From positions 1-58,543 of the IMG/VR virus record IMGVR_UViG_3300032241_002115: 58,543 bases of DNA. One strand, written 5' to 3'. The notes under the pieces are model-generated. The model ran no database searches, was not told the origin of the DNA, and worked only from the letters and a program-made list of their open reading frames with translations. Numbering within the stretch: the stretch's first letter is position 1; every line of letters begins with the position of its first letter. The DNA is from a virus. Positions 1 through 58,543 of this stretch are shown piece after piece. A program made the translations under genes and the position numbers.

Positions 1-140
1 ACAACAACTGCCTCACTGGTAGTAGTTGGATGATCTGTGCTTGATGCTACCGGGCTGTTGCCAGCCAGGCTCATCCAAGCCCACATCACAATCAGTACGA
101 ATGATCCCCGATTAAAAACACGCCCCCAGTTGATAGTCAT
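1..140 (-). CDS. Truncated N-terminus of a membrane or secreted protein
   Basis: An open frame reads leftward from an ATG at 140 and runs off the window edge, giving about 46 residues. It begins MTINWGRVFNRGSFVLIVMW, a basic start followed by a hydrophobic stretch (residues about 13-26) and then a Ser/Thr-rich segment. This fits a signal peptide or a single membrane anchor. The ribosome site is weak (GAGAGTGAG). It would be the last visible gene of the minus-strand block. The rest of the protein lies outside the window, so no function can be assigned. Confidence 0.5.
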   Translation of the reverse strand, partial: MTINWGRVFNRGSFVLIVMWAWMSLAGNSPVASSTDHPTTTSEAVV

Positions 141-207
141 AGGCTATCTCACTCTCTGTCCTTTCGGTAGATTGTTGGTGAACAATCCGTGAACCTTTAG
201 TATACCA

Positions 208-618
208 TCAGCACTCCTCTCGTTCCAGAGTTTCTTCTTGACCCTGCTCGAAGAAGGCCTTGTCGTCACCCCTCAACAGCATCTCAGCCTGCTGATCGGT
301 CAAGCCCATGGTGTAGCCCTCTTCATCACCCATGCCGGTGATGATCACGTCACCACGGATAGCGTACTGATAAATGCTGGGGCTGAGCCCTTTGAGCAAC
401 CAGGGATAGTGCTTGAGGTACAGATCCGAAGCAAACTCGTTGGGATCCAGGCCAATGATATGACCCTCATCGTTACACCACATGTCAACCCCGTAGTTGG
501 GCAGACTAACACAGTCAAAGATGCCATCAACAGCAGTCTTGATCATGCCGTAGCTGGTCTCCTTGGTGAACTTAACCAGTTCACGGGAGTTGTTGGCGCG
601 GATGATAACAGCTTTCAT
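208..618 (-). CDS. Hypothetical protein, 136 aa
   Basis: I do not recognise a family. The start is placed at the internal Met (MKAVIIRANN), because GAGG lies six bases upstream of it; an in-frame ATG at 630 would lie inside the end of the neighbouring gene. The protein is mixed alpha/beta in character with an acidic tail rich in Glu (EEGYTMGL then QGQEETLEREEC). The upstream gene stops at 620-622, almost touching this start, so the two are probably translationally coupled. There are no membrane segments or Cys clusters. Confidence 0.75.
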   Translation of the reverse strand: MKAVIIRANNSRELVKFTKETSYGMIKTAVDGIFDCVSLPNYGVDMWCNDEGHIIGLDPNEFASDLYLKHYPWLLKGLSPSIYQYAIRGDVIITGMGDEEGYTMGLTDQQAEMLLRGDDKAFFEQGQEETLEREEC

Positions 619-619
619 G

Positions 620-781
620 TTATTCCTCATCTTTCATCAGATAGGTAAAGAAACCCATCCCTATTGTTACCATGGACAAGCATGCAGCATTAGCATACTT
701 GCGGTGAGCCAGGTCCAAACACACTGCAACCAGGCTCAATACCAACCAGAACTGCAAGAACCGATAGAAGAAGTTCTGCAT
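620..781 (-). CDS. Small membrane protein, 53 aa
   Basis: This short gene reads from an ATG at 781 with AAGGAG five bases upstream. The product begins MQNFFYRFLQFWLVLSLVAV and has two hydrophobic stretches, residues about 8-23 and 34-48, separated by a short polar segment (DLAHRKYAN). It ends in KDEE. The layout suggests a small inner-membrane protein with one or two helices. Its stop lies two bases before the next start, implying coupled translation. The function is unknown; small membrane proteins of early phage operons often act on host envelope functions, but nothing here shows that. Confidence 0.6.
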   Translation of the reverse strand: MQNFFYRFLQFWLVLSLVAVCLDLAHRKYANAACLSMVTIGMGFFTYLMKDEE

Positions 782-821
782 GTGTCTCCTTGTAGGGTTG
801 ATAACGCCAGCCCAGGCTAAT

Positions 822-932
822 CTAATAACCAGGACAGTAAAAATTTTTCGGCGTCAGTTCAATCAGATCCGCGGAATCTGTGCGCCAAGCAGACAATTCT
901 CCACCAACAACACCTGTGCATTTCAGGGTCAG
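822..932 (-). CDS. Possible small gene lacking an ATG start, ~36 aa
   Basis: A minus-strand frame is open here, with protein-like composition (GELSAWRTDSADLIEL, then TPKNFYCPGY at the end). It has no ATG or GTG start. A CTG at 932 just downstream of AGAAAG is the most plausible start, immediately after the stop of the neighbouring gene. It fills an otherwise empty gap in a tightly packed operon. The reading is tentative, and chance openness cannot be excluded. Confidence 0.25.
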   Translation of the reverse strand: MTLKCTGVVGGELSAWRTDSADLIELTPKNFYCPGY

Positions 933-1117
933 CTTTCTGATTCATAGATGCGAACAGCGTGCATGCAGTTGGTCAGTTGGAACAGATTGGCACTGTCAGC
1001 ACAGTTGAGGCTGGCATTGCGCAGGATCCACTCGTGATCACGGCGACGAGCTTCAGGGATATCCATGGTCTGCATGAGCCTGTCAGCAAACTGCCAGATG
1101 GTTTCCAGTTCTGTCAT
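929..1117 (-). CDS. Hypothetical protein, 62 aa, tandem paralogue of next gene
   Basis: This short, mostly helical protein is clearly related to its upstream neighbour at 1135-1332. Shared pattern: an E-x2-W-Q-x-A-D start, a central D-x-P-x2-R-R-R-D-x2-W-I-L block (residues about 19-32), and a C-terminal T-x-C-M. The two genes therefore arose by tandem duplication. No domain is recognised. It belongs to the minus-strand operon of small genes and sits 17 bases from its paralogue. Confidence 0.7.
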   Translation of the reverse strand: MTELETIWQFADRLMQTMDIPEARRRDHEWILRNASLNCADSANLFQLTNCMHAVRIYESES

Positions 1118-1134
1118 GATTCTCTACCTGTGCA

Positions 1135-1332
1135 TCAGGGTTGCAAGTCCAGGATGAGTTCCATGCAGGTCTGCAGGACCAACATATTTGGAACGAATGG
1201 GGCAAGGGGGAAAGCATACTCCAGGATCCAATCAGGATCCCTGCGCCGTTCCGGTGGGACATCCAACTGGTTCATCGCAAGATCAGCCAGCTGCCAGAGT
1301 TCATTTGCCCGGTAAAGGTTAGTGGTGATCAT
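1135..1332 (-). CDS. Hypothetical protein, 65 aa, tandem paralogue
   Basis: This is a paralogue of the 62-aa protein encoded at 929-1117. Both carry a conserved RRRDxxWIL core and a Cys-Met pair near the C-terminus. It begins MITTNLYRANELWQLADLAM. The middle is helical and the C-terminal half is hydrophobic (FPLAPFVPNMLVLQ). It lies two bases from the stop of the following 155-aa gene, consistent with one polycistronic message. The function is unknown. Confidence 0.7.
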   Translation of the reverse strand: MITTNLYRANELWQLADLAMNQLDVPPERRRDPDWILEYAFPLAPFVPNMLVLQTCMELILDLQP

Positions 1333-1334
1333 GT

Positions 1335-1802
1335 TCAGTCCTGCAGGGTGAAGGCGTACACGGTGCCGCGCACGTTGTCCCAGAGGTCATCCCAACCGGT
1401 GTTGTCAGTGAACACCACACTGTCCACCCGATTGCTGTGAGACCTGCAGGTCCAGATCTGAGGCTCGTCAATCACAGTGTACCCGCCATCGGGGAACACC
1501 TGTTCAACTGGCACTGCCTGCATGCTGTCGGCATCGATTGGCCAGCTGAAGAAACGTTCGGTGTTGTTGAACTCTCGCACGTTCCAGATGCTGGTGTTCA
1601 GGCCAGCGACCCACTCGTCACAGTCAGTGAACTCTGTGAGCAGTGGCACCTTGGCAGTGATGGCACGTTGAGCGGCCTCGAGTGTGGTGAACACACCCAG
1701 CTCGTGCTCCAGTTCCTGCTCGGGAGCTGGCAGTGACAGGCCTGATTGTATGGGCTGGTAGTCCCCGTAAATCCTGGCCAGATAGATCAATTGATCAGTC
1801 AT
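1335..1802 (-). CDS. Hypothetical protein, 155 aa
   Basis: The start is set at MTDQLIYLARIYGDY, because AGGAG lies nine bases upstream; the frame is open further upstream without a better site. The protein is rich in Trp and acidic residues (NTGWDDLWDNVRGTVYAF near the end). A segment at residues about 38-52 (VFTTLEAAQRAITAK) looks like an amphipathic helix. No family is recognised. It is part of the minus-strand operon between the small paralogue pair and the 136-aa gene upstream. Confidence 0.7.
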   Translation of the reverse strand: MTDQLIYLARIYGDYQPIQSGLSLPAPEQELEHELGVFTTLEAAQRAITAKVPLLTEFTDCDEWVAGLNTSIWNVREFNNTERFFSWPIDADSMQAVPVEQVFPDGGYTVIDEPQIWTCRSHSNRVDSVVFTDNTGWDDLWDNVRGTVYAFTLQD

Positions 1803-1868
1803 TGGTTGTCTCCTAGTGTTGGTGTGATGCTTGAGGTCAGGCAGGTGTACTGCCAAACCCCTGCCGCA

Positions 1869-2279
1869 TCAGTTGCCCAGCAGTTCTTCCAGGGTGTCTG
1901 GAACCCTGCTGGTGTGGGTGTGGTGAGCGTTTACCTGAGCAACGATCTCATCGAAGTTAGTATTGATCCACAGGATACCTGCGTAGTCCAGCTCATGTGT
2001 GATGCCATGAACCATGTCGTGCATGGTGAACATCACTTCTACAGCCAGGTCAGTCCCCGGGCATTCATCGGTGTGCCCGCCGGACTGCTTGCAGGGTGAG
2101 TCAGGCTCATCCTTGCACAGCTCCCGGGCTTTCTCCCGCAGATTCAACTTGTAGGTGAAAAAGATCTGCTGTTCGTTGAAACCAGCCTGGAGTGACAGCT
2201 TGTTCTGATAGGGATGATCTCTGCTCAGGTGCCACAACAGTTCATCAATCGTTGTTGGGCTGGGCATCTGCTGGGTCAT
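1869..2279 (-). CDS. Hypothetical protein, 136 aa
   Basis: The start MTQQMPSPTTIDELLWHLS is chosen because its ATG overlaps the TGA of the upstream gene (GTGATGA) and AGAGGT precedes it. The middle contains Cys residues (ELCKDEPDSPC then DECPG), possibly a metal or disulphide site. The second half is rich in His, Asn and acidic residues (VNAHHTHTSRVPDT). No family is recognised. The same stop/start junction sequence recurs at the next gene boundary. Confidence 0.7.
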   Translation of the reverse strand: MTQQMPSPTTIDELLWHLSRDHPYQNKLSLQAGFNEQQIFFTYKLNLREKARELCKDEPDSPCKQSGGHTDECPGTDLAVEVMFTMHDMVHGITHELDYAGILWINTNFDEIVAQVNAHHTHTSRVPDTLEELLGN

Positions 2280-2980
2280 CACAGCACCTCTCTTTCTTTC
2301 CGTCTGAGTTCCATCAGCTCTTCCCATCTTTTATAGCTGTACTCTTGAACCTGATACTCGATCTCACATAGCTGTGTGATTATAGCCCCGAGTTGTTCCG
2401 GTATAACATCATGGTTGGTATTGTTGAAACCAAACTTATCGATAGCAACACGTGCAATGTATGTTTGAATCATTTCGATGTTGTCACCGATAGCATCAAG
2501 AGCTGCTGCCAGTGGATCACCTGGAGTACACTCATTGTAGTAGTGATTACCGGATGGGCGCCACTTGCCGCGTGGTTCACCGAGCTTGGTTCCATAGCTG
2601 CTCTTGTCATTCCAGCCACTGTTCAGGGTGTACTCACCGCAGGCACAGCTGGTCATGATATCCTGCTTAGCACGTACAAGCTTGCGGGAGAATGAGATGA
2701 GTTCATCCCAGGCTGGTACAACAGGCAGCAGCTCAAGGTCAACCAGCTCAGTACCCTTAAGAGCAGTGAACAAACCATCTTGCACACAGCGACCACGTTC
2801 ATCAGCCTCACAGTGCTCAGTACCATGTGAGTGCCAGTGCTCTTTGAGGGCACTAACATGCCGATCAATGTCATCCACAGGATGATCTAGCACAGCTGAG
2901 AACTGCTGGAGCACCTGTTGCCAGATGTAGTTGTACTTGGCATTCAGATGCTGTACGTAGGGACGCTGATCGATTCTCAT
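2279..2980 (-). CDS. Hypothetical protein, 233 aa
   Basis: The start MRIDQRPYVQHLNAKYNYIW is chosen because it overlaps the upstream stop codon in the junction GAGGTGCTGTGATGA. The product is largely helical with two Cys-containing patches (HCEADERGRC around residues 55-65 and SCACGEY around 110), which could bind metal. The C-terminal 60 residues are Glu/Arg-rich and probably helical, ending RKEREVL. No family is recognised. It is translationally coupled to both neighbours. Confidence 0.7.
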   Translation of the reverse strand: MRIDQRPYVQHLNAKYNYIWQQVLQQFSAVLDHPVDDIDRHVSALKEHWHSHGTEHCEADERGRCVQDGLFTALKGTELVDLELLPVVPAWDELISFSRKLVRAKQDIMTSCACGEYTLNSGWNDKSSYGTKLGEPRGKWRPSGNHYYNECTPGDPLAAALDAIGDNIEMIQTYIARVAIDKFGFNNTNHDVIPEQLGAIITQLCEIEYQVQEYSYKRWEELMELRRKEREVL

Positions 2981-3465
2981 CACAGCACCTCCATTGGCAC
3001 TCGATGTGTCTCGAACAGGTGAGCAAGGCTGCGGGTTATGCGCTGGTGATTGCACACACGATCAATGCTGGTACCATCACGCAACAGATAGGGCTGGGTA
3101 ACCCACTTGCCCTGATCAACACTCTGATCGATCAATGACCACTGCTCGGTCAACAGATCGTACAGTGGTTCAATGGTCTGCCAGTTGTCGGGAGTCCAGG
3201 CACTGGGCAGACAGGGATCAAGATCAACCCACTGCTTGCGAGTCCAGTCGTTAGAACCACGAGCACTGGTGACCTGCTCCAGCTGGAAGAAACGTGGGCG
3301 GGAACCCCACAAGATCCCCCAGTGGATATGAATACGACCCGCACCGTAGAGCACGGGCTGCTCGGCTTGGAAACGCTGCCAACCATCAGCAGTGTAACCC
3401 TGCCAGCAATCAACCATGAGATCCCACACAGGGATAGTCATGGGTACTACCGGTTGCTTACTCAT
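2980..3465 (-). CDS. Hypothetical protein, 161 aa
   Basis: The start MSKQPVVPMTIPVWDLM is preceded by a perfect GGAGGTG six bases upstream and is preferred to the longer frame. The product is unusually rich in Trp (WDLMVDCWQGYTADGWQRF, then HWGILWGSRPRF). It ends VPMEVL, matching the end of the next protein (REREVL), because the two genes share one junction sequence. It is the first gene of its transcription unit; the region upstream (3466-3651) holds inverted repeats. The function is unknown. Confidence 0.72.
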   Translation of the reverse strand: MSKQPVVPMTIPVWDLMVDCWQGYTADGWQRFQAEQPVLYGAGRIHIHWGILWGSRPRFFQLEQVTSARGSNDWTRKQWVDLDPCLPSAWTPDNWQTIEPLYDLLTEQWSLIDQSVDQGKWVTQPYLLRDGTSIDRVCNHQRITRSLAHLFETHRVPMEVL

Positions 3466-3618
3466 CTGACACCTCCAGGTATCAACTGGACCAAGTGAAC
3501 GGTTCACACAGGCCCACACTCAGGCAGCATATGACTGCAGGAGTGCACTGCATCCCCCAACAAGATCATCAGGGGACATATATGAGGCTAACTTAAACCT
3601 GCTAGCCCTGACCTTGGA

Positions 3619-3639
3619 CTTGTTTATGTAATAAACAAG
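3619..3639. promoter_or_regulatory. 21-bp inverted repeat, possible operator
   Basis: A perfect 9-bp inverted repeat, CTTGTTTAT-GTA-ATAAACAAG, sits in the spacer between the mini-zinc gene and the downstream minus-strand operon. No T-run follows on either strand, so a protein-binding operator is more likely than a terminator. A nearby GCTAACTTA (3587-3595) recurs at 4421-4429 in the origin-like region. Confidence 0.4.
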
Positions 3640-3651
3640 GACCCGATTAGC

Positions 3652-3804
3652 TTAGGTCATGTCAATCACCTCCTCTGATGTTTCACGTGAAACATTTGTG
3701 CGTACACATGCACACAACCAGCTGGTACAGGGTTCTACATGCCACTCAACAGGGTGGTCACACAGATCACACCAGTTGGCAGATGTTTCACGTGAAACAT
3801 TCAT
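3652..3804 (-). CDS. 50-aa Cys-rich mini-protein with two embedded parS sites
   Basis: The ATG at 3804 overlaps the stop of the upstream 70-aa gene (ATGA). The product begins MNVSRETSANWCDLC and ends NVSRETSEEVIDMT. Four Cys residues or more (C-x2-C near 12-15, then C26, C31, C33) suggest a zinc-binding knuckle. The hexapeptide NVSRET occurs twice because a perfect TGTTTCACGTGAAACA palindrome lies in frame at each end of the gene. This gene may exist mainly to carry centromere sites, or the sites may simply be tolerated by the reading frame. No homologue is recognised. Confidence 0.6.
   Translation of the reverse strand: MNVSRETSANWCDLCDHPVEWHVEPCTSWLCACVRTNVSRETSEEVIDMT
3679..3694. promoter_or_regulatory. 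parS: parS-type ParB site 1
   Basis: TGTTTCACGTGAAACA is an exact 16-bp palindrome identical to the chromosomal parS consensus that host ParB (Spo0J) proteins bind in most bacteria. It lies near the 3' end of the 50-codon gene at 3652-3804 and encodes NVSRET there. Confidence 0.85.
3784..3799. promoter_or_regulatory. parS: parS-type ParB site 2
   Basis: This is a second exact copy of TGTTTCACGTGAAACA, 105 bases from the first. It overlaps codons 2-7 of the 50-codon gene. Clustered parS copies favour ParB spreading on chromosomes and plasmids. Confidence 0.85.
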
Positions 3805-4013
3805 GACTGCACCGGGGTGATGAATGCACCGATCAAGTGACTGGTCAGTTCAACCACGTCCATGTGATGCTCGCGGATACTTCTCCACTGCTTGCAGATT
3901 TCGCAGGTACGGGTATCAGCTTCACACCGTTCCAGTTGTGGTTCGATGATATTCACCACCTGAGCTAGCAGTCTGTCACTGATCTCCAGCAGTGTTGCGA
4001 TGTCTTCTGTCAT
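3801..4013 (-). CDS. Hypothetical protein, 70 aa
   Basis: This small helical protein begins MTEDIATLLEISDRLLAQVV and has a central C-x7-C-x2-C patch (CEADTRTCEIC) and a His-rich bend (REHHMDVVEL). AAAGGA precedes the start by nine bases. Its stop overlaps the start of the mini-zinc gene, so the pair should be co-translated. No family is recognised. The Cys cluster could bind zinc. Confidence 0.65.
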   Translation of the reverse strand: MTEDIATLLEISDRLLAQVVNIIEPQLERCEADTRTCEICKQWRSIREHHMDVVELTSHLIGAFITPVQS

Positions 4014-4025
4014 GGGTTTTTCCTT

Positions 4026-4283
4026 TCACTCGGGTTGGATGGATTCGTACACCGGTTCCCAGCGCATGAGCACAGTTCCTGTGCACAGCATGAGATTCTC
4101 ACTGAGCTTGAACTCCAGGTGCATGTAGCCCTGCTCGTTCAGCACAGTACGCATCTCCAGGTACTTGTACACGGTTGGCATGCCCTGTGTGCTGTGGGTA
4201 ACGGTACTGGCATCAGCATCCACCAGGTACCAGTCACTGTGATCCACGCTCAGGTAGTACCTGTTCCAGGCTTTCACTTGCAT
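4026..4283 (-). CDS. Hypothetical protein, 85 aa
   Basis: This beta-rich small protein begins MQVKAWNRYYLSVDHSDWYL and alternates hydrophobic and polar residues, as expected for a compact beta fold. GAGAGG lies seven bases upstream of the ATG, and the third parS site lies just upstream of that. It is the first gene after the origin-like region. No function is recognised. A competing 26-codon frame starting MFHVKH inside the parS site overlaps it out of frame and is not preferred. Confidence 0.65.
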   Translation of the reverse strand: MQVKAWNRYYLSVDHSDWYLVDADASTVTHSTQGMPTVYKYLEMRTVLNEQGYMHLEFKLSENLMLCTGTVLMRWEPVYESIQPE

Positions 4284-4297
4284 GATATTCCTCTCTA

Positions 4298-4313
4298 TGT
4301 TTCACGTGAAACA
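4298..4313. promoter_or_regulatory. parS: parS-type ParB site 3
   Basis: This is the third exact TGTTTCACGTGAAACA, located in non-coding DNA immediately beside two DnaA boxes. Adjacent parS and DnaA boxes are typical of bacterial chromosome origin regions and unusual in a phage. Confidence 0.85.
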
Positions 4314-4315
4314 TG

Positions 4316-4335
4316 TTGTCCACAAGTTATCCACA
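4316..4335 (+). promoter_or_regulatory. Two tandem DnaA boxes
   Basis: TTGTCCACA (4316-4324) and TTATCCACA (4327-4335) are directly repeated. The second is the universal DnaA consensus, and the first is the form frequent in high-GC actinobacteria. They follow the third parS site with a two-base gap. Confidence 0.7.
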
Positions 4336-4426
4336 GGTATGAATAACTTATTGATGGGTGGCATACTGTTGACCCAGGTATGCCAGCTGGACCCTGTTAT
4401 TCTAGATACAGGGAAACTAAGCTAAC

Positions 4427-5335
4427 TTAGTTAGCTGATGGTGCCGCTGCAGCGATGGCAGCCTGCTGGTCCAGCAGCACACGCATGGCCTGCCAGAACA
4501 CCAGCTGACCCTTGTAGCTGCCACGGATGCTGTTCGCAGCCAGGCTGGGCTCGGTCTGAACCACCTGACGGAACTGCGCGTAGGCATCGCTAGCGACAAC
4601 ACGCTTGATCATGGTGTTGATCAGGTCGGTATTGCCGAGTGCGCTGACCACCAGCTGACCACCACGGTACAGGGTGTACCCGGTGCTGCCGTCGCTCATC
4701 ACCTGTGGGTACAGGTTGATGTCGCCGGACTGACCACCGATGCGGTCCTGCTCACGCCAGGTCGGCTCCGCGAACGGAGTGGTCGGGTCAAGCGTGCCCA
4801 GGTGGACCTGGTAGCTGAGCTTGCCGTCGAGGTCAGGACGCAAGTCGCTGACGATCTTGACCAGCTGACGCTGCTTGAGGTAGGGCTTGCGGTACTCGAA
4901 CGTCGAGTCGACCGTGTTGCCTGACTTGAGCAGCTGCATGAGCCGGATGACCTTGGCAGCGTAGGTGACCTGCTCGCGGGTATACATCTCGTACACCTGA
5001 CCAGACTCGATACCCTGAGTCTGAGCAGTGACCACGCTGTCCTGGATCACCTTGACGTAGTTGATCCCGACGCTGGCGAGCAGCTGGGCAGTGTCCAGCA
5101 GCACGCTGTTGTCTTGGACAGCACGTGCGTTGCTACCGAAGTAGCTGGTGAGCCAGGCCAGGGCCGCTGCTGCTTCTGCAGCGACGGCTTCTGCCGAGGT
5201 CTCGTCGGTGTCCGCTGCCGAGTTGGTCTCGGCGTTGGTTGCCTCGAGGTTGGTGTCGAGGTTCTCGGTGGCTGCCGAGTCAGTGTTGTCAACCGTGACA
5301 ACTTCCTGGGTGCCCGAAGGCTGACCGTTCGTCAA
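4427..5335 (-). CDS. Hypothetical acidic/Ala-rich protein, 302 aa, TTG start
   Basis: The only sensible start is a TTG at 5335 with AGGAG seven bases upstream. The first 60 residues are low-complexity Thr/Ala/Glu/Asp-rich (NTDSAATENLDTNLEATN), then an Ala run (AAEAAAALAW). The rest is a folded helical region with a Gly-rich loop (RIGGQSGDINLYPQ) and an Ala-rich tail. GC is visibly higher than in neighbouring genes. Its length and solo position next to the origin-like region suggest an abundant protein. No family is recognised; a nucleoid or structural role is only a guess. Confidence 0.75.
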   Translation of the reverse strand: MTNGQPSGTQEVVTVDNTDSAATENLDTNLEATNAETNSAADTDETSAEAVAAEAAAALAWLTSYFGSNARAVQDNSVLLDTAQLLASVGINYVKVIQDSVVTAQTQGIESGQVYEMYTREQVTYAAKVIRLMQLLKSGNTVDSTFEYRKPYLKQRQLVKIVSDLRPDLDGKLSYQVHLGTLDPTTPFAEPTWREQDRIGGQSGDINLYPQVMSDGSTGYTLYRGGQLVVSALGNTDLINTMIKRVVASDAYAQFRQVVQTEPSLAANSIRGSYKGQLVFWQAMRVLLDQQAAIAAAAPSAN

Positions 5336-5418
5336 TGTATGACTCCTGATCGTGCATCAGAATGCTGATGCGCCAATGCCACACTTGTGGCGGTACTGCA
5401 CTGCATGCTTCCCAGCAT
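5332..5418 (-). CDS. Candidate tiny ORF, 28 aa
   Basis: The ATG at 5418 directly follows the stop of the 41-aa frame, and this frame ends in a TGA that overlaps the TTG start of the 302-aa gene. GGGAGAG lies upstream. The product begins MLGSMQCSTATSVALAHQ. It may be a leader peptide coupling translation of the large gene. Its shortness makes this tentative. Confidence 0.3.
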   Translation of the reverse strand: MLGSMQCSTATSVALAHQHSDARSGVIH

Positions 5419-5544
5419 TCAGCATCTCTCCCAACCTGTGCACAGGCAGGAAGACTGGTGTGCTATACGCACATGACTGACCACGAACCTGAGCTCGTGA
5501 TCAGATAGTGCGTACTGCAGGGGTGGAGCACCCCGGTGCTGCAT
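5419..5544 (-). CDS. Candidate small ORF, 41 aa
   Basis: The ATG at 5544 lies nine bases after GGAG. The product begins MQHRGAPPLQYALSDHELRF and ends with C-x-C and C residues (SSCLCTGWERC). It abuts the next tiny frame with no gap. The interval 5336-5580 is otherwise without a gene and contains several short inverted repeats, so an RNA-level role for the region is also possible. Confidence 0.35.
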   Translation of the reverse strand: MQHRGAPPLQYALSDHELRFVVSHVRIAHQSSCLCTGWERC

Positions 5545-5580
5545 CTGCAGCTACTCCACTACTTACGTGACGGTGGGGCA

Positions 5581-5820
5581 TCAGATGAGCCCAGCAGCCT
5601 GAAGAGCTGCAGCCATGCTGTTGTTGCTGACCTGCACCTCCAAGGAACGCTGCTTGAACTCTGCGAGGTCTTGCAGGGTTGCTTCCAGCTTCTGCTCACG
5701 AGCAGCGTTGCTCTGGCGACGGCTCTTGACTTCGACCGGCTGATCGATCTTGCTCAAGAGCTGACGGCCCCAGGCATCACTGGTCTCGCTGACAGCGTGA
5801 ATGATGGGTGGGTTTGACAT
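5581..5820 (-). CDS. Hypothetical helical protein, 79 aa
   Basis: The start MSNPPIIHAVSETSDAWGRQ is set by a near-perfect AGGAGGTGA eight bases upstream. The middle and C-terminal part form a likely coiled coil (REQKLEATLQDLAEFKQRSL), ending in a short Ala-rich tail. It is basic in the centre (KSRRQSNAARE). No family is recognised. It lies between a Cys-rich 48-aa gene and the region of tiny frames. Confidence 0.7.
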   Translation of the reverse strand: MSNPPIIHAVSETSDAWGRQLLSKIDQPVEVKSRRQSNAAREQKLEATLQDLAEFKQRSLEVQVSNNSMAAALQAAGLI

Positions 5821-5871
5821 ATGTTTTTCACCTCCTTTACAGGTGAGTTGGGACGGGACACTGGGCATGAG

Positions 5872-6018
5872 CTACTTGTTCTTGACTGGCTCAGCCAAGA
5901 AGTAGTGCTCAGCGCACACACGCTCGTGCATGGTGCCGGCGAACGATGGACGACAGAACTCGCCATCATTCTGACAAGCACGCTCGAGACGCTTGTCGTA
6001 GTAGGTGCACTTGTGCAT
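5872..6018 (-). CDS. Cys-rich mini-protein, 48 aa
   Basis: The gene reads from an ATG at 6018 preceded by a perfect GGAGG. The product begins MHKCTYYDKRLERACQNDGE and contains Cys at positions about 4, 15, 22 and 35, with His nearby (MHERVCAEHYF). Spaced single Cys residues suggest a small zinc-binding or disulphide-stabilised fold. It is one of several such mini-proteins in the leftward block. The function is unknown. Confidence 0.7.
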   Translation of the reverse strand: MHKCTYYDKRLERACQNDGEFCRPSFAGTMHERVCAEHYFLAEPVKNK

Positions 6019-6060
6019 GACTACCACCTCCTTTCTACTAGTAGGGACAGGACGAATGAG

Positions 6061-6297
6061 TTAGCCGCGGAAGCCCCGGATCAACCGAGGGTGCTTGCGG
6101 TTGCGACGCAGCTGACTCTTGAACCGGCGCAGCTCTCGACGTGCCTCTCGGTACTTGTCGCGTGCCAGATCTGTGGCCTCGCTCTGGTTCTGCACCCGGA
6201 ACCCAACGCAGCTCAGGCAGAACTGCAGATCGGTCAACCTGCGCTGAGTGTAGAACTCAGCCGTGCAGTTGACGCACGTGCTTGGCTTGATCGCCAT
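6061..6297 (-). CDS. Zinc-ribbon protein, 78 aa
   Basis: The start is MAIKPSTCVNC, since AAGGAG lies at a suitable distance; an ATG three codons upstream is too close to it. The N-terminal half has C-x2-C at residues 8-11 and C-x2-C at about 27-30, a classic four-Cys zinc ribbon. The C-terminal half is a strongly basic helix (REARRELRRFKSQLRRNRKH) likely to bind nucleic acid. Such small phage proteins often act as transcription or RNA-binding factors. The message region just upstream forms strong hairpins. Confidence 0.75.
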   Translation of the reverse strand: MAIKPSTCVNCTAEFYTQRRLTDLQFCLSCVGFRVQNQSEATDLARDKYREARRELRRFKSQLRRNRKHPRLIRGFRG

Positions 6298-6324
6298 GAC
6301 TATCATCTCCTTGTGGGATTGACT

Positions 6325-6407
6325 ACCATCCTGATGGATGGTGTAGGAGCCACAGGCCTGGGGGAGGAGTTAGCCTGTGACCCCTACACCACCCACCCTG
6401 CTGGGTG
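6325..6407 (-). ncRNA. Intercistronic stacked hairpins with anti-Shine-Dalgarno loop
   Basis: Three hairpins follow each other. The central one pairs 6340-6357 with 6373-6390. Read as minus-strand RNA it is an 18-bp stem with two G-U pairs and no mismatch, whereas the + strand copy has two mismatches. Its 15-base loop reads TAACTCCTCCCCCAG in the minus strand and exposes CUCCUCC, complementary to ribosome sites. Flanking hairpins lie at 6325-6342 (ACCATCC/GGATGGT) and 6394-6407 (CACCC/GGGTG). They separate two small genes and may control processing or translation. Confidence 0.5.
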
Positions 6408-6422
6408 AGTGGGCACTACCCG

Positions 6423-6596
6423 TTATTCGGGCAGTACAGGTTGGGGCAGCTCAGCAAGCAACTGCTTGCCGAACTCGTGTGCCTCTGGACCGCTGAAGTC
6501 CTCGTGGACTGCAACGCCCAGCAGGTCGCGAAGATGTTCCAGCTCCTCATTGCTTTGGAGCAGGATCATCGTCCACTTTCCACCAGAAATTTTCAT
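6423..6596 (-). CDS. Hypothetical protein, 57 aa
   Basis: The gene reads from an ATG at 6596 with AGGAGGTGA upstream. The product begins MKISGGKWTMILLQSNEELE, is alpha/beta and acidic, and ends AELPQPVLPE. No domain is recognised. It is followed on the message by the stacked hairpins and then the zinc-ribbon gene. Confidence 0.65.
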   Translation of the reverse strand: MKISGGKWTMILLQSNEELEHLRDLLGVAVHEDFSGPEAHEFGKQLLAELPQPVLPE

Positions 6597-6629
6597 GTTT
6601 CACCTCCTTTCAAGGGTGAGTTGGAGTGC

Positions 6630-6782
6630 TCAATGTTTTTCCTGACCAACCACATCGTCAGGCACTGAGTATTGCAAGCGGCACGTGCTGCACTTGGCAC
6701 ACACAGCGCACCGCCAGCCCAGCGTCTCAGGCTGTGCCAGAGAACGCCAGCGTGGATGGTTCCAACACACACAGTTGTGCAT
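6630..6782 (-). CDS. Cys-rich zinc-finger-like mini-protein, 50 aa
   Basis: From ATG 6782 the product begins MHNCVCWNHPRWRSLAQPET and contains C-x-C followed by the cluster WRCAVCAKCSTCRL, giving six Cys in total, a likely zinc site. There is no good ribosome site directly upstream of this ATG. In the same frame 60 bases further upstream lies a short ORF with a strong GGAGGG site (MSSRNSVDLPTG) that ends in TGA. The real protein might therefore start earlier by stop readthrough, or this ATG may be coupled to the short leader. Confidence 0.45.
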   Translation of the reverse strand: MHNCVCWNHPRWRSLAQPETLGWRCAVCAKCSTCRLQYSVPDDVVGQEKH

Positions 6783-7169
6783 GCCAGCAGTACAGACTTC
6801 AGCAGCCTGCCGTGCTGCTCACCCGGTGGGTAAGTCCACCGAGTTACGGGAACTCATGCAGACCCTCCAGCAAGTTCAAAACCTTAGGAGGGCCAGGCTT
6901 CACAGCCTCAAGTAAGGCTTAAAAACGCGACAGGGGCCGGGGGGTTTTCTGAACTACTGGGTAGTTAATGGGGGGGGTAATGTTAAACCCGTCGCACATT
7001 AAACGGGATAACGACAACTGCACTTAACTGTATATGGGACCCAATTCAGGGGAAAAGATCACTTGAAAAAAAACGGGCGGGGCCCCTGGGCCACTTTCTG
7101 AACCACTGGGGTTTTAAAGGCTCTAGTAGAGCGCACTAGAAGTTGTAAGTACAAGAGATCTGGAGAATC
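6783..7169. promoter_or_regulatory. Divergent intergenic region with 23-base repeats and G-runs
   Basis: This gap separates the leftward and rightward gene blocks. It holds two copies of an imperfect element, TTTCTGAACYACTGGG-x3-TTAA (6946-6968 and 7095-7117), each preceded by a GGGGCC-rich block, plus an eight-G run (6970-6977) and a CCCGT/ACGGG dyad. The spacing of about 149 bases suggests paired phage promoters or operators. No consensus sigma-70 promoter stands out. Part of 6783-6850 is the leader of the Cys-rich mini-gene. Confidence 0.4.
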
Positions 7170-7625
7170 ATGCAATACAATAATTTTTTTACACGGGTTG
7201 CAAGCGGTCCACAAAAATTATATGACTATCATCAAGACCAAGTGGACATACATGGGCGAATGTATGACGATAACAAACAGTTTTTGAGCCTTGATACTGG
7301 GAATCCAGTGCGGGCACTGGCAATTGCAGCAAGGCGTTTGCATAACGAAGCCTCTAATGCTCATCAGGACGCAATGATTGCTCATGAACGGAATGCTCCA
7401 AGTGCCAGTCTAATGAGTGCCCGTGCCATCGGTATGAGCAGTTCTGCCCTATTGATTCAGGATGAACTGCATACGCAACGAAACATGAATAGTGGACCAT
7501 ATGATAACACATACGGAACTATTGGCCCTGGTAAGGACAGAACCCGGATATTAGACACATATGATGATAACACATACGGAACTATTGGCCCTGGTCCTGC
7601 AGCCGGTGGACCTATTATACTATGA
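7170..7625 (+). CDS. Tagged hypothetical protein, 151 aa
   Basis: First gene of the rightward block, with GGAG five bases upstream. It begins MQYNNFFTRVASGPQ, one of the aromatic/basic N-terminal tags shared by many genes here. Residues about 40-105 match the 111-aa protein at 10572-10907 (pattern P-x4-A...NAH-x6-AH...SARAI), so the two are paralogues. The C-terminus has two copies of DNTYGTIGPG encoded by identical 30-base repeats (7503-7532 and 7566-7595). Its stop overlaps the next start (ATGA). The function is unknown; it is possibly an inner-virion protein. Confidence 0.75.
   Translation: MQYNNFFTRVASGPQKLYDYHQDQVDIHGRMYDDNKQFLSLDTGNPVRALAIAARRLHNEASNAHQDAMIAHERNAPSASLMSARAIGMSSSALLIQDELHTQRNMNSGPYDNTYGTIGPGKDRTRILDTYDDNTYGTIGPGPAAGGPIIL
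7503..7595 (+). repeat. Two identical 30-base direct repeats in a coding region
   Basis: The same 30-base stretch starting GATAACACATACGG occurs at 7503-7532 and 7566-7595, a period of 63 bases (21 codons) in frame. It duplicates the peptide DNTYGTIGPG near the end of the 151-aa protein. Perfect identity implies a recent duplication. Confidence 0.8.
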
Positions 7626-8203
7626 GCTGGATACCTGACATGTGGCGGAAGACCGCCAGCCCCGAAATAAACTTTAATATCGGCGGTGAGCCGGAAGAGC
7701 CTGATGGCATGAGCTATGAGGGCTTTGACACGGCTTGGGGTGAAGGCGGCAGACATCATGACTCCGTACACCCAGACTGGTATCCCTATCTGCCGGAACG
7801 CCCTGAATACGATCCAGTGAAAGCAGAAACGGAACTTCAAATACGACGTATCCAAGAAATGGGCATGCATTACAAACGCACACTCAATGACATAAAAGCT
7901 CTACCAGCGGCTACCACAGAAGAACTGCATGCCGCCTATCCCCATGCTCGCACCGACAAGCTGGGCAGCAGCTGGAGCTCACGCTATGCCAGTGAAACAC
8001 CCGATCCCAGCATCACAGGCCTGCCGGGCACAGACGGTGCTCCAGCAACGGCTGGTACAGACATCCCGGATGGAGTAAGCCCGGTTCGACCCAGTACCAG
8101 CATGCCCAAACCGGTTGCTCCTACCGGCAAGACCCGTGTTCCTCACAACACCGGCATCACCAACAACAAACCACGGGCCACCCGGGCAACCGCTAGCAAC
8201 TAA
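7622..8203 (+). CDS. Tagged hypothetical protein, 193 aa
   Basis: It starts in the ATGA overlap with the previous gene. The N-terminus MSWIPDMWRKTASPE resembles the shared tag, and a second copy-like motif SSWSSRYASETPD lies near residue 120. The first half is acidic and aromatic; the second half is a Pro/Thr/Gly-rich low-complexity linker (PSTSMPKPVAPTGKTRVP). The internal RYAS motif could be a processing site or the trace of a fused second tagged protein. No family is recognised. Confidence 0.72.
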   Translation: MSWIPDMWRKTASPEINFNIGGEPEEPDGMSYEGFDTAWGEGGRHHDSVHPDWYPYLPERPEYDPVKAETELQIRRIQEMGMHYKRTLNDIKALPAATTEELHAAYPHARTDKLGSSWSSRYASETPDPSITGLPGTDGAPATAGTDIPDGVSPVRPSTSMPKPVAPTGKTRVPHNTGITNNKPRATRATASN

Positions 8204-8397
8204 CTGACCCCCAACAGCCGGTTATGGGGAGATTTTCCAGGTAGGCGCAAGGTTCTGGCGAGACCGCACTGGTTTTGATAAAAATTTCGGAACCCTGATG
8301 GGGACTGTGGGCTGTAAACTGCTGGGTTTCTTGCACTAGAGGATAGAGATTTCGTCCCTACGGGAAAGAAAGGCACGTCCAGCGTGGGCCACCTGTC
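8204..8397 (+). other. Intergenic leader region
   Basis: These 194 non-coding bases lie upstream of the 458-aa gene. A weak CCCC/GGGG dyad (8210-8230) could end the preceding unit. GCACTAGAGGATAGAGAT at 8334-8351 resembles GCACTAGAAGTTG at 7132-7144, upstream of the first rightward gene, and may be part of a phage-specific promoter. No sigma-70-like promoter is clear. Confidence 0.3.
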
Positions 8398-9774
8398 ATG
8401 AAGCTATTCAACAGCAAGAAAAAAAGATTCAATAGTGCACTGGCCGTGCGAAAGGCCAGCGATTCTGGCTTGATTCTGCCAAAAAACTATGACCTGGGCA
8501 TCCTGTACGACGCTACAGGAGCCATGGGTCTGGCTGGAAACCCCTATTCTCACGGTGAAGCCATCCATACCATGCCTCAACAGGCTGCTGAAATGTATCT
8601 GAAGGACATAAAAGAGTCAGGTCAACCCATCAGCGACGATGCCAGAGATCTTTTTGGCATTGAAACGGACAGTAAAACCGGTTTACACTCCATAGAAACC
8701 ACCAATGGACTGCTGGCACACACCGGAACTCCACTAAATGACTGGGCTACCATACCCATCAAGAACGCTAATGGAGGTGGAGCAAGTACAGGGCTGGTGC
8801 ATCACCACCTGTTCAACTCCAGCGACCCCAATGAGACCATCGGAGACCACCCGCTGGGCTTCAGTTTTGGTGCTGGGCACTATGTTCTGCCGGGTGAGTC
8901 GGATCCTGTGAATATTATTAACGGTCGTATGTTCAATTTCTCTGATATTATGCGTCATGCTCAGAGAATTGCTGCCAAGCAGCTTTCTCGAGATGCGTTC
9001 AGTACGGATCTGAAGCCAGAAGATGCTGGTAAACAGTACATGCGCAGCATGATTCGGTTTGGAGCCATGTTTGAGCCGGATGAGATCCTGAACGAAGAAG
9101 GAAAACTTACCGGTTGGAAGCCTCATAACGCTAGCAGCAGCAACCACATGCTGGTCAGACCAGTTCCGGTTCACTTTGCTGCCAAACAGGCTCTGCAAAA
9201 CATACTCACTAACCCTCATAGCAGAAAGCGATTGGATCTTTCACGCAGTACTGGCGCCAACAGAGAGTACGACCAGTATCTGATGGATCGTCTGGATACT
9301 GCAGAGTTCGGTCTGGACCTTTCTCCTATCAACTGTGTGAATCATCACTTCCATCCTAACTTTTTACTGCGTGATCAACAGGATATTATACGTGGTCTGC
9401 GTAGCGAAGACAAAATACTCAGTGGAATTATCAATAAGATTTACAGACCATCAAGCAATCGTGATGGATCAATCAGCTTCCAGGGTCTAAAGCCTCGTGC
9501 AAGTTTAGCGCTGGGTAATACTGCCTGGTCTACCGGTGCCAATCAGGCAGTGATCTTGGGTCTGAGAAAGCATGCTGCACTGATTAACAGCTATAATGCT
9601 GCAAAAACTGAACCAGTCATGCCACTTGACCGCAGTCTTACCCTGGGAGCACAGGAAAGAGCACGACAGGTACTGGAACGTCGACCAGATGGTGAACCAG
9701 ATGTCGATACAGGTACTCTGCCAAATGCTGGATCAGGTAGTATTAGTGATCTTTCTGATCTGTACGGTATCTGA
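8398..9774 (+). CDS. Tagged hypothetical protein, 458 aa
   Basis: It begins MKLFNSKKKRFNSALAVRKA then SDSG. The start contains two FNS motifs and a K-A-S site, matching the tag family (FNSK). The body is a mixed alpha/beta protein with His-rich patches (GLVHHHLFNSS around residue 135 and VNHHFHPNFLLRDQQ around 315) that might bind metal. The C-terminus is a Gly/Ser-rich acidic tail. No known family is recognised. Its place among other tagged genes upstream of the portal suggests an inner-head or ejected protein. Confidence 0.75.
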   Translation: MKLFNSKKKRFNSALAVRKASDSGLILPKNYDLGILYDATGAMGLAGNPYSHGEAIHTMPQQAAEMYLKDIKESGQPISDDARDLFGIETDSKTGLHSIETTNGLLAHTGTPLNDWATIPIKNANGGGASTGLVHHHLFNSSDPNETIGDHPLGFSFGAGHYVLPGESDPVNIINGRMFNFSDIMRHAQRIAAKQLSRDAFSTDLKPEDAGKQYMRSMIRFGAMFEPDEILNEEGKLTGWKPHNASSSNHMLVRPVPVHFAAKQALQNILTNPHSRKRLDLSRSTGANREYDQYLMDRLDTAEFGLDLSPINCVNHHFHPNFLLRDQQDIIRGLRSEDKILSGIINKIYRPSSNRDGSISFQGLKPRASLALGNTAWSTGANQAVILGLRKHAALINSYNAAKTEPVMPLDRSLTLGAQERARQVLERRPDGEPDVDTGTLPNAGSGSISDLSDLYGI

Positions 9775-9801
9775 TTTTCATATTCCGTTAACAAAATGAG
9801 C

Positions 9802-9830
9802 TTGACAGCGAAAAAAATCGCTTATATTAT
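9802..9830 (+). promoter_or_regulatory. Strong sigma-70-type promoter
   Basis: TTGACA (9802-9807), a 17-base spacer and TATTAT (9825-9830) match the housekeeping promoter consensus almost perfectly. The spacer contains GCGA/TCGC flanking an A-run, possibly an operator. The HNH gene starts 19 bases downstream of the -10 box. It implies early, host-polymerase transcription of the genes from 9849. Confidence 0.7.
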
Positions 9831-9848
9831 TAAACATTAAGGATAATC

Positions 9849-10379
9849 ATGCAAAACAAGTGTGATTGCAGTTGTAAAACCGATAAAAGCTGCAAAAAAT
9901 CAGAAAAAATCGATGTTATCCCTGGGTTTAAGCAGGATTCTGCCCAAAAACCGGCTGAAACCACTCCTGGTCACGATCAAAAAGAGACTCACAGCTATAT
10001 TGCTCACTTTCCAGAGCATGAACCACGAGAAGGAGACCCAAACTATGTCGACTTTAATGCTTATCGCAGAAAAACTCATGCGACCGCTCAGTGTGCCGTT
10101 GGCCTTCATCATAATGACTTTTCTGAGTGCTCTCTTGACCGGCCACTCGAGCTTCATCACGCTCATATAGAGTTTGCACTCCAGAATGGAGTGGATCTCA
10201 AGTGGTTGGAAACCGATTATCCCGGTGTGAGTGACCCCGACAGTGTGGGCAAGTGGGTGGAGAGTGCCCAGAACCTGGTCTGGCTGTGTTTCTTCCATCA
10301 CCGTGGGCATGGTGGTGTACACGTTGCCAGTGCCAGCGATTATGAAGCAGAAAAATACGTTAGAAAGTTCATCTCATGA
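9849..10379 (+). CDS. HNH endonuclease-like protein, 176 aa
   Basis: The N-terminus has a Cys-rich patch (KCDCSCKTDKSC), then an acidic linker. The catalytic-type core runs from about residue 80 to 160: Cys 82 and 94, LELHHAHIEFA (His 103/104), then NLVWLCFFHHRGHGGVH (Asn 142, His 150/151). This order matches the H-N-H nuclease fold and resembles phage HNH proteins found near packaging genes. Such proteins can assist DNA packaging or act as homing nucleases. It has its own promoter and AAGGAT ribosome site, and its stop overlaps the next gene (ATGA). Confidence 0.75.
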   Translation: MQNKCDCSCKTDKSCKKSEKIDVIPGFKQDSAQKPAETTPGHDQKETHSYIAHFPEHEPREGDPNYVDFNAYRRKTHATAQCAVGLHHNDFSECSLDRPLELHHAHIEFALQNGVDLKWLETDYPGVSDPDSVGKWVESAQNLVWLCFFHHRGHGGVHVASASDYEAEKYVRKFIS

Positions 10380-10561
10380 ACTGGAGTGAACGTTACGCTG
10401 CTACAGCAGAAGACTTGCAAGAAAAGATTCGTGGATTTATGTCACACAATCCCAACACTGAACGAGCTGTTAAAAATAATCCTGTTGCCAGAAGATGCAA
10501 AAGTTGTGACACTCTTGTAGCAGCTAATGAGCTTACCGGCGATGGCTGTCTGAACTGTTAG
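10376..10561 (+). CDS. Tagged zinc-ribbon protein, 61 aa
   Basis: It begins MNWSERYAATAED, the clearest form of the N-terminal tag, and ends with a zinc ribbon CKSCDTLVAANELTGDGCLNC (two C-x2-C pairs). The middle is a short helical linker. The start overlaps the stop of the HNH gene. It is the first of four successive genes that all open with MNW-x2-RYA. The function is unknown. Confidence 0.75.
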   Translation: MNWSERYAATAEDLQEKIRGFMSHNPNTERAVKNNPVARRCKSCDTLVAANELTGDGCLNC

Positions 10562-10571
10562 GTTGAACGCG

Positions 10572-10907
10572 ATGAACTGGAATCACAGATACGCCAGCGA
10601 AGATGATGATCGTACCACTCGTGGTCATAATTATCATATACAACAGCATGGCCAATCAATTGGTAGAAATGTAGTAGCTCTTCAGAATCTAGAGCCAGGA
10701 CATCCGCTGCATGACCTAGCATCGCTGGCAGAGCAAGCACATGGACAAGCTATCAATGCTCATGGATCAGCAGTAACTGCTCATGATACAGATAACCCTA
10801 GAGCTTTAATATACAGTGCCAGAGCTATAGCACTATCAGAGGCAGCTGACAGATTACAGGACAGCATAGAAATGATGCATCCTGAACACTATATAAAAGT
10901 TAGGTAA
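10572..10907 (+). CDS. Tagged hypothetical protein, 111 aa
   Basis: It begins MNWNHRYASEDDD; this ATG is preferred over one three codons earlier because the tag then starts the protein. Residues about 40-105 are paralogous to the 151-aa protein at 7170-7625 (shared NAH-x6-AH and SARAI motifs). The body is His/Ala-rich and helical (EQAHGQAINAHGSAVTAH). The same domain thus occurs with two different tag variants in this phage. The function is unknown. Confidence 0.75.
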   Translation: MNWNHRYASEDDDRTTRGHNYHIQQHGQSIGRNVVALQNLEPGHPLHDLASLAEQAHGQAINAHGSAVTAHDTDNPRALIYSARAIALSEAADRLQDSIEMMHPEHYIKVR

Positions 10908-10912
10908 CAATT

Positions 10913-11101
10913 ATGAACTGGAACTCCCGATACGCTGGTGAGCGCAGGCGTTGCCCACACTGTGGCAATCTAGAACTGCAGTGCAAGTGCGCTGACCCTA
11001 CCACCAGAGAGAACGCTGAGGCAGAAGCTGATATCAAGTCAGCTATCCTCCCCAGCTCAACTCATGAATTCATTAATGGCATCAACAGCTTGATAATATG
11101 A
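10913..11101 (+). CDS. Tagged zinc-binding protein, 62 aa
   Basis: It begins MNWNSRYAGERRR and immediately continues into CPHCGNLELQCKC, a compact four-Cys zinc site. The rest is an acidic helix (TRENAEAEADIKSAIL). Its stop overlaps the start of the cupin gene. It is part of the run of four MNW-x2-RYA genes. No specific function is recognised. Confidence 0.75.
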   Translation: MNWNSRYAGERRRCPHCGNLELQCKCADPTTRENAEAEADIKSAILPSSTHEFINGINSLII

Positions 11102-11502
11102 ACTGGAACTACAGATACGCATCAGATGCTCGTGCCAAGCGAATCATGGATCAACTTCGCAAGGAATATCCCGGTGCTGAGATAATTGATGACGCTGGCA
11201 GCTACTTTGCTCTGACTGAACCAACAAAAGATCACCCAGAGTACGATGGTGCTGTTCAGGTGGTTGTTGGGCCAACTCCGCCACATCATCATGAGCACAC
11301 CAGCCATGAATACCGTGCCCGACAGACTCCGTTCAACCTGCACATGGATGATCAGGTAATCAGAGTTGAACCCGGCCAGACTCATCATGTACCTCCAGGA
11401 ACGGTTCACTATCTGAGCGTTGATCCTGATACTGAGTGCTGGCTGGATGTGATTGACCGCCCTGGTCTGGATGATGACAACCCGGATGCACAAAATGTAT
11501 AA
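11098..11502 (+). CDS. Tagged cupin-like protein, 134 aa
   Basis: The tag MNWNYRYASDARAK is followed by a helical linker (residues about 11-30) that matches the linker of the next protein. Then comes a cupin-type beta-barrel: PPHHHEHTSHEY supplies the first metal motif (His 63-70, Glu 71), and GQTHHVPPGTVH (93-104) matches the second. Cupins bind a divalent metal and often small ligands. The substrate is unknown. Fusion of the tag to an apparently folded enzyme-like domain supports a targeting role for the tag. Confidence 0.7.
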   Translation: MNWNYRYASDARAKRIMDQLRKEYPGAEIIDDAGSYFALTEPTKDHPEYDGAVQVVVGPTPPHHHEHTSHEYRARQTPFNLHMDDQVIRVEPGQTHHVPPGTVHYLSVDPDTECWLDVIDRPGLDDDNPDAQNV

Positions 11503-11923
11503 GAAATGGAAAATACGTTATGCCAGCAATGGCAGCGCAAAAGAACAGGTCATTGCTCAGCTAGAGGATGACTACCCAGAAGACAAGATGCAGTGGATTC
11601 ATGATGCTGATTGGTCCGGTCCACAGACTGTTGATATAAAAGATATTGACAGCAGTAAACGTAAAACCTGGGCAGCCTACCATGAGCCTAAAAAAGTAAA
11701 CAAATGGATGAAACGCATAGAAGATGGGAACAAAAAACCAGTAACCCTGGTTAAAACTCCTAAAAATGATAAGTATATTATTATTGATGGGCATCATCGC
11801 TTCCTGGCCTATGAAAAACTCAAGCAGGACCCAGTGTGCTGGATAGGCAGTGTAGATAAAGAAAGTGGCCCATGGGATACTTTCCACAATGAACAGAATG
11901 CTCGAGAGGCGGCAGACAAATGA
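11495..11923 (+). CDS. Tagged ParB/Srx-like domain protein, 142 aa
   Basis: It begins MYKKWKIRYASNGSAKEQ, a longer variant of the tag, and shares with the cupin protein the linker pattern AK-x6-QL-x3-YP. Residues about 80-115 contain IIIDGHHRFLAYEKL (DGHHR at 98-102), the hallmark of the ParB-N/sulfiredoxin-like nuclease or nucleotidase fold. Phages carry many such domains, and this one lacks any visible DNA-binding helix-turn-helix, so it is unlikely to bind parS. It overlaps both neighbours by a few bases. Confidence 0.7.
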   Translation: MYKKWKIRYASNGSAKEQVIAQLEDDYPEDKMQWIHDADWSGPQTVDIKDIDSSKRKTWAAYHEPKKVNKWMKRIEDGNKKPVTLVKTPKNDKYIIIDGHHRFLAYEKLKQDPVCWIGSVDKESGPWDTFHNEQNAREAADK

Positions 11924-12648
11924 CAGATCGTATTGTAGGTAAACTAGGTAAACTAGAACCAGCTCGCCCAGATGGCCTGCACATGCTGGCTTTCTATCAA
12001 ACTAACCCTCTGCCTGCTGCCCCAGACAGCGTTGCTGTACCAACTGTAAGTGACTGGCGCATGCTGGCCAATGATAAGTACGGCGACTGCACTTTTGCTG
12101 GCATTGTTCATGCCAGGATGGCTAATGCTGCTGTTCTGGGCATCACAGAGAACGTTCCTACAGACGATGAGATTGTTAGCGCCTATCTTGGCTACACCAA
12201 TGGTCAAGACTCTGGTGCAGTAGAGGCTGACCTGCTCAAGCACTGGCAACAGAATGAATTGTTCGGTAGCAAATTGGCTGCTTTTGCTCCAACGGACCAC
12301 GCTGACCTGGATGAGCTGAAAAGTGTGATTGCCAGTTATGGTTTTGCATATATTGGTGTTCAACTGCCAGTAACCTTCCAGCAACAGTTCATTAACAATC
12401 AACCCTGGGCTCTTACTGGCACTCCTGCTGATCAACAGATCGAAGGAGGCCACTGTGTGATCCTTACAGGCTACGATGCCAACTATGCCTACTGTATTTC
12501 TTGGGGTAGGGTGCAACCAATAGCCTGGGACTGGCTAAAAAGCTATATGGAAGAGAGCTGGGCTCTTATAACTCCAGAACTTGTAATCACTGGCAATTAT
12601 GGTCAGCTGAGACTGGCTGATCTATACACAGATCTGGAGAAGCTCTAA
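11920..12648 (+). CDS. Papain-like cysteine peptidase fold protein, 242 aa
   Basis: KYGDCTFAGIVHA places a candidate nucleophile at Cys57, and IEGGHCVILTGYD places the His at 178. The usual Asn of the NSWG motif is replaced (CISWGRVQP), so the third catalytic residue is atypical. The spacing fits the C1/C39-type papain fold seen in several phage proteins of unknown role. It could process or cleave virion or host proteins, or may be inactive. The start overlaps the ParB/Srx-like gene (ATGA). It lacks the N-terminal tag. Confidence 0.65.
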   Translation: MTDRIVGKLGKLEPARPDGLHMLAFYQTNPLPAAPDSVAVPTVSDWRMLANDKYGDCTFAGIVHARMANAAVLGITENVPTDDEIVSAYLGYTNGQDSGAVEADLLKHWQQNELFGSKLAAFAPTDHADLDELKSVIASYGFAYIGVQLPVTFQQQFINNQPWALTGTPADQQIEGGHCVILTGYDANYAYCISWGRVQPIAWDWLKSYMEESWALITPELVITGNYGQLRLADLYTDLEKL

Positions 12649-13658
12649 TGCCAATACCACAAAGAACAGAAGAGCTATTAAAAGAAGCAGGTTTCTGGGG
12701 AGATGCCTGGAGTGCCATCAGTGGTGTTGGGAAAGGAATAGTCCAGGGCGTTGAAGGCGCTGGCAAGGTTGTAGGTGACCTTGCTACCGGAAATATTGGC
12801 GCTGCTGAACGAGCAACCACAACAACATTTAACTCAGTAGATAAAGATCTGGGACAAGCAGCTCAAGCTGCTGGTAAAGCTGGTAATGAAGGCCTGCATG
12901 ATCTTGGTCAGGCTGCTAAAGCAACGGGTAACTTTGTCAAGAATAACGCTGGTGAAATTGCTCTTGGTGCTGCACTGCTAGCAGTACAAGCAGTACCTGG
13001 TGTTAATGTCGCAGTGGATGCTGATCTAGCAGGAGGCGTAGCAGCAGATGTTGCTGGGACTGCTGTTGCAGATACAGCAGCAACTGCTGTAACAGATACT
13101 GCTGCTGGTGCTGTTGAAGACACTGCTGGTAAAGCAATCGCAGATACTGCTGAGAAAGGTATCGCAGATACTGCTGAGAAAGGTATCGCAGATACTGCTG
13201 GTTCTGCTAGTGAGGATGCTGCAGATGAAGCTGGTAGCAGTGGAAGTAAATTTCAAGGGTTAAAAGATAAACTGGTAGGACTAGCAAAAGATCCAGTTGG
13301 CACTGCCAAATCAGTTGCTCCATATGCAGCAGGGGGAGCAGCTGTTCAACAAATTAATGCTCTTAACGATAAAGCAGATGCAGCAAATCAGCAACTAGAC
13401 GCTTTAAAAACTGAGCTCGCTCCGCAACCACAGACTTTATTACAACCAACACCAACAGCTCCTAGAGAAACAAGCCCAGTTATTTCTGAAGGCACTCCAG
13501 GAATGCCAGCTGCACCAGCACCAGTAGAACAATCAATTATATCAGATTCAAGCACTCCGCAGCCATTCCAGCCAACTGCTAGTAAAATACTAAATCTTGT
13601 AGAAGAGTTTGGACTATATCCACAAGATATTAAACGCAGTTTAACCACATGGGAATAA
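12648..13658 (+). CDS. Ala/Gly-rich hydrophobic repeat protein, 336 aa
   Basis: Residues 20-110 are Gly/Ala-rich and helical with amphipathic repeats, followed by a hydrophobic stretch (IALGAALLAVQAVPGV) and a run of A-D-T-A repeats (three near-identical IADTAEKG units). Then comes a helical linker, a Pro-rich segment, and a C-terminal motif TASKILNLVEEFGLYPQDIK that recurs in the 226-aa protein at 14557-15237. The composition recalls membrane-active or DNA-ejection proteins of phage heads. That role is inferred only from composition and location. Confidence 0.7.
   Translation: MPIPQRTEELLKEAGFWGDAWSAISGVGKGIVQGVEGAGKVVGDLATGNIGAAERATTTTFNSVDKDLGQAAQAAGKAGNEGLHDLGQAAKATGNFVKNNAGEIALGAALLAVQAVPGVNVAVDADLAGGVAADVAGTAVADTAATAVTDTAAGAVEDTAGKAIADTAEKGIADTAEKGIADTAGSASEDAADEAGSSGSKFQGLKDKLVGLAKDPVGTAKSVAPYAAGGAAVQQINALNDKADAANQQLDALKTELAPQPQTLLQPTPTAPRETSPVISEGTPGMPAAPAPVEQSIISDSSTPQPFQPTASKILNLVEEFGLYPQDIKRSLTTWE
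13137..13200 (+). repeat. 24-base tandem repeat, 2.7 copies
   Basis: The unit starting ATCGCAGATACTGCTGAG repeats perfectly at 13137, 13161 and 13185 (last copy partial), encoding IADTAEKG. Identity at the DNA level indicates recent expansion and a site of likely length variation. Confidence 0.85.
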
Positions 13659-14557
13659 CTAAAAACCATTACGAGTCGCATGAGATACTGATGAGATACG
13701 CTACTGAAACAGGAACTGGCAACCATGGTCATGATGATGACCTGGAGAGCATAGAAGAAGAAAAACTTCCAGGAACATCCAGTGTTAGTGGTAAAACACT
13801 GCTAGCGAATATATCCACTCAGGATAGCAATCCCACTGAAGTTACTGCTCCAACAGGCGTATCACATACAGAACTTGAAAAAGAACCTCCACTGGTAAAG
13901 AACGAAGGTCTATCCAGTGTTAGCCCTGGTTCACTATCCACACTGATAACTGGAAGGAAAACAATGAGTCTATCTGCAAGAATTGCATATGTTATGGAGA
14001 ATGGCCAGCCATACTGTAGCAATTGTGAGAGCTACTACCTGCCAGCCAGCATCGGTACAACAGCCTGTGTAAAATGTGGTCACATCGATAAAGATCTTTC
14101 TCATGTAGAAGGTGAAAATATATCTGATGAAGATGCTGGTCGTGACATTATTAAAACAACAGTCACAGCATCTGTAAATTTGGATACAACCGATGATTAT
14201 CTGAATCTTTTCAGTACCAAAGTAGCTACAGACAGTGATAACTACTACCGCGGCTACAATGATGCCATGAATGGTCTAGAACTGGATGAGGACCTGGCTC
14301 TGCTTAGTGATGACTACTACAATGGCTATGACCAGTACAAGCATTTTAACAAGCCAGCAAAAGACAGCGTCACACAAATGCTTTATGACCTAAAACCAAA
14401 AAGCAACCTTATTCCTCGAAACTGGGATAATGGTATGACTCCAGGCCAGACTGATGCTGGCCCACTACAGTTAACTGACGGTATTGGACGTGCTGCAGTA
14501 GCAAATCGCTTGCCTTTCCCAGTAGATGTTTTTGAAAAGTTCTTTGAGGTAGAATAA
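13649..14557 (+). CDS. Zinc-ribbon protein with internal tag-like motif, 302 aa
   Basis: The first ATG overlaps the previous gene. An internal ATG at 13691 would give MRYATETG, close to the shared tag, and could be the true start. After a low-complexity acidic region, residues about 115-150 contain YCSNCESYYLPASIG then ACVKCG, a four-Cys ribbon. Around residue 190 is LFSTKVATDSD, a K-V-A-T motif, followed by a Tyr/Asp-rich repeat (DDYYNGYDQY). The function is unknown. Confidence 0.7.
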   Translation: MGITKNHYESHEILMRYATETGTGNHGHDDDLESIEEEKLPGTSSVSGKTLLANISTQDSNPTEVTAPTGVSHTELEKEPPLVKNEGLSSVSPGSLSTLITGRKTMSLSARIAYVMENGQPYCSNCESYYLPASIGTTACVKCGHIDKDLSHVEGENISDEDAGRDIIKTTVTASVNLDTTDDYLNLFSTKVATDSDNYYRGYNDAMNGLELDEDLALLSDDYYNGYDQYKHFNKPAKDSVTQMLYDLKPKSNLIPRNWDNGMTPGQTDAGPLQLTDGIGRAAVANRLPFPVDVFEKFFEVE

Positions 14558-15237
14558 TGAATAACTGCCCTGTTTGTGATGATGGCAAGTTAATCACAAA
14601 GATCAGTAGCGCTGGCGAAGAAACGTTCTGCAATGATTGCCGACGTATTATTGCTAGTGCTACTCTAGGTTTTGTTTTCACAGCAGCAAGCGATGAAAAA
14701 GGCGTAGAAGACTGTAAGGGTCCAGAAAATGATCCTCGACCAGGTTTCAAAGGGCCTGGCAAGCGTGCCAAGTGTCATCTTTATGATCCAGGTGATGAAA
14801 GGCAAAAAGAGCGTGCTTATCAAAGAGCCAAGAACTCTGCTTACAGCTCACAAACCCGAGTTGTCATCTCCAGAGTGATTAATGGTACTGGTGGGTTCAC
14901 TCTCACTGACCCAGGTCGTAATCTTATTGGTGATCCTAGAGAGACCAGTCCAACAACACTGCAAAGCTCAGGTGGTGGTGCTACCACAGCTGCTGAGCAT
15001 GGTGCGATGGACATAAGCAATGCTACTGCACCCAATGGTGTGCAACCTAACAGCAACCTAAACTCTGCTAACCCATTAAACAGCGGCACAACTGCTAGTA
15101 AAAAAGTTTTGGCTCTTTTATCTGAATTTGATAGAAATAATATGGATATACGTGATTACATGGGCCCTGCTGTATGCACCAGCTGTAATGAACAGCATGG
15201 TGATGACGAATGTAAAAGACCAAACAAACCGTATTAG
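14557..15237 (+). CDS. N-terminal zinc-ribbon protein, 226 aa
   Basis: It begins MNNCPVCDDGKLITK and has a second pair CNDCRR, giving a typical zinc ribbon at residues 4-28. FTAASDEKG follows, then a basic segment, a low-complexity Asn/Thr/Gly stretch, and the motif TASKKVLALLSEFDRNN shared with the 336-aa protein. The C-terminus has another Cys cluster (CTSCNEQHGDDEC). Its start overlaps the preceding stop. The function is unknown; it is probably part of the cargo or inner-head set. Confidence 0.7.
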   Translation: MNNCPVCDDGKLITKISSAGEETFCNDCRRIIASATLGFVFTAASDEKGVEDCKGPENDPRPGFKGPGKRAKCHLYDPGDERQKERAYQRAKNSAYSSQTRVVISRVINGTGGFTLTDPGRNLIGDPRETSPTTLQSSGGGATTAAEHGAMDISNATAPNGVQPNSNLNSANPLNSGTTASKKVLALLSEFDRNNMDIRDYMGPAVCTSCNEQHGDDECKRPNKPY

Positions 15238-15262
15238 TAACTAGTAACAGAAAGAATGTACT

Positions 15263-15973
15263 ATGACATACGACAGTTTTGAAACACAGGTAAAGACAGC
15301 TGCAGCGAACACTTCGTGGTTCAATGGCACATCCGAGAGCATCTTTAATCGCCTGGATCTGCTAGAGGACCTGTTAAACAGAGCACGCACTGCTGCCAGC
15401 AACCCAAACGTTAACGATGGTGATCTACAGCGTTTTGCCAGCACAATTACCGAGCTGGCTACCGAAAAAGAACAGCTGGAAAAGATCGCCAGTGAATATG
15501 TTGACTTTGATGTTGAAGACTATCTGAATAGCCTGCCAGGTGGCACTGTTGCTAAAGAATATCGTTTGAGTAGTGCCGGCACCTATGACATCGGTGAAGA
15601 CGATGGTAGCCTGTTATTCAAGACAGCATCTGCTGTACAGTCAGAGTACGATGATGCTAACTGGATCAACTTTGTAACAGCTGGCGCTGAACTGTGGACA
15701 GAAGACCAGTCACATCACCTGCTGGACAGCCAGCTGAACACCAGAGAAGCAGCTGTTTTCTATGTAGAAAAGAAAACACTGCCCATCCTGGATGTTACCA
15801 AGCGTGCTGCTATCATTGACAACTTTGTTGACAACGTAGAGATCTGCAGACGTACAAAAGTAGCCAGCAACAGCTTCCGATCAGTCAAGGTTGCTAATGC
15901 TAACCGTCTTAAGGCTAATTTTGTACAAGATGCCCTTGAAGACTCGTTTGGGGACAGTGTAAACTGGTTCTGA
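15263..15973 (+). CDS. Hypothetical protein, 236 aa
   Basis: It begins MTYDSFETQVKTAAANTS, with a K-T-A-A site early. The body is helical and acidic (DLLEDLLNRARTAASN; ITELATEKEQLEKIAS). Several K/R-x-A-S/N motifs occur (LFKTASAVQ, RRTKVASNSF, SVKVANANRL). The C-terminus ends DSFGDSVNWF, with a terminal aromatic pair. Internal repeats of the K-x-A-S motif make it a candidate substrate of the head protease. No family is recognised. Confidence 0.7.
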   Translation: MTYDSFETQVKTAAANTSWFNGTSESIFNRLDLLEDLLNRARTAASNPNVNDGDLQRFASTITELATEKEQLEKIASEYVDFDVEDYLNSLPGGTVAKEYRLSSAGTYDIGEDDGSLLFKTASAVQSEYDDANWINFVTAGAELWTEDQSHHLLDSQLNTREAAVFYVEKKTLPILDVTKRAAIIDNFVDNVEICRRTKVASNSFRSVKVANANRLKANFVQDALEDSFGDSVNWF

Positions 15974-15974
15974 T

Positions 15975-16502
15975 ATGTCTGAACTTGAAAAACTAGATAT
16001 CTCAAGCCTCAAGCAGTTTAGGTTTGTTGGATCTGTAGAGCAAGAGCCGGTAGAAGCAGATAATGAAGCTGATCTGACCAACGCTCTGCAAAAACTACTG
16101 GCGGATGTGGCTACATTCTATCACATCGTGCATGAGGCTCACTGGAACGTTACTGGTAGTGATTTTTATCAGTACCACAAGTTCTTTGACGAGATAGTGA
16201 GTGATGTGTATGATAGCATTGATCCTATTGCGGAAAACATCCGTAAGCTTGGAGCAAAGCCAGCATATAGAATGTCAGAGCTGTTCAAACAAGCAACACT
16301 ACCAGATAATGATATAAAAACTGATAATGCAGTGTCACTATCTAGTACATTGGGTGATTTAAACAAAAAAATCATCACAACGCTTAAATCTACGTTTGAT
16401 AAAGCAAATAGCGACAACGAACAGGGTGTAGCTAACTTTATTGCTGAGCGTATTGATTCGCATCAAAAATGGCAGTGGTTCTTAGAGGCATCAACGGGAT
16501 GA
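15975..16502 (+). CDS. Dps-like ferritin, 175 aa
   Basis: Residues 35-175 match Dps, the DNA-protecting mini-ferritin. EAHWNVTGSDFYQYHKFFDE gives His56 and His68, and SIDPIAENI gives Asp83 and Glu87. The spacing of these four ferroxidase ligands (12, 27 and 31 residues) equals that of E. coli Dps H51/H63/D78/E82. Dps assembles into 12-mers that oxidise iron and often compact DNA. A 35-residue acidic N-terminal extension is unusual. The gene follows the 236-aa gene by one base and overlaps the next, suggesting that it is made with the structural proteins. Confidence 0.85.
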   Translation: MSELEKLDISSLKQFRFVGSVEQEPVEADNEADLTNALQKLLADVATFYHIVHEAHWNVTGSDFYQYHKFFDEIVSDVYDSIDPIAENIRKLGAKPAYRMSELFKQATLPDNDIKTDNAVSLSSTLGDLNKKIITTLKSTFDKANSDNEQGVANFIAERIDSHQKWQWFLEASTG

Positions 16503-16741
16503 AGGCTATGGATTCAACTGCAGCAGGTATTTCTCAGGTTGTTGCACTGGTTACAGCAATAAGAAGTAATCAGGAAGATATAGCCTACGAGATGGTGCTG
16601 GAATCAGATCCCATTGATCTGTTTAGTGCTCTTACAGGAGTGCTTCTAGGCGTACTCAGCCGTTTGTGCGATAATAGTGGTCTAACAATAGATCACTATC
16701 TTCAAGAGCTTGGCAGACTAGCATTTAAAAATGAATACTGA
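16499..16741 (+). CDS. Hypothetical helical protein, 80 aa
   Basis: It starts in the ATGA overlap with the Dps gene (MKAMDSTAAGISQVVALVTA). It is predicted all-helical, with a hydrophobic centre (LFSALTGVLLGVLSRLC). No family is recognised. It overlaps the following gene by 11 bases, so it is tightly coupled between Dps and a Cys-containing protein. Confidence 0.65.
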   Translation: MKAMDSTAAGISQVVALVTAIRSNQEDIAYEMVLESDPIDLFSALTGVLLGVLSRLCDNSGLTIDHYLQELGRLAFKNEY

Positions 16742-17045
16742 AGAATTATCAGCACAGCTTCCAGAAGGTATTGGCTTTAATACCGCAAAAGATGAAACCA
16801 TCGCTCTGGAGCTAGAAGAAGAAATAATCAACAGTACCAGTTGTAATAAATGCAGCCTGGTTTTTGAAAGTGTGCTGGTAAAGTTTGCCAGTGGTAAAAA
16901 TGAAGGTGTTGTCAGGATTGTTGGCAACAGCTCATCGGCCTGGAAGACATCTATGCCTAAAGACAGAGTGCGATCTGTTAAGCTGCTCAACGAAGCGCTA
17001 TTGAAAAAGATTGACACGCACAGAAAGATGATGCACAATGATTAA
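16731..17045 (+). CDS. Hypothetical protein, 104 aa
   Basis: It begins MNTEELSAQLPEGIGFNTAK. A single C-x2-C (STSCNKC) sits near residue 38, followed by VKFASGKNEG, a K-F-A-S motif, and a basic C-terminal half (KTSMPKDRVRSVKLL). No family is recognised. The stop overlaps the start of a 45-aa gene. Confidence 0.65.
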   Translation: MNTEELSAQLPEGIGFNTAKDETIALELEEEIINSTSCNKCSLVFESVLVKFASGKNEGVVRIVGNSSSAWKTSMPKDRVRSVKLLNEALLKKIDTHRKMMHND

Positions 17046-17175
17046 GTACAGTACAAACCCTGCACCGGATGCAAGAGCAATCACCAACAGCCCAACAGCA
17101 CCTATCAAGACCAAAGGTGGGCACGTAGAAGCAGCAGACGCCCTGGATCTTGACGCAGAAGATGCGAACGAATAG
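17038..17175 (+). CDS. Small tag-like protein, 45 aa
   Basis: The ATG at 17038 overlaps the preceding stop region. The product begins MIKYSTNPAPDARAITNSPT and ends DLDAEDANE. The opening MIKYS is the same as in the head protease (MIKYSAPTVG at 34268). A basic/aromatic head followed by a Pro-rich linker and acidic tail looks like a free targeting or scaffold peptide. The function is unknown. Confidence 0.6.
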   Translation: MIKYSTNPAPDARAITNSPTAPIKTKGGHVEAADALDLDAEDANE

Positions 17176-17188
17176 ATAAAGGATAATA

Positions 17189-18022
17189 GTGGCCGAGGAA
17201 CAGCCAGTAGTACACATCGTAATTCCTGATACACAGGCTAAAGACGGTGTACCAACAGATCACCTGACCTGGATTGGTCGGTATATCGTTGATGAGTACC
17301 ACAACAAGAATATCAAGATCATTCACCTGGGTGATCACGCTGACATGCCAAGCCTGTCTATGTACGACAAGGGCAAGAAAAGCATGGAGGGCCGTAGAGT
17401 AAAGGCTGACATTGAGGCAGCTAATCTGGCCTGGGAGATCTTGAACCAGCCACTTTACGACTATAACGATAACCGCCGCAGAACCAAGCACTCCATCTGG
17501 AACCCTGATCGATACATCCTGCTGGGTAACCATGAGGACCGTATCAACCGTGCCACAGAGAGTGACGCACAGATTGATGGCCTGTTCAGTACAGATGACC
17601 TGGACTATGCTCACACCGGCTGGAAGGTTTCTCCATTCAAGGAGATCCTCTGGCTGGATGGTGTAGCTTATAGTCACTTCTTCTATAACCCCATGACAGG
17701 CATGCCATATGGTGGGAATATCGAGACACGACTCAAGACTGTAGGCCATACCTTCACCATGGGTCACCAGCAAACCCTGATGTACGGCTTGAGGTTCGTT
17801 GCTGGTAAAAGCCAGCACGGCCTGGTGGCTGGTGCCTGTTACCTGCATGATGAGGACTACAAGGGGCCACAGGGAAATGCTCACTGGCGTGGCATCATTG
17901 TCAAGCATCAGGTAATCGATGGTAGCTATGACCCCATGTTTGTTAGCTTGGATTATCTGTGCAGGCGCTATGAAGGAACCAGCCTGGAACGGTTTAAAAA
18001 GCTCAAGTATCCACATATGTAG
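17189..18022 (+). CDS. Calcineurin-like metallophosphoesterase, 277 aa, GTG start
   Basis: The motifs of the calcineurin-like phosphoesterase family occur in order: IPDTQ (Asp14), HLGDHAD (Asp49, Asp52), LLGNHEDR (Asn114, His115) and VGHTFTMGHQQ with the downstream His residues. These bind two metals and hydrolyse phosphodiesters or phosphomonoesters. The start is GTG, with AAAGGA six bases upstream. Related phage proteins are annotated as phosphoesterases, sometimes acting on DNA or cyclic nucleotides; the substrate here is unknown. Confidence 0.85.
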   Translation: MAEEQPVVHIVIPDTQAKDGVPTDHLTWIGRYIVDEYHNKNIKIIHLGDHADMPSLSMYDKGKKSMEGRRVKADIEAANLAWEILNQPLYDYNDNRRRTKHSIWNPDRYILLGNHEDRINRATESDAQIDGLFSTDDLDYAHTGWKVSPFKEILWLDGVAYSHFFYNPMTGMPYGGNIETRLKTVGHTFTMGHQQTLMYGLRFVAGKSQHGLVAGACYLHDEDYKGPQGNAHWRGIIVKHQVIDGSYDPMFVSLDYLCRRYEGTSLERFKKLKYPHM

Positions 18023-18025
18023 TAT

Positions 18026-19045
18026 ATGAATACTGCGAAAAACTCTGGGCGAAAAAACTTCAAGTGTATTTTTAATGATTATATCACTGATGAGAATCGT
18101 GATGCAGTCGTTCAGTCAGTTATATCACAGTTCCAGGGTTATAACGCTAACCCAGAGGTTACTCTGATTGACAGAGGCTTTGTGCTGTCTCTAGATCTTA
18201 GTGCTGACCTTTCGGAGCTGTCTGTACGTGATAAAATCCTGTGGAACAGATTCATTGAGCGCGTGACCACTCAGGATAGTATCCGCAAGATACAGATATT
18301 GAAGCTACCACAGATGGCCTCACAACAGGGCTCTGTTGGTGCCTTTGGTCCACATGCTACACCGTCTGGTAACACTGGTGTTGATGAAGTGGATGGCAAT
18401 CCTCATCAGGAATATCGTATTGATAATGCTGATCGCCCTGATGGCCCACCATTCACAGCTAGTGTAAAGCTTGCTGATCCTAGTGAGCTGATTCCTGCAA
18501 TCTATGGTCCTGGCGCAGAGCACGGCACACCAACGGATCCTGACCTGCGTAGTGATATCACTAATCCGACTGCAGAGCACAATACAAAGCTGGATTCTGG
18601 TAAGAGCTCCAGCCGACTGTATGGATTCAGAGTTATATCATTTCAAAGCGACACTGGTGGCAGCTTTACTCTGAACAAACCCAATGATTATGGCGCTGAT
18701 ATAAATAACACGCATGCACTGCAGGGAACCAATGAAGATCTTGCAATGCTGCCACGTGGCAACTTCTATAATACAGATATTAATAACGAACGAGGCACCA
18801 GAACAGGTGTAGAAACAGTATCCAGGGGTGATGAAGCTAGTTCTGCTCCACTAGCACTTGCTTCTAAAGACACTGAACAAAAGCCAGTATTCCCTGGTCC
18901 AAATGCAGCAACTTATGCAGTATTGGGTATAGATGAAGAAGATGACCCAACACATGCCATGGGTGGTATAGCAACTGGAAGTATTCACTTTGGTCTTAAC
19001 GAAACATATGATTATCTAGGTGATGTAGATGGCGAAGATTTTTAA
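18026..19045 (+). CDS. Hypothetical protein, 339 aa
   Basis: The first 95 residues form a folded domain (CIFNDYITDENRDAVVQSVI; hydrophobic beta-strands near 40-60). After a KLPQMASQQGS motif the protein becomes low-complexity and rich in Gly, Pro, Asp and Asn, including LALASKDTEQ. The two M/L-A-S sites flank the linker and resemble the proposed processing motif. It overlaps the following gene by 17 bases. No family is recognised. Confidence 0.65.
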   Translation: MNTAKNSGRKNFKCIFNDYITDENRDAVVQSVISQFQGYNANPEVTLIDRGFVLSLDLSADLSELSVRDKILWNRFIERVTTQDSIRKIQILKLPQMASQQGSVGAFGPHATPSGNTGVDEVDGNPHQEYRIDNADRPDGPPFTASVKLADPSELIPAIYGPGAEHGTPTDPDLRSDITNPTAEHNTKLDSGKSSSRLYGFRVISFQSDTGGSFTLNKPNDYGADINNTHALQGTNEDLAMLPRGNFYNTDINNERGTRTGVETVSRGDEASSAPLALASKDTEQKPVFPGPNAATYAVLGIDEEDDPTHAMGGIATGSIHFGLNETYDYLGDVDGEDF

Positions 19046-19589
19046 AAGATACGAATGTGGCCAGGCCCCTAGCAAGTTTGCACCGGGTGACTTTATTCTG
19101 GTATCAACTAATGGCATTATGGCCAGGTTTATCAGATTTGGTCAGTTCATTAGATACCATGGCAAGATGCGCCCGTTTTCTCACTGGAATCACACTGCCA
19201 TGGTGGTCAGTGAATCTGGTGATATAGTAGAGGCAGTTGGTCGTGGAGTAATCACCAGTAGCATCCACGACTACGATGATGTAGAGTACTACTATGTCAG
19301 CACCAAGCTGAACAAGCAGAGCCGCGATCAGGTTGTCGCTGCAGCTAACAGCTTCTTAAAAGACAAGTATTCCTGGATAACCATCTTTAGTATCGCAATA
19401 GAACTGCTCACAGGTGTCAAGGTGCAGCTAACACAATCCAACACCATGATCTGTAGCGCAGTAGTAGGACAGAGCCTGTGGGCTGGTGGTATCATCTTTG
19501 ATACCAACCCCTATCAGATGATGCCAGCAGACCTGGCATGTGCGTTCAACATAAAACTTGAAGAAAGCTTGACTACGCCAAATTCTTGA
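19029..19589 (+). CDS. Permuted papain-fold (YiiX/NlpC-P60-like) protein, 186 aa
   Basis: APGDFILVSTNG, then SHWNHTAMVVSESGDIVEAV, then NTMICSAVVGQS give the circularly permuted order His55, Glu68, Cys142. This is typical of the YiiX-type branch of the NlpC/P60 superfamily, which hydrolyses amide or ester bonds, sometimes in lipids or peptidoglycan peptides. There is no signal peptide. It sits directly upstream of a short gene and a holin-like gene, so a role in lysis or entry is possible. Confidence 0.7.
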   Translation: MAKIFKRYECGQAPSKFAPGDFILVSTNGIMARFIRFGQFIRYHGKMRPFSHWNHTAMVVSESGDIVEAVGRGVITSSIHDYDDVEYYYVSTKLNKQSRDQVVAAANSFLKDKYSWITIFSIAIELLTGVKVQLTQSNTMICSAVVGQSLWAGGIIFDTNPYQMMPADLACAFNIKLEESLTTPNS

Positions 19590-19592
19590 ATT

Positions 19593-19784
19593 ATGATGAA
19601 AATCATGAAAAACAAGATAACTGTAGTTATTAGCTACGATGCATTAAACATCCAAAGTGATGAACTGGCCAGTCAAGAGATCAATGAAACCATCAGTGGT
19701 CTTATGAACAGCTTGCGCACTCAGGTAAACAATGCTCAAGTAACCGTAAAGTTCCAAAACTTTACATTGAAGTCACAAAACTAA
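19593..19784 (+). CDS. Hypothetical protein, 63 aa
   Basis: It begins MMKIMKNKITVVISYDALNI and is a small alpha/beta protein ending VTVKFQNFTLKSQN. No domain is recognised. It lies between the permuted papain-fold gene and the holin-like gene, nine bases from the latter, whose ribosome site (AAGGAG) immediately follows its stop. Confidence 0.6.
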   Translation: MMKIMKNKITVVISYDALNIQSDELASQEINETISGLMNSLRTQVNNAQVTVKFQNFTLKSQN

Positions 19785-19793
19785 GGAGATAAT

Positions 19794-20153
19794 ATGTCAT
19801 TGAATGTAAACCGTCTGTTTCAGACCACAACTGTTCGTAATGTTGTTCGCGGAGCAGTTTCCAGCATTGTAGGTGCACTGGTAGCCTGGGGGACCACCAA
19901 GTGGGCCAGCCTGAGTACTGGTAGCCTGTCATATCTGGTACCAGTGTTCTCGAGTGCATACTTTGGTCTGATCCACCTATTGGAGGGCAAGTACCCACAA
20001 CTGGGTTGGCTTTTGGGTGTTCTGCCAAACAAGCCAGAGGTTGTAGTGCCAGCGCCAGTGCCCGCACCAGAGCCAGCGCCAGTTCCTGTCAAGGAGAATG
20101 ACCCAGTGGCCAATAAGGCACCTGCTGCCAAGAAGGCTGCACCAAAGAAGTAG
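19794..20153 (+). CDS. Holin-like membrane protein, 119 aa
   Basis: AAGGAGAT precedes the start. Two hydrophobic helices (about residues 17-34, GAVSSIVGALVAWG, and 44-61, LSYLVPVFSSAYFGLI) are followed by a short loop, a Pro/Ala/Val repeat (PAPVPAPEPAPVPV) and a Lys/Ala-rich tail ending KKAAPKK. A two-helix topology with a highly charged C-terminus is typical of phage holins and of small actinophage membrane proteins. The function is inferred from topology and the neighbouring hydrolase-like gene. Confidence 0.6.
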   Translation: MSLNVNRLFQTTTVRNVVRGAVSSIVGALVAWGTTKWASLSTGSLSYLVPVFSSAYFGLIHLLEGKYPQLGWLLGVLPNKPEVVVPAPVPAPEPAPVPVKENDPVANKAPAAKKAAPKK

Positions 20154-20160
20154 TAGTTTT

Positions 20161-20183
20161 TCCCTGGTAGCTCAATTGGCAGA
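20161..20183 (+). pseudogene. 5' fragment of an interrupted tRNA-Asn
   Basis: TCCCTGGTAGCTCAATTGGC followed by AGA is the acceptor strand and D-arm start of an actinobacterial-type tRNA-Asn, but the D-stem 3' strand is missing and HNH leader DNA follows. Its acceptor TCCCTGG pairs over seven positions (two G-U) with CTGGGGA at 20792-20798, as if one tRNA had been split by an insertion. Confidence 0.65.
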
Positions 20184-20235
20184 AACATTTATTAACTCAA
20201 TGATGTAATAATTATGTTTTGTTATACTATCTAGT

Positions 20236-20676
20236 ATGATAAACAAAAATGTTATTGCAGTTAATAAAAGAAGACGAAAGCTAAAGGCTCTTGTTGTTGA
20301 ATACATGGGAGAAAGATGTCATCGATGTGGTTGGGATGAGCACCAATCCGGTTTAATCCCACACCATGTCGATGAAAGCAAAAAATCTTTCAGTATAGGT
20401 ACTGGTGGTCAAACCAGAAGCTGGGAAAAAAATAAACAAGAATGTAATAAATGTATTCTTCTATGCGCAAACTGTCACCATGTAATACATGCAACTAATG
20501 AAGAATATTATTTTAATGAAGATAATATACCTAAATATAATGATTCTATAGGAGAAAAAGCACATAAACAACTGCCTAACTGCCTAGATTGTGGTAAAGA
20601 AATATCAGTTAGAGCCTTGCGTTGTAAATCATGCAATGGTAAAATGAATGCATTAAAAAGATCCGCCCTAGCATAA
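20236..20676 (+). CDS. HNH homing-type endonuclease, 146 aa
   Basis: CHRCGWDEHQSGLIPHHVDE (Cys28/31, His43/44) and ILLCANCHHVIHA (Cys77/80, His81/82/85) form an HNH nuclease core with a structural zinc. A C-terminal zinc finger (CLDCGKEISVRALRCKSC) probably binds DNA. The gene is visibly more AT-rich than its neighbours, and its last 15 bases overlap a tRNA-Asn gene. It sits inside a tRNA cluster whose flanking tRNA-Asn copies are broken, typical of a recently arrived mobile HNH gene. Confidence 0.8.
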   Translation: MINKNVIAVNKRRRKLKALVVEYMGERCHRCGWDEHQSGLIPHHVDESKKSFSIGTGGQTRSWEKNKQECNKCILLCANCHHVIHATNEEYYFNEDNIPKYNDSIGEKAHKQLPNCLDCGKEISVRALRCKSCNGKMNALKRSALA

Positions 20677-20732
20677 TGGCAATGCACCAAACTGTTAATT
20701 TGCAAGATCTTGGTTCGAATCCAAGGGGCGGA
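20662..20732 (+). tRNA. tRNA-Asn(GTT)
   Basis: Acceptor TCCGCCC/GGGCGGA, D-arm GCAT/ATGC, anticodon loop CTGTTAA (GTT, Asn) and T-arm CTTGG-TTCGAAT-CCAAG all fold. The anticodon stem has one mismatch at its base. CCA is not encoded. Its 5' end overlaps the end of the HNH gene. It may replace the interrupted tRNA-Asn. Confidence 0.8.
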
Positions 20733-20738
20733 GCATAA

Positions 20739-20799
20739 TCCTCATATGGTAGGCTGACTGTTAATCAGCGGGTTCCTGGTTCGAGTCCAGGCTGGGGAG
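20739..20799 (+). pseudogene. Degenerate tRNA-Asn(GTT) lacking a D-stem
   Basis: The anticodon arm GCTGA-CTGTTAA-TCAGC and the T-arm CCTGG-TTCGAGT-CCAGG are perfect, but only ATGGTAG stands between the acceptor and anticodon stems. The local 5' strand TCCTCAT pairs imperfectly with CTGGGGA. Either it is a deleted second tRNA-Asn copy, or it is the 3' half of the tRNA split at 20183. Confidence 0.6.
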
Positions 20800-20803
20800 C
20801 TTT

Positions 20804-20891
20804 AGGAAGGATGCCCTGTATCGTAAGAACAGGGAGTCTGTTCGATCAATGCGCTAGGTGACCTCTACGAACAGGGTGCTGACTCCTTCCT
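20804..20891 (+). ncRNA. Structured 88-base RNA candidate in the tRNA cluster
   Basis: AGGAAGG (20804-20810) pairs perfectly with CCTTCCT (20885-20891), like a tRNA acceptor stem. Inside are a CCCTGT/ACAGGG hairpin (20814-20834), AGTC/GACT (835-838 with 881-884) and TGTTCG/CGAACA (839-844 with 868-873). A second ACAGGG (20871-20876) could compete for CCCTGT. The length equals a class II tRNA, but there is no T-arm, so a known tRNA is unlikely. Confidence 0.5.
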
Positions 20892-20897
20892 ATACAA

Positions 20898-20976
20898 CCG
20901 GAGAGGTGCTGCGTTGGTTGCGGCAGTGGAGCTTATATCTCCATGGACACAGGTTCAATTCCTGTTCTCCGGACCA
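20898..20976 (+). tRNA. tRNA-Ile(TAT)
   Basis: Acceptor CCGGAGA/TCTCCGG, D-arm TGCTG/CGGCA, anticodon stem TGGAG/CTCCA with loop CTTATAT (anticodon TAT), T-arm ACAGG-TTCAATT-CCTGT and an encoded CCA. A UAU anticodon reads AUA directly, without the lysidine-modified CAU tRNA normally used by bacteria. Position 8 is G, not the usual T. Confidence 0.8.
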
Positions 20977-21059
20977 TTTAAAACAACTCCAGTACCACCT
21001 AGATAATGTAGGGTTTTCTACATGTCCAGCGCCACAAGTGGCAGAATACGGAGATTATC

Positions 21060-21503
21060 ATGGCCTCGATGTTTGATTACGACGACTCGGTCAACCTGGC
21101 TTATATTGCCAAGCAGGCAGGTAAGAGCCTCGTTGCTGCCAAGCATGAACTGCTTGAGCGTACCGGTGACTTCCTGTTCCTTGCCCACAGTGATCGTGAG
21201 TTCGCTCTACGCTGCCAGATGGTTGAGCAGGACATCGAAGGCGTTGCTTTCCGTCGCCTGGCCAGTATGAGCGACAGCAAGGCCAAGCTGGTTCATGCTG
21301 CATACGATGAGTGGAAGCTTCGTCATACCAGTTGTGAGATGTGCAAGTTAGGCGTAGCTGAGCGTGAAGGTGACACAGCCGCTGAAGCATACAGTGGTGG
21401 CGGTGATGAACCAGAGGGTGCACCCGACAAGCCAAAGTCCAAGCAGCATCACAATGAATGTACTACTGGTAAGTGCCACAGCGACTGCACCGTTGGCAAG
21501 TAA
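21060..21503 (+). CDS. Hypothetical protein, 147 aa
   Basis: It begins MASMFDYDDSVNLAYIAKQA after GGAGATTATC. The helical N-terminal two thirds include RRLASMSDSKAKL, an R-L-A-S motif. A C-x2-C (CEMC) sits near residue 96, then a Gly/Glu/Pro/Lys linker, and the tail has HHNECTTGKCHSDC, a His/Cys metal-binding cluster. The GC and codon choice look like those of highly expressed structural genes. It is the first gene after the tRNA cluster. The function is unknown. Confidence 0.7.
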   Translation: MASMFDYDDSVNLAYIAKQAGKSLVAAKHELLERTGDFLFLAHSDREFALRCQMVEQDIEGVAFRRLASMSDSKAKLVHAAYDEWKLRHTSCEMCKLGVAEREGDTAAEAYSGGGDEPEGAPDKPKSKQHHNECTTGKCHSDCTVGK

Positions 21504-21517
21504 CCATTAATGATAAG

Positions 21518-23050
21518 ATGGCAACTACATTCAATAGTAAAGCAGCCAGACGATACCACAAGTATGAACCAGATAATCCAGCTGACACTCTAGAGTCTTT
21601 ATACAACCTCGCAGAGAGAATGAGAAGAGGGCCAGCTTCAGGCTTTATCAGCGGTCCATCATCGGGTATTGCTAGCCCATTACCAAGATTACCTTTAGCA
21701 CATTTTTCTGATGGCAGACGGGTACGTATCTATCTATCTAATCTTGCAGCTGGTAAAGTAACTGGTATACCGCAAAATCCTCATATAATGAAAGGTATCG
21801 CTGACCTGCTCGATGCTAGTGGCCCACAGGTTCATCAGGTGCTGCGAGCAGAAAAAAAAGCTGAAGAAGAAGCACAAGGCAAAAGAACAATAACAGGTTC
21901 AAAGTTTTTGTTTAATGCTGCTCGTGGTGTTTACGATCCTTATAAAGAACAGCCTTTTAACCAGAGCCCGCATCTAGAGAACCTTGCTCAGGGCCCAACT
22001 ATAGGTGATATATTTGCCGTTTTGGATGAAGAAGATCCTTACTTCGAGCAGGATTTATTCGATGCTGTTAAATCTGGAGACCCCAATGCGCTAAAGCAGT
22101 TTGGTATAAATGAACCTGGCAGTATTGTTCCACTACAAGGCTTATATGAAAAACCAAGCGGTTCAGCGGATGATGAAGATTTTATAGTACGACCTGGATC
22201 ATTCGTTCCAGCAGAAGGTAGTAGAGTGCCTTGCACGAATGAAGACTGTTCACATAATTTCATAAATCTTCTAGAGAACAGCAATCTGCCAAAAGATAAA
22301 TTTCAAATGGATCAACCATTTTGTGATTCATCCCAGACCGTATGTTCTGGGTGTGGTGGCCTACCAATGCTGAAGAGAGACAAGTGTTCTACCTGTGGTC
22401 GCAATGGAATCCTAGAACCAAGTGAAGTTAAACCAGATACTCCTCTGTACGACCCCAGAGCATCAGCTACTAATGCCATCAGCAACTACCTATCCACACC
22501 AGGTGGAGAAACCTATACTGTTGGAGAAGTTGACCCACTACACCCAGAGAATTTTGCTCCAACTCAAGGTAATACTGATATAACATTGCTATGGGATGCA
22601 ATGTCTATACAATCCAAAAAAGAACAAGCAGAAAAAGCAAGACAACAAAGAATTGACTCTGGTTTATTTGACGATCAATATAGTCAACCTGACGAAGAAG
22701 AAGAAGAAGAGACTTCTGTGGTGACAACTTCACCAGAAGACCAGATAGAAGCACCAGCTAAGCCTCCTATCAGGAGGCGTAAAACTAAACTTCATTCAAT
22801 TACTTGCTCATATGGGTGCCAGAACGGTACACTAGCTGGTGCAAGCACAGAGAAAGCTCGTCAAAGAGTACGAGCCATTAAAAACAGTCAAGAATACCAC
22901 AGAGACATGGCAGAAGCGGTTGATGTAGTAAAAAACAGTCGTAGAGTCCATGCTGATTTTCTAGCGTCAAATATAGCTGACGCAATTGCTGGAGTAAACA
23001 ATTTGTATTTTGCATGCCCAGAAGCTAACGATCCAAGTGAATCGGAATAG
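21518..23050 (+). CDS. Tagged hypothetical protein with zinc ribbon, 510 aa
   Basis: The start MATTFNSKAARRYHKYEP is chosen because it opens with the FNSK tag; the longer frame overlaps the previous gene. GSKFLFNAARGVYD near residue 140 echoes the same theme. A zinc ribbon lies near residue 280 (CSGCGGLPMLKRDKCSTC), preceded by a repeated VPLQGLYEKPSG/VRPGSFVPAEG pattern. After an acidic linker, the C-terminal region has a basic segment (PIRRRKTKLHSITCSYGC). No family is recognised. It is probably an inner-head or cargo protein. Confidence 0.7.
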   Translation: MATTFNSKAARRYHKYEPDNPADTLESLYNLAERMRRGPASGFISGPSSGIASPLPRLPLAHFSDGRRVRIYLSNLAAGKVTGIPQNPHIMKGIADLLDASGPQVHQVLRAEKKAEEEAQGKRTITGSKFLFNAARGVYDPYKEQPFNQSPHLENLAQGPTIGDIFAVLDEEDPYFEQDLFDAVKSGDPNALKQFGINEPGSIVPLQGLYEKPSGSADDEDFIVRPGSFVPAEGSRVPCTNEDCSHNFINLLENSNLPKDKFQMDQPFCDSSQTVCSGCGGLPMLKRDKCSTCGRNGILEPSEVKPDTPLYDPRASATNAISNYLSTPGGETYTVGEVDPLHPENFAPTQGNTDITLLWDAMSIQSKKEQAEKARQQRIDSGLFDDQYSQPDEEEEEETSVVTTSPEDQIEAPAKPPIRRRKTKLHSITCSYGCQNGTLAGASTEKARQRVRAIKNSQEYHRDMAEAVDVVKNSRRVHADFLASNIADAIAGVNNLYFACPEANDPSESE

Positions 23051-23056
23051 AGAAAA

Positions 23057-23719
23057 ATGCAGATAGGAATACGTGACGATCACTGTTCATGTGATGAGCA
23101 CGCCATGCTGGAATATTTACAAGGCCAGTACGAAGGAGACGAGCTCAGTGAAGCTCTTCGTGATGCGTTTGGGCCTCATGGTACTCCACAATGCGCCAGT
23201 AATGTTGGCCCTACTGGAGAAGTAGTTGATGAGATGGGCGCAGTCGTAGTGCCAGGCCTCACAACTGCTGTTCGTGGCATTGTTATCCCAAAGAAAAAAC
23301 CGGGTCGATCTCATGGACAACAATTGTCTGGAGGGTTATCTGATGAGGATGCCGTAGAAGCACCTGAGATTAAAAATGAAAAACGTTATTTTGTTGATAA
23401 TCTGTTTGATTCTTTGCCAGGCATGCACTGTGCAGGACATTTTCATAAAGCTATGAGACAGATGAACATGCTGCTTTTAACCATGCACTCATTACTCCCT
23501 CTCGACCCAGAGCGTAATCCCGTTGGTCGAGACTTGGTTAATAGGTTTCATGAGAAAAGAAGATCTAGTAATATCAATAAATCTAACCCTAAGCTGAATC
23601 CAGATTTCAAAATTATTAAACCATCTGATGATGATGATAGTGTTTCTACGCGCATGCCTATTAACATGATTGAGATAATTCCAGAGCATTATGCAGAATT
23701 GTTTAAGGATATTGTATGA
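23057..23719 (+). CDS. Hypothetical protein, 220 aa
   Basis: It begins MQIGIRDDHCSCDEHAMLEY, with an N-terminal C-x-C and His cluster, a Gly/Val-rich segment (GAVVVPGLTTAVRGIVIP), a basic linker and a helical C-terminal third. CAGHFHKAMRQMNMLLL near residue 125 may bind metal. The stop overlaps the next start. The function is unknown; it lies among the large tagged genes. Confidence 0.65.
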   Translation: MQIGIRDDHCSCDEHAMLEYLQGQYEGDELSEALRDAFGPHGTPQCASNVGPTGEVVDEMGAVVVPGLTTAVRGIVIPKKKPGRSHGQQLSGGLSDEDAVEAPEIKNEKRYFVDNLFDSLPGMHCAGHFHKAMRQMNMLLLTMHSLLPLDPERNPVGRDLVNRFHEKRRSSNINKSNPKLNPDFKIIKPSDDDDSVSTRMPINMIEIIPEHYAELFKDIV

Positions 23720-26304
23720 TTATTTTTAATAGCAAGCGTGCTATGAAAAAACTAGCGGCCAGAAGCAAGCCAAGAGTAACAGTCAGCCCAGCAAGGCTTG
23801 ATCAGTTCCGTGCTGCAACAGAGTCTGCTGGAGTAACACTATCCAACAGTGAGATCGCTACCAAGGAAAGAAAAAAGCGCAAAAAGCGATCAGGTGCTTA
23901 TGGAATATACATGCCAGATGATACACAAGGCCCAGCTGGTGGAATAATTGAGGCTATTAGTGGTGACCTGGATGATGTAGACCAATTAGGTAACAGCAAG
24001 GTGCCAACACTCAGAGACCACCTCAATAAATTAGTAGACTCTGGTGAGTACAGCATGATGCCATATCCATACCTGGCACTAACTGGTATACCTCGTTTGC
24101 AGAGATGGATGAGTGCTGCCAAAGAGCGCACAATGGATGTTTACGTACATAAAAGCCACAGTACATCAGCAGGCATAAGCAGTGTAAGCCCTACTGAAAC
24201 CTATATGGATTCCGTTAATCTGCTCAATCAACTTAGTGCAGCTTCAAAAGCTGGAACAACAGTTCCAGCCAAATTAAAAGATATTGATGATCCGTTCATG
24301 CGCATGCTTAGTGATGAGAATGGATTGCGTGCATCCATGCCAGCTCTTTTGAGCGACGGTAAGCGTAAGATGTCTGATATGAACGTTCTAGCAGAGCACT
24401 GTGTTTGTGGGACGCATAAAAAGAATCATGGCACTGGAGCATGCAAAACCTTCCTGCCAATGGTCGTTCCAGATGGTGAAGGTGGCTTCATGGATGGCAA
24501 TGAGTTCCGTTCACAGAACTCTCCATTTCGTGTTGACCTCTCCGCAGATGGTAAATCTGCTACTCGCGCCAGATATGGCAATATCCCAGGGCAAGCCAGC
24601 AAGTCATACGATAAAAAGAATAACATGCTTGTTACTCTGCTAACAGATAGTGCGACATGGTTCCGACGTATATCCAACAGACAACTTGGTCGTTTGGGCA
24701 CTGGACTGATGCCAAAAGACAGTGATACCATGACCAAGAAAAAGGATCCTAGTCTCAAGCCATGTACAAGCTGTCATTCCACCACTCAAATTTATGAGGG
24801 TGGAGAAGGACTAATGTATAATCCTTCAATGCTTGAAGGCATGCATCGTTGGGTGCCAAGTATTGATCCAGTCACTGGCAAGAAAACGCTAAAGCGTGTT
24901 AGTGGTGATACTGCAAATGACTATGCAGTTAAGGGTACACCACCAAATGTTTGTCCTGATTGTGACTGGAGAAACTGGTCTGATGAAGAGCTAGAAGAAA
25001 TCGCTAGAACGGTTAATAAGGATACAACGCCATTAACAGCAGATCAGATGCGTGCGCAGATGAGGATGTTCCCTGGGCACGTCCCAACACCAGGCAAGCC
25101 TAGCGAAATAAAAACACATGGTAATATACGTCAAGAAGTCGCTAACCGCAATGGAGCCCCAGTAGTACAACTCAATGTTCCATACGAGGGCTCGGGAATA
25201 GCACGTGGCATGCCACAACGGTCATGCACTGAATGCGCTGGCGATTTTCACTATCAAAAAGATGGCAAACCTTGTGACTGCACAATCGCTGATGCCAGCA
25301 GTATGAGCCTGCTAGAGCCAGTTGCCCTGCCAGGCATGCCAGAAGCTATTACTCCTGAGGGTGATATTCTAATACCACCACAAATATTGATCACTCTTAT
25401 GAATAATGATCGAAAGAGCAAGAACGAAAATCTGTTCGGTGGCAAGAATGTAATAGAGAATCAGGTAAAAGTTATTGAACACGAGCTTGGTGCTGAAGAG
25501 GTTATACTACCTAACTCTGAAGTAAACTCACCAAAAGCACCATTCGTTGGCAAGCCTTCTACTTATTTCAGCAAGAAATATGGTCGTGTATCAAGGCTTA
25601 GAGGAAAATTTGGTACATTTTCTTCGTGGGTTAAAAGTGATGGAAAACCAGCTCTACCTGACGATTATCAACAGAATGTTAGAGTGGCACTTACTGGTAC
25701 TCCTGTATTGAGTAGTGATAGCAAATCAGCTCTAAGAGAAGTGAGAAAAAATATACTCGCTAGCCCTAATGCAGGAGAACTAGCGCCAACTGCACTACTC
25801 AGAGCAGCTATACAACACATCAATGAAAATCTTGATACCATGGCTCCGCAGTCTGGTGAAACACCACCTATTCCTGATGGAGCAATTGCTATACCTCAAA
25901 ACATGCTATTCGTTAACCCTAAGCATATAACATCTGGTGTTATTAGCGTCGATGATCCAAAATGGAAGGATATCCATAAAAACATCATGCCACATGTTGC
26001 TACAATCACAACAAAACTAGCTGGTCTACAAAAGAGAGGCATACTCGACCAAGAAATATCAGCTGATATTGATAATATTATCAAGCTAGCATCTAATGCA
26101 GCAAAAGTACATGAAGAAACCGGAGCAGTACATATTACTGAACCAGGTGGCCCAGGTATTTCTCAGCAGATTTATTCTTCTATAGCTGCTATGGCTGATT
26201 CGCACAAAAAGCGTGGAGGTGGCATGTATGATCTACAGACCATAATGCCAGAAATAAAAGAGATGATCTGGCCGTACGTTGAAAAACCAGAAGAGATCAA
26301 GTAA
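23716..26304 (+). CDS. Large tagged multi-zinc protein, 862 aa
   Basis: It begins MIIFNSKRAMKKLAARSKP (FNSK tag) then a basic region (KERKKRKKRSGAYG). Four Cys clusters are visible: EHCVCGTHKKNHGTGAC (about 235), CTSCHST (about 350), CPDCDW (about 415) and CTECAGDFHYQKDGKPCDC (about 500). The last is similar to the DnaJ-type motif in the next protein. The rest is mixed alpha/beta with many Pro. No family is recognised. The size and multiple zinc sites suggest a structural or scaffolding protein rather than an enzyme. Confidence 0.72.
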   Translation: MIIFNSKRAMKKLAARSKPRVTVSPARLDQFRAATESAGVTLSNSEIATKERKKRKKRSGAYGIYMPDDTQGPAGGIIEAISGDLDDVDQLGNSKVPTLRDHLNKLVDSGEYSMMPYPYLALTGIPRLQRWMSAAKERTMDVYVHKSHSTSAGISSVSPTETYMDSVNLLNQLSAASKAGTTVPAKLKDIDDPFMRMLSDENGLRASMPALLSDGKRKMSDMNVLAEHCVCGTHKKNHGTGACKTFLPMVVPDGEGGFMDGNEFRSQNSPFRVDLSADGKSATRARYGNIPGQASKSYDKKNNMLVTLLTDSATWFRRISNRQLGRLGTGLMPKDSDTMTKKKDPSLKPCTSCHSTTQIYEGGEGLMYNPSMLEGMHRWVPSIDPVTGKKTLKRVSGDTANDYAVKGTPPNVCPDCDWRNWSDEELEEIARTVNKDTTPLTADQMRAQMRMFPGHVPTPGKPSEIKTHGNIRQEVANRNGAPVVQLNVPYEGSGIARGMPQRSCTECAGDFHYQKDGKPCDCTIADASSMSLLEPVALPGMPEAITPEGDILIPPQILITLMNNDRKSKNENLFGGKNVIENQVKVIEHELGAEEVILPNSEVNSPKAPFVGKPSTYFSKKYGRVSRLRGKFGTFSSWVKSDGKPALPDDYQQNVRVALTGTPVLSSDSKSALREVRKNILASPNAGELAPTALLRAAIQHINENLDTMAPQSGETPPIPDGAIAIPQNMLFVNPKHITSGVISVDDPKWKDIHKNIMPHVATITTKLAGLQKRGILDQEISADIDNIIKLASNAAKVHEETGAVHITEPGGPGISQQIYSSIAAMADSHKKRGGGMYDLQTIMPEIKEMIWPYVEKPEEIK

Positions 26305-26331
26305 CATGCCCGGATTGGTATAGTAGATAGT

Positions 26332-28314
26332 ATGCCTAGAAAAACTTTTAACTCAAAGTATGCATCGGATGAGATACCCGGTGCTGGTGGTGATTACGGC
26401 ATCGGTGACCCTTATAGTATAGATGACTTATCTGATGAGATCAATGTACCAGGTCTGCCAACAATAAAAACAGATGGCAGTGATATTGATTTTTCTGATT
26501 TCAAAGGCCAAATAGTTGAGACCAACGATGAAGAGCTAATTAAAAAAAGAAACCGATACGTCAAAGACCCTGTTACTGGAGAGCCTGATCTAACTCGTCC
26601 TACAGGCAATGTCTTTTACAGATTAAAGTCAGATCTGCCTGCGATTAAAAAAAGGCCTGCAGAAAATATAGAAGGCATGCGGGCTGAATCTGCTCCTAGT
26701 ACTAGCATGTTGCTTAAGCAGATAACAGCAGCTATCGGAATGGTGCCAGCCCTAACGGAAAATTCTCACGAAGAATGTGGTGGTACAGGGCTGGTATACC
26801 CTGATGGCAGTGCAATACCTTGTTCCAATTGCCAAGCACGTGGTCATAATATAATAGACCCTACACTACTTGGTGGGCATGCAGAACTACAAGAGGCAAT
26901 AGGCAACCATAATGTAGACCTACAGAATCACAGATATTATTGTGATGCAAAAACATGCTTTAATGGCTGCCCAATAGAAAAATATGTTAGGCCTATCAGA
27001 GAAGCGCGCTCAAAAGCTAATAACACCATACACAGCTGGGATGTTAAACCTCAGTTGACAGGCACTAGCAAGAGTGAGTTTTCTGATTATCTAAAGAGAA
27101 AACTACCACATATTATCCTAGAGGACCTATGGTTGCCAACTCACCCCGGGCTAACAGCTCTTTCTGCTAGAAATAATCTTGAAGGAGCTGCCACTACAAA
27201 CGTTCGGCCTGGTGACATAGTAAACGTTCATGGTTATGATTATGATCCTGGTGCAATGATGCTGGTTACAGGCGTCAACTCAAGAGATGGATCTTTGAGA
27301 GGTTTCCAATCAACAATAGGTTATGAACAGAGCATGGCAGAAAGAGAGATGCGTAGGAGCCGTTCAAAGGCTAGCAATGGCCTGACATATGATCTTATTA
27401 ATGAAAGAGGATCAGACGGTCTTAGTTCTAAGATCGGTGATAGCACAGATATGTCTGAGCGTGATAGCATAGCAGACCTTAATGGCAGAAGGTTGATGCT
27501 CGCTGGCAAGCATATAACGGTTGCTCACCGACTGCCCACAGATCTTAAATTGGTTAGTGGCATTGATTCCAGTAGAGTATCCAAAACCAACGAGATGATA
27601 GCATCGCTACTGCAGCAACGTGGTAGTGTGCTCGGAAGGTACCTATTCGGTGACGTTACTGACAACCGTGGCCAAAGATTGCGAACAAGAACACTGCGTC
27701 CATTCGCTGATAGCACATATGCTAGCCCCATTACAGCTCTAAAAATGCACAGAGGAGCTAACCCATTCTCTGCACAGATGCTGTATGAATCTCTTGGAGC
27801 TATGCAGGACCATTCTGCAAGAAATGAGCTATACAGCTTCTTGGAAGAAGCAAACCGGGTTAACATGGTCAGCTCTGGCATTAATCGTGAACGCTTTGAT
27901 CCGTCAAACCCTCTCAACCTGTTGCCACCTAACATGCAGAGAGAAAGAATCTTTGTCCGTACAGAAGGCACTCCAAATGTTCCTGATATAGAGCAAGTAG
28001 CTAGAATACCAGATGATATCAGAACACAAGCACAGAAATTTAATATAGAAAAAACAATTGAATCTGGCCGTGATGTTACCGTTGAGCCACCAGAGAAAGA
28101 TGATATTGTTAAAAAGCTAACTGGCAATGGTGGTAAAGGGTTGCGCATGATGCTTGAGTCCAGAATCGGTAGAGAGCTGAACCTTGAATTACCCAATGAT
28201 AGTGAGCTTTTTGACAAAGCAATGATAGAATTCACTAATAAAAGAGATATCCGAGCAGCACATGCCGTGTTTGATCCTAGTATAGGCTCATTCGATCCTG
28301 AGGACTTAGAATAA
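26332..28314 (+). CDS. Large tagged zinc protein, 660 aa
   Basis: It begins MPRKTFNSKYASDEIPGAGG, combining the FNSK and KYAS versions of the tag. Residues about 145-165 (CGGTGLVYPDGSAIPCSNC) form a DnaJ-like zinc motif, and a second cluster YYCDAKTCFNGC follows near 205. The C-terminal half is helical and Arg-rich with no recognised domain. It is adjacent to and similar in style to the 862-aa protein. It could be an inner-virion component; the function is unknown. Confidence 0.72.
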   Translation: MPRKTFNSKYASDEIPGAGGDYGIGDPYSIDDLSDEINVPGLPTIKTDGSDIDFSDFKGQIVETNDEELIKKRNRYVKDPVTGEPDLTRPTGNVFYRLKSDLPAIKKRPAENIEGMRAESAPSTSMLLKQITAAIGMVPALTENSHEECGGTGLVYPDGSAIPCSNCQARGHNIIDPTLLGGHAELQEAIGNHNVDLQNHRYYCDAKTCFNGCPIEKYVRPIREARSKANNTIHSWDVKPQLTGTSKSEFSDYLKRKLPHIILEDLWLPTHPGLTALSARNNLEGAATTNVRPGDIVNVHGYDYDPGAMMLVTGVNSRDGSLRGFQSTIGYEQSMAEREMRRSRSKASNGLTYDLINERGSDGLSSKIGDSTDMSERDSIADLNGRRLMLAGKHITVAHRLPTDLKLVSGIDSSRVSKTNEMIASLLQQRGSVLGRYLFGDVTDNRGQRLRTRTLRPFADSTYASPITALKMHRGANPFSAQMLYESLGAMQDHSARNELYSFLEEANRVNMVSSGINRERFDPSNPLNLLPPNMQRERIFVRTEGTPNVPDIEQVARIPDDIRTQAQKFNIEKTIESGRDVTVEPPEKDDIVKKLTGNGGKGLRMMLESRIGRELNLELPNDSELFDKAMIEFTNKRDIRAAHAVFDPSIGSFDPEDLE

Positions 28315-28722
28315 ATGGACTCTCACTACACAGAAAGCCATGAGGCAGACCTGGACGAACCCATTTGCATGATGTGTGAGGGTGTCACAGGAGAGACTGA
28401 CATGCCCAGCATGCAAACAGTTAATCGTGGCAAGTTAATACCTGTGAGGCGCAGACCAGATAACGGACGGCCACAGTTTGTGCATGAAAAATGTCTACAG
28501 TTTGAACCAAGGGCTGCTAGCCAGGAAAATATCTGGGCATTCGCCAGCAAGTTTAAATACTACACTGCTGCATCCGGAACAGATGGTATGACACCCACTG
28601 TTCAAGAAACTTTCCCCAGTGTTGATATGCCACGAGAGGAACCAGCCACCACAACTGATGTAGAACAAAATCACTCTACTGATGGCGCTCCTCTACCACC
28701 CAAGCCTTTCTCAAGCAACTGA
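28315..28722 (+). CDS. Hypothetical zinc-binding protein, 135 aa
   Basis: It abuts the previous stop with no gap. A C-x2-C (ICMMCEG) near residue 18 and HEKC near 58 could form one zinc site. IWAFASKFKYYTAASGTDG around residue 85 carries two motifs like the proposed processing signal (A-S and T-A-A-S). The C-terminus is an acidic, Pro-rich linker. The function is unknown. Confidence 0.65.
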   Translation: MDSHYTESHEADLDEPICMMCEGVTGETDMPSMQTVNRGKLIPVRRRPDNGRPQFVHEKCLQFEPRAASQENIWAFASKFKYYTAASGTDGMTPTVQETFPSVDMPREEPATTTDVEQNHSTDGAPLPPKPFSSN

Positions 28723-28750
28723 CAATGTAATAACAGACTGTATATACAGT
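28719..28750 (+). promoter_or_regulatory. Probable promoter overlapping a 14-bp palindrome
   Basis: CTGACA (28719-28724), 16 bases and TATATA (28741-28746) resemble a sigma-70 promoter. The -10 box lies inside the perfect palindrome ACTGTATATACAGT (28737-28750), so a dimeric repressor or activator could act directly on it. The gene at 28780 follows. Confidence 0.45.
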
Positions 28751-28779
28751 AGTGTATGTACCTGATAGCAGGAGTAATT

Positions 28780-29358
28780 ATGGAACCTCGTTTGAACATT
28801 AAAATATCTCAGATCTTCGAAGCCGCAGAAGGTGACGAAGAGATGTATGCAGACCCCAACTTTATCCAGCCTGGTGAACAGTGGGTTGGAGACATGACAA
28901 GCTATACCAATGATGCTCCTAGAAACATCCAGGACGTTCTTGAAGAGCGTGCAGGCATCGGTGAGCACCTGGACCGAAACCCTCAGAACATGGGATTCAG
29001 TGGCACACCAAACCCCGCACAGGACCGTGCTCTCATGGTTCTGGAGCCAGAGGTTGCTGGAACTCCTGACCTCACTGAGATGAACATGCCAGTACAGCTG
29101 CAGCGTGCTGCCAACAAGATCAAGAAGCAGGCTGGTGGTTTCAATACTACTCAGGCTCACACTGATTTCACCATGGGTGTTGTAGCTCACATCAACACTG
29201 GCACTCTTGTTAACTCCAGAGTGGTTGTAGAGACTCCCAGCACAAAGGTTGCTGGCACCGTTCTAGCAGTTGGTGATAATGAGTTCGCAGTCATCTGGGA
29301 TGACCGTACTGCTAGCGTTGAGCGTAAGGCCGACTACGAACTGGTATTTGCCGAGTAA
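28780..29358 (+). CDS. Hypothetical protein, 192 aa
   Basis: The start MEPRLNIKISQIFEAAEGDE is chosen for the GGAG upstream. The N-terminal part is acidic; the C-terminal part (residues about 125-192) looks like a small beta-barrel (GVVAHINTGTLVNSRVVVE, ending RKADYELVFAE), reminiscent of SH3-like folds. High-GC codon choice suggests strong expression. It is preceded by a promoter and palindrome. No family is recognised. Confidence 0.68.
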   Translation: MEPRLNIKISQIFEAAEGDEEMYADPNFIQPGEQWVGDMTSYTNDAPRNIQDVLEERAGIGEHLDRNPQNMGFSGTPNPAQDRALMVLEPEVAGTPDLTEMNMPVQLQRAANKIKKQAGGFNTTQAHTDFTMGVVAHINTGTLVNSRVVVETPSTKVAGTVLAVGDNEFAVIWDDRTASVERKADYELVFAE

Positions 29359-29362
29359 AGAT

Positions 29363-29947
29363 ATGTTTAAAACACGCAGAACCAAGATCCTTTCAGCACC
29401 TGCTGAAGAGATCCTTGAGGTTGTTGCTCAAGAAATAATACAAGAACCAGAATTACAAACTGTATATAACATTGAGCAGCTATCAATAATAAAGCAGGAT
29501 GAAGCATCTGCTTATGGAATATTAATTGATACAGCTGACAATGAGTATGAATATGTTTGGGATAAAAGGTTAAAACGCATTACCAGCCTGTCTGGCCATC
29601 ACATCAACAGCCTGGTCTGGGAACTGTGCGATATTGTACTCAAGAAATACTGGGTCCGCCCAGAGCCAAAACCAACAGAAGTACCAGTTGAATTAAAAAT
29701 AGCAGAGGCATTAAAGGTAGCACTAGCACCAGTAATGGGTTCTATAAAATCTCTAGAAAACAAGATTAATAGTAAACCAGCACCTGTAATACAGCAGACT
29801 GCTCCAAGGCCACAGAGTGTTCAATCAGTACCTTCAAGCGATGTACCAGCTGTGAGTGTTGCAGATGATGATATCAGTGCTAATGCGATGAGGTTCTTGC
29901 AGCAGTCAAGCACACCGGATCTTGGCATAGATTATATGAGCCTATAG
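29363..29947 (+). CDS. Hypothetical protein, 194 aa
   Basis: It begins MFKTRRTKILSAPAEEILEV, a basic start resembling the tag family. The middle is alpha/beta (NEYEYVWDKRLKRITSLSGH), followed by a helix likely to form a coiled coil (IAEALKVALAPVMGSIKSL), a Pro/Val-rich linker and a helical tail. No family is recognised. It lies a few bases after the 192-aa gene and nine before a beta-rich gene. Confidence 0.65.
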   Translation: MFKTRRTKILSAPAEEILEVVAQEIIQEPELQTVYNIEQLSIIKQDEASAYGILIDTADNEYEYVWDKRLKRITSLSGHHINSLVWELCDIVLKKYWVRPEPKPTEVPVELKIAEALKVALAPVMGSIKSLENKINSKPAPVIQQTAPRPQSVQSVPSSDVPAVSVADDDISANAMRFLQQSSTPDLGIDYMSL

Positions 29948-29955
29948 GAGATAAC

Positions 29956-30684
29956 ATGAATTTTGCAGAGGGCAAAGGGCCAAAGCAGGTTAAGAAGCCA
30001 TATGTACTTGGCAACTTTCAAACTATCTATGCCAATGATGGTGTCCCAGGTGGAGCAGTAGCTTTTTCTGGTAGTGCTTATTCCGTTGTGCAGGGCGCAA
30101 ACACAGTTAGTGGTCAGACCTGGACTGGTGGAATAGTAGCCAGCGTTGTTCCTGGGCTAAACCTGAACGTTAATGGTAATGGCTCAACAGACGTAGGATT
30201 CGTATGCAGCCCAGGATCGAATGAGAGCATCCAAGACATACAATCTCCATGGGTATCTATTTCTTCTGACGTTAACTTCTCTGGCAATTGTAATGTATGG
30301 ATACAGGGAACATCTAACCGCTACCTCAATGGTACTGTATATTCTGGCAGCAACTGGATAACCATTACTGGAACTACAATAAGTGGAGCTAATGCGACTG
30401 CAACAATCACTACTAGCGGTGCAGCTCCTATATACAACGCTTATAGGCTTATCGCCAGTGGCTCCACTGCCAGTGGAATCATCAACTGGGCAATTGCAGG
30501 CATGTTCACAGACTTCAGCGCTATGGGTGTTGGTAATAATGCTAGCGACGCTAATGGCAACATTGGTCAGATGTCGATTCAAGGTCCTAGATACCTTACA
30601 ATTTCTGGTGGTGCTATAACATCAACCACCAATGGTTCAGTGCCATACGCTGCAACCAAAAATGACGTTGACTACTACGGCTAA
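29956..30684 (+). CDS. Beta-rich Ser/Gly/Thr structural protein, 242 aa
   Basis: AGGAGATAAC precedes the start. After a basic first 15 residues (EGKGPKQVKKPYVLGNFQ) the protein is almost entirely Ser/Thr/Gly/Asn with alternating hydrophobics (SGNCNVWIQGTSNRY, TTISGANATATITTS), typical of phage decoration or fibre beta-structure. It lies directly upstream of the portal module, so a head decoration or whisker role is more likely than a tail fibre. Confidence 0.6.
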   Translation: MNFAEGKGPKQVKKPYVLGNFQTIYANDGVPGGAVAFSGSAYSVVQGANTVSGQTWTGGIVASVVPGLNLNVNGNGSTDVGFVCSPGSNESIQDIQSPWVSISSDVNFSGNCNVWIQGTSNRYLNGTVYSGSNWITITGTTISGANATATITTSGAAPIYNAYRLIASGSTASGIINWAIAGMFTDFSAMGVGNNASDANGNIGQMSIQGPRYLTISGGAITSTTNGSVPYAATKNDVDYYG

Positions 30685-30695
30685 AGGATAATATT

Positions 30696-30887
30696 ATGGA
30701 AAGATCACAAAATATTAGAACAGCTAGCATTCGTCGTGTAGGCGCTAACTTTGATTTTAATGGTAATCCCATTGACCAGAACGATGGTGGCGGAGTTATC
30801 CGCTTTAGTAACAGCCTGGAGTTCTATTCATGTGGTCACCAAAAAGTTGGTGGTGGGATCGACTCCTGTAGCTGCACAACCTTCTAA
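30696..30887 (+). CDS. Hypothetical protein, 63 aa
   Basis: It begins MERSQNIRTASIRRVGANFD with an R-T-A-S motif and ends with a small Cys cluster (CGHQKVGGGIDSCSCTTF). AAGGATAATATT precedes the start. It sits between the beta-rich gene and the portal gene, nine bases from the latter. The function is unknown. Confidence 0.62.
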   Translation: MERSQNIRTASIRRVGANFDFNGNPIDQNDGGGVIRFSNSLEFYSCGHQKVGGGIDSCSCTTF

Positions 30888-30896
30888 GGAAAATTA

Positions 30897-33257
30897 ATGC
30901 CATCCAAGGACTGGAGCGCCTCAGCGGAGCTTAACAACATGCGTAAAGCCGGTATTACTGGCTCTAGCAACCCTGTGCGCAACCGCCTTGAGACGCAAGA
31001 GCTACTACGAAATGTTCGTACCGGAGGATCTTTCGCAAGTGATGTTGCCAGAATGCCTACGGAAGGCCGTGAGCGACTCAATACAATGGGTGGCAGGGTT
31101 AACATGGAGGGCGGTGTTGCCCGTACTCTTGGCCGTACTGCTGCTGCCACTGGGAGTGATGCTCAGTGGGCCTGGCCCAAGCTTCATGACCCATTCGAGT
31201 ACTGGCGTGAGCGTACCTGGTGGTTCAACATGGAGGACCCCGACGAACAGACACGTAAAATCCGTGACTGGACTCGCCTGCTCTATACGACACACTATCT
31301 CGTACCAGGTCTTATTGATATCTACACACGGTTCCCACTCCTGGACATTGAGCTCGTACACCACGACAAGCGCATCAGTGACTTCTACAACGAGATGTTC
31401 TTTGATGGTCTAAACTATCAGGAGTTCCTCTTTGATCTAGGACGTGAGCACTGGACCGTGGGTGAAGTGTTTGCCATGGGCAGCTGGCACGATGGTATTG
31501 GTGCCTGGGAAGATGATGAAATCATCAATCCAAATGACGTTATCGTTGCAAAGAACCGAGCACTTCGTACCTATCAGTATCACGTAAAGGTTCCACAGGA
31601 GATCAAGAAGCTTATTGAATCTCGTGAACCCTCTCAGGAATACCAGATGCTCATGCAGATGTATCCTGATGTTGTCCAGTGGGCACGTCAGGACAAAGAG
31701 ATCCCTGTCAGTGACGTGATCATGAAGCAGATCAAGTTCAAGACTAACCCATGGAGCGAACATGGTACTCCTATGCTTTTACGTGCTTTTCGCATGCTTA
31801 TGCTTGAGGAGTCTCTCAACGCTGCTCAAGATGCAATTGCTGATCGTCTATATAGCCCTCTCATACTTGCTACTCTGGGTCTTCCTGACGTAGACCAGGA
31901 CGGGCCCTGGATCCCTGATGCTACTGAGCTTCAGGCTCTGAGAGATGACTTGAGTATGGCCATCAACTCGGACTTCCGACTGATGACCTACCACCACGGT
32001 CTACAGATCCAGAATGCCTTCGGGCGTGAGAGCATGCCACGACTGGATGCTGACTTCATGCGTGTTGAGAGCAAGATCATGCAGGTGTTCGGTATTGGTT
32101 CTGACCTGCTACAGGGTGGCCAGGGTGGCACCTATGCCAGTGGTGCTCTTAACCGTGAACTTATCACTCAGATGCTTAGCACCTATCAGCACAAGATTGA
32201 GAACTTTATCCGTAGTCGCATGGAGCCTGTTGCAGAACGTCAGGGTCACTATGAGATGCGTACAGTCAATGGTCGCACCTTGCCAATCATGGAAACAGTA
32301 CTCATGGTGGACGAAGAGACCGGTGCAGAATATGTAGAAGAGCGTCCCAAGCTGGCCATACCAGAAGTGCGCTTCCGCAGTATGAACCTGCGAGATGAGA
32401 GCGTAGAGCGAGGATTCCTGCAGAACCTGATGGCCTCAGGGTTCCCCATCAGCCTGGGCACTCTGGCAGTGAATATTCCTATTGACTTTGACGATGAGCT
32501 TGAGACTCGTCGTGAAGAAAAGGTCAAGACGGTTGTAGCGGAACAGCAGTTCAAGCGTGAGCTGTTCCAGCAACTGCTAGTTCAACAGCTGCCCATTCCA
32601 CCTGAATATATTCAGGAATACCAGGCCTATCTATCCATGCTCGAGAACCCTGCTCTTGCAATGCAGCTGGCACCTGGAGCTATTGCTGGCCTGGTAACAC
32701 CACCAGCTGCTCCAAACATGACAGGTGTTCCGGTCAAGAACAGTGATGCTGCACTTGGATCGCAGATCTTCCCCATGGTCAATCAGCAGGCACAACAGCA
32801 GAATCAAACGCAGCGTGGAACAGAACGCAAGCGTCCAGCTGAGTCGTATGACCAGAAGGAATCACAACCCAAGCCCAGCAAGAAGGGCCCAAAGAACGGG
32901 CCACAGCGCAACAAGAAAACAGCTGGCACCGATGAAGAGCTAACAACCAGCTTTGGTGATGGCAGCATCATCAATGAGCGTGTTGAATACGGTGGTCGTA
33001 TGAAGTTCGCTACACCGATAGAGAGCCGCAAGCGCAGAAAGATGAAGCTGGCCAGCGGTATCAAACTTAACGTTGATGACAGCTACGAAAAGTTTAATGA
33101 AGATGAATTTAAATTACACCTTGCAGCACTTATAGAAGCAAGTGAAGAACCCATGATTCCTGAGCCCACAGACCTGGACGAACACAGCAGTGGTGAAGGC
33201 GGAATGGATCAGCCAGCACGTCGACAGATTGATCCAACTAAAGGTGAAAAAATATGA
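30897..33257 (+). CDS. Portal protein, 786 aa
   Basis: The core (residues about 100-450) has features of phage portals: an Arg/Trp-rich entry (YWRERTWWFNMEDPDEQTRK), a long helical stem region, the SEHGTPMLLRAFRML segment and the QGGTYASGALNRELITQM segment with a long helix after it. The portal forms the 12-mer ring through which DNA enters and leaves. The C-terminal 250 residues are low-complexity, Gln/Lys-rich, with MKLASGIKLNVDDSYEKF, a K-L-A-S site that might be processed. The gene is followed at once by small genes and the head protease. Confidence 0.85.
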   Translation: MPSKDWSASAELNNMRKAGITGSSNPVRNRLETQELLRNVRTGGSFASDVARMPTEGRERLNTMGGRVNMEGGVARTLGRTAAATGSDAQWAWPKLHDPFEYWRERTWWFNMEDPDEQTRKIRDWTRLLYTTHYLVPGLIDIYTRFPLLDIELVHHDKRISDFYNEMFFDGLNYQEFLFDLGREHWTVGEVFAMGSWHDGIGAWEDDEIINPNDVIVAKNRALRTYQYHVKVPQEIKKLIESREPSQEYQMLMQMYPDVVQWARQDKEIPVSDVIMKQIKFKTNPWSEHGTPMLLRAFRMLMLEESLNAAQDAIADRLYSPLILATLGLPDVDQDGPWIPDATELQALRDDLSMAINSDFRLMTYHHGLQIQNAFGRESMPRLDADFMRVESKIMQVFGIGSDLLQGGQGGTYASGALNRELITQMLSTYQHKIENFIRSRMEPVAERQGHYEMRTVNGRTLPIMETVLMVDEETGAEYVEERPKLAIPEVRFRSMNLRDESVERGFLQNLMASGFPISLGTLAVNIPIDFDDELETRREEKVKTVVAEQQFKRELFQQLLVQQLPIPPEYIQEYQAYLSMLENPALAMQLAPGAIAGLVTPPAAPNMTGVPVKNSDAALGSQIFPMVNQQAQQQNQTQRGTERKRPAESYDQKESQPKPSKKGPKNGPQRNKKTAGTDEELTTSFGDGSIINERVEYGGRMKFATPIESRKRRKMKLASGIKLNVDDSYEKFNEDEFKLHLAALIEASEEPMIPEPTDLDEHSSGEGGMDQPARRQIDPTKGEKI

Positions 33258-33448
33258 GCAGATTATTTGATGATCGTTCGCCCAGCATTCTGCCCAAGGT
33301 ATCTTTCAACAAGAGCAGCTTTCTGGATATCGTTAGTCCACTGGTAAAGATAGATATTATCAAAGAGGGTGAAGGCCTCACGGCACGAAACGCTCACAAG
33401 CTGAACCTTGATAACAGTATCTATGACAAGCTAGAAGACGAGGACTGA
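33254..33448 (+). CDS. Hypothetical protein, 64 aa
   Basis: It begins MSRLFDDRSPSILPKVSFNK and ends in an acidic tail KLEDED. Hydrophobic beta-like stretch FLDIVSPLVKIDII. The start overlaps the portal stop. It is a head-region accessory gene of unknown role. Confidence 0.6.
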   Translation: MSRLFDDRSPSILPKVSFNKSSFLDIVSPLVKIDIIKEGEGLTARNAHKLNLDNSIYDKLEDED

Positions 33449-33449
33449 C

Positions 33450-33827
33450 ATGACTGGCAGCTTCTTTAATAGTAGCAACGTTTGGTTTGGATACCTGGCC
33501 AACTTTTTCTTTGCCGCTGCAGGCTTTGGTGCTATAGCAAGATTTATTTATAAACTTGTCAACAAGCATCAGGACAAAAAGATGGATGACATCAAAACAG
33601 ATGTTGATGCTATTAAAGAAGAGCTAAAGAATAACTTTGAAGAGATGCTTGCTGAATGGAGGCCAAATAGCGGCAGCAGCAGCAAGGACCAGATGAACCG
33701 AATGGAAGCTGGTATCTCTGATCTTAAAAAAGGTCAGGATGTTATTCACGAGCGGATTGACAAAATCAAAGAAGATTTTGCAGAGCACAAGGGTTATCAC
33801 AGAGGACTATTAGATGGAGAAGCTTGA
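33450..33827 (+). CDS. Membrane-anchored coiled-coil protein, 125 aa
   Basis: The N-terminus has one strong membrane segment (WFGYLANFFFAAAGFGAIAR, residues about 12-34), followed by a long charged helix (DIKTDVDAIKEELKNNFEEM; GISDLKKGQDVIHERIDKI). This topology fits spanin-like, holin-like or superinfection-exclusion proteins. It overlaps the DUF1003-like gene, so two membrane proteins are encoded side by side inside the head module. Confidence 0.65.
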   Translation: MTGSFFNSSNVWFGYLANFFFAAAGFGAIARFIYKLVNKHQDKKMDDIKTDVDAIKEELKNNFEEMLAEWRPNSGSSSKDQMNRMEAGISDLKKGQDVIHERIDKIKEDFAEHKGYHRGLLDGEA

Positions 33828-34219
33828 TGAGAGCCATCAAGAAGGTAAGCCACTGGGACTTTCATCCTAAAGTTCGCAGTGGAGACCAAAGAACGTTTGG
33901 AGAAAAAAGTGCTGATGTTATGCGTAGGAGCATGGGCAGTTGGCCTTTTGTCTTCGGTTTTTGTTGCTTTATGGCAGCTTGGATGTGGTACAACGCATCA
34001 TCAAGAAGTGCTTTTGATCCTTTTCCTTATATCCTGCTTAACCTCTGCCTTTCGACTCTGGCGGGTCTGCAGGGAGCTATTTTGCTCATAGCTGCCAAGC
34101 GTGCTGATCGCATCGCTGCTGAACTGGCAGAGTACCACTTGGAAGTCAGTGAAGAGCACAGGATCATGCTGGATGAGCTCACAGAGATGCTAGAGAAAAC
34201 AATAGTTAACACAAAATAA
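33824..34219 (+). CDS. DUF1003-like membrane protein, 131 aa
   Basis: GSWPFVFGFCCFMAAWMW then FDPFPYILLNLCLSTLAGLQ and LLIAAKRADRIAAELAEYHL match the DUF1003 family of bacterial inner-membrane proteins: two helices, an F-D-P-x-P turn, and a charged C-terminal helix with ER-type heptads. The basic N-terminus faces the cytoplasm by the positive-inside rule. The family's function is unknown and it is usually chromosomal; here it is next to the coiled-coil membrane gene and upstream of the protease. Confidence 0.75.
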   Translation: MMRAIKKVSHWDFHPKVRSGDQRTFGEKSADVMRRSMGSWPFVFGFCCFMAAWMWYNASSRSAFDPFPYILLNLCLSTLAGLQGAILLIAAKRADRIAAELAEYHLEVSEEHRIMLDELTEMLEKTIVNTK

Positions 34220-34267
34220 ATATTAAGATGATGTAAAACGTAGTACTGGATAAACTAGGCGTTGAAT

Positions 34268-34939
34268 ATGATAAAGTATAGCGCACCAACAGTTGGACTA
34301 ATGGGACGTAGCAGCCTGATGTCTTTGTCCACCCGCACACAGCCTATCGATATCTCTCCAGTCAATCTGGAGGACTTCCCCAACTTCAAACCGGAGAAGG
34401 GGTACGTTTATGCTGCTAGTCGTGCCATCAGCAGCCGTGTTAATGCCAACTACGATGGTTGGCCCGTAGACCAGATCAAGAAGAGTTACAAGACATTTGT
34501 TGGTCGCCCCATCTATGTAGAGCACAACAACAGCGACCCTGAACGAGCACGTGGTGTTATCCTGGATGCTATCTACAAAGAAGCCAAGCTGTCCAGTGGC
34601 GTTATTGATGCCAGTGTTTACTGTCTGATGGAAGTTGATGCAGAAACATTCCCCAAGCTGGCAGGCGCAATCATGTCTGGTAAATTAAAAGCTGTGAGCA
34701 TGGGCGCTGACGTAGAGGGTACCCAGTGCAGTGCTTGTGGTAAGTATGCCAGCAAGCCAAGCGAGTACTGTGTACACATCCCTCGCATGAAGGGTCGCAC
34801 AGTCACCGTTTACAAAGAGGGCAAGCGTAGTGAGAGCCTGGTGTTCGAGAGCTGCATTCGTCCTAACTTTTTCGAATTGAGTTTTGTATTCGATCCAGCC
34901 GATGAGAGTGCCTGGCTTACTGACAAGAGGCGTTACTAA
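34268..34939 (+). CDS. Head maturation (prohead) protease, 223 aa
   Basis: The start ATG (MIKYSAPTVGLMGRSS) is chosen over an upstream TTG. YVEHNNSDPERARGVILDAI and KLKAVSMGADV give the His and Ser positions expected for phage head proteases of the herpesvirus-assemblin-like fold, and FFELSFVFDPADESAW is the typical C-terminal strand. It sits between the portal and the scaffold-like and capsid genes, as usual. It cleaves scaffold and capsid precursors. An embedded CSACGKYASKPSEYC cluster may bind zinc. Its own MIKYS start is shared with the 45-aa protein at 17038. Confidence 0.8.
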   Translation: MIKYSAPTVGLMGRSSLMSLSTRTQPIDISPVNLEDFPNFKPEKGYVYAASRAISSRVNANYDGWPVDQIKKSYKTFVGRPIYVEHNNSDPERARGVILDAIYKEAKLSSGVIDASVYCLMEVDAETFPKLAGAIMSGKLKAVSMGADVEGTQCSACGKYASKPSEYCVHIPRMKGRTVTVYKEGKRSESLVFESCIRPNFFELSFVFDPADESAWLTDKRRY

Positions 34940-35772
34940 TGCCAGAGTTAAAAGTCAGCGAACAGTTGCAGACCAAGCAGTCTTTCACCAAGCACATACT
35001 GCATGGATTGAGTGGTCTTTCTTTAACTACTGATACCTGCCCGAAGTGTGGCGTCAGTGGTTTCCGTGACGGAATATGCCCTAATGCTGCATGCCAGTTC
35101 CTTGATCCCAGGCTAGAAGCAGCATACGAAGCTTATGCTCAGGCAACCATGGTACAACAGCAGGCAATGCAAGACAGCAATAAAACTGGTGGGAAATATA
35201 ACAGCAGGATTGCCCTGCAACAGACTCCTGCTGTAATCATTGATCAATTCCCACAAAGTTCAGAAAAAATTGCACCTGAGAAATGTAATAGATGCAATGA
35301 AATGACTTTAGTAGATGGTAGCTGCAAAACACAAGGATGTATTGGTGAAAAACCGCCTGCGGAGTTCAGGACTCCCCAGGTAAGAGGAACAGGAATAGAT
35401 GTAGAAGCTCTGGGTATTGATCCTGAAAATATACCTATGAACATTCCTCAGAGCCTTATCGTTCAGTTTATCCGTAAACGCAATGAACGTAAAGAACGTA
35501 AGAACAATAAGCAAAATAAGGGAAAGCCTAGCAAGGCAAGAAGAAAAACAACAGCTACCATTAACAGAATAGCTGCAGCAGAGCAACAACCGAATATTGA
35601 TCCTGGAATGTTTTTAAGCAGCGGAATGACCGTATCAAAAGATCCAACAACACGTATTCATGATATGGAACTTACAAACGCTCAAATGCAAACACAAAAA
35701 AAGTTAGATTCTGCCATGGGAGGATCTGACGAGAGTAAAACTGATAACAATACTAGCGAGGAGCTAAAATGA
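34939..35772 (+). CDS. Two-zinc-finger head protein, 277 aa
   Basis: It contains two similar Cys4 modules, CPKCGVSGFRDGICPNAAC (about 34-52) and CNRCNEMTLVDGSCKTQGC (about 115-133), both C-x2-C-x9-C-x4-C. Residues about 180-210 are a strongly basic run (RKRNERKERKNNKQNKGKPS), likely to touch DNA or the acidic scaffold. The C-terminal is Asn/Thr-rich. It overlaps both the protease and scaffold genes. It may be an inner-core or capsid-assembly protein; no family is recognised. Confidence 0.65.
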   Translation: MPELKVSEQLQTKQSFTKHILHGLSGLSLTTDTCPKCGVSGFRDGICPNAACQFLDPRLEAAYEAYAQATMVQQQAMQDSNKTGGKYNSRIALQQTPAVIIDQFPQSSEKIAPEKCNRCNEMTLVDGSCKTQGCIGEKPPAEFRTPQVRGTGIDVEALGIDPENIPMNIPQSLIVQFIRKRNERKERKNNKQNKGKPSKARRKTTATINRIAAAEQQPNIDPGMFLSSGMTVSKDPTTRIHDMELTNAQMQTQKKLDSAMGGSDESKTDNNTSEELK

Positions 35773-37220
35773 GTCGTTTCGATAACGAGCTGATCAAGCA
35801 GGCAGAAAATGCTTGGCAAGCTTATGGGCTATCAGGTGCTAGTGCAACTCCCGCTCGTCAGTTGCCACACCTTCAGGGCGTTCAGACCTACGCAGACGCA
35901 CTAGTACCACCAGAGGTACCTGTAGTAGAGCAGATTGCTCACAGCCCTTCCAACAGCCCAACAAACTCTGTTGGTCGCCTGCTTAACGTGCAAGACCTCG
36001 ACTCCGCTGATCCTCCCACCGGTCAGCCCGGTGAAATTATTGGTATGCCAGGCATGAGCCAGGTTTATGCCCTTGGTGGACCAGACCCCGCAACCATGCC
36101 AGGTGCACTTGTTCCCAGCACCGGCTTCGGTGGCCTTCTTGAGCAGCTTCCCCCAGGAAGCTTGGGAGCCAGTGAAATGCCAAAGGCTGCAAGCGTTGAG
36201 ACAGATGTTGACCCTATCGATGAGAGCCTGTACCAGATCTACAAGGCCAGTCGTGACATTCGTAATGCTATCGATGACGGTGCTGATTTTGACTTTTCTA
36301 CCATCATTACTGCCAGCAATGAGGCTGCAACAGTAGGCAAGTTTGCCAGTGCTGATAGAGATGTTAACGAGGTTATCGGAACAGTTGCCGCAATTATTGT
36401 TGACATTGAGAGTGACCTTATCAACACCGGTGACTACAAGCAGGCCAGCAGTGACCTTCAAGAGCTTGAGACTCTTCTAGACGAAATCAACAAGTTCGCC
36501 AAGAAGAAGGACAAGAAGAAGGGCAAGGGCAAGAAGGACAAGTCCAAGAAGTCCGACTGCAAGAACTGCAATGGCAAGGGTTGCGAGAAGTGTGAAGACG
36601 ACGACTCCGATGACAAGCCAGGTTGGATGAAGAAGAAGGGTACCAACGGTAACCAGGAGACTGGTGTAACCGTTGACGTTCGTGACCTGGATGACCAGGC
36701 TGGTGTCTGGGACCGTGCCCGTGTCATGACCCCTGACTACACCACAAATGTCCAAGAGGCCGAGCAGCTCAACGCAGAAGATGCCGGTTATGTACCAATC
36801 TACAACGACGGCAGTGGAACAGGAATCATTCCTGGCCAGGAGCCACACAAGCAGGAGGTTTTCCCCATGGATGCCAGTAACCCGGCATTTGTTCCTTACC
36901 AGAATGCGCTGGGTGCAGTACAGGCCAGCCGTGAAAAGATCTTCGAGAGCCTGGCTATCGTTGAGCGCCTTGAGAAGCTGGGCATGGTCCAAGATGTTGA
37001 CCGCGCCAAGCACCTCGCAAAGTTTGAGCAAATGGACAGTGCTAAGCTAGCAGGTTTTGTAGCCAGCCTGGACATGCTCGAAGAATCTGGGGCACGTCAA
37101 CCCCGGAGCCAAAAAGTGGCAAGTGGCAACAGCCGCCTGCCAGAGATGGGTCGGTTGACAACGGCCTCAACAACTAGCCGTGAGCAGCTTTCTGCTGACG
37201 ACTGGCTGATGACACTTTAA
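35769..37220 (+). CDS. Scaffold-like head assembly protein, 483 aa
   Basis: Located between the protease and capsid genes, where the scaffold is usually encoded. It is acidic in the first half and helical (VDPIDESLYQIYKASRDIRN), then has a Lys-rich stretch at about 240-260 (AKKKDKKKGKGKKDKSKKSD) leading into a zinc knuckle CKNCNGKGCEKC. Several K/F-A-S motifs (MPKAASVETD, VGKFASADRD, QKVASGNSRL, RLTTASTTS) may be protease sites. The C-terminal helix ends LSADDWLMTL and could contact the capsid protein. Assignment rests on position and composition. Confidence 0.6.
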   Translation: MSRFDNELIKQAENAWQAYGLSGASATPARQLPHLQGVQTYADALVPPEVPVVEQIAHSPSNSPTNSVGRLLNVQDLDSADPPTGQPGEIIGMPGMSQVYALGGPDPATMPGALVPSTGFGGLLEQLPPGSLGASEMPKAASVETDVDPIDESLYQIYKASRDIRNAIDDGADFDFSTIITASNEAATVGKFASADRDVNEVIGTVAAIIVDIESDLINTGDYKQASSDLQELETLLDEINKFAKKKDKKKGKGKKDKSKKSDCKNCNGKGCEKCEDDDSDDKPGWMKKKGTNGNQETGVTVDVRDLDDQAGVWDRARVMTPDYTTNVQEAEQLNAEDAGYVPIYNDGSGTGIIPGQEPHKQEVFPMDASNPAFVPYQNALGAVQASREKIFESLAIVERLEKLGMVQDVDRAKHLAKFEQMDSAKLAGFVASLDMLEESGARQPRSQKVASGNSRLPEMGRLTTASTTSREQLSADDWLMTL

Positions 37221-37247
37221 CAGAATCCCCTACAAGGAGAAAGAAAG

Positions 37248-37781
37248 ATGCTGCAACTCAATAGCGTAGCTAATGTTGGGGTCCACCGTACGTGCACCCC
37301 ACTGTACGAAAAGTATGAGGCTACTCCATACAACACGTTCCTGGACCCCAGTGACACCACCAACATCTACTCGGGCATGGTCATGTACCGCAGTGGACCT
37401 GACACAGTTGCCAACGCTGGTAGCGTTGCTACGATCAGTGGTGCTAAGCCTTTCGGCCTTAGTGCTCTTGACCGCAACCCCAACATTGATGACGTAACTC
37501 AGGTTGGTATCAACAGCTGGGCTGTTTGGCTCGGCGGTAGTAACGCGTTCTTCACGATTACTGCCCCTGCTTTTGACACCACTCAGGCTTACACGGTCCC
37601 CAGCAATGGTACGCGTCAGTACCTGTACACCGCTAGTGGTACTGGACAGCTGACCTCATCAGCTGGTACCAGTTCTGTTACCGGTAGCATCTGCGCCGTT
37701 CCAGTCGCTGAACTGATCGATGTTATCAGCCCAACGCAAATTGTTGTCCGTCTAGCCACTGGTTTGGCTACCGCCAACTAA
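37248..37781 (+). CDS. Putative capsid decoration/stabilisation protein, 177 aa
   Basis: CAAGGAG precedes the start. It is a beta-rich, Ser/Thr/Gly/Val protein (TVANAGSVATISGAKPFGLS, then SSVTGSICAVPVAELIDVIS) lying directly upstream of the major capsid gene and with similar high-GC codon use. In many phages a small head-decoration or cement protein is encoded here. The function is inferred from position and composition. Confidence 0.6.
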   Translation: MLQLNSVANVGVHRTCTPLYEKYEATPYNTFLDPSDTTNIYSGMVMYRSGPDTVANAGSVATISGAKPFGLSALDRNPNIDDVTQVGINSWAVWLGGSNAFFTITAPAFDTTQAYTVPSNGTRQYLYTASGTGQLTSSAGTSSVTGSICAVPVAELIDVISPTQIVVRLATGLATAN

Positions 37782-37802
37782 TTAAGGAAAGGTAAATTAA
37801 TC

Positions 37803-38813
37803 ATGAGTATTTCCCCTAATGGCGCTGTAGCGGACCACCTGGCCCCAAGAACAGCCAAGAAGTCGGATGACTACGTATCCGGTATCGTAGAGGCTCAAGA
37901 GCGTCTCGCATCGGCAACTGGTCGTAAGACTGCAACGCGTGAGGAAAAGCAGCGTCGTCTTGCTGGTATACTTGCTGACAAGGACAACTACATGGTCCGT
38001 CTGGGCCAGGGTATGATTGGTCCTATCCAGCTGAAGCTTCGTTATCAGGGTATGACCCGTAACGTACTTCTCGAGGACCCACTGACCCCTGGTGTACCTG
38101 TCATGTACGACGTACTTGACGAGTACGGTCAGGCCTACATCCTGTCGGGTAACGAGGGTGAGGTTCGTGTAACCCCATTCGAAGGTAAGAAGGTTCCGGT
38201 CCGCCTGTTCCGTATTGCCACCTTCCCACAGATCAAGAAGGAAGACCTCTGGTACCTGCGTGTTAACATCGTTGAGTACGCTCAGGACATGAGCAAGCAG
38301 GCCATCATGATGCAGGAAGACGCCCGTCTTATCACTGTTCTTGAAGCCGCTATCAACAACTACGCTGTTGACCCCAACCACACGGTCAGCCCCAACCACG
38401 TAGTCAACGAGCTTTCGGGTTACATCACCCCTGACTCGATGTACGACCTGGTTGCCCTCATCGAGGTCCACCAGTTGGAGGCTAGCCGTCTGCTGTTCAA
38501 CCCCATCGACTACCGTGACCTCTACAAGTGGGACATCAACCAGACCGGTTGGGCCTTCAAGGACCGCGTCGTAGCCGGTGAGCGTATCGTTCAGTTCGGT
38601 GGTTTCCAGGTACAGCGCAGCATCGAGGTCCCCCAGGGCACCGTTTACATGACCCCAAGCCCCGAGTTCCTCGGTGTATTCCCTGTCATGTACAGCCTCG
38701 ACGTTGAAGAGAACCACACCCCTGAGAAGTTCCACAAGGGTTGGGTCATGGACGAGCTCGTCAGCGAGATTGTTCTTAACCCACGTGGCCTCGGCAAGAT
38801 CGTCAAGGCCTAG
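37803..38813 (+). CDS. Major capsid protein, 336 aa
   Basis: A charged N-terminal region (residues about 1-55, ERLASATGRKTATREEKQRR) precedes the shell domain, like an HK97 delta domain that may be removed; R-L-A-S near residue 37 is a candidate cut site. The body has the mixed alpha/beta pattern of an HK97-fold protein, and the C-terminus (LVSEIVLNPRGLGKIVKA) resembles other myovirus capsids. The codon choice is the most GC-rich of the region, as expected for the most abundant protein. The gene is followed by a terminator hairpin. Confidence 0.8.
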   Translation: MSISPNGAVADHLAPRTAKKSDDYVSGIVEAQERLASATGRKTATREEKQRRLAGILADKDNYMVRLGQGMIGPIQLKLRYQGMTRNVLLEDPLTPGVPVMYDVLDEYGQAYILSGNEGEVRVTPFEGKKVPVRLFRIATFPQIKKEDLWYLRVNIVEYAQDMSKQAIMMQEDARLITVLEAAINNYAVDPNHTVSPNHVVNELSGYITPDSMYDLVALIEVHQLEASRLLFNPIDYRDLYKWDINQTGWAFKDRVVAGERIVQFGGFQVQRSIEVPQGTVYMTPSPEFLGVFPVMYSLDVEENHTPEKFHKGWVMDELVSEIVLNPRGLGKIVKA

Positions 38814-38830
38814 TAGTACCTGCAGCACTA

Positions 38831-38880
38831 GCCGGGGGGCGATCCCTGCGAAAGTAAATCGCCCCGGCACTTGCTGTTTT
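38831..38880 (+). terminator. Rho-independent-type terminator after capsid gene
   Basis: GCCGGGGGGCGAT pairs with ATCGCCCCGGC (11 bp with a GG bulge) around a 14-base loop, followed by TTGCTGTTTT. A second dyad, ATCTAG/CTAGAT, and a TTTTATATAAAA palindrome follow before the next gene. It ends the head transcription unit or protects its 3' end. Confidence 0.75.
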
Positions 38881-38950
38881 ATATAAAACACATCTAGAAT
38901 TCCTAGATCTGTTAGGGCAGCCAAGCCCCTTGAAACAAGGAGAATAAAAA

Positions 38951-39517
38951 ATGGCAAGAAGCGTATCACGATCCAGCGATGTCAGCAGCGAGAGCGTCAG
39001 TGTTCCGGTAACGGATCTTGGCGGTCACCTTGAAGACCATCGTCCAGACCCATCAGACCTTAGCGCTGCAAGAACCAGCGGTGCTGTTAACTTTCAGGGC
39101 CTCAAGAACATCCAGACAGATGACTGGATTGAGAACCTGATGACAGGCAGTACTCTGTTCCGTAGTGACAAGGGCAGCTTCAAGTTGGCTGCTGCTGGTT
39201 ACCACGGTAGTATTCAACCTATTGCAGCAGAAATTCGTCAGGACCCATACATCCTGAGAGCTGTACAGCGTGGCAGAATCGCATTCATCAATGAAGAAGT
39301 TGCCATGGAAAAGATCTCAACTCTTGTGGATGAGAGCGATGCTAGTGAAAGCCACCTGGATCGACTCCGTGAGAGCCTGTCTGCTGGTGCTAGCGACAAT
39401 AATGGCATGTACAAGATTGATCTTCCAGATGAGGCAGAGCCCAAGGGCCCAAGCCAGAGCTGGGAGCAAGTTTGGAATAATAGCACTAGTAACCCAAAGC
39501 CTAAACCGACCAAGTAG
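38951..39517 (+). CDS. Hypothetical head-region protein, 188 aa
   Basis: CAAGGAG precedes the start. It begins MARSVSRSSDVSSESVSVPV (Ser-rich) and contains a middle section with FKLAAAGYHGSIQ, similar to the processing-like motif. The C-terminal half is acidic helical, ending in a basic Pro/Lys tail (NPKPKPTK). It is the first gene after the capsid terminator. It may be a head-completion or minor capsid protein; no family is recognised. Confidence 0.62.
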   Translation: MARSVSRSSDVSSESVSVPVTDLGGHLEDHRPDPSDLSAARTSGAVNFQGLKNIQTDDWIENLMTGSTLFRSDKGSFKLAAAGYHGSIQPIAAEIRQDPYILRAVQRGRIAFINEEVAMEKISTLVDESDASESHLDRLRESLSAGASDNNGMYKIDLPDEAEPKGPSQSWEQVWNNSTSNPKPKPTK

Positions 39518-39556
39518 ATAGTAGGGCTGTTGCTCTACTGTTAATAAGGAGCACAT

Positions 39557-39835
39557 ATGAGCAACAACACAGAAAAAGCAGCAGCCCCCGTAGAGGAAAC
39601 TTTTGTTGCTGACAGTGAGCCACTGAAGGCCGTAATCCCTAGCGGCACTGTGCTCAGCGGTACCACATACTCCAATGAGCCCTGGTTCAACGTATGGCTG
39701 CCACAGACATTCGCAGGAGCTGTAAGTGGTGGGTATGCAAAGCCATCGCTTAGTGGTAACGGCTGGGCTGGGCAGAACAACACTGGATTTGTATTCCAGA
39801 ATGACCAGTACAACACAACCAACAGAGGCTTCTAG
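39557..39835 (+). CDS. Hypothetical structural protein, 92 aa
   Basis: AAGGAG precedes the start. It begins with a charged 18-residue segment and then a beta-rich, Gly/Asn/Thr-rich body (SGTTYSNEPWFNVWLPQTF, ending QNDQYNTTNRGF). The composition and place between capsid and fibre genes suggest a small decoration or fibre-base protein. The function is unknown. Confidence 0.6.
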   Translation: MSNNTEKAAAPVEETFVADSEPLKAVIPSGTVLSGTTYSNEPWFNVWLPQTFAGAVSGGYAKPSLSGNGWAGQNNTGFVFQNDQYNTTNRGF

Positions 39836-39888
39836 AGTTCTGTGCGCTCACTACCCAGGAAATCTTTTAAAAGAATAGGTGACATATA

Positions 39889-40629
39889 ATGCCAATAACC
39901 CCAAATGTTTCTCAGGAGCAGGCAAACAAGCAGGCACTACGTGCACAAACGCGTGCTGGTGTTACTCCTGCCAACCCAAACCCACCAGTTGACGAGGCAA
40001 TCCTTGTTAATGCTTTCTCTCAGGCCAGTGGTATTCTGCGTCTGACGGGCGTTCTGAGTGGTAGTACATTCACAATAAGTGGTCCCGGTGGTAACAGTGC
40101 AACTATCACCGGTAGTACTGCCAAGGTAAGCGACCTGGTCACTGCTCTTGGTAACGGCCCTCTCAGCTCCACTAGCTTTGTTGTTAACGCTGGCCCTGCT
40201 CAGCTTCTCAAGGGTAACACCGGTGCAGCTAATGGTGGCGCTGTTGTTGACATCATTGTCCCCAGTGGTTCTGTTCTAACGGTTATCTCTGTTAGTGGAA
40301 CTGCACCATCGCTGTCAGCTGTAACTCTTACTGGGTCTCTTGCTACAAGCTACCCCAGCTACGTTGGTACGCCTAACGCTACTCCAAACTGGACAGACGA
40401 TGTAACCGTCCACTACTACCCCGTTGGCTTTGGTGGAATGATTTCCAACAGCACCATCCTTACCGGTGGCACCACGATCACAACCACTGGCACGCTCACA
40501 CAGCAGCAGCAGGTTCGTCAGATCAGCACTCAGGTTAGTGAGACTCAAGAGTATGATGGATACTTTGCCACCTACAGTGGTAACCTATACCAGACAGCAC
40601 AGAAGAGAACCTGGCGCCAGCAGAGCTAA
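39889..40629 (+). CDS. Beta-rich structural protein, 246 aa
   Basis: It begins MPITPNVSQEQANKQALRAQ; after a helical first 40 residues the protein is Ser/Thr/Gly/Val-rich with many short beta repeats (SGSTFTISGPGGNSATITGS). The C-terminus is a Gln/Arg-rich helix (GTLTQQQQVRQISTQVSETQ). It looks like a decoration or fibre-support protein. Its stop overlaps the start of a small gene (TAATG). Confidence 0.62.
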   Translation: MPITPNVSQEQANKQALRAQTRAGVTPANPNPPVDEAILVNAFSQASGILRLTGVLSGSTFTISGPGGNSATITGSTAKVSDLVTALGNGPLSSTSFVVNAGPAQLLKGNTGAANGGAVVDIIVPSGSVLTVISVSGTAPSLSAVTLTGSLATSYPSYVGTPNATPNWTDDVTVHYYPVGFGGMISNSTILTGGTTITTTGTLTQQQQVRQISTQVSETQEYDGYFATYSGNLYQTAQKRTWRQQS

Positions 40630-40769
40630 TGAACGAAATCATTGCGAACGTAAGTGTCGTATCAATACAAATAATAAGAAGCGACGGTACTCAGGAGTTC
40701 CTGGGTGCCGTTACTTCGTCAAAGGAAGATGATGATAACCACAGCCTTGACCAGTCAGGTGAGAAGTAG
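40629..40769 (+). CDS. Small hypothetical protein, 46 aa
   Basis: The ATG overlaps the preceding stop (TAATG). The product begins MNEIIANVSVVSIQIIRSDG and is a short beta-like segment with an acidic tail (KEDDDNHSLDQSGEK). It overlaps the next gene's start in another frame. Coupling to both neighbours makes it likely to be real. The function is unknown. Confidence 0.5.
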   Translation: MNEIIANVSVVSIQIIRSDGTQEFLGAVTSSKEDDDNHSLDQSGEK

Positions 40770-41352
40770 CCTGGCTGCAGTTATAGTTGGAAGCGGGTAC
40801 GCAGCAGCTCAACCCAGATACATGCAGTGGGGTACTGGGACAGCACAGGCACTGGGAACTGATGAAACCATCAGTGAACCGTCTGGCAACAGAGTGGCCG
40901 TTTCTGGAAAGTTTGAAACAACTCTCACACAGAATGATACGCTGGTTTTAACAGCAGCTCTTACCAGCTCTGGACCACAGGTTATCACCAACCTGGGTTT
41001 GTTCAGCAGTGGAACCAGCTCGGCAGATACTGTTCTAACAGCACAGCTTAATCCTGGCAGTACAACAGTTAGTGTAGCTGATGCCAGTAGTTTCCCCAAC
41101 TCATACCCTTTTGATGTGCAGGTTCTGAGTGAGGTGATGACAGTGGTTTCCGGGCTGGGTAATACCTGGACGGTGCAGCGCGCAACCAATGGTAGTCCGG
41201 TCAGCGCCAATGTAATACCAGCTGGTATTCGCGTAGTAGGTGGGAACAACACTGCTAATGGTAAGATGTTCTTGAAGTCCAGTTTTATAGATGGAGTAAT
41301 GCTTAATCCTGGCGACACAATGTTGGTAAGTGCTAGTATTCAGTTTATTTAA
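40732..41352 (+). CDS. Tail-fibre-module structural protein, 206 aa
   Basis: The start MITTALTSQVRSSLAAVIVG is chosen for AAAGGAAG six bases upstream. The body is beta-rich (VAVSGKFETTLTQNDTLVLT; NLGLFSSGTSSADTVLTAQL). In its second half, VLTAQLNPGSTTVSVADASS and VISGL-type turns recall fibre or baseplate wedge proteins. A general resemblance to the 242-aa protein at 41723-42451 (both end with an extended beta domain) suggests related roles. No exact family is recognised. Confidence 0.62.
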   Translation: MITTALTSQVRSSLAAVIVGSGYAAAQPRYMQWGTGTAQALGTDETISEPSGNRVAVSGKFETTLTQNDTLVLTAALTSSGPQVITNLGLFSSGTSSADTVLTAQLNPGSTTVSVADASSFPNSYPFDVQVLSEVMTVVSGLGNTWTVQRATNGSPVSANVIPAGIRVVGGNNTANGKMFLKSSFIDGVMLNPGDTMLVSASIQFI

Positions 41353-41360
41353 GGTGGAAA

Positions 41361-41726
41361 ATGCAGGTACAACTAGGCAATCAGTACCCAAAGCTGGCCA
41401 GTCTTACCGATAGTTCACCAATAGTAACTTATATAAATATTCCTGATAGCTATACTGTAACAAGCGCAAACGCAACAGATATTGCTTCAAAGTTTTCTAG
41501 TGATCCAGATATAACCAAACTGGCAGAGCATGAAGCATTCGTTGCTGTGGTGCACAATAGTGGAGTTTGGCAAACACATGGTTATGGAAACCCAATATGG
41601 GTATGGAGCGATAACCCAATCTTGCAAAAGCAACTGCAAGATTTTTATGGTGTAGGTGATCGTCCATCTGATTATGAAAGTACTCATTATACACTGAATA
41701 AAGTCTCTGGCGGTGAACAAATATGA
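41361..41726 (+). CDS. Hypothetical protein, 121 aa
   Basis: It begins MQVQLGNQYPKLASLTDSSP; a compact alpha/beta protein with aromatic patches (VVHNSGVWQTHGYGNPIWVW). K-L-A-S occurs at residue 11. It overlaps the next gene start (ATGA) and lies in the fibre module. The function is unknown; a fibre assembly or adhesion accessory is possible. Confidence 0.6.
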   Translation: MQVQLGNQYPKLASLTDSSPIVTYINIPDSYTVTSANATDIASKFSSDPDITKLAEHEAFVAVVHNSGVWQTHGYGNPIWVWSDNPILQKQLQDFYGVGDRPSDYESTHYTLNKVSGGEQI

Positions 41727-42451
41727 TTGTTAATCAGGGACGTTTGATGTGGGCAAGAGGTCTATTCGGAGCTGGTATCTGGAGCTCATCTGTATCATCT
41801 AGCACACCAGTTTCATGGGGTGGGTTTGGTAGCTCTGCAACTATTAATAGCTATACTATAAATAGTATTACTACAAGTAGTGGATCACTACAAGGCAATA
41901 CTCTAGTGGTATTTTCACCCAGCACAGGATCAGTAGTTTATTCAAATGTACTTGACAATCCATCCGCTAATCATAACCGATGCACTTTGTCAATAGATCA
42001 ATGGTACACACCCGGAACAGATGGTACTGTACCGGGCAAAATTCCAGAGAATAGTACCAGTTATCTATTGTTTACTGGTCTATCTCCCAGCTGGTATGTA
42101 GCACTGGGTAATGGTGATATGTCAACCATCAATAACTCAACAACTAATCTACCAGGTGAAATAACCACTAGCGGGCTGAAACGCAAACCCGGTGTTGTGG
42201 CGATGTCTGCTGCACCATCGAGTGCAACAACAAGTGGTAATACTGTTATTACTATAACATCAGTATTTACAGCTGGCAATCGTGATACTCTACCAGCAAT
42301 AATTAACGGCATTGGATTGTTTAATACTCTTGGCACAGCATCTGGCACAGGATATACTGGTTTGATGTTTGCTACACCGTTTAGTGTTAGTGCACAACTC
42401 AACTCAATTGGTGACCAGCTAACAGTCACAGAACAGATTACTGGACCTTAA
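41723..42451 (+). CDS. Fibre-module structural protein, 242 aa
   Basis: Beta-rich Ser/Thr/Gly protein (SSSTPVSWGGFGSSATINSY; NTVITITSVFTAGNRDTLPA) with a final FSVSAQLNSIGDQLTVTEQ segment. It immediately precedes the large collagen-like fibre gene and probably forms part of the fibre base or adhesion complex. The end resembles that of the 206-aa protein two genes upstream. Confidence 0.62.
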   Translation: MIVNQGRLMWARGLFGAGIWSSSVSSSTPVSWGGFGSSATINSYTINSITTSSGSLQGNTLVVFSPSTGSVVYSNVLDNPSANHNRCTLSIDQWYTPGTDGTVPGKIPENSTSYLLFTGLSPSWYVALGNGDMSTINNSTTNLPGEITTSGLKRKPGVVAMSAAPSSATTSGNTVITITSVFTAGNRDTLPAIINGIGLFNTLGTASGTGYTGLMFATPFSVSAQLNSIGDQLTVTEQITGP

Positions 42452-42455
42452 TATC

Positions 42456-45400
42456 ATGGCATTAATAATACCTGAATCACAGAGTTCACCAACATGGCCA
42501 GCTCAGGCTGTTCTTGATAATACTGATCTTAACTCACTATATCTGCTCGGCCAGGCGACTGGTGTTATCAGTGGATTTGTACTATCTGGCAGCCTTAGCA
42601 ACCCTAGCAGCACAATTATTAGTGGCAACATAACATCTGGAACTTATACTATTAGTGGTACATATACTAGTGTATCATCATCTAATTTCATAACATTGCC
42701 TGCTAGCACAGGTGACCGAAGAGATATAGTAGTGGCAAGTGGTACAACTATATCAGTAATAAAAGGCAATGCCATCACTATCGCTGGCTGGAATAACTCT
42801 AGCCTTGTAGATCCTCCTGTCAAGCCAGCTGTACCATCAGGGTGCATGCTTATTGCTGAGGTATACATACCTGGTACTTCAGTATTTACTGCACTAGATA
42901 ATAGTTGGTATATAGACAAAACAGCTATATTTGTTCCAATTCCTGGCCCGCAAGGTGTCCAGGGCAACCAAGGAGTACAGGGCAACCAAGGAGTACAAGG
43001 CAACCAAGGATCTCTTGGTTCACAGGGAACACAGGGATACCAAGGGCTATCCGGCACTCAAGGATCGCAAGGCGCTAATGGATTACAAGGCAATCAAGGC
43101 CAACAGGGTTTGCAGGGATATCAGGGTTTGCAGGGATATCAGGGCAATCAAGGCCAACAGGGTTTGCAGGGATATCAGGGCAATCAGGGTTTACAAGGGT
43201 ACCAGGGCTTACAAGGTGCTATAGGTCTCCAAGGCTATCAAGGCTATCAAGGTCCACAAGGCTCGCAAGGTTACCAAGGCAACCAGGGATATCAAGGGTA
43301 TCAATCCAGTGTGCAAGGACCACAAGGTTACCAAGGCTATCAAGGATTTTTGGGAGCTCAGGGTCTACAGGGCTTCCAAGGAGTAGTAACGGGTAGTACT
43401 CCGCCTAGTGATGTAGGTATCCTATTTTTAGACACTACTGCTAGTGGCTATGGCACACAGGGGCCACAAGGTTTTCAGGGCTATCAGGGATTTCAAGGTA
43501 GTCAGGGCTACCAATCAGGTGTACAGGGATATCAGGGTTACCAAGGCTACCAGGGCAATCAAGGTTTCCAAGGTGTCATAGGTAATACTGGAGCACAAGG
43601 CTATCAAGGCTACCAAGGCTACCAAGGAAACCAAGGTTTCCAGGGTTATCAAGGATCACAAGGTTTCCAAGGTTTCCAAGGAACTGTACAGATAGCTAAC
43701 ACTACCGTTACATCTGGAACTACTAACTACATAGCATCTTCTTCCGATAATGGCAAGATGATATTGATTTCTGGTGCGAGCCCAAACTTAATATTACCAT
43801 CAGGAGGATTGCCAGCTCCTTGGTTTGCCACATATGTTAATATTGGTACTGGCCAAATGATAGTTGGAAAATCTGGTACAGATTCAACTACTCAACTTAA
43901 TAGATCATCTAGTTCATACTTTCCAACCGCTGCTCAACCATTTTTTGTATGGTCAGACGGTACACAGTATTTTTGTAACCCCGGTCTAACTGCTCAAGCA
44001 TACACTTTTGCATTAGCTGGACCAAACATAACACTTACGGGGACCAGTGGATCACTCCCCACCAACAGTAAAGTGGTTTACAACGGTAATGCAAACGCAA
44101 ACTTTACTATTCCCTATAGTACAAATCAAAATACCGGACAGCCACAATACCTTACAAACGCTTCTAACTATAGTATTACCATTGCTCCAGTATCAGGAAC
44201 TCTATATGTTGGTACAAATGCAATTAGCGGTTCATCGTCGTACACTCTAGGCCCTGGCACTTCAATGATGTATAGTGCCACTAGCAATACTACCCTTTAC
44301 GCAATTGATATTGGAGGCACTTCTCAAGTAGCTGGCCCCGTACTTACAGTAACTGGTACGGCATATACTGCACAGACTTCTGACAATGGTAGAACTATAC
44401 AATTTACCAATACTGGTACATCTAGTTATACCCTACCTTCAGGTGGTATGACACCACCATGGTTTGTAACTGCAGTAGCAATTAGTGGTAATGCACAGTT
44501 CTATACTGCTCCAGCAAGTGGTGCAACCCTTAATGGGTTATCTAACTCTACTCAATTTGGCCTATACTCTACTGTTGGTAAACCAATGTTTATCTGGTCA
44601 GATGGCTCCAATTACTATGCCAATCTTGGTATGAGTCAAAATGCCTATGCCAAAGCCTATAATGAATCAACAACACAGATTTTTACTGGGTCTAGTGGGC
44701 AAATGAACTTCGGTTCTAGAGTGGTCTATAGTGGTACCGGTAATAGTACAATTACACTACCACAATATGGTGGTAACTTTCCACTAGCAAATACACTTAT
44801 AAATGTTTCAGCTACTGGCGTAGTCACCATAGGCATTAACCCAAGCCAGACACTTTATGCCGGTACAGCTTCTTATGTTAGTGGTACTGGCCCTGTTTTT
44901 ACAGTACCACCTGGTGGATCTTACAACTTCCAAAGTCAAGCAAGTAACACTATCTATGCTTATGCTGCCAGCCCTCAGACAATAACCGGTGACCTAACTG
45001 TTAACTCTATTGGAGCAGCAACTGTTGTAAGTTCAAGTGGTAACTTTACAGTTGGCAGTGGACTAACCGTTAGCGGTACTAGTACTCATATTGGGGCAGC
45101 AACATTTAGCGGAACAGTGAGTATTAGTGGTAATGCTGTGCTGACTAGTGGATATGGTGCAGGTGGAGACCTAACTGGAACTTACCCCAGTCCGACTCTC
45201 GCTGCAGCTGGCACTTCAGGTACTTATGGTAGTGCATCCCTAGTTCCAATTATTACTACAGATACAAAGGGTCGCGTAACCTCTGTTAGTACTGCCGCAC
45301 CACTAGATGCCACCAAGTTGCCAACATCTGGTGGCACCATAAATGGTAACCTAGTAGTTGCTAGTGGTCTAACAGTTAGTGGTACCAGCACTTTAAACAC

Positions 45401-46424
45401 TACTATAGTTACTGGAACTTTAACAGCTAGTGGGACAACTGTACTTCCAAATACCACAGTTACGGGTTCATTAACTGTATCGGGAGCCACAACTGTTAGT
45501 GGTTTTACTAATACTGGTAATGAAACAATATCTGGCACAATATCTGCACCTAACTCATCACTTAGTAACGTACAGATATTTACTGTAACTGGAACCAACA
45601 CCTGGACAAAGCCAACTAACTTTACTCCTACCAACCTTAGAGTTATTTGTGTAGGTGGAGGCGGTGGTGGAGGGAGTGGTGCAAAAGCAGGTAGCAATGC
45701 TGGAGGCGGGGGCGGAGGCGGCAGCGCTGCTGTAGCAGAAGCATCATTTAGTTACGCTAGCGATTTGGGTAGCCCTAGCTCTATAACACTTACCGTTGGT
45801 AGTGGTGGATCTGGTGGTGCCGCAGTATCAGCTTCCGGAACTCAGGGGAATAATGGTGGAAATGGTGGCGCTAGCTATTTTGGTAGTGCTACTGCTAGCG
45901 GATCTTACCTGTATGCAGCACCTGGGTTAGGTGGATCTGGTGGAGCAACTACTGGAGCAGGCGGTGGTGGTAACTATGGCTCTGGTCAATGGATAGGTGC
46001 CTATGGAGGTACTGGTGGTACTGGTACTGGTGGTACTGGTACTGGTTATACTGGAAATAATGGAACATACAACGGCGGCGGCGGCGGTGGTGGTGGCAAT
46101 GGCAATGGTGGCGCTGGTGGGATACCAATCATACAGTCACAGCTAACTCCAGCTGCTGGTGATTCTAATACTGGTGGCGGTGGCGTTGGTGGAGCAGGGC
46201 AAGCATCTACTGGATCGTCAACTTATGGCTACATAACCGGTGGTGGCGGTGGTGGAAGAGGAGTTGGAGGTGGGTACCTACCTGGTTCTGGTGGAAAAGG
46301 CGGTATAGGGTCTGGCGGTGGCGGTGGTGGTGCGCAGACTGGTTCTCAAAGCTCTGGTTCAGGATCTAACTCTGGAACTGGTGGGAATGGCGGTAATGGA
46401 ATAGTGATAGTGATAGCGACATGA
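42456..46424 (+). CDS. Giant collagen-like, glycine-rich tail fibre, 1322 aa
   Basis: Domain order: an attachment domain (1-163); collagen-like Gly-x-Gln repeats (164-311 and 335-409, with units such as GYQGYQGNQG); two tandem beta domains of about 210 residues (410-830) sharing SDNG-x13-LPSGG-x3-PWF and WSDG-x2-Y; a fibre domain with GDLTGTYPSPTLAAAG and TDTKGRVTS (about 905-960); beta helices; then a glycine-rich tip (about 1060-1322) with GGGG runs like T2 gp38-type adhesins. It probably recognises the host surface. The gene overlaps the second collagen-like gene by four bases. Confidence 0.85.
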   Translation: MALIIPESQSSPTWPAQAVLDNTDLNSLYLLGQATGVISGFVLSGSLSNPSSTIISGNITSGTYTISGTYTSVSSSNFITLPASTGDRRDIVVASGTTISVIKGNAITIAGWNNSSLVDPPVKPAVPSGCMLIAEVYIPGTSVFTALDNSWYIDKTAIFVPIPGPQGVQGNQGVQGNQGVQGNQGSLGSQGTQGYQGLSGTQGSQGANGLQGNQGQQGLQGYQGLQGYQGNQGQQGLQGYQGNQGLQGYQGLQGAIGLQGYQGYQGPQGSQGYQGNQGYQGYQSSVQGPQGYQGYQGFLGAQGLQGFQGVVTGSTPPSDVGILFLDTTASGYGTQGPQGFQGYQGFQGSQGYQSGVQGYQGYQGYQGNQGFQGVIGNTGAQGYQGYQGYQGNQGFQGYQGSQGFQGFQGTVQIANTTVTSGTTNYIASSSDNGKMILISGASPNLILPSGGLPAPWFATYVNIGTGQMIVGKSGTDSTTQLNRSSSSYFPTAAQPFFVWSDGTQYFCNPGLTAQAYTFALAGPNITLTGTSGSLPTNSKVVYNGNANANFTIPYSTNQNTGQPQYLTNASNYSITIAPVSGTLYVGTNAISGSSSYTLGPGTSMMYSATSNTTLYAIDIGGTSQVAGPVLTVTGTAYTAQTSDNGRTIQFTNTGTSSYTLPSGGMTPPWFVTAVAISGNAQFYTAPASGATLNGLSNSTQFGLYSTVGKPMFIWSDGSNYYANLGMSQNAYAKAYNESTTQIFTGSSGQMNFGSRVVYSGTGNSTITLPQYGGNFPLANTLINVSATGVVTIGINPSQTLYAGTASYVSGTGPVFTVPPGGSYNFQSQASNTIYAYAASPQTITGDLTVNSIGAATVVSSSGNFTVGSGLTVSGTSTHIGAATFSGTVSISGNAVLTSGYGAGGDLTGTYPSPTLAAAGTSGTYGSASLVPIITTDTKGRVTSVSTAAPLDATKLPTSGGTINGNLVVASGLTVSGTSTLNTTIVTGTLTASGTTVLPNTTVTGSLTVSGATTVSGFTNTGNETISGTISAPNSSLSNVQIFTVTGTNTWTKPTNFTPTNLRVICVGGGGGGGSGAKAGSNAGGGGGGGSAAVAEASFSYASDLGSPSSITLTVGSGGSGGAAVSASGTQGNNGGNGGASYFGSATASGSYLYAAPGLGGSGGATTGAGGGGNYGSGQWIGAYGGTGGTGTGGTGTGYTGNNGTYNGGGGGGGGNGNGGAGGIPIIQSQLTPAAGDSNTGGGGVGGAGQASTGSSTYGYITGGGGGGRGVGGGYLPGSGGKGGIGSGGGGGGAQTGSQSSGSGSNSGTGGNGGNGIVIVIAT
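42945..43682 (+). repeat. Collagen-like coding repeat tract
   Basis: Short 9- and 18-base units encoding Gly-x-Gln (for example GGATATCAG and GGCAACCAA) are repeated with many exact duplicates, interrupted near 43390-43455. The tract is a likely site of recombination, including with the related tract at 46850-47257. Confidence 0.85.
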
Positions 46425-47539
46425 CACAACTCAAATACTTTCAACCCACAGGAAATAGTCCTTTTACTGTGCTATCGGTTAGTGGAAATACAGTTACTAT
46501 CGCCACGGTAAATACTAGCACTATAACTGCTGGCATGTCTGTGGCTAACACTGGACTAGGTATCAATACTACCGTCAATTCCATAGTAGATACTAGTCGA
46601 TTTACTGTAGCCAACTCTACGGGTATAACCAACGGTACAGTTCTCAACATCGGTACTTGGGTCAGTGCTGTAGTGGGAGCCCAGGGTTATCAAGGCGCTG
46701 CTGGTAGCCCCGGTGGAGCTCAAGGTGCCCAGGGAAATCAGGGCGGACTATCAATATTAGGGACTTCTACTCTAGCTCCAGGCAGCAATGCCACTGTAGT
46801 AGATAGTGGCACAGCCGGTAACTCTTTACTCTACTTTGGCATCCCAAGAGGATACCAAGGTTACCAGGGGTACCAGGGGAACCAGGGTTATCAGAGTAGT
46901 GTTCAAGGACCACAAGGGTTCCAGGGTTACCAGGGAGCACAGGGCAATCAAGGCTACCAGAGTAGTATTCAAGGTCCCCAAGGATATCAGGGTAGTCAAG
47001 GTTACCAAGGTCCCCAGGGCAACCAAGGAATACAAGGCAGTCAGGGTCTACAAGGAACACAAGGATACCAAGGCTATCAGGGTACTCAAGGCTACCAAGG
47101 AGTTCAGGGGTATCAGGGGCTGCAAGGAGCACAAGGATACCAAGGCAATCAAGGTAACCAAGGGTATCAATCAGGAGTGCAAGGATACCAGGGTTTTCAA
47201 GGTACACAAGGTTATCAAGGATCCCAGGGGACTCAAGGCTTTCAAGGCACGCAAGGTGGTATAGTACCAGCGACCAGTGCTAATAGCCCAGCAGCTAGTG
47301 CAACAGTTGGAACATCATCATCTGTTATATTGAATTCCAACGCAGCTAGAAAACAATTCTGGGTTACCAATACTTCAACAACAAGCATAGTTTATCTAGC
47401 ACTATCTAATAGCGGGGCTACACTAAATTCTGGAATCGCTCTTTACCCAGGACAACAATTTAGTACGATATTCTATTCTGGTGATGTATCCGCTATCAGT
47501 ACAGCAAGCGATACAATAGTAGCAATAACGGAGATCTAA
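46421..47539 (+). CDS. Collagen-like tail fibre protein, 372 aa
   Basis: It has an N-terminal beta domain (1-85), a short Gly-x-x tract (86-108), a second beta patch, then a Gly-x-Gln collagen-like tract (144-279) almost devoid of proline, and a C-terminal domain of about 80 residues (RKQFWVTNTSTTSIVYLALS). That last domain resembles the free 96-aa protein encoded next and a part of the 492-aa protein. The collagen tract would form a trimeric rod presenting the terminal domain. It shares tract segments with the 1322-aa fibre (QSSVQGPQG). Confidence 0.82.
   Translation: MTQLKYFQPTGNSPFTVLSVSGNTVTIATVNTSTITAGMSVANTGLGINTTVNSIVDTSRFTVANSTGITNGTVLNIGTWVSAVVGAQGYQGAAGSPGGAQGAQGNQGGLSILGTSTLAPGSNATVVDSGTAGNSLLYFGIPRGYQGYQGYQGNQGYQSSVQGPQGFQGYQGAQGNQGYQSSIQGPQGYQGSQGYQGPQGNQGIQGSQGLQGTQGYQGYQGTQGYQGVQGYQGLQGAQGYQGNQGNQGYQSGVQGYQGFQGTQGYQGSQGTQGFQGTQGGIVPATSANSPAASATVGTSSSVILNSNAARKQFWVTNTSTTSIVYLALSNSGATLNSGIALYPGQQFSTIFYSGDVSAISTASDTIVAITEI
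46850..47257 (+). repeat. Second collagen-like coding repeat tract
   Basis: Tandem Gly-x-Gln codons in the 372-aa fibre gene, built from the same short units as the tract at 42945-43682. The two tracts lie about 3.2 kb apart in the same orientation, so exchange could delete the intervening sequence. Confidence 0.85.
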
Positions 47540-47830
47540 ATGGGTGCCATATCTGCTGCAGTAAGTGCATCAGGTTTGTCTGTAGTGGTGTCAGCGAATA
47601 CCAACAGAAAGCAGCTATGGTTGCAAAATATGAGCACAGAGGGACAAATTATATATTTGAAATATGGAACCATCGGTTCCCCATCTCAAGCCGTTATTGG
47701 GCAAGGTTTCCGAATCAATCCTAATGGTGGTAATTTCTATACAACTGCTACTGGTTGGATAACTGCAACTTGTATCGGTGGAGGGCATAGCGGTACAGAT
47801 AGTGGTTTGTTGATAGGCTGGGAATTATGA
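47540..47830 (+). CDS. Fibre tip-like domain protein, 96 aa
   Basis: It begins MGAISAAVSASGLSVVVSAN and contains NRKQLWLQNMSTEGQIIYLK, paralleling NAARKQFWVTN in the end of the previous protein. It appears to be the same C-terminal fold as a stand-alone protein, perhaps an alternative or accessory tip of the fibre. It starts directly after the previous stop and overlaps the next gene. Confidence 0.65.
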   Translation: MGAISAAVSASGLSVVVSANTNRKQLWLQNMSTEGQIIYLKYGTIGSPSQAVIGQGFRINPNGGNFYTTATGWITATCIGGGHSGTDSGLLIGWEL

Positions 47831-49305
47831 CACTCCAAGCTATAACATATACTGGAGCTGTTCTCGATTCTAGTGTTGACGGCAATCTAAATGATACAAG
47901 CTATAACCTGTTTGGACACTGGGCAATGAATGAAACTAGCGGAACAGTACTGAATGGGTTGAATGCATATGGAGTAACCAGCTCATCATTGCAAGGAACA
48001 TACAGGAGTGGATCCACACTTGGACAGCCTTCCATAATGCCCGGGTTATCAGATACATCTGTATACTCGAATGGTGACACCAGTGTTGGTGGTTCTTATA
48101 TAAATAATAATAGTGATATTAACAATTTTACTAATAATGAAACTTTTGTTTTTAATGCGTGGGTACAGCCGAATCAAACTCCTCAACCGTATTTTTTCAA
48201 AGGAGCAACAGCAACTGTATCTGGTAGCACTATGAGTTTGACCTCATCTAGCGCCTCCACTATAAGCGGATATATGAAAACATATATTGATGGTTATAAT
48301 TCTGGCACTAACAATTATTTTATTCAAGTGGTAGGTAGTGGTATACCAGCTGGCACTACGGTTTCTACAGTATCTTATTCTGGTACAAAATTAAATATCA
48401 CTTTAAATAAATCATCAACAGTATCTGGTAGTTATAATATTACTAACGGTGTTGACATATCAGTCGCTGATACATCACAATCATTTGGATATATCACCTG
48501 GAAGCCTAATGACTTTTCATTCACAGCTGATGCACAGATCGGTGGATTACGACTTGGTTCTTTTACTAGCACCATATCAGGTTATTCTCCTTCTGATGCA
48601 TTGAGTTGGGGTGATCCTTACATGCTCACTTGCCAAATAAATTCAAGGGTTGGTGTAGCAGATTTTTATTTTTGGGTTAACAGTGTGTACCTAGGCACAA
48701 CTAGTGTTTCTGGGACTATTCGTGCAACTACTTCTTCTAATATTTATTTTGGAGTTTCTCCAGTACCACAAAATAAATATGGTAGCAGAGCATTATATAC
48801 TAATAACATGCAGCATGTTACATTCTCTAATACCAGATCATTAGCAACCTGGGCATTACAAAATCTGTATGTGATAGGAACTCAAGGCACGCTGTACTAT
48901 GATCCAAGCATACCAAATGGTTATAATTACCGCTATCCAGCTGTAGTCAGTGGGTCAACGTATGTAAAGATGCCTGCGAGTGTGAATGTATATCCCTGGG
49001 AAACAACAATTGCTCCTGCTAACCCTAGCCGTAAAAGTATTACTCTAGTCAATGATAGCCCTGGTTATATAATGATAGGATTATGCTATACAGATTATAC
49101 CACTACGAATACCAGTTCTAGCCCGCTATCTTTGAATCGACCTGACTATTCCAATGGAATGACACCACCCAGCTACAAACGGCCTGGCATAGTCTTGCAA
49201 CCACGTGGTGGAACTTGGTCAAGCGATTACTACCAAGGCCCAATTTCAGCAGTATCTGATCTATATTCCGGGTACTATAACCTAACAGCGATAGAGGACG
49301 TGTAA
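47827..49305 (+). CDS. LamG-like adhesin / fibre protein, 492 aa
   Basis: Residues about 30-345 show a concanavalin-type pattern: a GHWAMNETSG start, FVFNAWVQPNQTPQPYFFKG, and later DFSFTADAQIGGLRLGSF and DFYFWVNSVYLG, as in laminin-G/pentraxin-like carbohydrate-binding domains of phage adhesins. The C-terminal part (ANPSRKSITLVNDSPGYIMI) again resembles the fibre tip domain. It probably binds host surface sugars. It overlaps the 96-aa gene (ATGA). Confidence 0.65.
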   Translation: MTLQAITYTGAVLDSSVDGNLNDTSYNLFGHWAMNETSGTVLNGLNAYGVTSSSLQGTYRSGSTLGQPSIMPGLSDTSVYSNGDTSVGGSYINNNSDINNFTNNETFVFNAWVQPNQTPQPYFFKGATATVSGSTMSLTSSSASTISGYMKTYIDGYNSGTNNYFIQVVGSGIPAGTTVSTVSYSGTKLNITLNKSSTVSGSYNITNGVDISVADTSQSFGYITWKPNDFSFTADAQIGGLRLGSFTSTISGYSPSDALSWGDPYMLTCQINSRVGVADFYFWVNSVYLGTTSVSGTIRATTSSNIYFGVSPVPQNKYGSRALYTNNMQHVTFSNTRSLATWALQNLYVIGTQGTLYYDPSIPNGYNYRYPAVVSGSTYVKMPASVNVYPWETTIAPANPSRKSITLVNDSPGYIMIGLCYTDYTTTNTSSSPLSLNRPDYSNGMTPPSYKRPGIVLQPRGGTWSSDYYQGPISAVSDLYSGYYNLTAIEDV

Positions 49306-49306
49306 C

Positions 49307-51439
49307 ATGCTAATGACCGGAACGCTCGTTGGCAATACAGTCACCCTAACATCAGGCACGCTTTCTCAGTGGGTACAGAATCTTAATACCGACCAGATGA
49401 CAATGGTTCAAGTGGCTGGTTATGACTCTAACAATAATCAAATAATAGGAAGTACAAAAAACCCATACCCTGGCGATCCAACATATACAATTACTGGGAC
49501 AAACTATTACAATTCACCGAATGCATTCATTACATCGATCAATAGCTCTACAGAGTTCAATGTCAGCGGTTCATGGACAGGTACATCGGGTATAAAAATA
49601 ATCATTTCTGCACCTTTGTATGATCTTTATGGCGTCGTTGGTAGAAGCAGTTCTCCTGTATCTGGGCCGCCATATCCATCGACACAAAACCCAAACTGGT
49701 ATAATTCAGACGGTCAGCCTCCATACTTTTTATTGATAGCTACTATAACAGATATCAATGCTAGCCCACCATATACCACTTTCAATATACAAACTGACCT
49801 TACTTCTACACAGAGAGGAATGTGGGTAGGTAACTACATATCTGGCGGATCAAGCCTGACTGGTGGCGTTGTCATACCTGTTGGTTCTAAGATCATTGCG
49901 ACAAACAATTTTGGACCTACCAGTAGTAACCCTACATTCACTATTGATCATCAATGTTTACAAAGCAATGGTACACAGGCTACAGTTGGAACAACTATAT
50001 TTAATGTATACAGTCATAGTACTGGAGCAGGTTTTAATGGTGCTGACCAGGGGAGATCAGTTGATCTAGGGCCAATGGGAATTTCTGGAACCAGTCTAAC
50101 ACTATGGGCTGACACTGTGTGGACAAAGTACCCGCGACAAAATCGTTATGGATCTAACGCACCATATCTGGTGCACTGTACTGGGCTGTTGCAGACTGGT
50201 AGCTATGACGTAACCAATGCTTCTTATAATTTTATATCTGGTAGGCAAGATACTGCTAACCCTAGGGGTTTTGTGCCACCATATTGGCCTGCAACTACAC
50301 AAGGAACATATGGCCCATACTATACGGCTGGTGATTCTTTGATAATTGGAGGATCTGCATTATTTATGTACTCTGCTTCTGCTCAAAGATCTTTATTCGC
50401 TAGGGTAGATAATGTAATATCTTCCAGCAATCCTGCATCAGTTATCAACAGCTGTGTTACGACATCTGGTAGTAGGAAAGTGACTGTAACCGGCTTTGGT
50501 TCTGCAATATTTCAGCATGCTAGAATTAGTGGCACAGGCATACCATATGGTGCGTGTGTGGATACAATACCTACTGGTAATACTTTCTATATGAATCTGC
50601 CAGCTACAGCTACTGCTACAAGTTCTTTAAGTTTCTATACTAATAATCTTAACACTAATACTGACACTTGGGTATATACAGAAATAGATCATCCATGGGC
50701 AGAAGGTTTGCAGCGTGTTAACGCTAACCAGGCAGGATTCTATAGCAATCCGAATGTTAAATGGACTGTTAGTGGTGTAAACGTATGCGGTGATGGATAT
50801 ATATATACCATTGGTTCAGCTATAAGGTTCCCTTACCAGGATCTATTCACTAATAACCCGTTCGGCAACGCGGAGCGCTGGCTGGGTTCTACTGCTCCAA
50901 CCTGGAATGGCAGCCCAGCGCCTTCTTATGTTGTAGATGATGGTTCTGGTATAATACCACCTGCTAATACTTCTGGCTGGGTGCGACAGGATTTCATACA
51001 AAACGATGAGCACCTTTTGGGTTTGGTGCAGCAGAATGCACCTGGCGTTGTTATAACCAATTTTCATCAAAGATCTGACGGTACTTATCTGGGTATTGGT
51101 ATAGCACAGGTAATTATTGATAGGGCCTACACTGAGCGTTGTATCAGACTTTATACCTCAAACAACCTAACTGGACCTTGGGATACCAGATATGCAACTT
51201 TCGCATTCAATAATATAACATATTATAACAGCGATTTGCATGGACCATATGCTACTACAAGCATGTGGATGTATGCTCCTTTCTTTCATCCAGATATAGC
51301 CTGGCCAGGGCAAGGGCAAGATGATTTTGCTATAAGCTATACAAACTTTTCTGACAATCCTGCAGCAACTGGTCAGTCAGCAGGTTGGGCTAACCCACAA
51401 AAATATTGGACGAATATGTGGATTGTGAGTGGTCTATGA
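49307..51439 (+). CDS. Large tail adhesin, possible beta-propeller (DUF4185-like), 710 aa
   Basis: The N-terminal 230 residues are a beta domain with repeated SGT turns. From about 235, GADQGRSVDLGPMGISGTSL then LWADTVW, and near the end RLYTSNNLTGPWDTRYATFA and APFFHPDIAWPGQGQDDFAI with a SYTNFSDNP ending, resemble five-bladed beta-propeller proteins (DUF4185 / glycosidase-like). If so it may bind or cut a surface polysaccharide. It has no collagen repeat. Catalytic residues cannot be named safely. Confidence 0.55.
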   Translation: MLMTGTLVGNTVTLTSGTLSQWVQNLNTDQMTMVQVAGYDSNNNQIIGSTKNPYPGDPTYTITGTNYYNSPNAFITSINSSTEFNVSGSWTGTSGIKIIISAPLYDLYGVVGRSSSPVSGPPYPSTQNPNWYNSDGQPPYFLLIATITDINASPPYTTFNIQTDLTSTQRGMWVGNYISGGSSLTGGVVIPVGSKIIATNNFGPTSSNPTFTIDHQCLQSNGTQATVGTTIFNVYSHSTGAGFNGADQGRSVDLGPMGISGTSLTLWADTVWTKYPRQNRYGSNAPYLVHCTGLLQTGSYDVTNASYNFISGRQDTANPRGFVPPYWPATTQGTYGPYYTAGDSLIIGGSALFMYSASAQRSLFARVDNVISSSNPASVINSCVTTSGSRKVTVTGFGSAIFQHARISGTGIPYGACVDTIPTGNTFYMNLPATATATSSLSFYTNNLNTNTDTWVYTEIDHPWAEGLQRVNANQAGFYSNPNVKWTVSGVNVCGDGYIYTIGSAIRFPYQDLFTNNPFGNAERWLGSTAPTWNGSPAPSYVVDDGSGIIPPANTSGWVRQDFIQNDEHLLGLVQQNAPGVVITNFHQRSDGTYLGIGIAQVIIDRAYTERCIRLYTSNNLTGPWDTRYATFAFNNITYYNSDLHGPYATTSMWMYAPFFHPDIAWPGQGQDDFAISYTNFSDNPAATGQSAGWANPQKYWTNMWIVSGL

Positions 51440-51834
51440 GTGAGAACAGAAGAACTCGTGATTATTTGATCAATAATAGACCGATACCACCTCAAGTAGG
51501 CCTCACAGCTTTAGGATCATTTAAACTTGGTGGTCAAAGATTCTCTATGGTTGACATTGATTCTGCAAGCAGATCAATAATAATTTCTTTGAAAATTAGT
51601 TCAAGTAATCCAACAAAAACAATGCGGAATTTATCAGATCCGATAGGTGGGTTCACTGTAGAAGATAATGTTGATACTATTGGCAATATAACCAATGAGT
51701 TTGATCAACCAGCAGCTGATTACGTAATAGAACAAATAACTGATTCGCAAGAGCGGTCAGAACCAGAGATGACCGTGCCAGAGGATTATGCCGAGCCAGA
51801 TCGTCCTGCTGGTGGGGATACTGTCCCAACCTGA
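51436..51834 (+). CDS. Hypothetical protein, 132 aa
   Basis: It starts in the ATGA overlap with the 710-aa gene (MSENRRTRDYLINNRPIPPQ). An N-terminal charged stretch, a short beta domain (GSFKLGGQRFSMVDIDSASR) and an acidic Pro-rich tail (ESEMT...PDRPAGGD) suggest an accessory fibre protein or chaperone. No family is recognised. A TGTAAAA/TTTTACA dyad (51836-51858) follows, possibly ending the fibre unit. Confidence 0.6.
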   Translation: MSENRRTRDYLINNRPIPPQVGLTALGSFKLGGQRFSMVDIDSASRSIIISLKISSSNPTKTMRNLSDPIGGFTVEDNVDTIGNITNEFDQPAADYVIEQITDSQERSEPEMTVPEDYAEPDRPAGGDTVPT

Positions 51835-51889
51835 ATGTAAAACCCCGTTGCTTTTACACTAGGTAATACAGACCAAACAGGAGAAAACA

Positions 51890-52396
51890 ATGACTGACGC
51901 AAGATATGATATCGTACAAAATGGCAAGTGGTTCTTGGCCAACAAGGCTCACTTCAACTACACCGAGGGCGCAGGCCGTATGGCCTACGAGCATCTGAGC
52001 AAGCCAGTCTGGCCTGTCAACACCGACTGCAGCGGCTTCTTCACACTGTGCTACTACAGTGCAGGAGCCAATGACCCCAACGGTGCTAACTATGCTGGAT
52101 GGGGATATACCGGAACTCTATTGCAGCACGGTATTCATGTTCCAGCTGCCCAGGCCATGCCGGGTGACGCAGTGGTGTATGGCCCTGGAACTGGTGAGCA
52201 CGTGGCTCTGGTTGTATCTAACACTAATGGTGACATCCTTACCATCAGCAACGGTCAGCAGGGTGACCCCAGCTACACCTGGGTAAACCACCCTGTCCAT
52301 GCCCCTCAGCAGGGCTATGCAATCGATGGCCGTCAGCCACAGACTTTCCTGCGTTTCAACACAACAAAAGTACGTCCAGCCTGGAAGCTAGCCTAG
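51890..52396 (+). CDS. NlpC/P60-type cell wall hydrolase, 168 aa
   Basis: TDCSGFFTLCYYS puts the nucleophile at Cys47 and GEHVALVVSN places the His at 104, preceded by a PGDAVVY motif, all typical of the NlpC/P60 endopeptidase fold. Such enzymes cut peptidoglycan stem peptides and act as lysins or entry lysins. CAGGAGAA precedes the start. There is no signal peptide, so export would need a holin or it is carried in the virion. High-GC codon use differs from the neighbouring fibre genes and matches the capsid genes. Confidence 0.82.
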   Translation: MTDARYDIVQNGKWFLANKAHFNYTEGAGRMAYEHLSKPVWPVNTDCSGFFTLCYYSAGANDPNGANYAGWGYTGTLLQHGIHVPAAQAMPGDAVVYGPGTGEHVALVVSNTNGDILTISNGQQGDPSYTWVNHPVHAPQQGYAIDGRQPQTFLRFNTTKVRPAWKLA

Positions 52397-52404
52397 GATA
52401 AAGC

Positions 52405-53361
52405 ATGGCATCTCGTTATCGCGGTAATTTTCTATACGGTACACTGAGTGGTTTCAACACCTCTCAGACTACCTTTACCGGTACAGGTTTTCCTACAAAC
52501 CTAACCACTGGCACTTACCTGCCCATCATCATTAATCCTGGTTATAATGGTGCTACTGCTAGTAGCGAGATCGTTTATGTTACAGGAATCACTGGCGCTG
52601 GAACCGTTATAACGGTAAGCGGTCGTGGCTTTGAAGGAACTACTGCTACCAGTGGTAGTACAGGTGACCAATGGGTATCTGGTCCACTGGCCAGTGATTT
52701 TGGCATCAGCAACCAGATCGCCAACGGCGATTTCCCAACTCCAGCATCTGGTCAGCTATTGGTAGCTACTAGTGCTAGCGGCGTAACGTTCACAAACTCT
52801 GGATTGACTATAAGTGGTAGTACTATCAAAAACAGTACAATTGGTTCTGGGAATGTAGTATCACCGTCTGCTATCACTAGTGGAACATTAGGCCAAATCA
52901 TGGTAACCACTAATAGTGGGGCTGGTTGGGTATCTATAAATAATAACTATGCCGGCCCTGGTGGTGCATCGACTACTACTTTTGCTGGTACTAACGGTGG
53001 AACTGCTATAAGTATAGCAGTTAGTGGAAATAATTTCTATCAGGTATATACAAGATGCAATTTATATTCTGCAAGTTCATTTGCAGTCATAGCTGGTCTT
53101 ACTATATACGCTAGTATATCAACGTATTTTGGAGGCACGCTATTCCCTCTTGGCCCTTCATCTGTTGGACAAATTCAGGCGTCTGGTGTTGCTAACGGTC
53201 AGAGTTATGAGTTTAGTAATTTTGCTACGCTATCAATGCCTGCTTATAGTTCTAGCAGTTCTACTGTTGTTAACTTTTATTGCATTGTTGATGTAGAAGA
53301 TAGCTCTGGTAGGCCTATAGGCTACAGCCGTGGAATAGTCAATGTAACAGGCATAGGTTAA
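52405..53361 (+). CDS. Fibre or baseplate structural protein, 318 aa
   Basis: It begins MASRYRGNFLYGTLSGFNTS. The N-terminal 110 residues (TGTYLPIIINPGYNGATASS; VTGITGAGTVITVSGRGFEG) resemble the base domain of many phage fibres. The central part is Ser/Gly/Thr beta, with repeated SGSTIKNSTIGSG turns. The C-terminal domain (FYQVYTRCNLYSASSFAVIA) is a compact beta-sandwich. The stop overlaps the next start by one base. Confidence 0.65.
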   Translation: MASRYRGNFLYGTLSGFNTSQTTFTGTGFPTNLTTGTYLPIIINPGYNGATASSEIVYVTGITGAGTVITVSGRGFEGTTATSGSTGDQWVSGPLASDFGISNQIANGDFPTPASGQLLVATSASGVTFTNSGLTISGSTIKNSTIGSGNVVSPSAITSGTLGQIMVTTNSGAGWVSINNNYAGPGGASTTTFAGTNGGTAISIAVSGNNFYQVYTRCNLYSASSFAVIAGLTIYASISTYFGGTLFPLGPSSVGQIQASGVANGQSYEFSNFATLSMPAYSSSSSTVVNFYCIVDVEDSSGRPIGYSRGIVNVTGIG

Positions 53362-54251
53362 TGAGAGTACGCCCTTTCCCACAATATGCAGTAGAACCCG
53401 TTGGAATAATGACTTATTCCAATGGCGTGCTAACTGACCCTGATCTGATAACGGTGAGCGGCAATACTTTCCCTGATGTAAGTGTGAGCATAACCAGCAC
53501 TGATGGCAGCATAACAATAGTACCATCGGGCACATATGCCACCCAAGAGAGCACAGGAACTTTCCAGTACATGCTGGACAGCTCACAGACTGCTATCCAG
53601 GGTAACTATAATGTCAACTGGCAGTACACGGTGAATGGTAGTGCCAGGCAGTACACTGACCAGCTGGTAATAACAGACCAGATGCCCTACTGGAGCAATC
53701 TGAGTTATGATGAGCGTCAGCTGGCAGCAGGAATAGTGCACCGACTGGACAAGAGCTTTGACAGCACCAGTGGTGGTCCTTACCTGCAGGAGATGCAGCA
53801 GAGTGGTTTCTTGATGTACGAAGAAGTTGCCATGGTTATGAGTACTGAAGCTATTGACTATATTAACTTTGAATTCCAGCCGGTATTCAGTCCTGCTTAT
53901 GAGATTGGTGCTAGTGCAGCAGTAATTTTCCCCAGCAACTGGTACGGTGTTCTGGCAAGCCAGACCTACGCTCACTTCCTCAAACACATTGCTCGTAACT
54001 ACATCGAGCAGCCAACACCCAACGGTATGAACGCTGCCTGGATGGACCGCCGTGACTACTATCAGCGATGGTGGCAGCTGTATCTGTTCGACAAGGAAAT
54101 CGCTGACAAGCAGCTACGACAGATGAAGCGTAGCTTCATGGTAGGGAGCAAGCGCAGTCTGCTGGTCGCCGGTGGACTTATCCCCAGAATGTTTGTGAAC
54201 CCTGCACGACCTCACTTCCAATACGCTAGCGCCAACATGGGTGGCGTATAA
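53361..54251 (+). CDS. Putative neck/connector protein, 296 aa
   Basis: The N-terminal half (residues 1-105) looks like an Ig-like beta domain (VSVSITSTDGSITIVPSGTY). The C-terminal half is helical and aromatic (AAWMDRRDYYQRWWQLYLFD) and ends in a hydrophobic region. It lies between the fibre module and the sheath, the place of neck and tail-completion genes. The assignment is positional only. Confidence 0.5.
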   Translation: MRVRPFPQYAVEPVGIMTYSNGVLTDPDLITVSGNTFPDVSVSITSTDGSITIVPSGTYATQESTGTFQYMLDSSQTAIQGNYNVNWQYTVNGSARQYTDQLVITDQMPYWSNLSYDERQLAAGIVHRLDKSFDSTSGGPYLQEMQQSGFLMYEEVAMVMSTEAIDYINFEFQPVFSPAYEIGASAAVIFPSNWYGVLASQTYAHFLKHIARNYIEQPTPNGMNAAWMDRRDYYQRWWQLYLFDKEIADKQLRQMKRSFMVGSKRSLLVAGGLIPRMFVNPARPHFQYASANMGGV

Positions 54252-54254
54252 AAA

Positions 54255-54938
54255 ATGTCTGGTATTGACCCCGCTCCGCTACCACTAGTGCAAGAGGGAG
54301 ATCTTTACTACCAGAAAGAAAGTCCATTGCTAGTAGTAAAGCAGCGGGACATCTGGGCAGAGATCGACCAGCAGCGCTTCCATGATGAAGCCTTACAATG
54401 GTACGGTGAGCAGATTATTGTCAGGCAGCTCTGGCGTGCAGAAGATGCTGCACTGGGGCTAGTAGGTTACTGCCAGCAGTGTCAGGATAGTGTTGATCCT
54501 ACCAACCCTAATGCTTCTGTGCAGTCTCGTGTTAGCAATGTGTACAAGCAGTCAGGCAATAGCTTTTGCCCAAATTGTTATGGAACAACATTCAATGGGG
54601 GCTTCAAGCCAACCTGTTATCACCTGTACATGCTAGCCGCTGATACCCCACAGATCCGTGCCAACATCAGTACCGGTCAGTTCTGGAGAGACAACCCAAC
54701 CATACAGATGTCCTGGTTCCCAGAGATCAGAGTCGGTGACCTGTTGGTAAGAGTGCTTTCCTGGGATGGTGACACACCTACTGCTACAGGAGATAGGTTC
54801 GAAGTTAGTGCAGTAAATGTGCAGACTGTAAGGACTGGTCCTGGAATCAGCTATGACACAACAAAAATAGTAAATCAGTTCACAACCATTTACAATCTGC
54901 CAATAACACATCCCTACTACAACGTGCCGATAATATGA
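54255..54938 (+). CDS. Putative minor head/neck protein with zinc site, 227 aa
   Basis: CQQCQD near residue 73 and CPNCYGTTFNGGFKPTC near 105-120 form a likely zinc ribbon inserted in an otherwise alpha/beta protein (IRVGDLLVRVLSWDGDTPTA, beta-strands at the end). The start follows the previous stop by three bases. It probably belongs to the head-completion or tail-tip assembly of this phage group. No family is recognised. Confidence 0.55.
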   Translation: MSGIDPAPLPLVQEGDLYYQKESPLLVVKQRDIWAEIDQQRFHDEALQWYGEQIIVRQLWRAEDAALGLVGYCQQCQDSVDPTNPNASVQSRVSNVYKQSGNSFCPNCYGTTFNGGFKPTCYHLYMLAADTPQIRANISTGQFWRDNPTIQMSWFPEIRVGDLLVRVLSWDGDTPTATGDRFEVSAVNVQTVRTGPGISYDTTKIVNQFTTIYNLPITHPYYNVPII

Positions 54939-55450
54939 ATACACCATTGCCATCCAGTGAAACACAGATCATATCCCGTCGTGCCGTAGAGATCATCAAG
55001 ACAACTGCGCCCAAAAAGACTGCAAACGCAGTAAATAAAATTGTTCCCAGCTGGCAGGACGGTGTGGTTGACATTGTTGTACCTGAGGGCGCTGAATATC
55101 TTCTCAAGTATAACTATGGTGAAGAAGAAAAGGCACTTTACTCCAACACTGATCGAGTTATTCCAATCCGTGGATCGGATGGAACTATCGCTTTCAGAAG
55201 ACTAAACCGTAAAGACGTTGGTAGAGTCCCAATCGTAACTCGTGCTCCAGACGATGGTCAGCTTACTGATGGCAAGCCAATGTGGATCAAGCAGGCAACC
55301 CCTGGAGAGTTCTTTATTGAACGCGCTGTTGAACGCAGTACCATGGAATGGGAAAGAGGCCTGAAAGAAGATGACCCCATCAGGATCATCCGTCAAACCA
55401 AGGCTGCTGAGTCTATCAACATCATATTAAACGGCGGTAAGTTGATCTAA
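54935..55450 (+). CDS. Putative neck-region structural protein, 171 aa
   Basis: It begins MNTPLPSSETQIISRRAVEI, with a basic helix, then an extended beta domain (VVDIVVPEGAEYLLKYNYGE; DGTIAFRRLNRKDVGRVPIV) and a charged helical end (MEWERGLKEDDPIRIIRQTK). It overlaps the neighbouring genes. It is likely a connector or tail-completion protein by position; no family is recognised. Confidence 0.5.
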   Translation: MNTPLPSSETQIISRRAVEIIKTTAPKKTANAVNKIVPSWQDGVVDIVVPEGAEYLLKYNYGEEEKALYSNTDRVIPIRGSDGTIAFRRLNRKDVGRVPIVTRAPDDGQLTDGKPMWIKQATPGEFFIERAVERSTMEWERGLKEDDPIRIIRQTKAAESINIILNGGKLI

Positions 55451-56118
55451 TGTTTGTAACAGCCGTTAAAACAGCTATAGTCGAGGCCCTGAACGCAGGC
55501 TTTCAGCAGCTTGCCAGCTCTCCGGTCAATAACAGCCTGGACCTGGTTCCTAACAGTATAACCATTAACTACCCTTTGCAAGTCGTTCAGTGGCCAGCAA
55601 TACTTGTACAGTTCCGCCCAGGAAAGGTACAATGGTCTGGTCTGCAGCCTGACGAATACACAGCTTATAATAATGGTATTGTTATAAACGGAACAACTTA
55701 TCCTGCTGATACAGTGACACGCACAGGTTATTTTGAAGGCAGCATTGACCTGCAGATCATGGCCATGCACAGTGAAGAACGAGACAGGCTGTGGGATAGT
55801 ATAACAAATCTTATACTAATGAATGGCGGTAGCCCTGCTAGCAGCGCATTCTATAGCAGTATATACAACAACGATCTGGTTGGAATGACGCTGCAGCCCG
55901 ACACCTATACACCTTTAGGTGACAGCATTACCAGTGGCACCCCATGGAGTACAGATGATATCACATATGAAGCCAGTGTGAGAATAAACTGTATTGGTGA
56001 CTTCTACACTAGTAAATATGACTACCAAGTGCCACAGATTACAGAGGTTGTTACTAGTGGCACCGCTTACGTGCCAGCTGAGTTGTTCTACAACTCAACA
56101 AAGACAACTACATCGTAA
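55450..56118 (+). CDS. Putative tail-terminator or neck protein, 222 aa
   Basis: It begins MFVTAVKTAIVEALNAGFQQ, a helical N-terminus followed by beta-strands (YPLQVVQWPAILVQFRPGKV) and a loop-rich C-terminal domain. It lies 72 bases upstream of the sheath gene. Genes in this place usually encode the tail terminator or gp15-like protein. The start overlaps the preceding stop. The assignment is from synteny. Confidence 0.5.
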   Translation: MFVTAVKTAIVEALNAGFQQLASSPVNNSLDLVPNSITINYPLQVVQWPAILVQFRPGKVQWSGLQPDEYTAYNNGIVINGTTYPADTVTRTGYFEGSIDLQIMAMHSEERDRLWDSITNLILMNGGSPASSAFYSSIYNNDLVGMTLQPDTYTPLGDSITSGTPWSTDDITYEASVRINCIGDFYTSKYDYQVPQITEVVTSGTAYVPAELFYNSTKTTTS

Positions 56119-56190
56119 GTTTAACCAAATATCTCTCAACCAACACTGTAAAACCAGCTGTTTGTTGTACAAAGCAATGAAGGAGATTGT

Positions 56191-57723
56191 ATGCCTATTA
56201 CTAATTATCAAGTGCCAGGTGTGTATGTCACTCAGACTACATCCGCGCTTACCAGTGTTAGCCCAACCAGCCTTACAATCGCCATTGTCGCTGATCAGGC
56301 TACCCCTGGCACCCAAACAGATACATTTTACGCACCAGTACCTGTCAGTGGTATTACCCTTGGTCAGCTGAGCGTTCCTGCTGTTAACACCAGTTCAACC
56401 AGTACCTATGCCAGCTACTCTGGTTACACCCTGGCCTGGTCAAGCCCCAGTGGTACAACTGTAACAGGAACATACGGAAACAGTTTTACTATCAGCACGA
56501 TCAGCGGAATTAGCTTCCTAACGACCAGTGGTATCACTGCTACTGGTTCTAACGCTATTCCAAGCGGCACGCTGAGCCTGCAGTACGGTCACTTCTGGGG
56601 AGCTTACGGAAGATACACCAGCCAGAACGCAGTAACCACTGCTATTGGTCCAGCTATTAGTGGTACTTCCATCGTGAACCCAGCAGTTCTAGCCAGTCAA
56701 TTGGCCTTCCAGAATGGCGCTAGCGTTGTAAGCATTGTCCCAGTTGTCAGACTTTCTGGTACATCCACCGCCTCAGACACTGACTGGAAGAATACTTTCA
56801 CTCCTGTATCCGGTGGCAGTAACCCAATATTCCTTGCCAATACACCTGCAGATGTTATTGTACCTCTTCACCCACTCACCTCGAGTGGTGCTATGACCAG
56901 TGCAACAGCTGGCACCGTCGCTAGTGGTATTGCAAATTACATCAGCACACAGACCAGCTATGGTGTCTACCAGCGAGCATTCCTGGGCATTGATGGTACT
57001 ACTGCTCAGACAACTGTCAGTGGTTATCAGACTCTGGCCAATAGTTTCAGCACATCTAGAGTCAGTGTTGTCTATCCTCCAGTGGTTAACTTTAACCCTG
57101 GCCTGAACACCACTAATGGTTTGAGCAATGCCACCATCAATATCGCTGGTTACTACATGGCAGCAGCACTGGCAGGTCTATTCGTTGGTCAGCAGCCGGA
57201 TGTAAGCACGCCTATTACCAACAAGCAGGTAATTGGATTCAATGACATCCCCAACCAGATCAACCTAACAGATGCACAGAGCAGCTACCTGCCGTACGGC
57301 GTCCTGGTTGTTCGCAAGAAAACAGATGGAAACTTCTGGGTTCTGCATGGTATCACCACGGATGTAAGCACCTGGCTTTCACGTGAGATCAGCATCAGTG
57401 CTATCGGTGATAGACTCACTCAGCTTATTAGAAGTGACCTTGTAAACAGCTACCTGGTAGGTGGCCCTCTTACCAAGAACACCAGTGCTGCAGTTCTTGC
57501 AACGGTTCAAGCAACACTTACCAACGCATTGAGCAATGGCCTGATTCAGGGCTACCAGAACTTGAGCTTTGCTACTAACCCAGCTACGCCTACAACAATA
57601 ACTGTTAATTTCCAATACGCGCCTACGTTCCCGATTAATTACATCCAGGCTAACGTCAGTCTTAACACTCAGACTGGTCAAGTGGTTTACGGTAACGCTC
57701 AGAGCAACTTCGTAGTTTACTAG
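56191..57723 (+). CDS. Tail sheath protein, 510 aa
   Basis: GAAGGAGATT precedes the start. MPITNYQVPGVYVTQTTSAL is the typical sheath opening, followed by a variable outer domain (about 50-200, Ser/Thr/Gly-rich). The conserved C-terminal half has AGYYMAAALAGLFVGQQPDV, NQINLTDAQSSYLPYGVLVV, the GNFWVLHGITTD turn and EISISAIGDRLTQLIRSDLV. The sheath surrounds the tube and contracts on adsorption. This gene proves a contractile tail. The length is typical of myoviruses. Confidence 0.93.
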   Translation: MPITNYQVPGVYVTQTTSALTSVSPTSLTIAIVADQATPGTQTDTFYAPVPVSGITLGQLSVPAVNTSSTSTYASYSGYTLAWSSPSGTTVTGTYGNSFTISTISGISFLTTSGITATGSNAIPSGTLSLQYGHFWGAYGRYTSQNAVTTAIGPAISGTSIVNPAVLASQLAFQNGASVVSIVPVVRLSGTSTASDTDWKNTFTPVSGGSNPIFLANTPADVIVPLHPLTSSGAMTSATAGTVASGIANYISTQTSYGVYQRAFLGIDGTTAQTTVSGYQTLANSFSTSRVSVVYPPVVNFNPGLNTTNGLSNATINIAGYYMAAALAGLFVGQQPDVSTPITNKQVIGFNDIPNQINLTDAQSSYLPYGVLVVRKKTDGNFWVLHGITTDVSTWLSREISISAIGDRLTQLIRSDLVNSYLVGGPLTKNTSAAVLATVQATLTNALSNGLIQGYQNLSFATNPATPTTITVNFQYAPTFPINYIQANVSLNTQTGQVVYGNAQSNFVVY

Positions 57724-57731
57724 GAGAACAC

Positions 57732-58205
57732 ATGGCTAATTCAAAATTCCGTGTAGGTGGTGGGTATACAGCATTTGTATACAATGGACAACCACTGATC
57801 TATGCACAGATGATCAGTGAGGTTGGTCCACAAGCAGTCGCAGCTCCTACACCCATTCAACCTCTAGACAGTCCATACCCAATTGAGATCGCATTCCCAA
57901 TTGCTCTGACTGCTGGAACTCTAGAAATAATGTTCCTGGAACAATGGAATGCTGAAGTCTGGGCACAGCTGGGCGGCAACTTTGCTACTGCCAGTGACCT
58001 TTTGGATGTATTCAAAGCACAGCTGGCCCAGGGTGAAGTAACCTGTGTAAAGGTTATTAATAAGCCAGATGGCACACAGCGTAAAATTGTTTATCAGGGT
58101 TGCGTCGTCACTGGTGTAACCATCGATGAACAGATCAGAATCGATAGTCTTACCATTCCCAAGACTATTCGTATAATGTATCGCTCAAGAAAAGAACTCC
58201 TCTAA
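57732..58205 (+). CDS. Tail tube protein, 157 aa
   Basis: TAGGAGAACAC precedes the start. It is a small alpha/beta protein encoded directly downstream of the sheath, as tube genes usually are. It begins MANSKFRVGGGYTAFVYNGQ and has the beta-strand pattern of a tube subunit (ITPKTIRIMYRSRKELL at its end), with a central helix (FATASDLLDVFKAQL). The tube forms the hollow channel for DNA. Assignment rests on position, size and pattern. Confidence 0.75.
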   Translation: MANSKFRVGGGYTAFVYNGQPLIYAQMISEVGPQAVAAPTPIQPLDSPYPIEIAFPIALTAGTLEIMFLEQWNAEVWAQLGGNFATASDLLDVFKAQLAQGEVTCVKVINKPDGTQRKIVYQGCVVTGVTIDEQIRIDSLTIPKTIRIMYRSRKELL

Positions 58206-58220
58206 GGAAAGGTAAATACA

Positions 58221-58543
58221 ATGGCTGCTCGTTCATTCGTAATTCAGCTACAGCCTGGAGTCGGTCAAGCTATTCTGCCTGACCACAGAAAGATGCTCCC
58301 AGGTGTTCAGTACACAGTAGACGCAGAGACCTTTGGCAAGATCAGCCTGGGTGCACGTCAGAATGTAATCAAGGTTGTTAGTGTTAACCTGGATGACAGC
58401 AACACCGGCAACGTTACCGCTTCCAGTGGTTCGTTCGTTCTTGCTCAGGCATCTAACGGTCTTAACCTGCAGGCTGCTGGAAGCGGGATCAGCTTCAACA
58501 ACATCCTTACTCAGGTAAGCCCTAACTTAACCAGCTTCAGCAT
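58221..58543 (+). CDS. Truncated tail-region protein, first ~107 aa
   Basis: AAGGAAAG precedes an ATG at 58221; the frame is open to the window end. It begins MAARSFVIQLQPGVGQAILP and continues with a beta-rich Ser/Gly/Asn body (NTGNVTASSGSFVLAQASNG). The high-GC codon use is like that of the sheath and tube. It is probably another tail structural protein (possibly a tape-measure chaperone neighbour or a second tube-like protein); the remainder lies outside. Confidence 0.7.
   Translation, partial: MAARSFVIQLQPGVGQAILPDHRKMLPGVQYTVDAETFGKISLGARQNVIKVVSVNLDDSNTGNVTASSGSFVLAQASNGLNLQAAGSGISFNNILTQVSPNLTSFS

Follow-up and report, generated by a model that had tools for sequence, protein, structure and literature searches.

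Three parS sites at a small-gene locus

The window, a 58,543-nt stretch of viral DNA analysed here at its full length, carries three exact copies of the 16-bp palindrome TGTTTCACGTGAAACA, at positions 3679–3694, 3784–3799 and 4298–4313. The palindrome matches the Bacillus-type consensus TGTTNCACGTGAAACA, which is the chromosomal parS of bacteria and the target of Spo0J/ParB, and the clustering of three copies in 635 bp is likewise characteristic of chromosomal-type parS. None would be expected there by chance, as the shuffle mean is 0.30 and three sites were reached in 0 of 100 shuffles. A scan of all 58.5 kb yielded no fourth site, even when up to three mismatches were allowed, and the pattern GTTTCNNNGAAAC, which has another spacing, does not match the sites.

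Two of the sites fall within a 50-codon, Cys-rich open reading frame (ORF) on the minus strand (3652–3804), which reads MNVSRET...NVSRETSEEVIDMT and whose translation, MNVSRETSANWCDLCDHPVEWHVEPCTSWLCACVRTNVSRETSEEVIDMT, includes five Cys and two His residues. The site at 3784–3799 occupies the 5′ end of the ORF, immediately past the start codon. The site at 3679–3694 occupies the 3′ end, where it precedes an AGGAGG sequence and a vestigial ATG-ACC-TAA. Both are read in frame as NVSRET, at residues 2–7 and 37–42, with the second copy 8 residues short of the C terminus. An earlier reading made without database searches (the sequence-only reading) had described this arrangement of in-frame palindromes encoding one hexapeptide near both ends of the ORF, and the sites are indeed exact. 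It was also right that the start overlaps the previous stop: the ATG (3804–3802) shares the sequence ATGA with the TGA (3803–3801) of a preceding 70-aa ORF (3801–4013, minus strand).

The third site, which was missing from the sequence-only reading, is non-coding. It lies upstream of the ribosome-binding site of an 85-aa gene (4026–4283, minus strand) and 2 nt from a DnaA-box-like doublet (4316–4335, plus strand). After the Cys-rich ORF comes the conserved inverted repeat CTTGTTTAT-TAC-ATAAACAAG (3619–3639), which marks the homologous slot in two related viral contigs, G001 (IMGVR 3300006119_000008, 94 kb) and G002 (52.7 kb). A neighbouring gene at 2980–3465 has relatives in G001 only among viral contigs, and none in annotated phages.

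The major capsid protein (37803–38813) shares 63.5–64.4% identity with those of Myrna and other cluster C (Ceeclamvirinae) mycobacteriophages, and capsid proteins 94–99% identical to that of the window are encoded by many contigs in IMG/VR, the longest of which is 133 kb. The virus comes from freshwater and, judged by these matches, is a large Bxz1-like actinobacteriophage. The 58.5-kb record is probably a fragment of its genome. Myrna itself lacks parS even when two mismatches are allowed, in contrast to the three exact sites of the window, and a megablast comparison of the first 12 kb of the window with annotated phages returned no match. Elsewhere in the window, two large predicted proteins (42456–46424 and 46421–47539) contain collagen-like QGYQG repeats and are probably tail fibres. 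Otherwise differing plus-strand genes at 10572, 10913, 11098, 11471 and 26332 begin alike, with the N-terminal motif MNWNxRYAS/G (or variants ending in FNSKYAS or KIRYAS), possibly a targeting or processing signal.

A conserved Cys/His core

Because parS is palindromic and the two in-gene sites are spaced by 105 nt, a multiple of three, an open frame across them is by itself weak evidence of a gene. Indeed, the same DNA is open in two plus-strand frames, 3659–3820 (with DVSRET twice) and 3678–3806 (with FHVKH twice). These additional frames, together with the shortness of the ORF, would fit a chance open frame running untranslated across a parS-bearing intergenic block. We nevertheless consider this very improbable, given the overlap of its start with the upstream ORF and the properties of the region between the sites.

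This region (3706–3780, minus strand) carries the arrangement CxxCxHx4Hx3Cx4CxC and matches the phrog_1311 profile of small phage proteins of unknown function, although the match is marginal (E = 4.1e-4 at the genome level and 0.003 for the single protein). The likeness is confined to the Cys/His core and does not extend to the parS-bearing ends. The G001 counterpart of the ORF is 91% identical over residues 2–45, and its core, from W11 to T36, differs from that of the window by four synonymous changes and one conservative non-synonymous change. G001 also encodes a paralogue, in which a second copy of the domain forms the C terminus of a 187-aa gene. The paralogous core differs synonymously at eight codons and non-synonymously at seven, with no loss of any of the five Cys or two His residues. 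All three family members match phrog_1311 weakly.

Since the Cys/His residues are kept and change is mostly synonymous in both the relative and the paralogue, the core is, by codon comparison, a genuine protein domain and the ORF a real small gene. The core itself is a probable metal-binding domain of a small metal-binding protein. This conservation rests on three sequences, because G001 is the only source of homologues outside the window: a profile search of viral contigs with the Cys/His core matched G001 alone, and tblastn searches of phages with the ORF and the paralogous core gave chance-level matches only. Structure prediction for the small protein gave no usable model (mean pLDDT of 52), and no solved structure matches it.

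Palindromes conserved as DNA

All three parS positions of the window are kept in G001, which has four sites in about 450 bp. In contrast to the core, the 10 VSRET codons show no changes at all between the window and G001. The sequence-only reading had proposed comparing conservation of the core at the protein level with that of the palindromes at the DNA level, and this is the pattern observed: on codon-level evidence, the core is conserved as protein and the palindromes as DNA.

At the positions that correspond to the two NVSRET copies, the domain of the paralogue has VPPET and LPVQT. Length and frame are unaltered, and the VPPET position retains the right half-site TGAAACA. Thus, the Cys-rich domain does not need NVSRET. 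Because the paralogous domain has no parS, sites appear to have been gained or lost at the domain ends by substitution, in either direction.

These observations bear on the two alternatives offered by the sequence-only reading, that the gene was shaped by evolution to carry centromere sites or that the peptide repeat has a function of its own. The first is borne out by the protein-level conservation of the core, the DNA-level conservation of the palindromes and the existence of the same domain without parS. The second, in which NVSRET would serve for example as a modification or binding motif, could draw on its in-frame occurrence at both ORF ends in three genomes and with two different cores. 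We regard it as hardly credible, however: the paralogous domain dispenses with NVSRET at equal length, the VSRET codons are invariant, one of the three parS sites in the window is non-coding, and unrelated viral genes read the same wherever parS falls in coding DNA.

VSRET is the usual coding form of parS

With the codon usage of the window, the chance of encoding VSRET in exactly these codons is 0.0036 per copy. The general reading of parS in coding DNA was assessed with 119 viral contigs that carry an exact parS, where sites more than 12 codons past an ORF start were counted as internal. Internal sites are read as VSRET rather than FHVK by 45 to 5 when ORFs from 100 aa upwards are counted, and by 31 to 1 when the minimum is set to 200 aa, whereas sites at ORF starts in these contigs mostly read MFHVK. 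Among annotated phages, DVSRET is what the coding parS sites spell in each of Kelcole gp86, NoodlelyBoi gp68, Pointis gp24 (a capsid maturation protease) and Emotion gp74. The 31:1 ratio in long ORFs indicates that NVSRET is a general coding form of parS, and we conclude from these reading frames that it is a tolerated translation of the site within coding DNA. It is therefore unsurprising that one gene should carry two in-frame copies, and a peptide function is not needed to account for them.

In a scan of viral contigs that was limited to one exact pattern, parS fused to the ATG with sites at both ORF ends came up again for G002 and for one ORF of 16 aa alone. Related arrangements were also seen in other viral contigs. 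Paired VSRET-frame sites 90 nt apart lie in one conserved reading frame in L007 (10445–10550), L008 (12907–13012) and L025 (13118–13223). Ten marine viral contigs have in common a 36–37-aa gene, MNVSRET[LS]KKK(K)PKGKLV.NRFSKILAPGKKR.TRI, in which parS is fused to the start codon, and at least six marine contigs share a conserved block of mostly short ORFs with ATGAATGTTTCACGTGAAACA.

Sporadic distribution among relatives

Exact parS sites occur in only three of 50 close relatives, and sites with at most one mismatch in four (G001, G002, G038 and G020), so the trait is dispensable. In the homologous slot, where the downstream in-gene site of the window is found in the same place, G002 has a different 77-aa ORF that lacks the Cys core, opens with MNVSRET and closes with NVSRETSEPAD, with the parS sites 195 nt apart. 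G038 carries two intact sites 36 nt apart, outside any ORF and in a different intergenic place, and G020 has a degenerate pair, apparently in the corresponding region. The presence of parS is thus sporadic and tied to no single gene. The sequence-only reading had looked ahead to relatives with a frameshifted ORF and intact parS; none was found, yet sites occur without the ORF in G038 and with a different core in G002.

The contrast between G002 and the window raises the possibility that the in-gene sites serve as short stretches of homology bounding a cassette that can be swapped, with small ORF cores exchanged between parS ends. Window and G001 on the one hand and G002 on the other have different cores but the same 3′ end module and inverted repeat, and G001 and G002 have ATGAATGTTTCACGTGAAACAATTGA in common at their 5′ ends. 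Only three genomes are involved, however, and the common ends are short. Moreover, the G002 core has no relative in IMG/VR besides itself, which means that exchange between lineages is not directly visible, and we judge this explanation unlikely. A similarity between the G002 core and the preceding ORF of the window (3801–4013), which is absent from G001, was set aside as weak, as 51 of 2,000 shuffles were equally good. The 85-aa gene at 4026–4283 is nearly identical in G001.

Host-type parS without a detected ParB

The HTH_ParB domain (PF17762) was found neither in the window nor in 12 relatives and 11 annotated phages, with the window and the parS-bearing contigs among its relatives represented by fragments; the same search detected the domain in 9 of 14 cellular genomes. 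A search with PF02195 for a phage ParABS system likewise gave no match above the cut-off in these fragmentary contigs. Given that these genomes are incomplete, a phage ParB could sit in the missing DNA. The window also encodes a ParB/Srx-like protein (11501–11923, plus strand) that matches ParBc_2 just under the cut-off (E = 1.3e-4) and has no recognised HTH.

The window sites share with bacterial chromosomal parS the exact 16-bp palindrome, the clustering of copies and a position, for one copy, beside a DnaA-box-like sequence. They differ in being on a phage, in having no adjacent parA or parB and in that two copies are intragenic. Of the 11 annotated phages searched for HTH_ParB, 10 carry parS, phi29 among these. 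Host-type parS without detectable ParB recurs in Arthrobacter, Microbacterium, Gordonia, Rhodococcus, Lactobacillus and Bacillus phages, virulent and other. Three large phages, Lactobacillus phage Bromius, Bacillus phage vB_BcoS-136 and Arthrobacter phage Racecar, carry two to four exact host-type sites each and gave no HTH_ParB match. Apart from work on phi29, no paper on phage-borne host-type parS without ParB was found in the literature searched.

phi29 has four copies of TGTTCCACGTGAAACA, one base off the sequence in the window, and no HTH_ParB. According to a report by Meijer et al. in 2005, the trapping of phi29 DNA in spores is aided by host Spo0J. The window resembles phi29 in its pattern of a virulent phage with host-type parS and no detected ParB, as far as a fragment can tell. 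It differs in phage family and host, in having the exact T-form consensus and in placing two in-frame sites in one small gene. Furthermore, the phi29 link is to sporulation, and the host of the window virus has no known sporulation. Another actinobacteriophage system with centromere-like sites is the parABS of mycobacteriophages RedRock and Miko, in which RedRock encodes ParA and ParB and the parS loci consist of eight 8-bp direct repeats (PMC7157519). In contrast to such divergent, repeat-type parS of RedRock, P1 and N15, the window sites have the host-type consensus.

A DnaA-box-like doublet beside the third site

The doublet 2 nt from the third parS, TTGTCCACA-AG-TTATCCACA (TTGTCCACAAGTTATCCACA), is in the same place in G001, as is the site itself. 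It was found in none of 25 other relatives and has no second copy in the window, where a search for TTRTCCACA arrays returned one doublet; its chance of occurring in 58 kb is about 1e-5, an estimate that assumes uniform composition. It may be an origin element or a regulatory coincidence. The doublet and the three or four parS sites might form a miniature imitation of a host origin, such that host DnaA and ParB would treat the genome as origin-proximal, while the two in-frame sites would be the ends of an exchangeable cassette and protected by coding sequence. We consider this model unlikely. Across viral contigs, 8 of 208 parS sites lie near a DnaA box against about 3.5 expected, at five loci, and the general link is weak. 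No parS adjoining tandem DnaA boxes was seen in the bacterial genomes examined. In 21 bacterial genomes, no dnaA, dnaN or rpmH was recognised around the same 22-mer by a rough and perhaps insensitive motif scan in which the DnaA motif matched nowhere.

The position of the third site, between the doublet and a ribosome-binding site, could instead indicate that the parS sites are host-ParB-dependent operators, with spreading ParB silencing or timing the leftward operon of small genes and positioning being secondary. Start regions contain or adjoin two of the sites, and ParB is reported to reduce transcription around parS in certain bacteria (PMC7022226). Against this, the promoter-like match over the third site is weak (9 of 12 positions, with two such matches in the region versus 1.2 in shuffles), and the G038 pair sits elsewhere, in an intergenic place. 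An operator role is somewhat improbable as a rival to the reading favoured below, but both it and the exchange of cores might operate in addition.

Proposed recruitment of host ParB

The explanation that we favour, with reasonable confidence, is that this virulent-type actinobacteriophage, in which no ParB was detected, carries host-type parS sites that recruit the ParB of its host, and that two of them are embedded in a small, real gene. Substitutions would have placed the in-gene sites within the flexible ends of the Cys-rich gene. After injection, the ParB CTPase clamp of the host would most probably be loaded at the sites, and loaded ParB could then spread along the phage DNA and tie it to the host origin, pole and condensin machinery. 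Such loading could help to position the phage DNA, or to carry it along in cells that grow slowly or lie dormant. Both the binding of host ParB and any benefit to the phage are inferred.

The strict VSRET frame rule offers a simple way to recognize parS in coding DNA, and it cautions against taking NVSRET for a protein motif. If host ParB does load on phage genomes, these sites would connect chromosome segregation directly with infection by phages.
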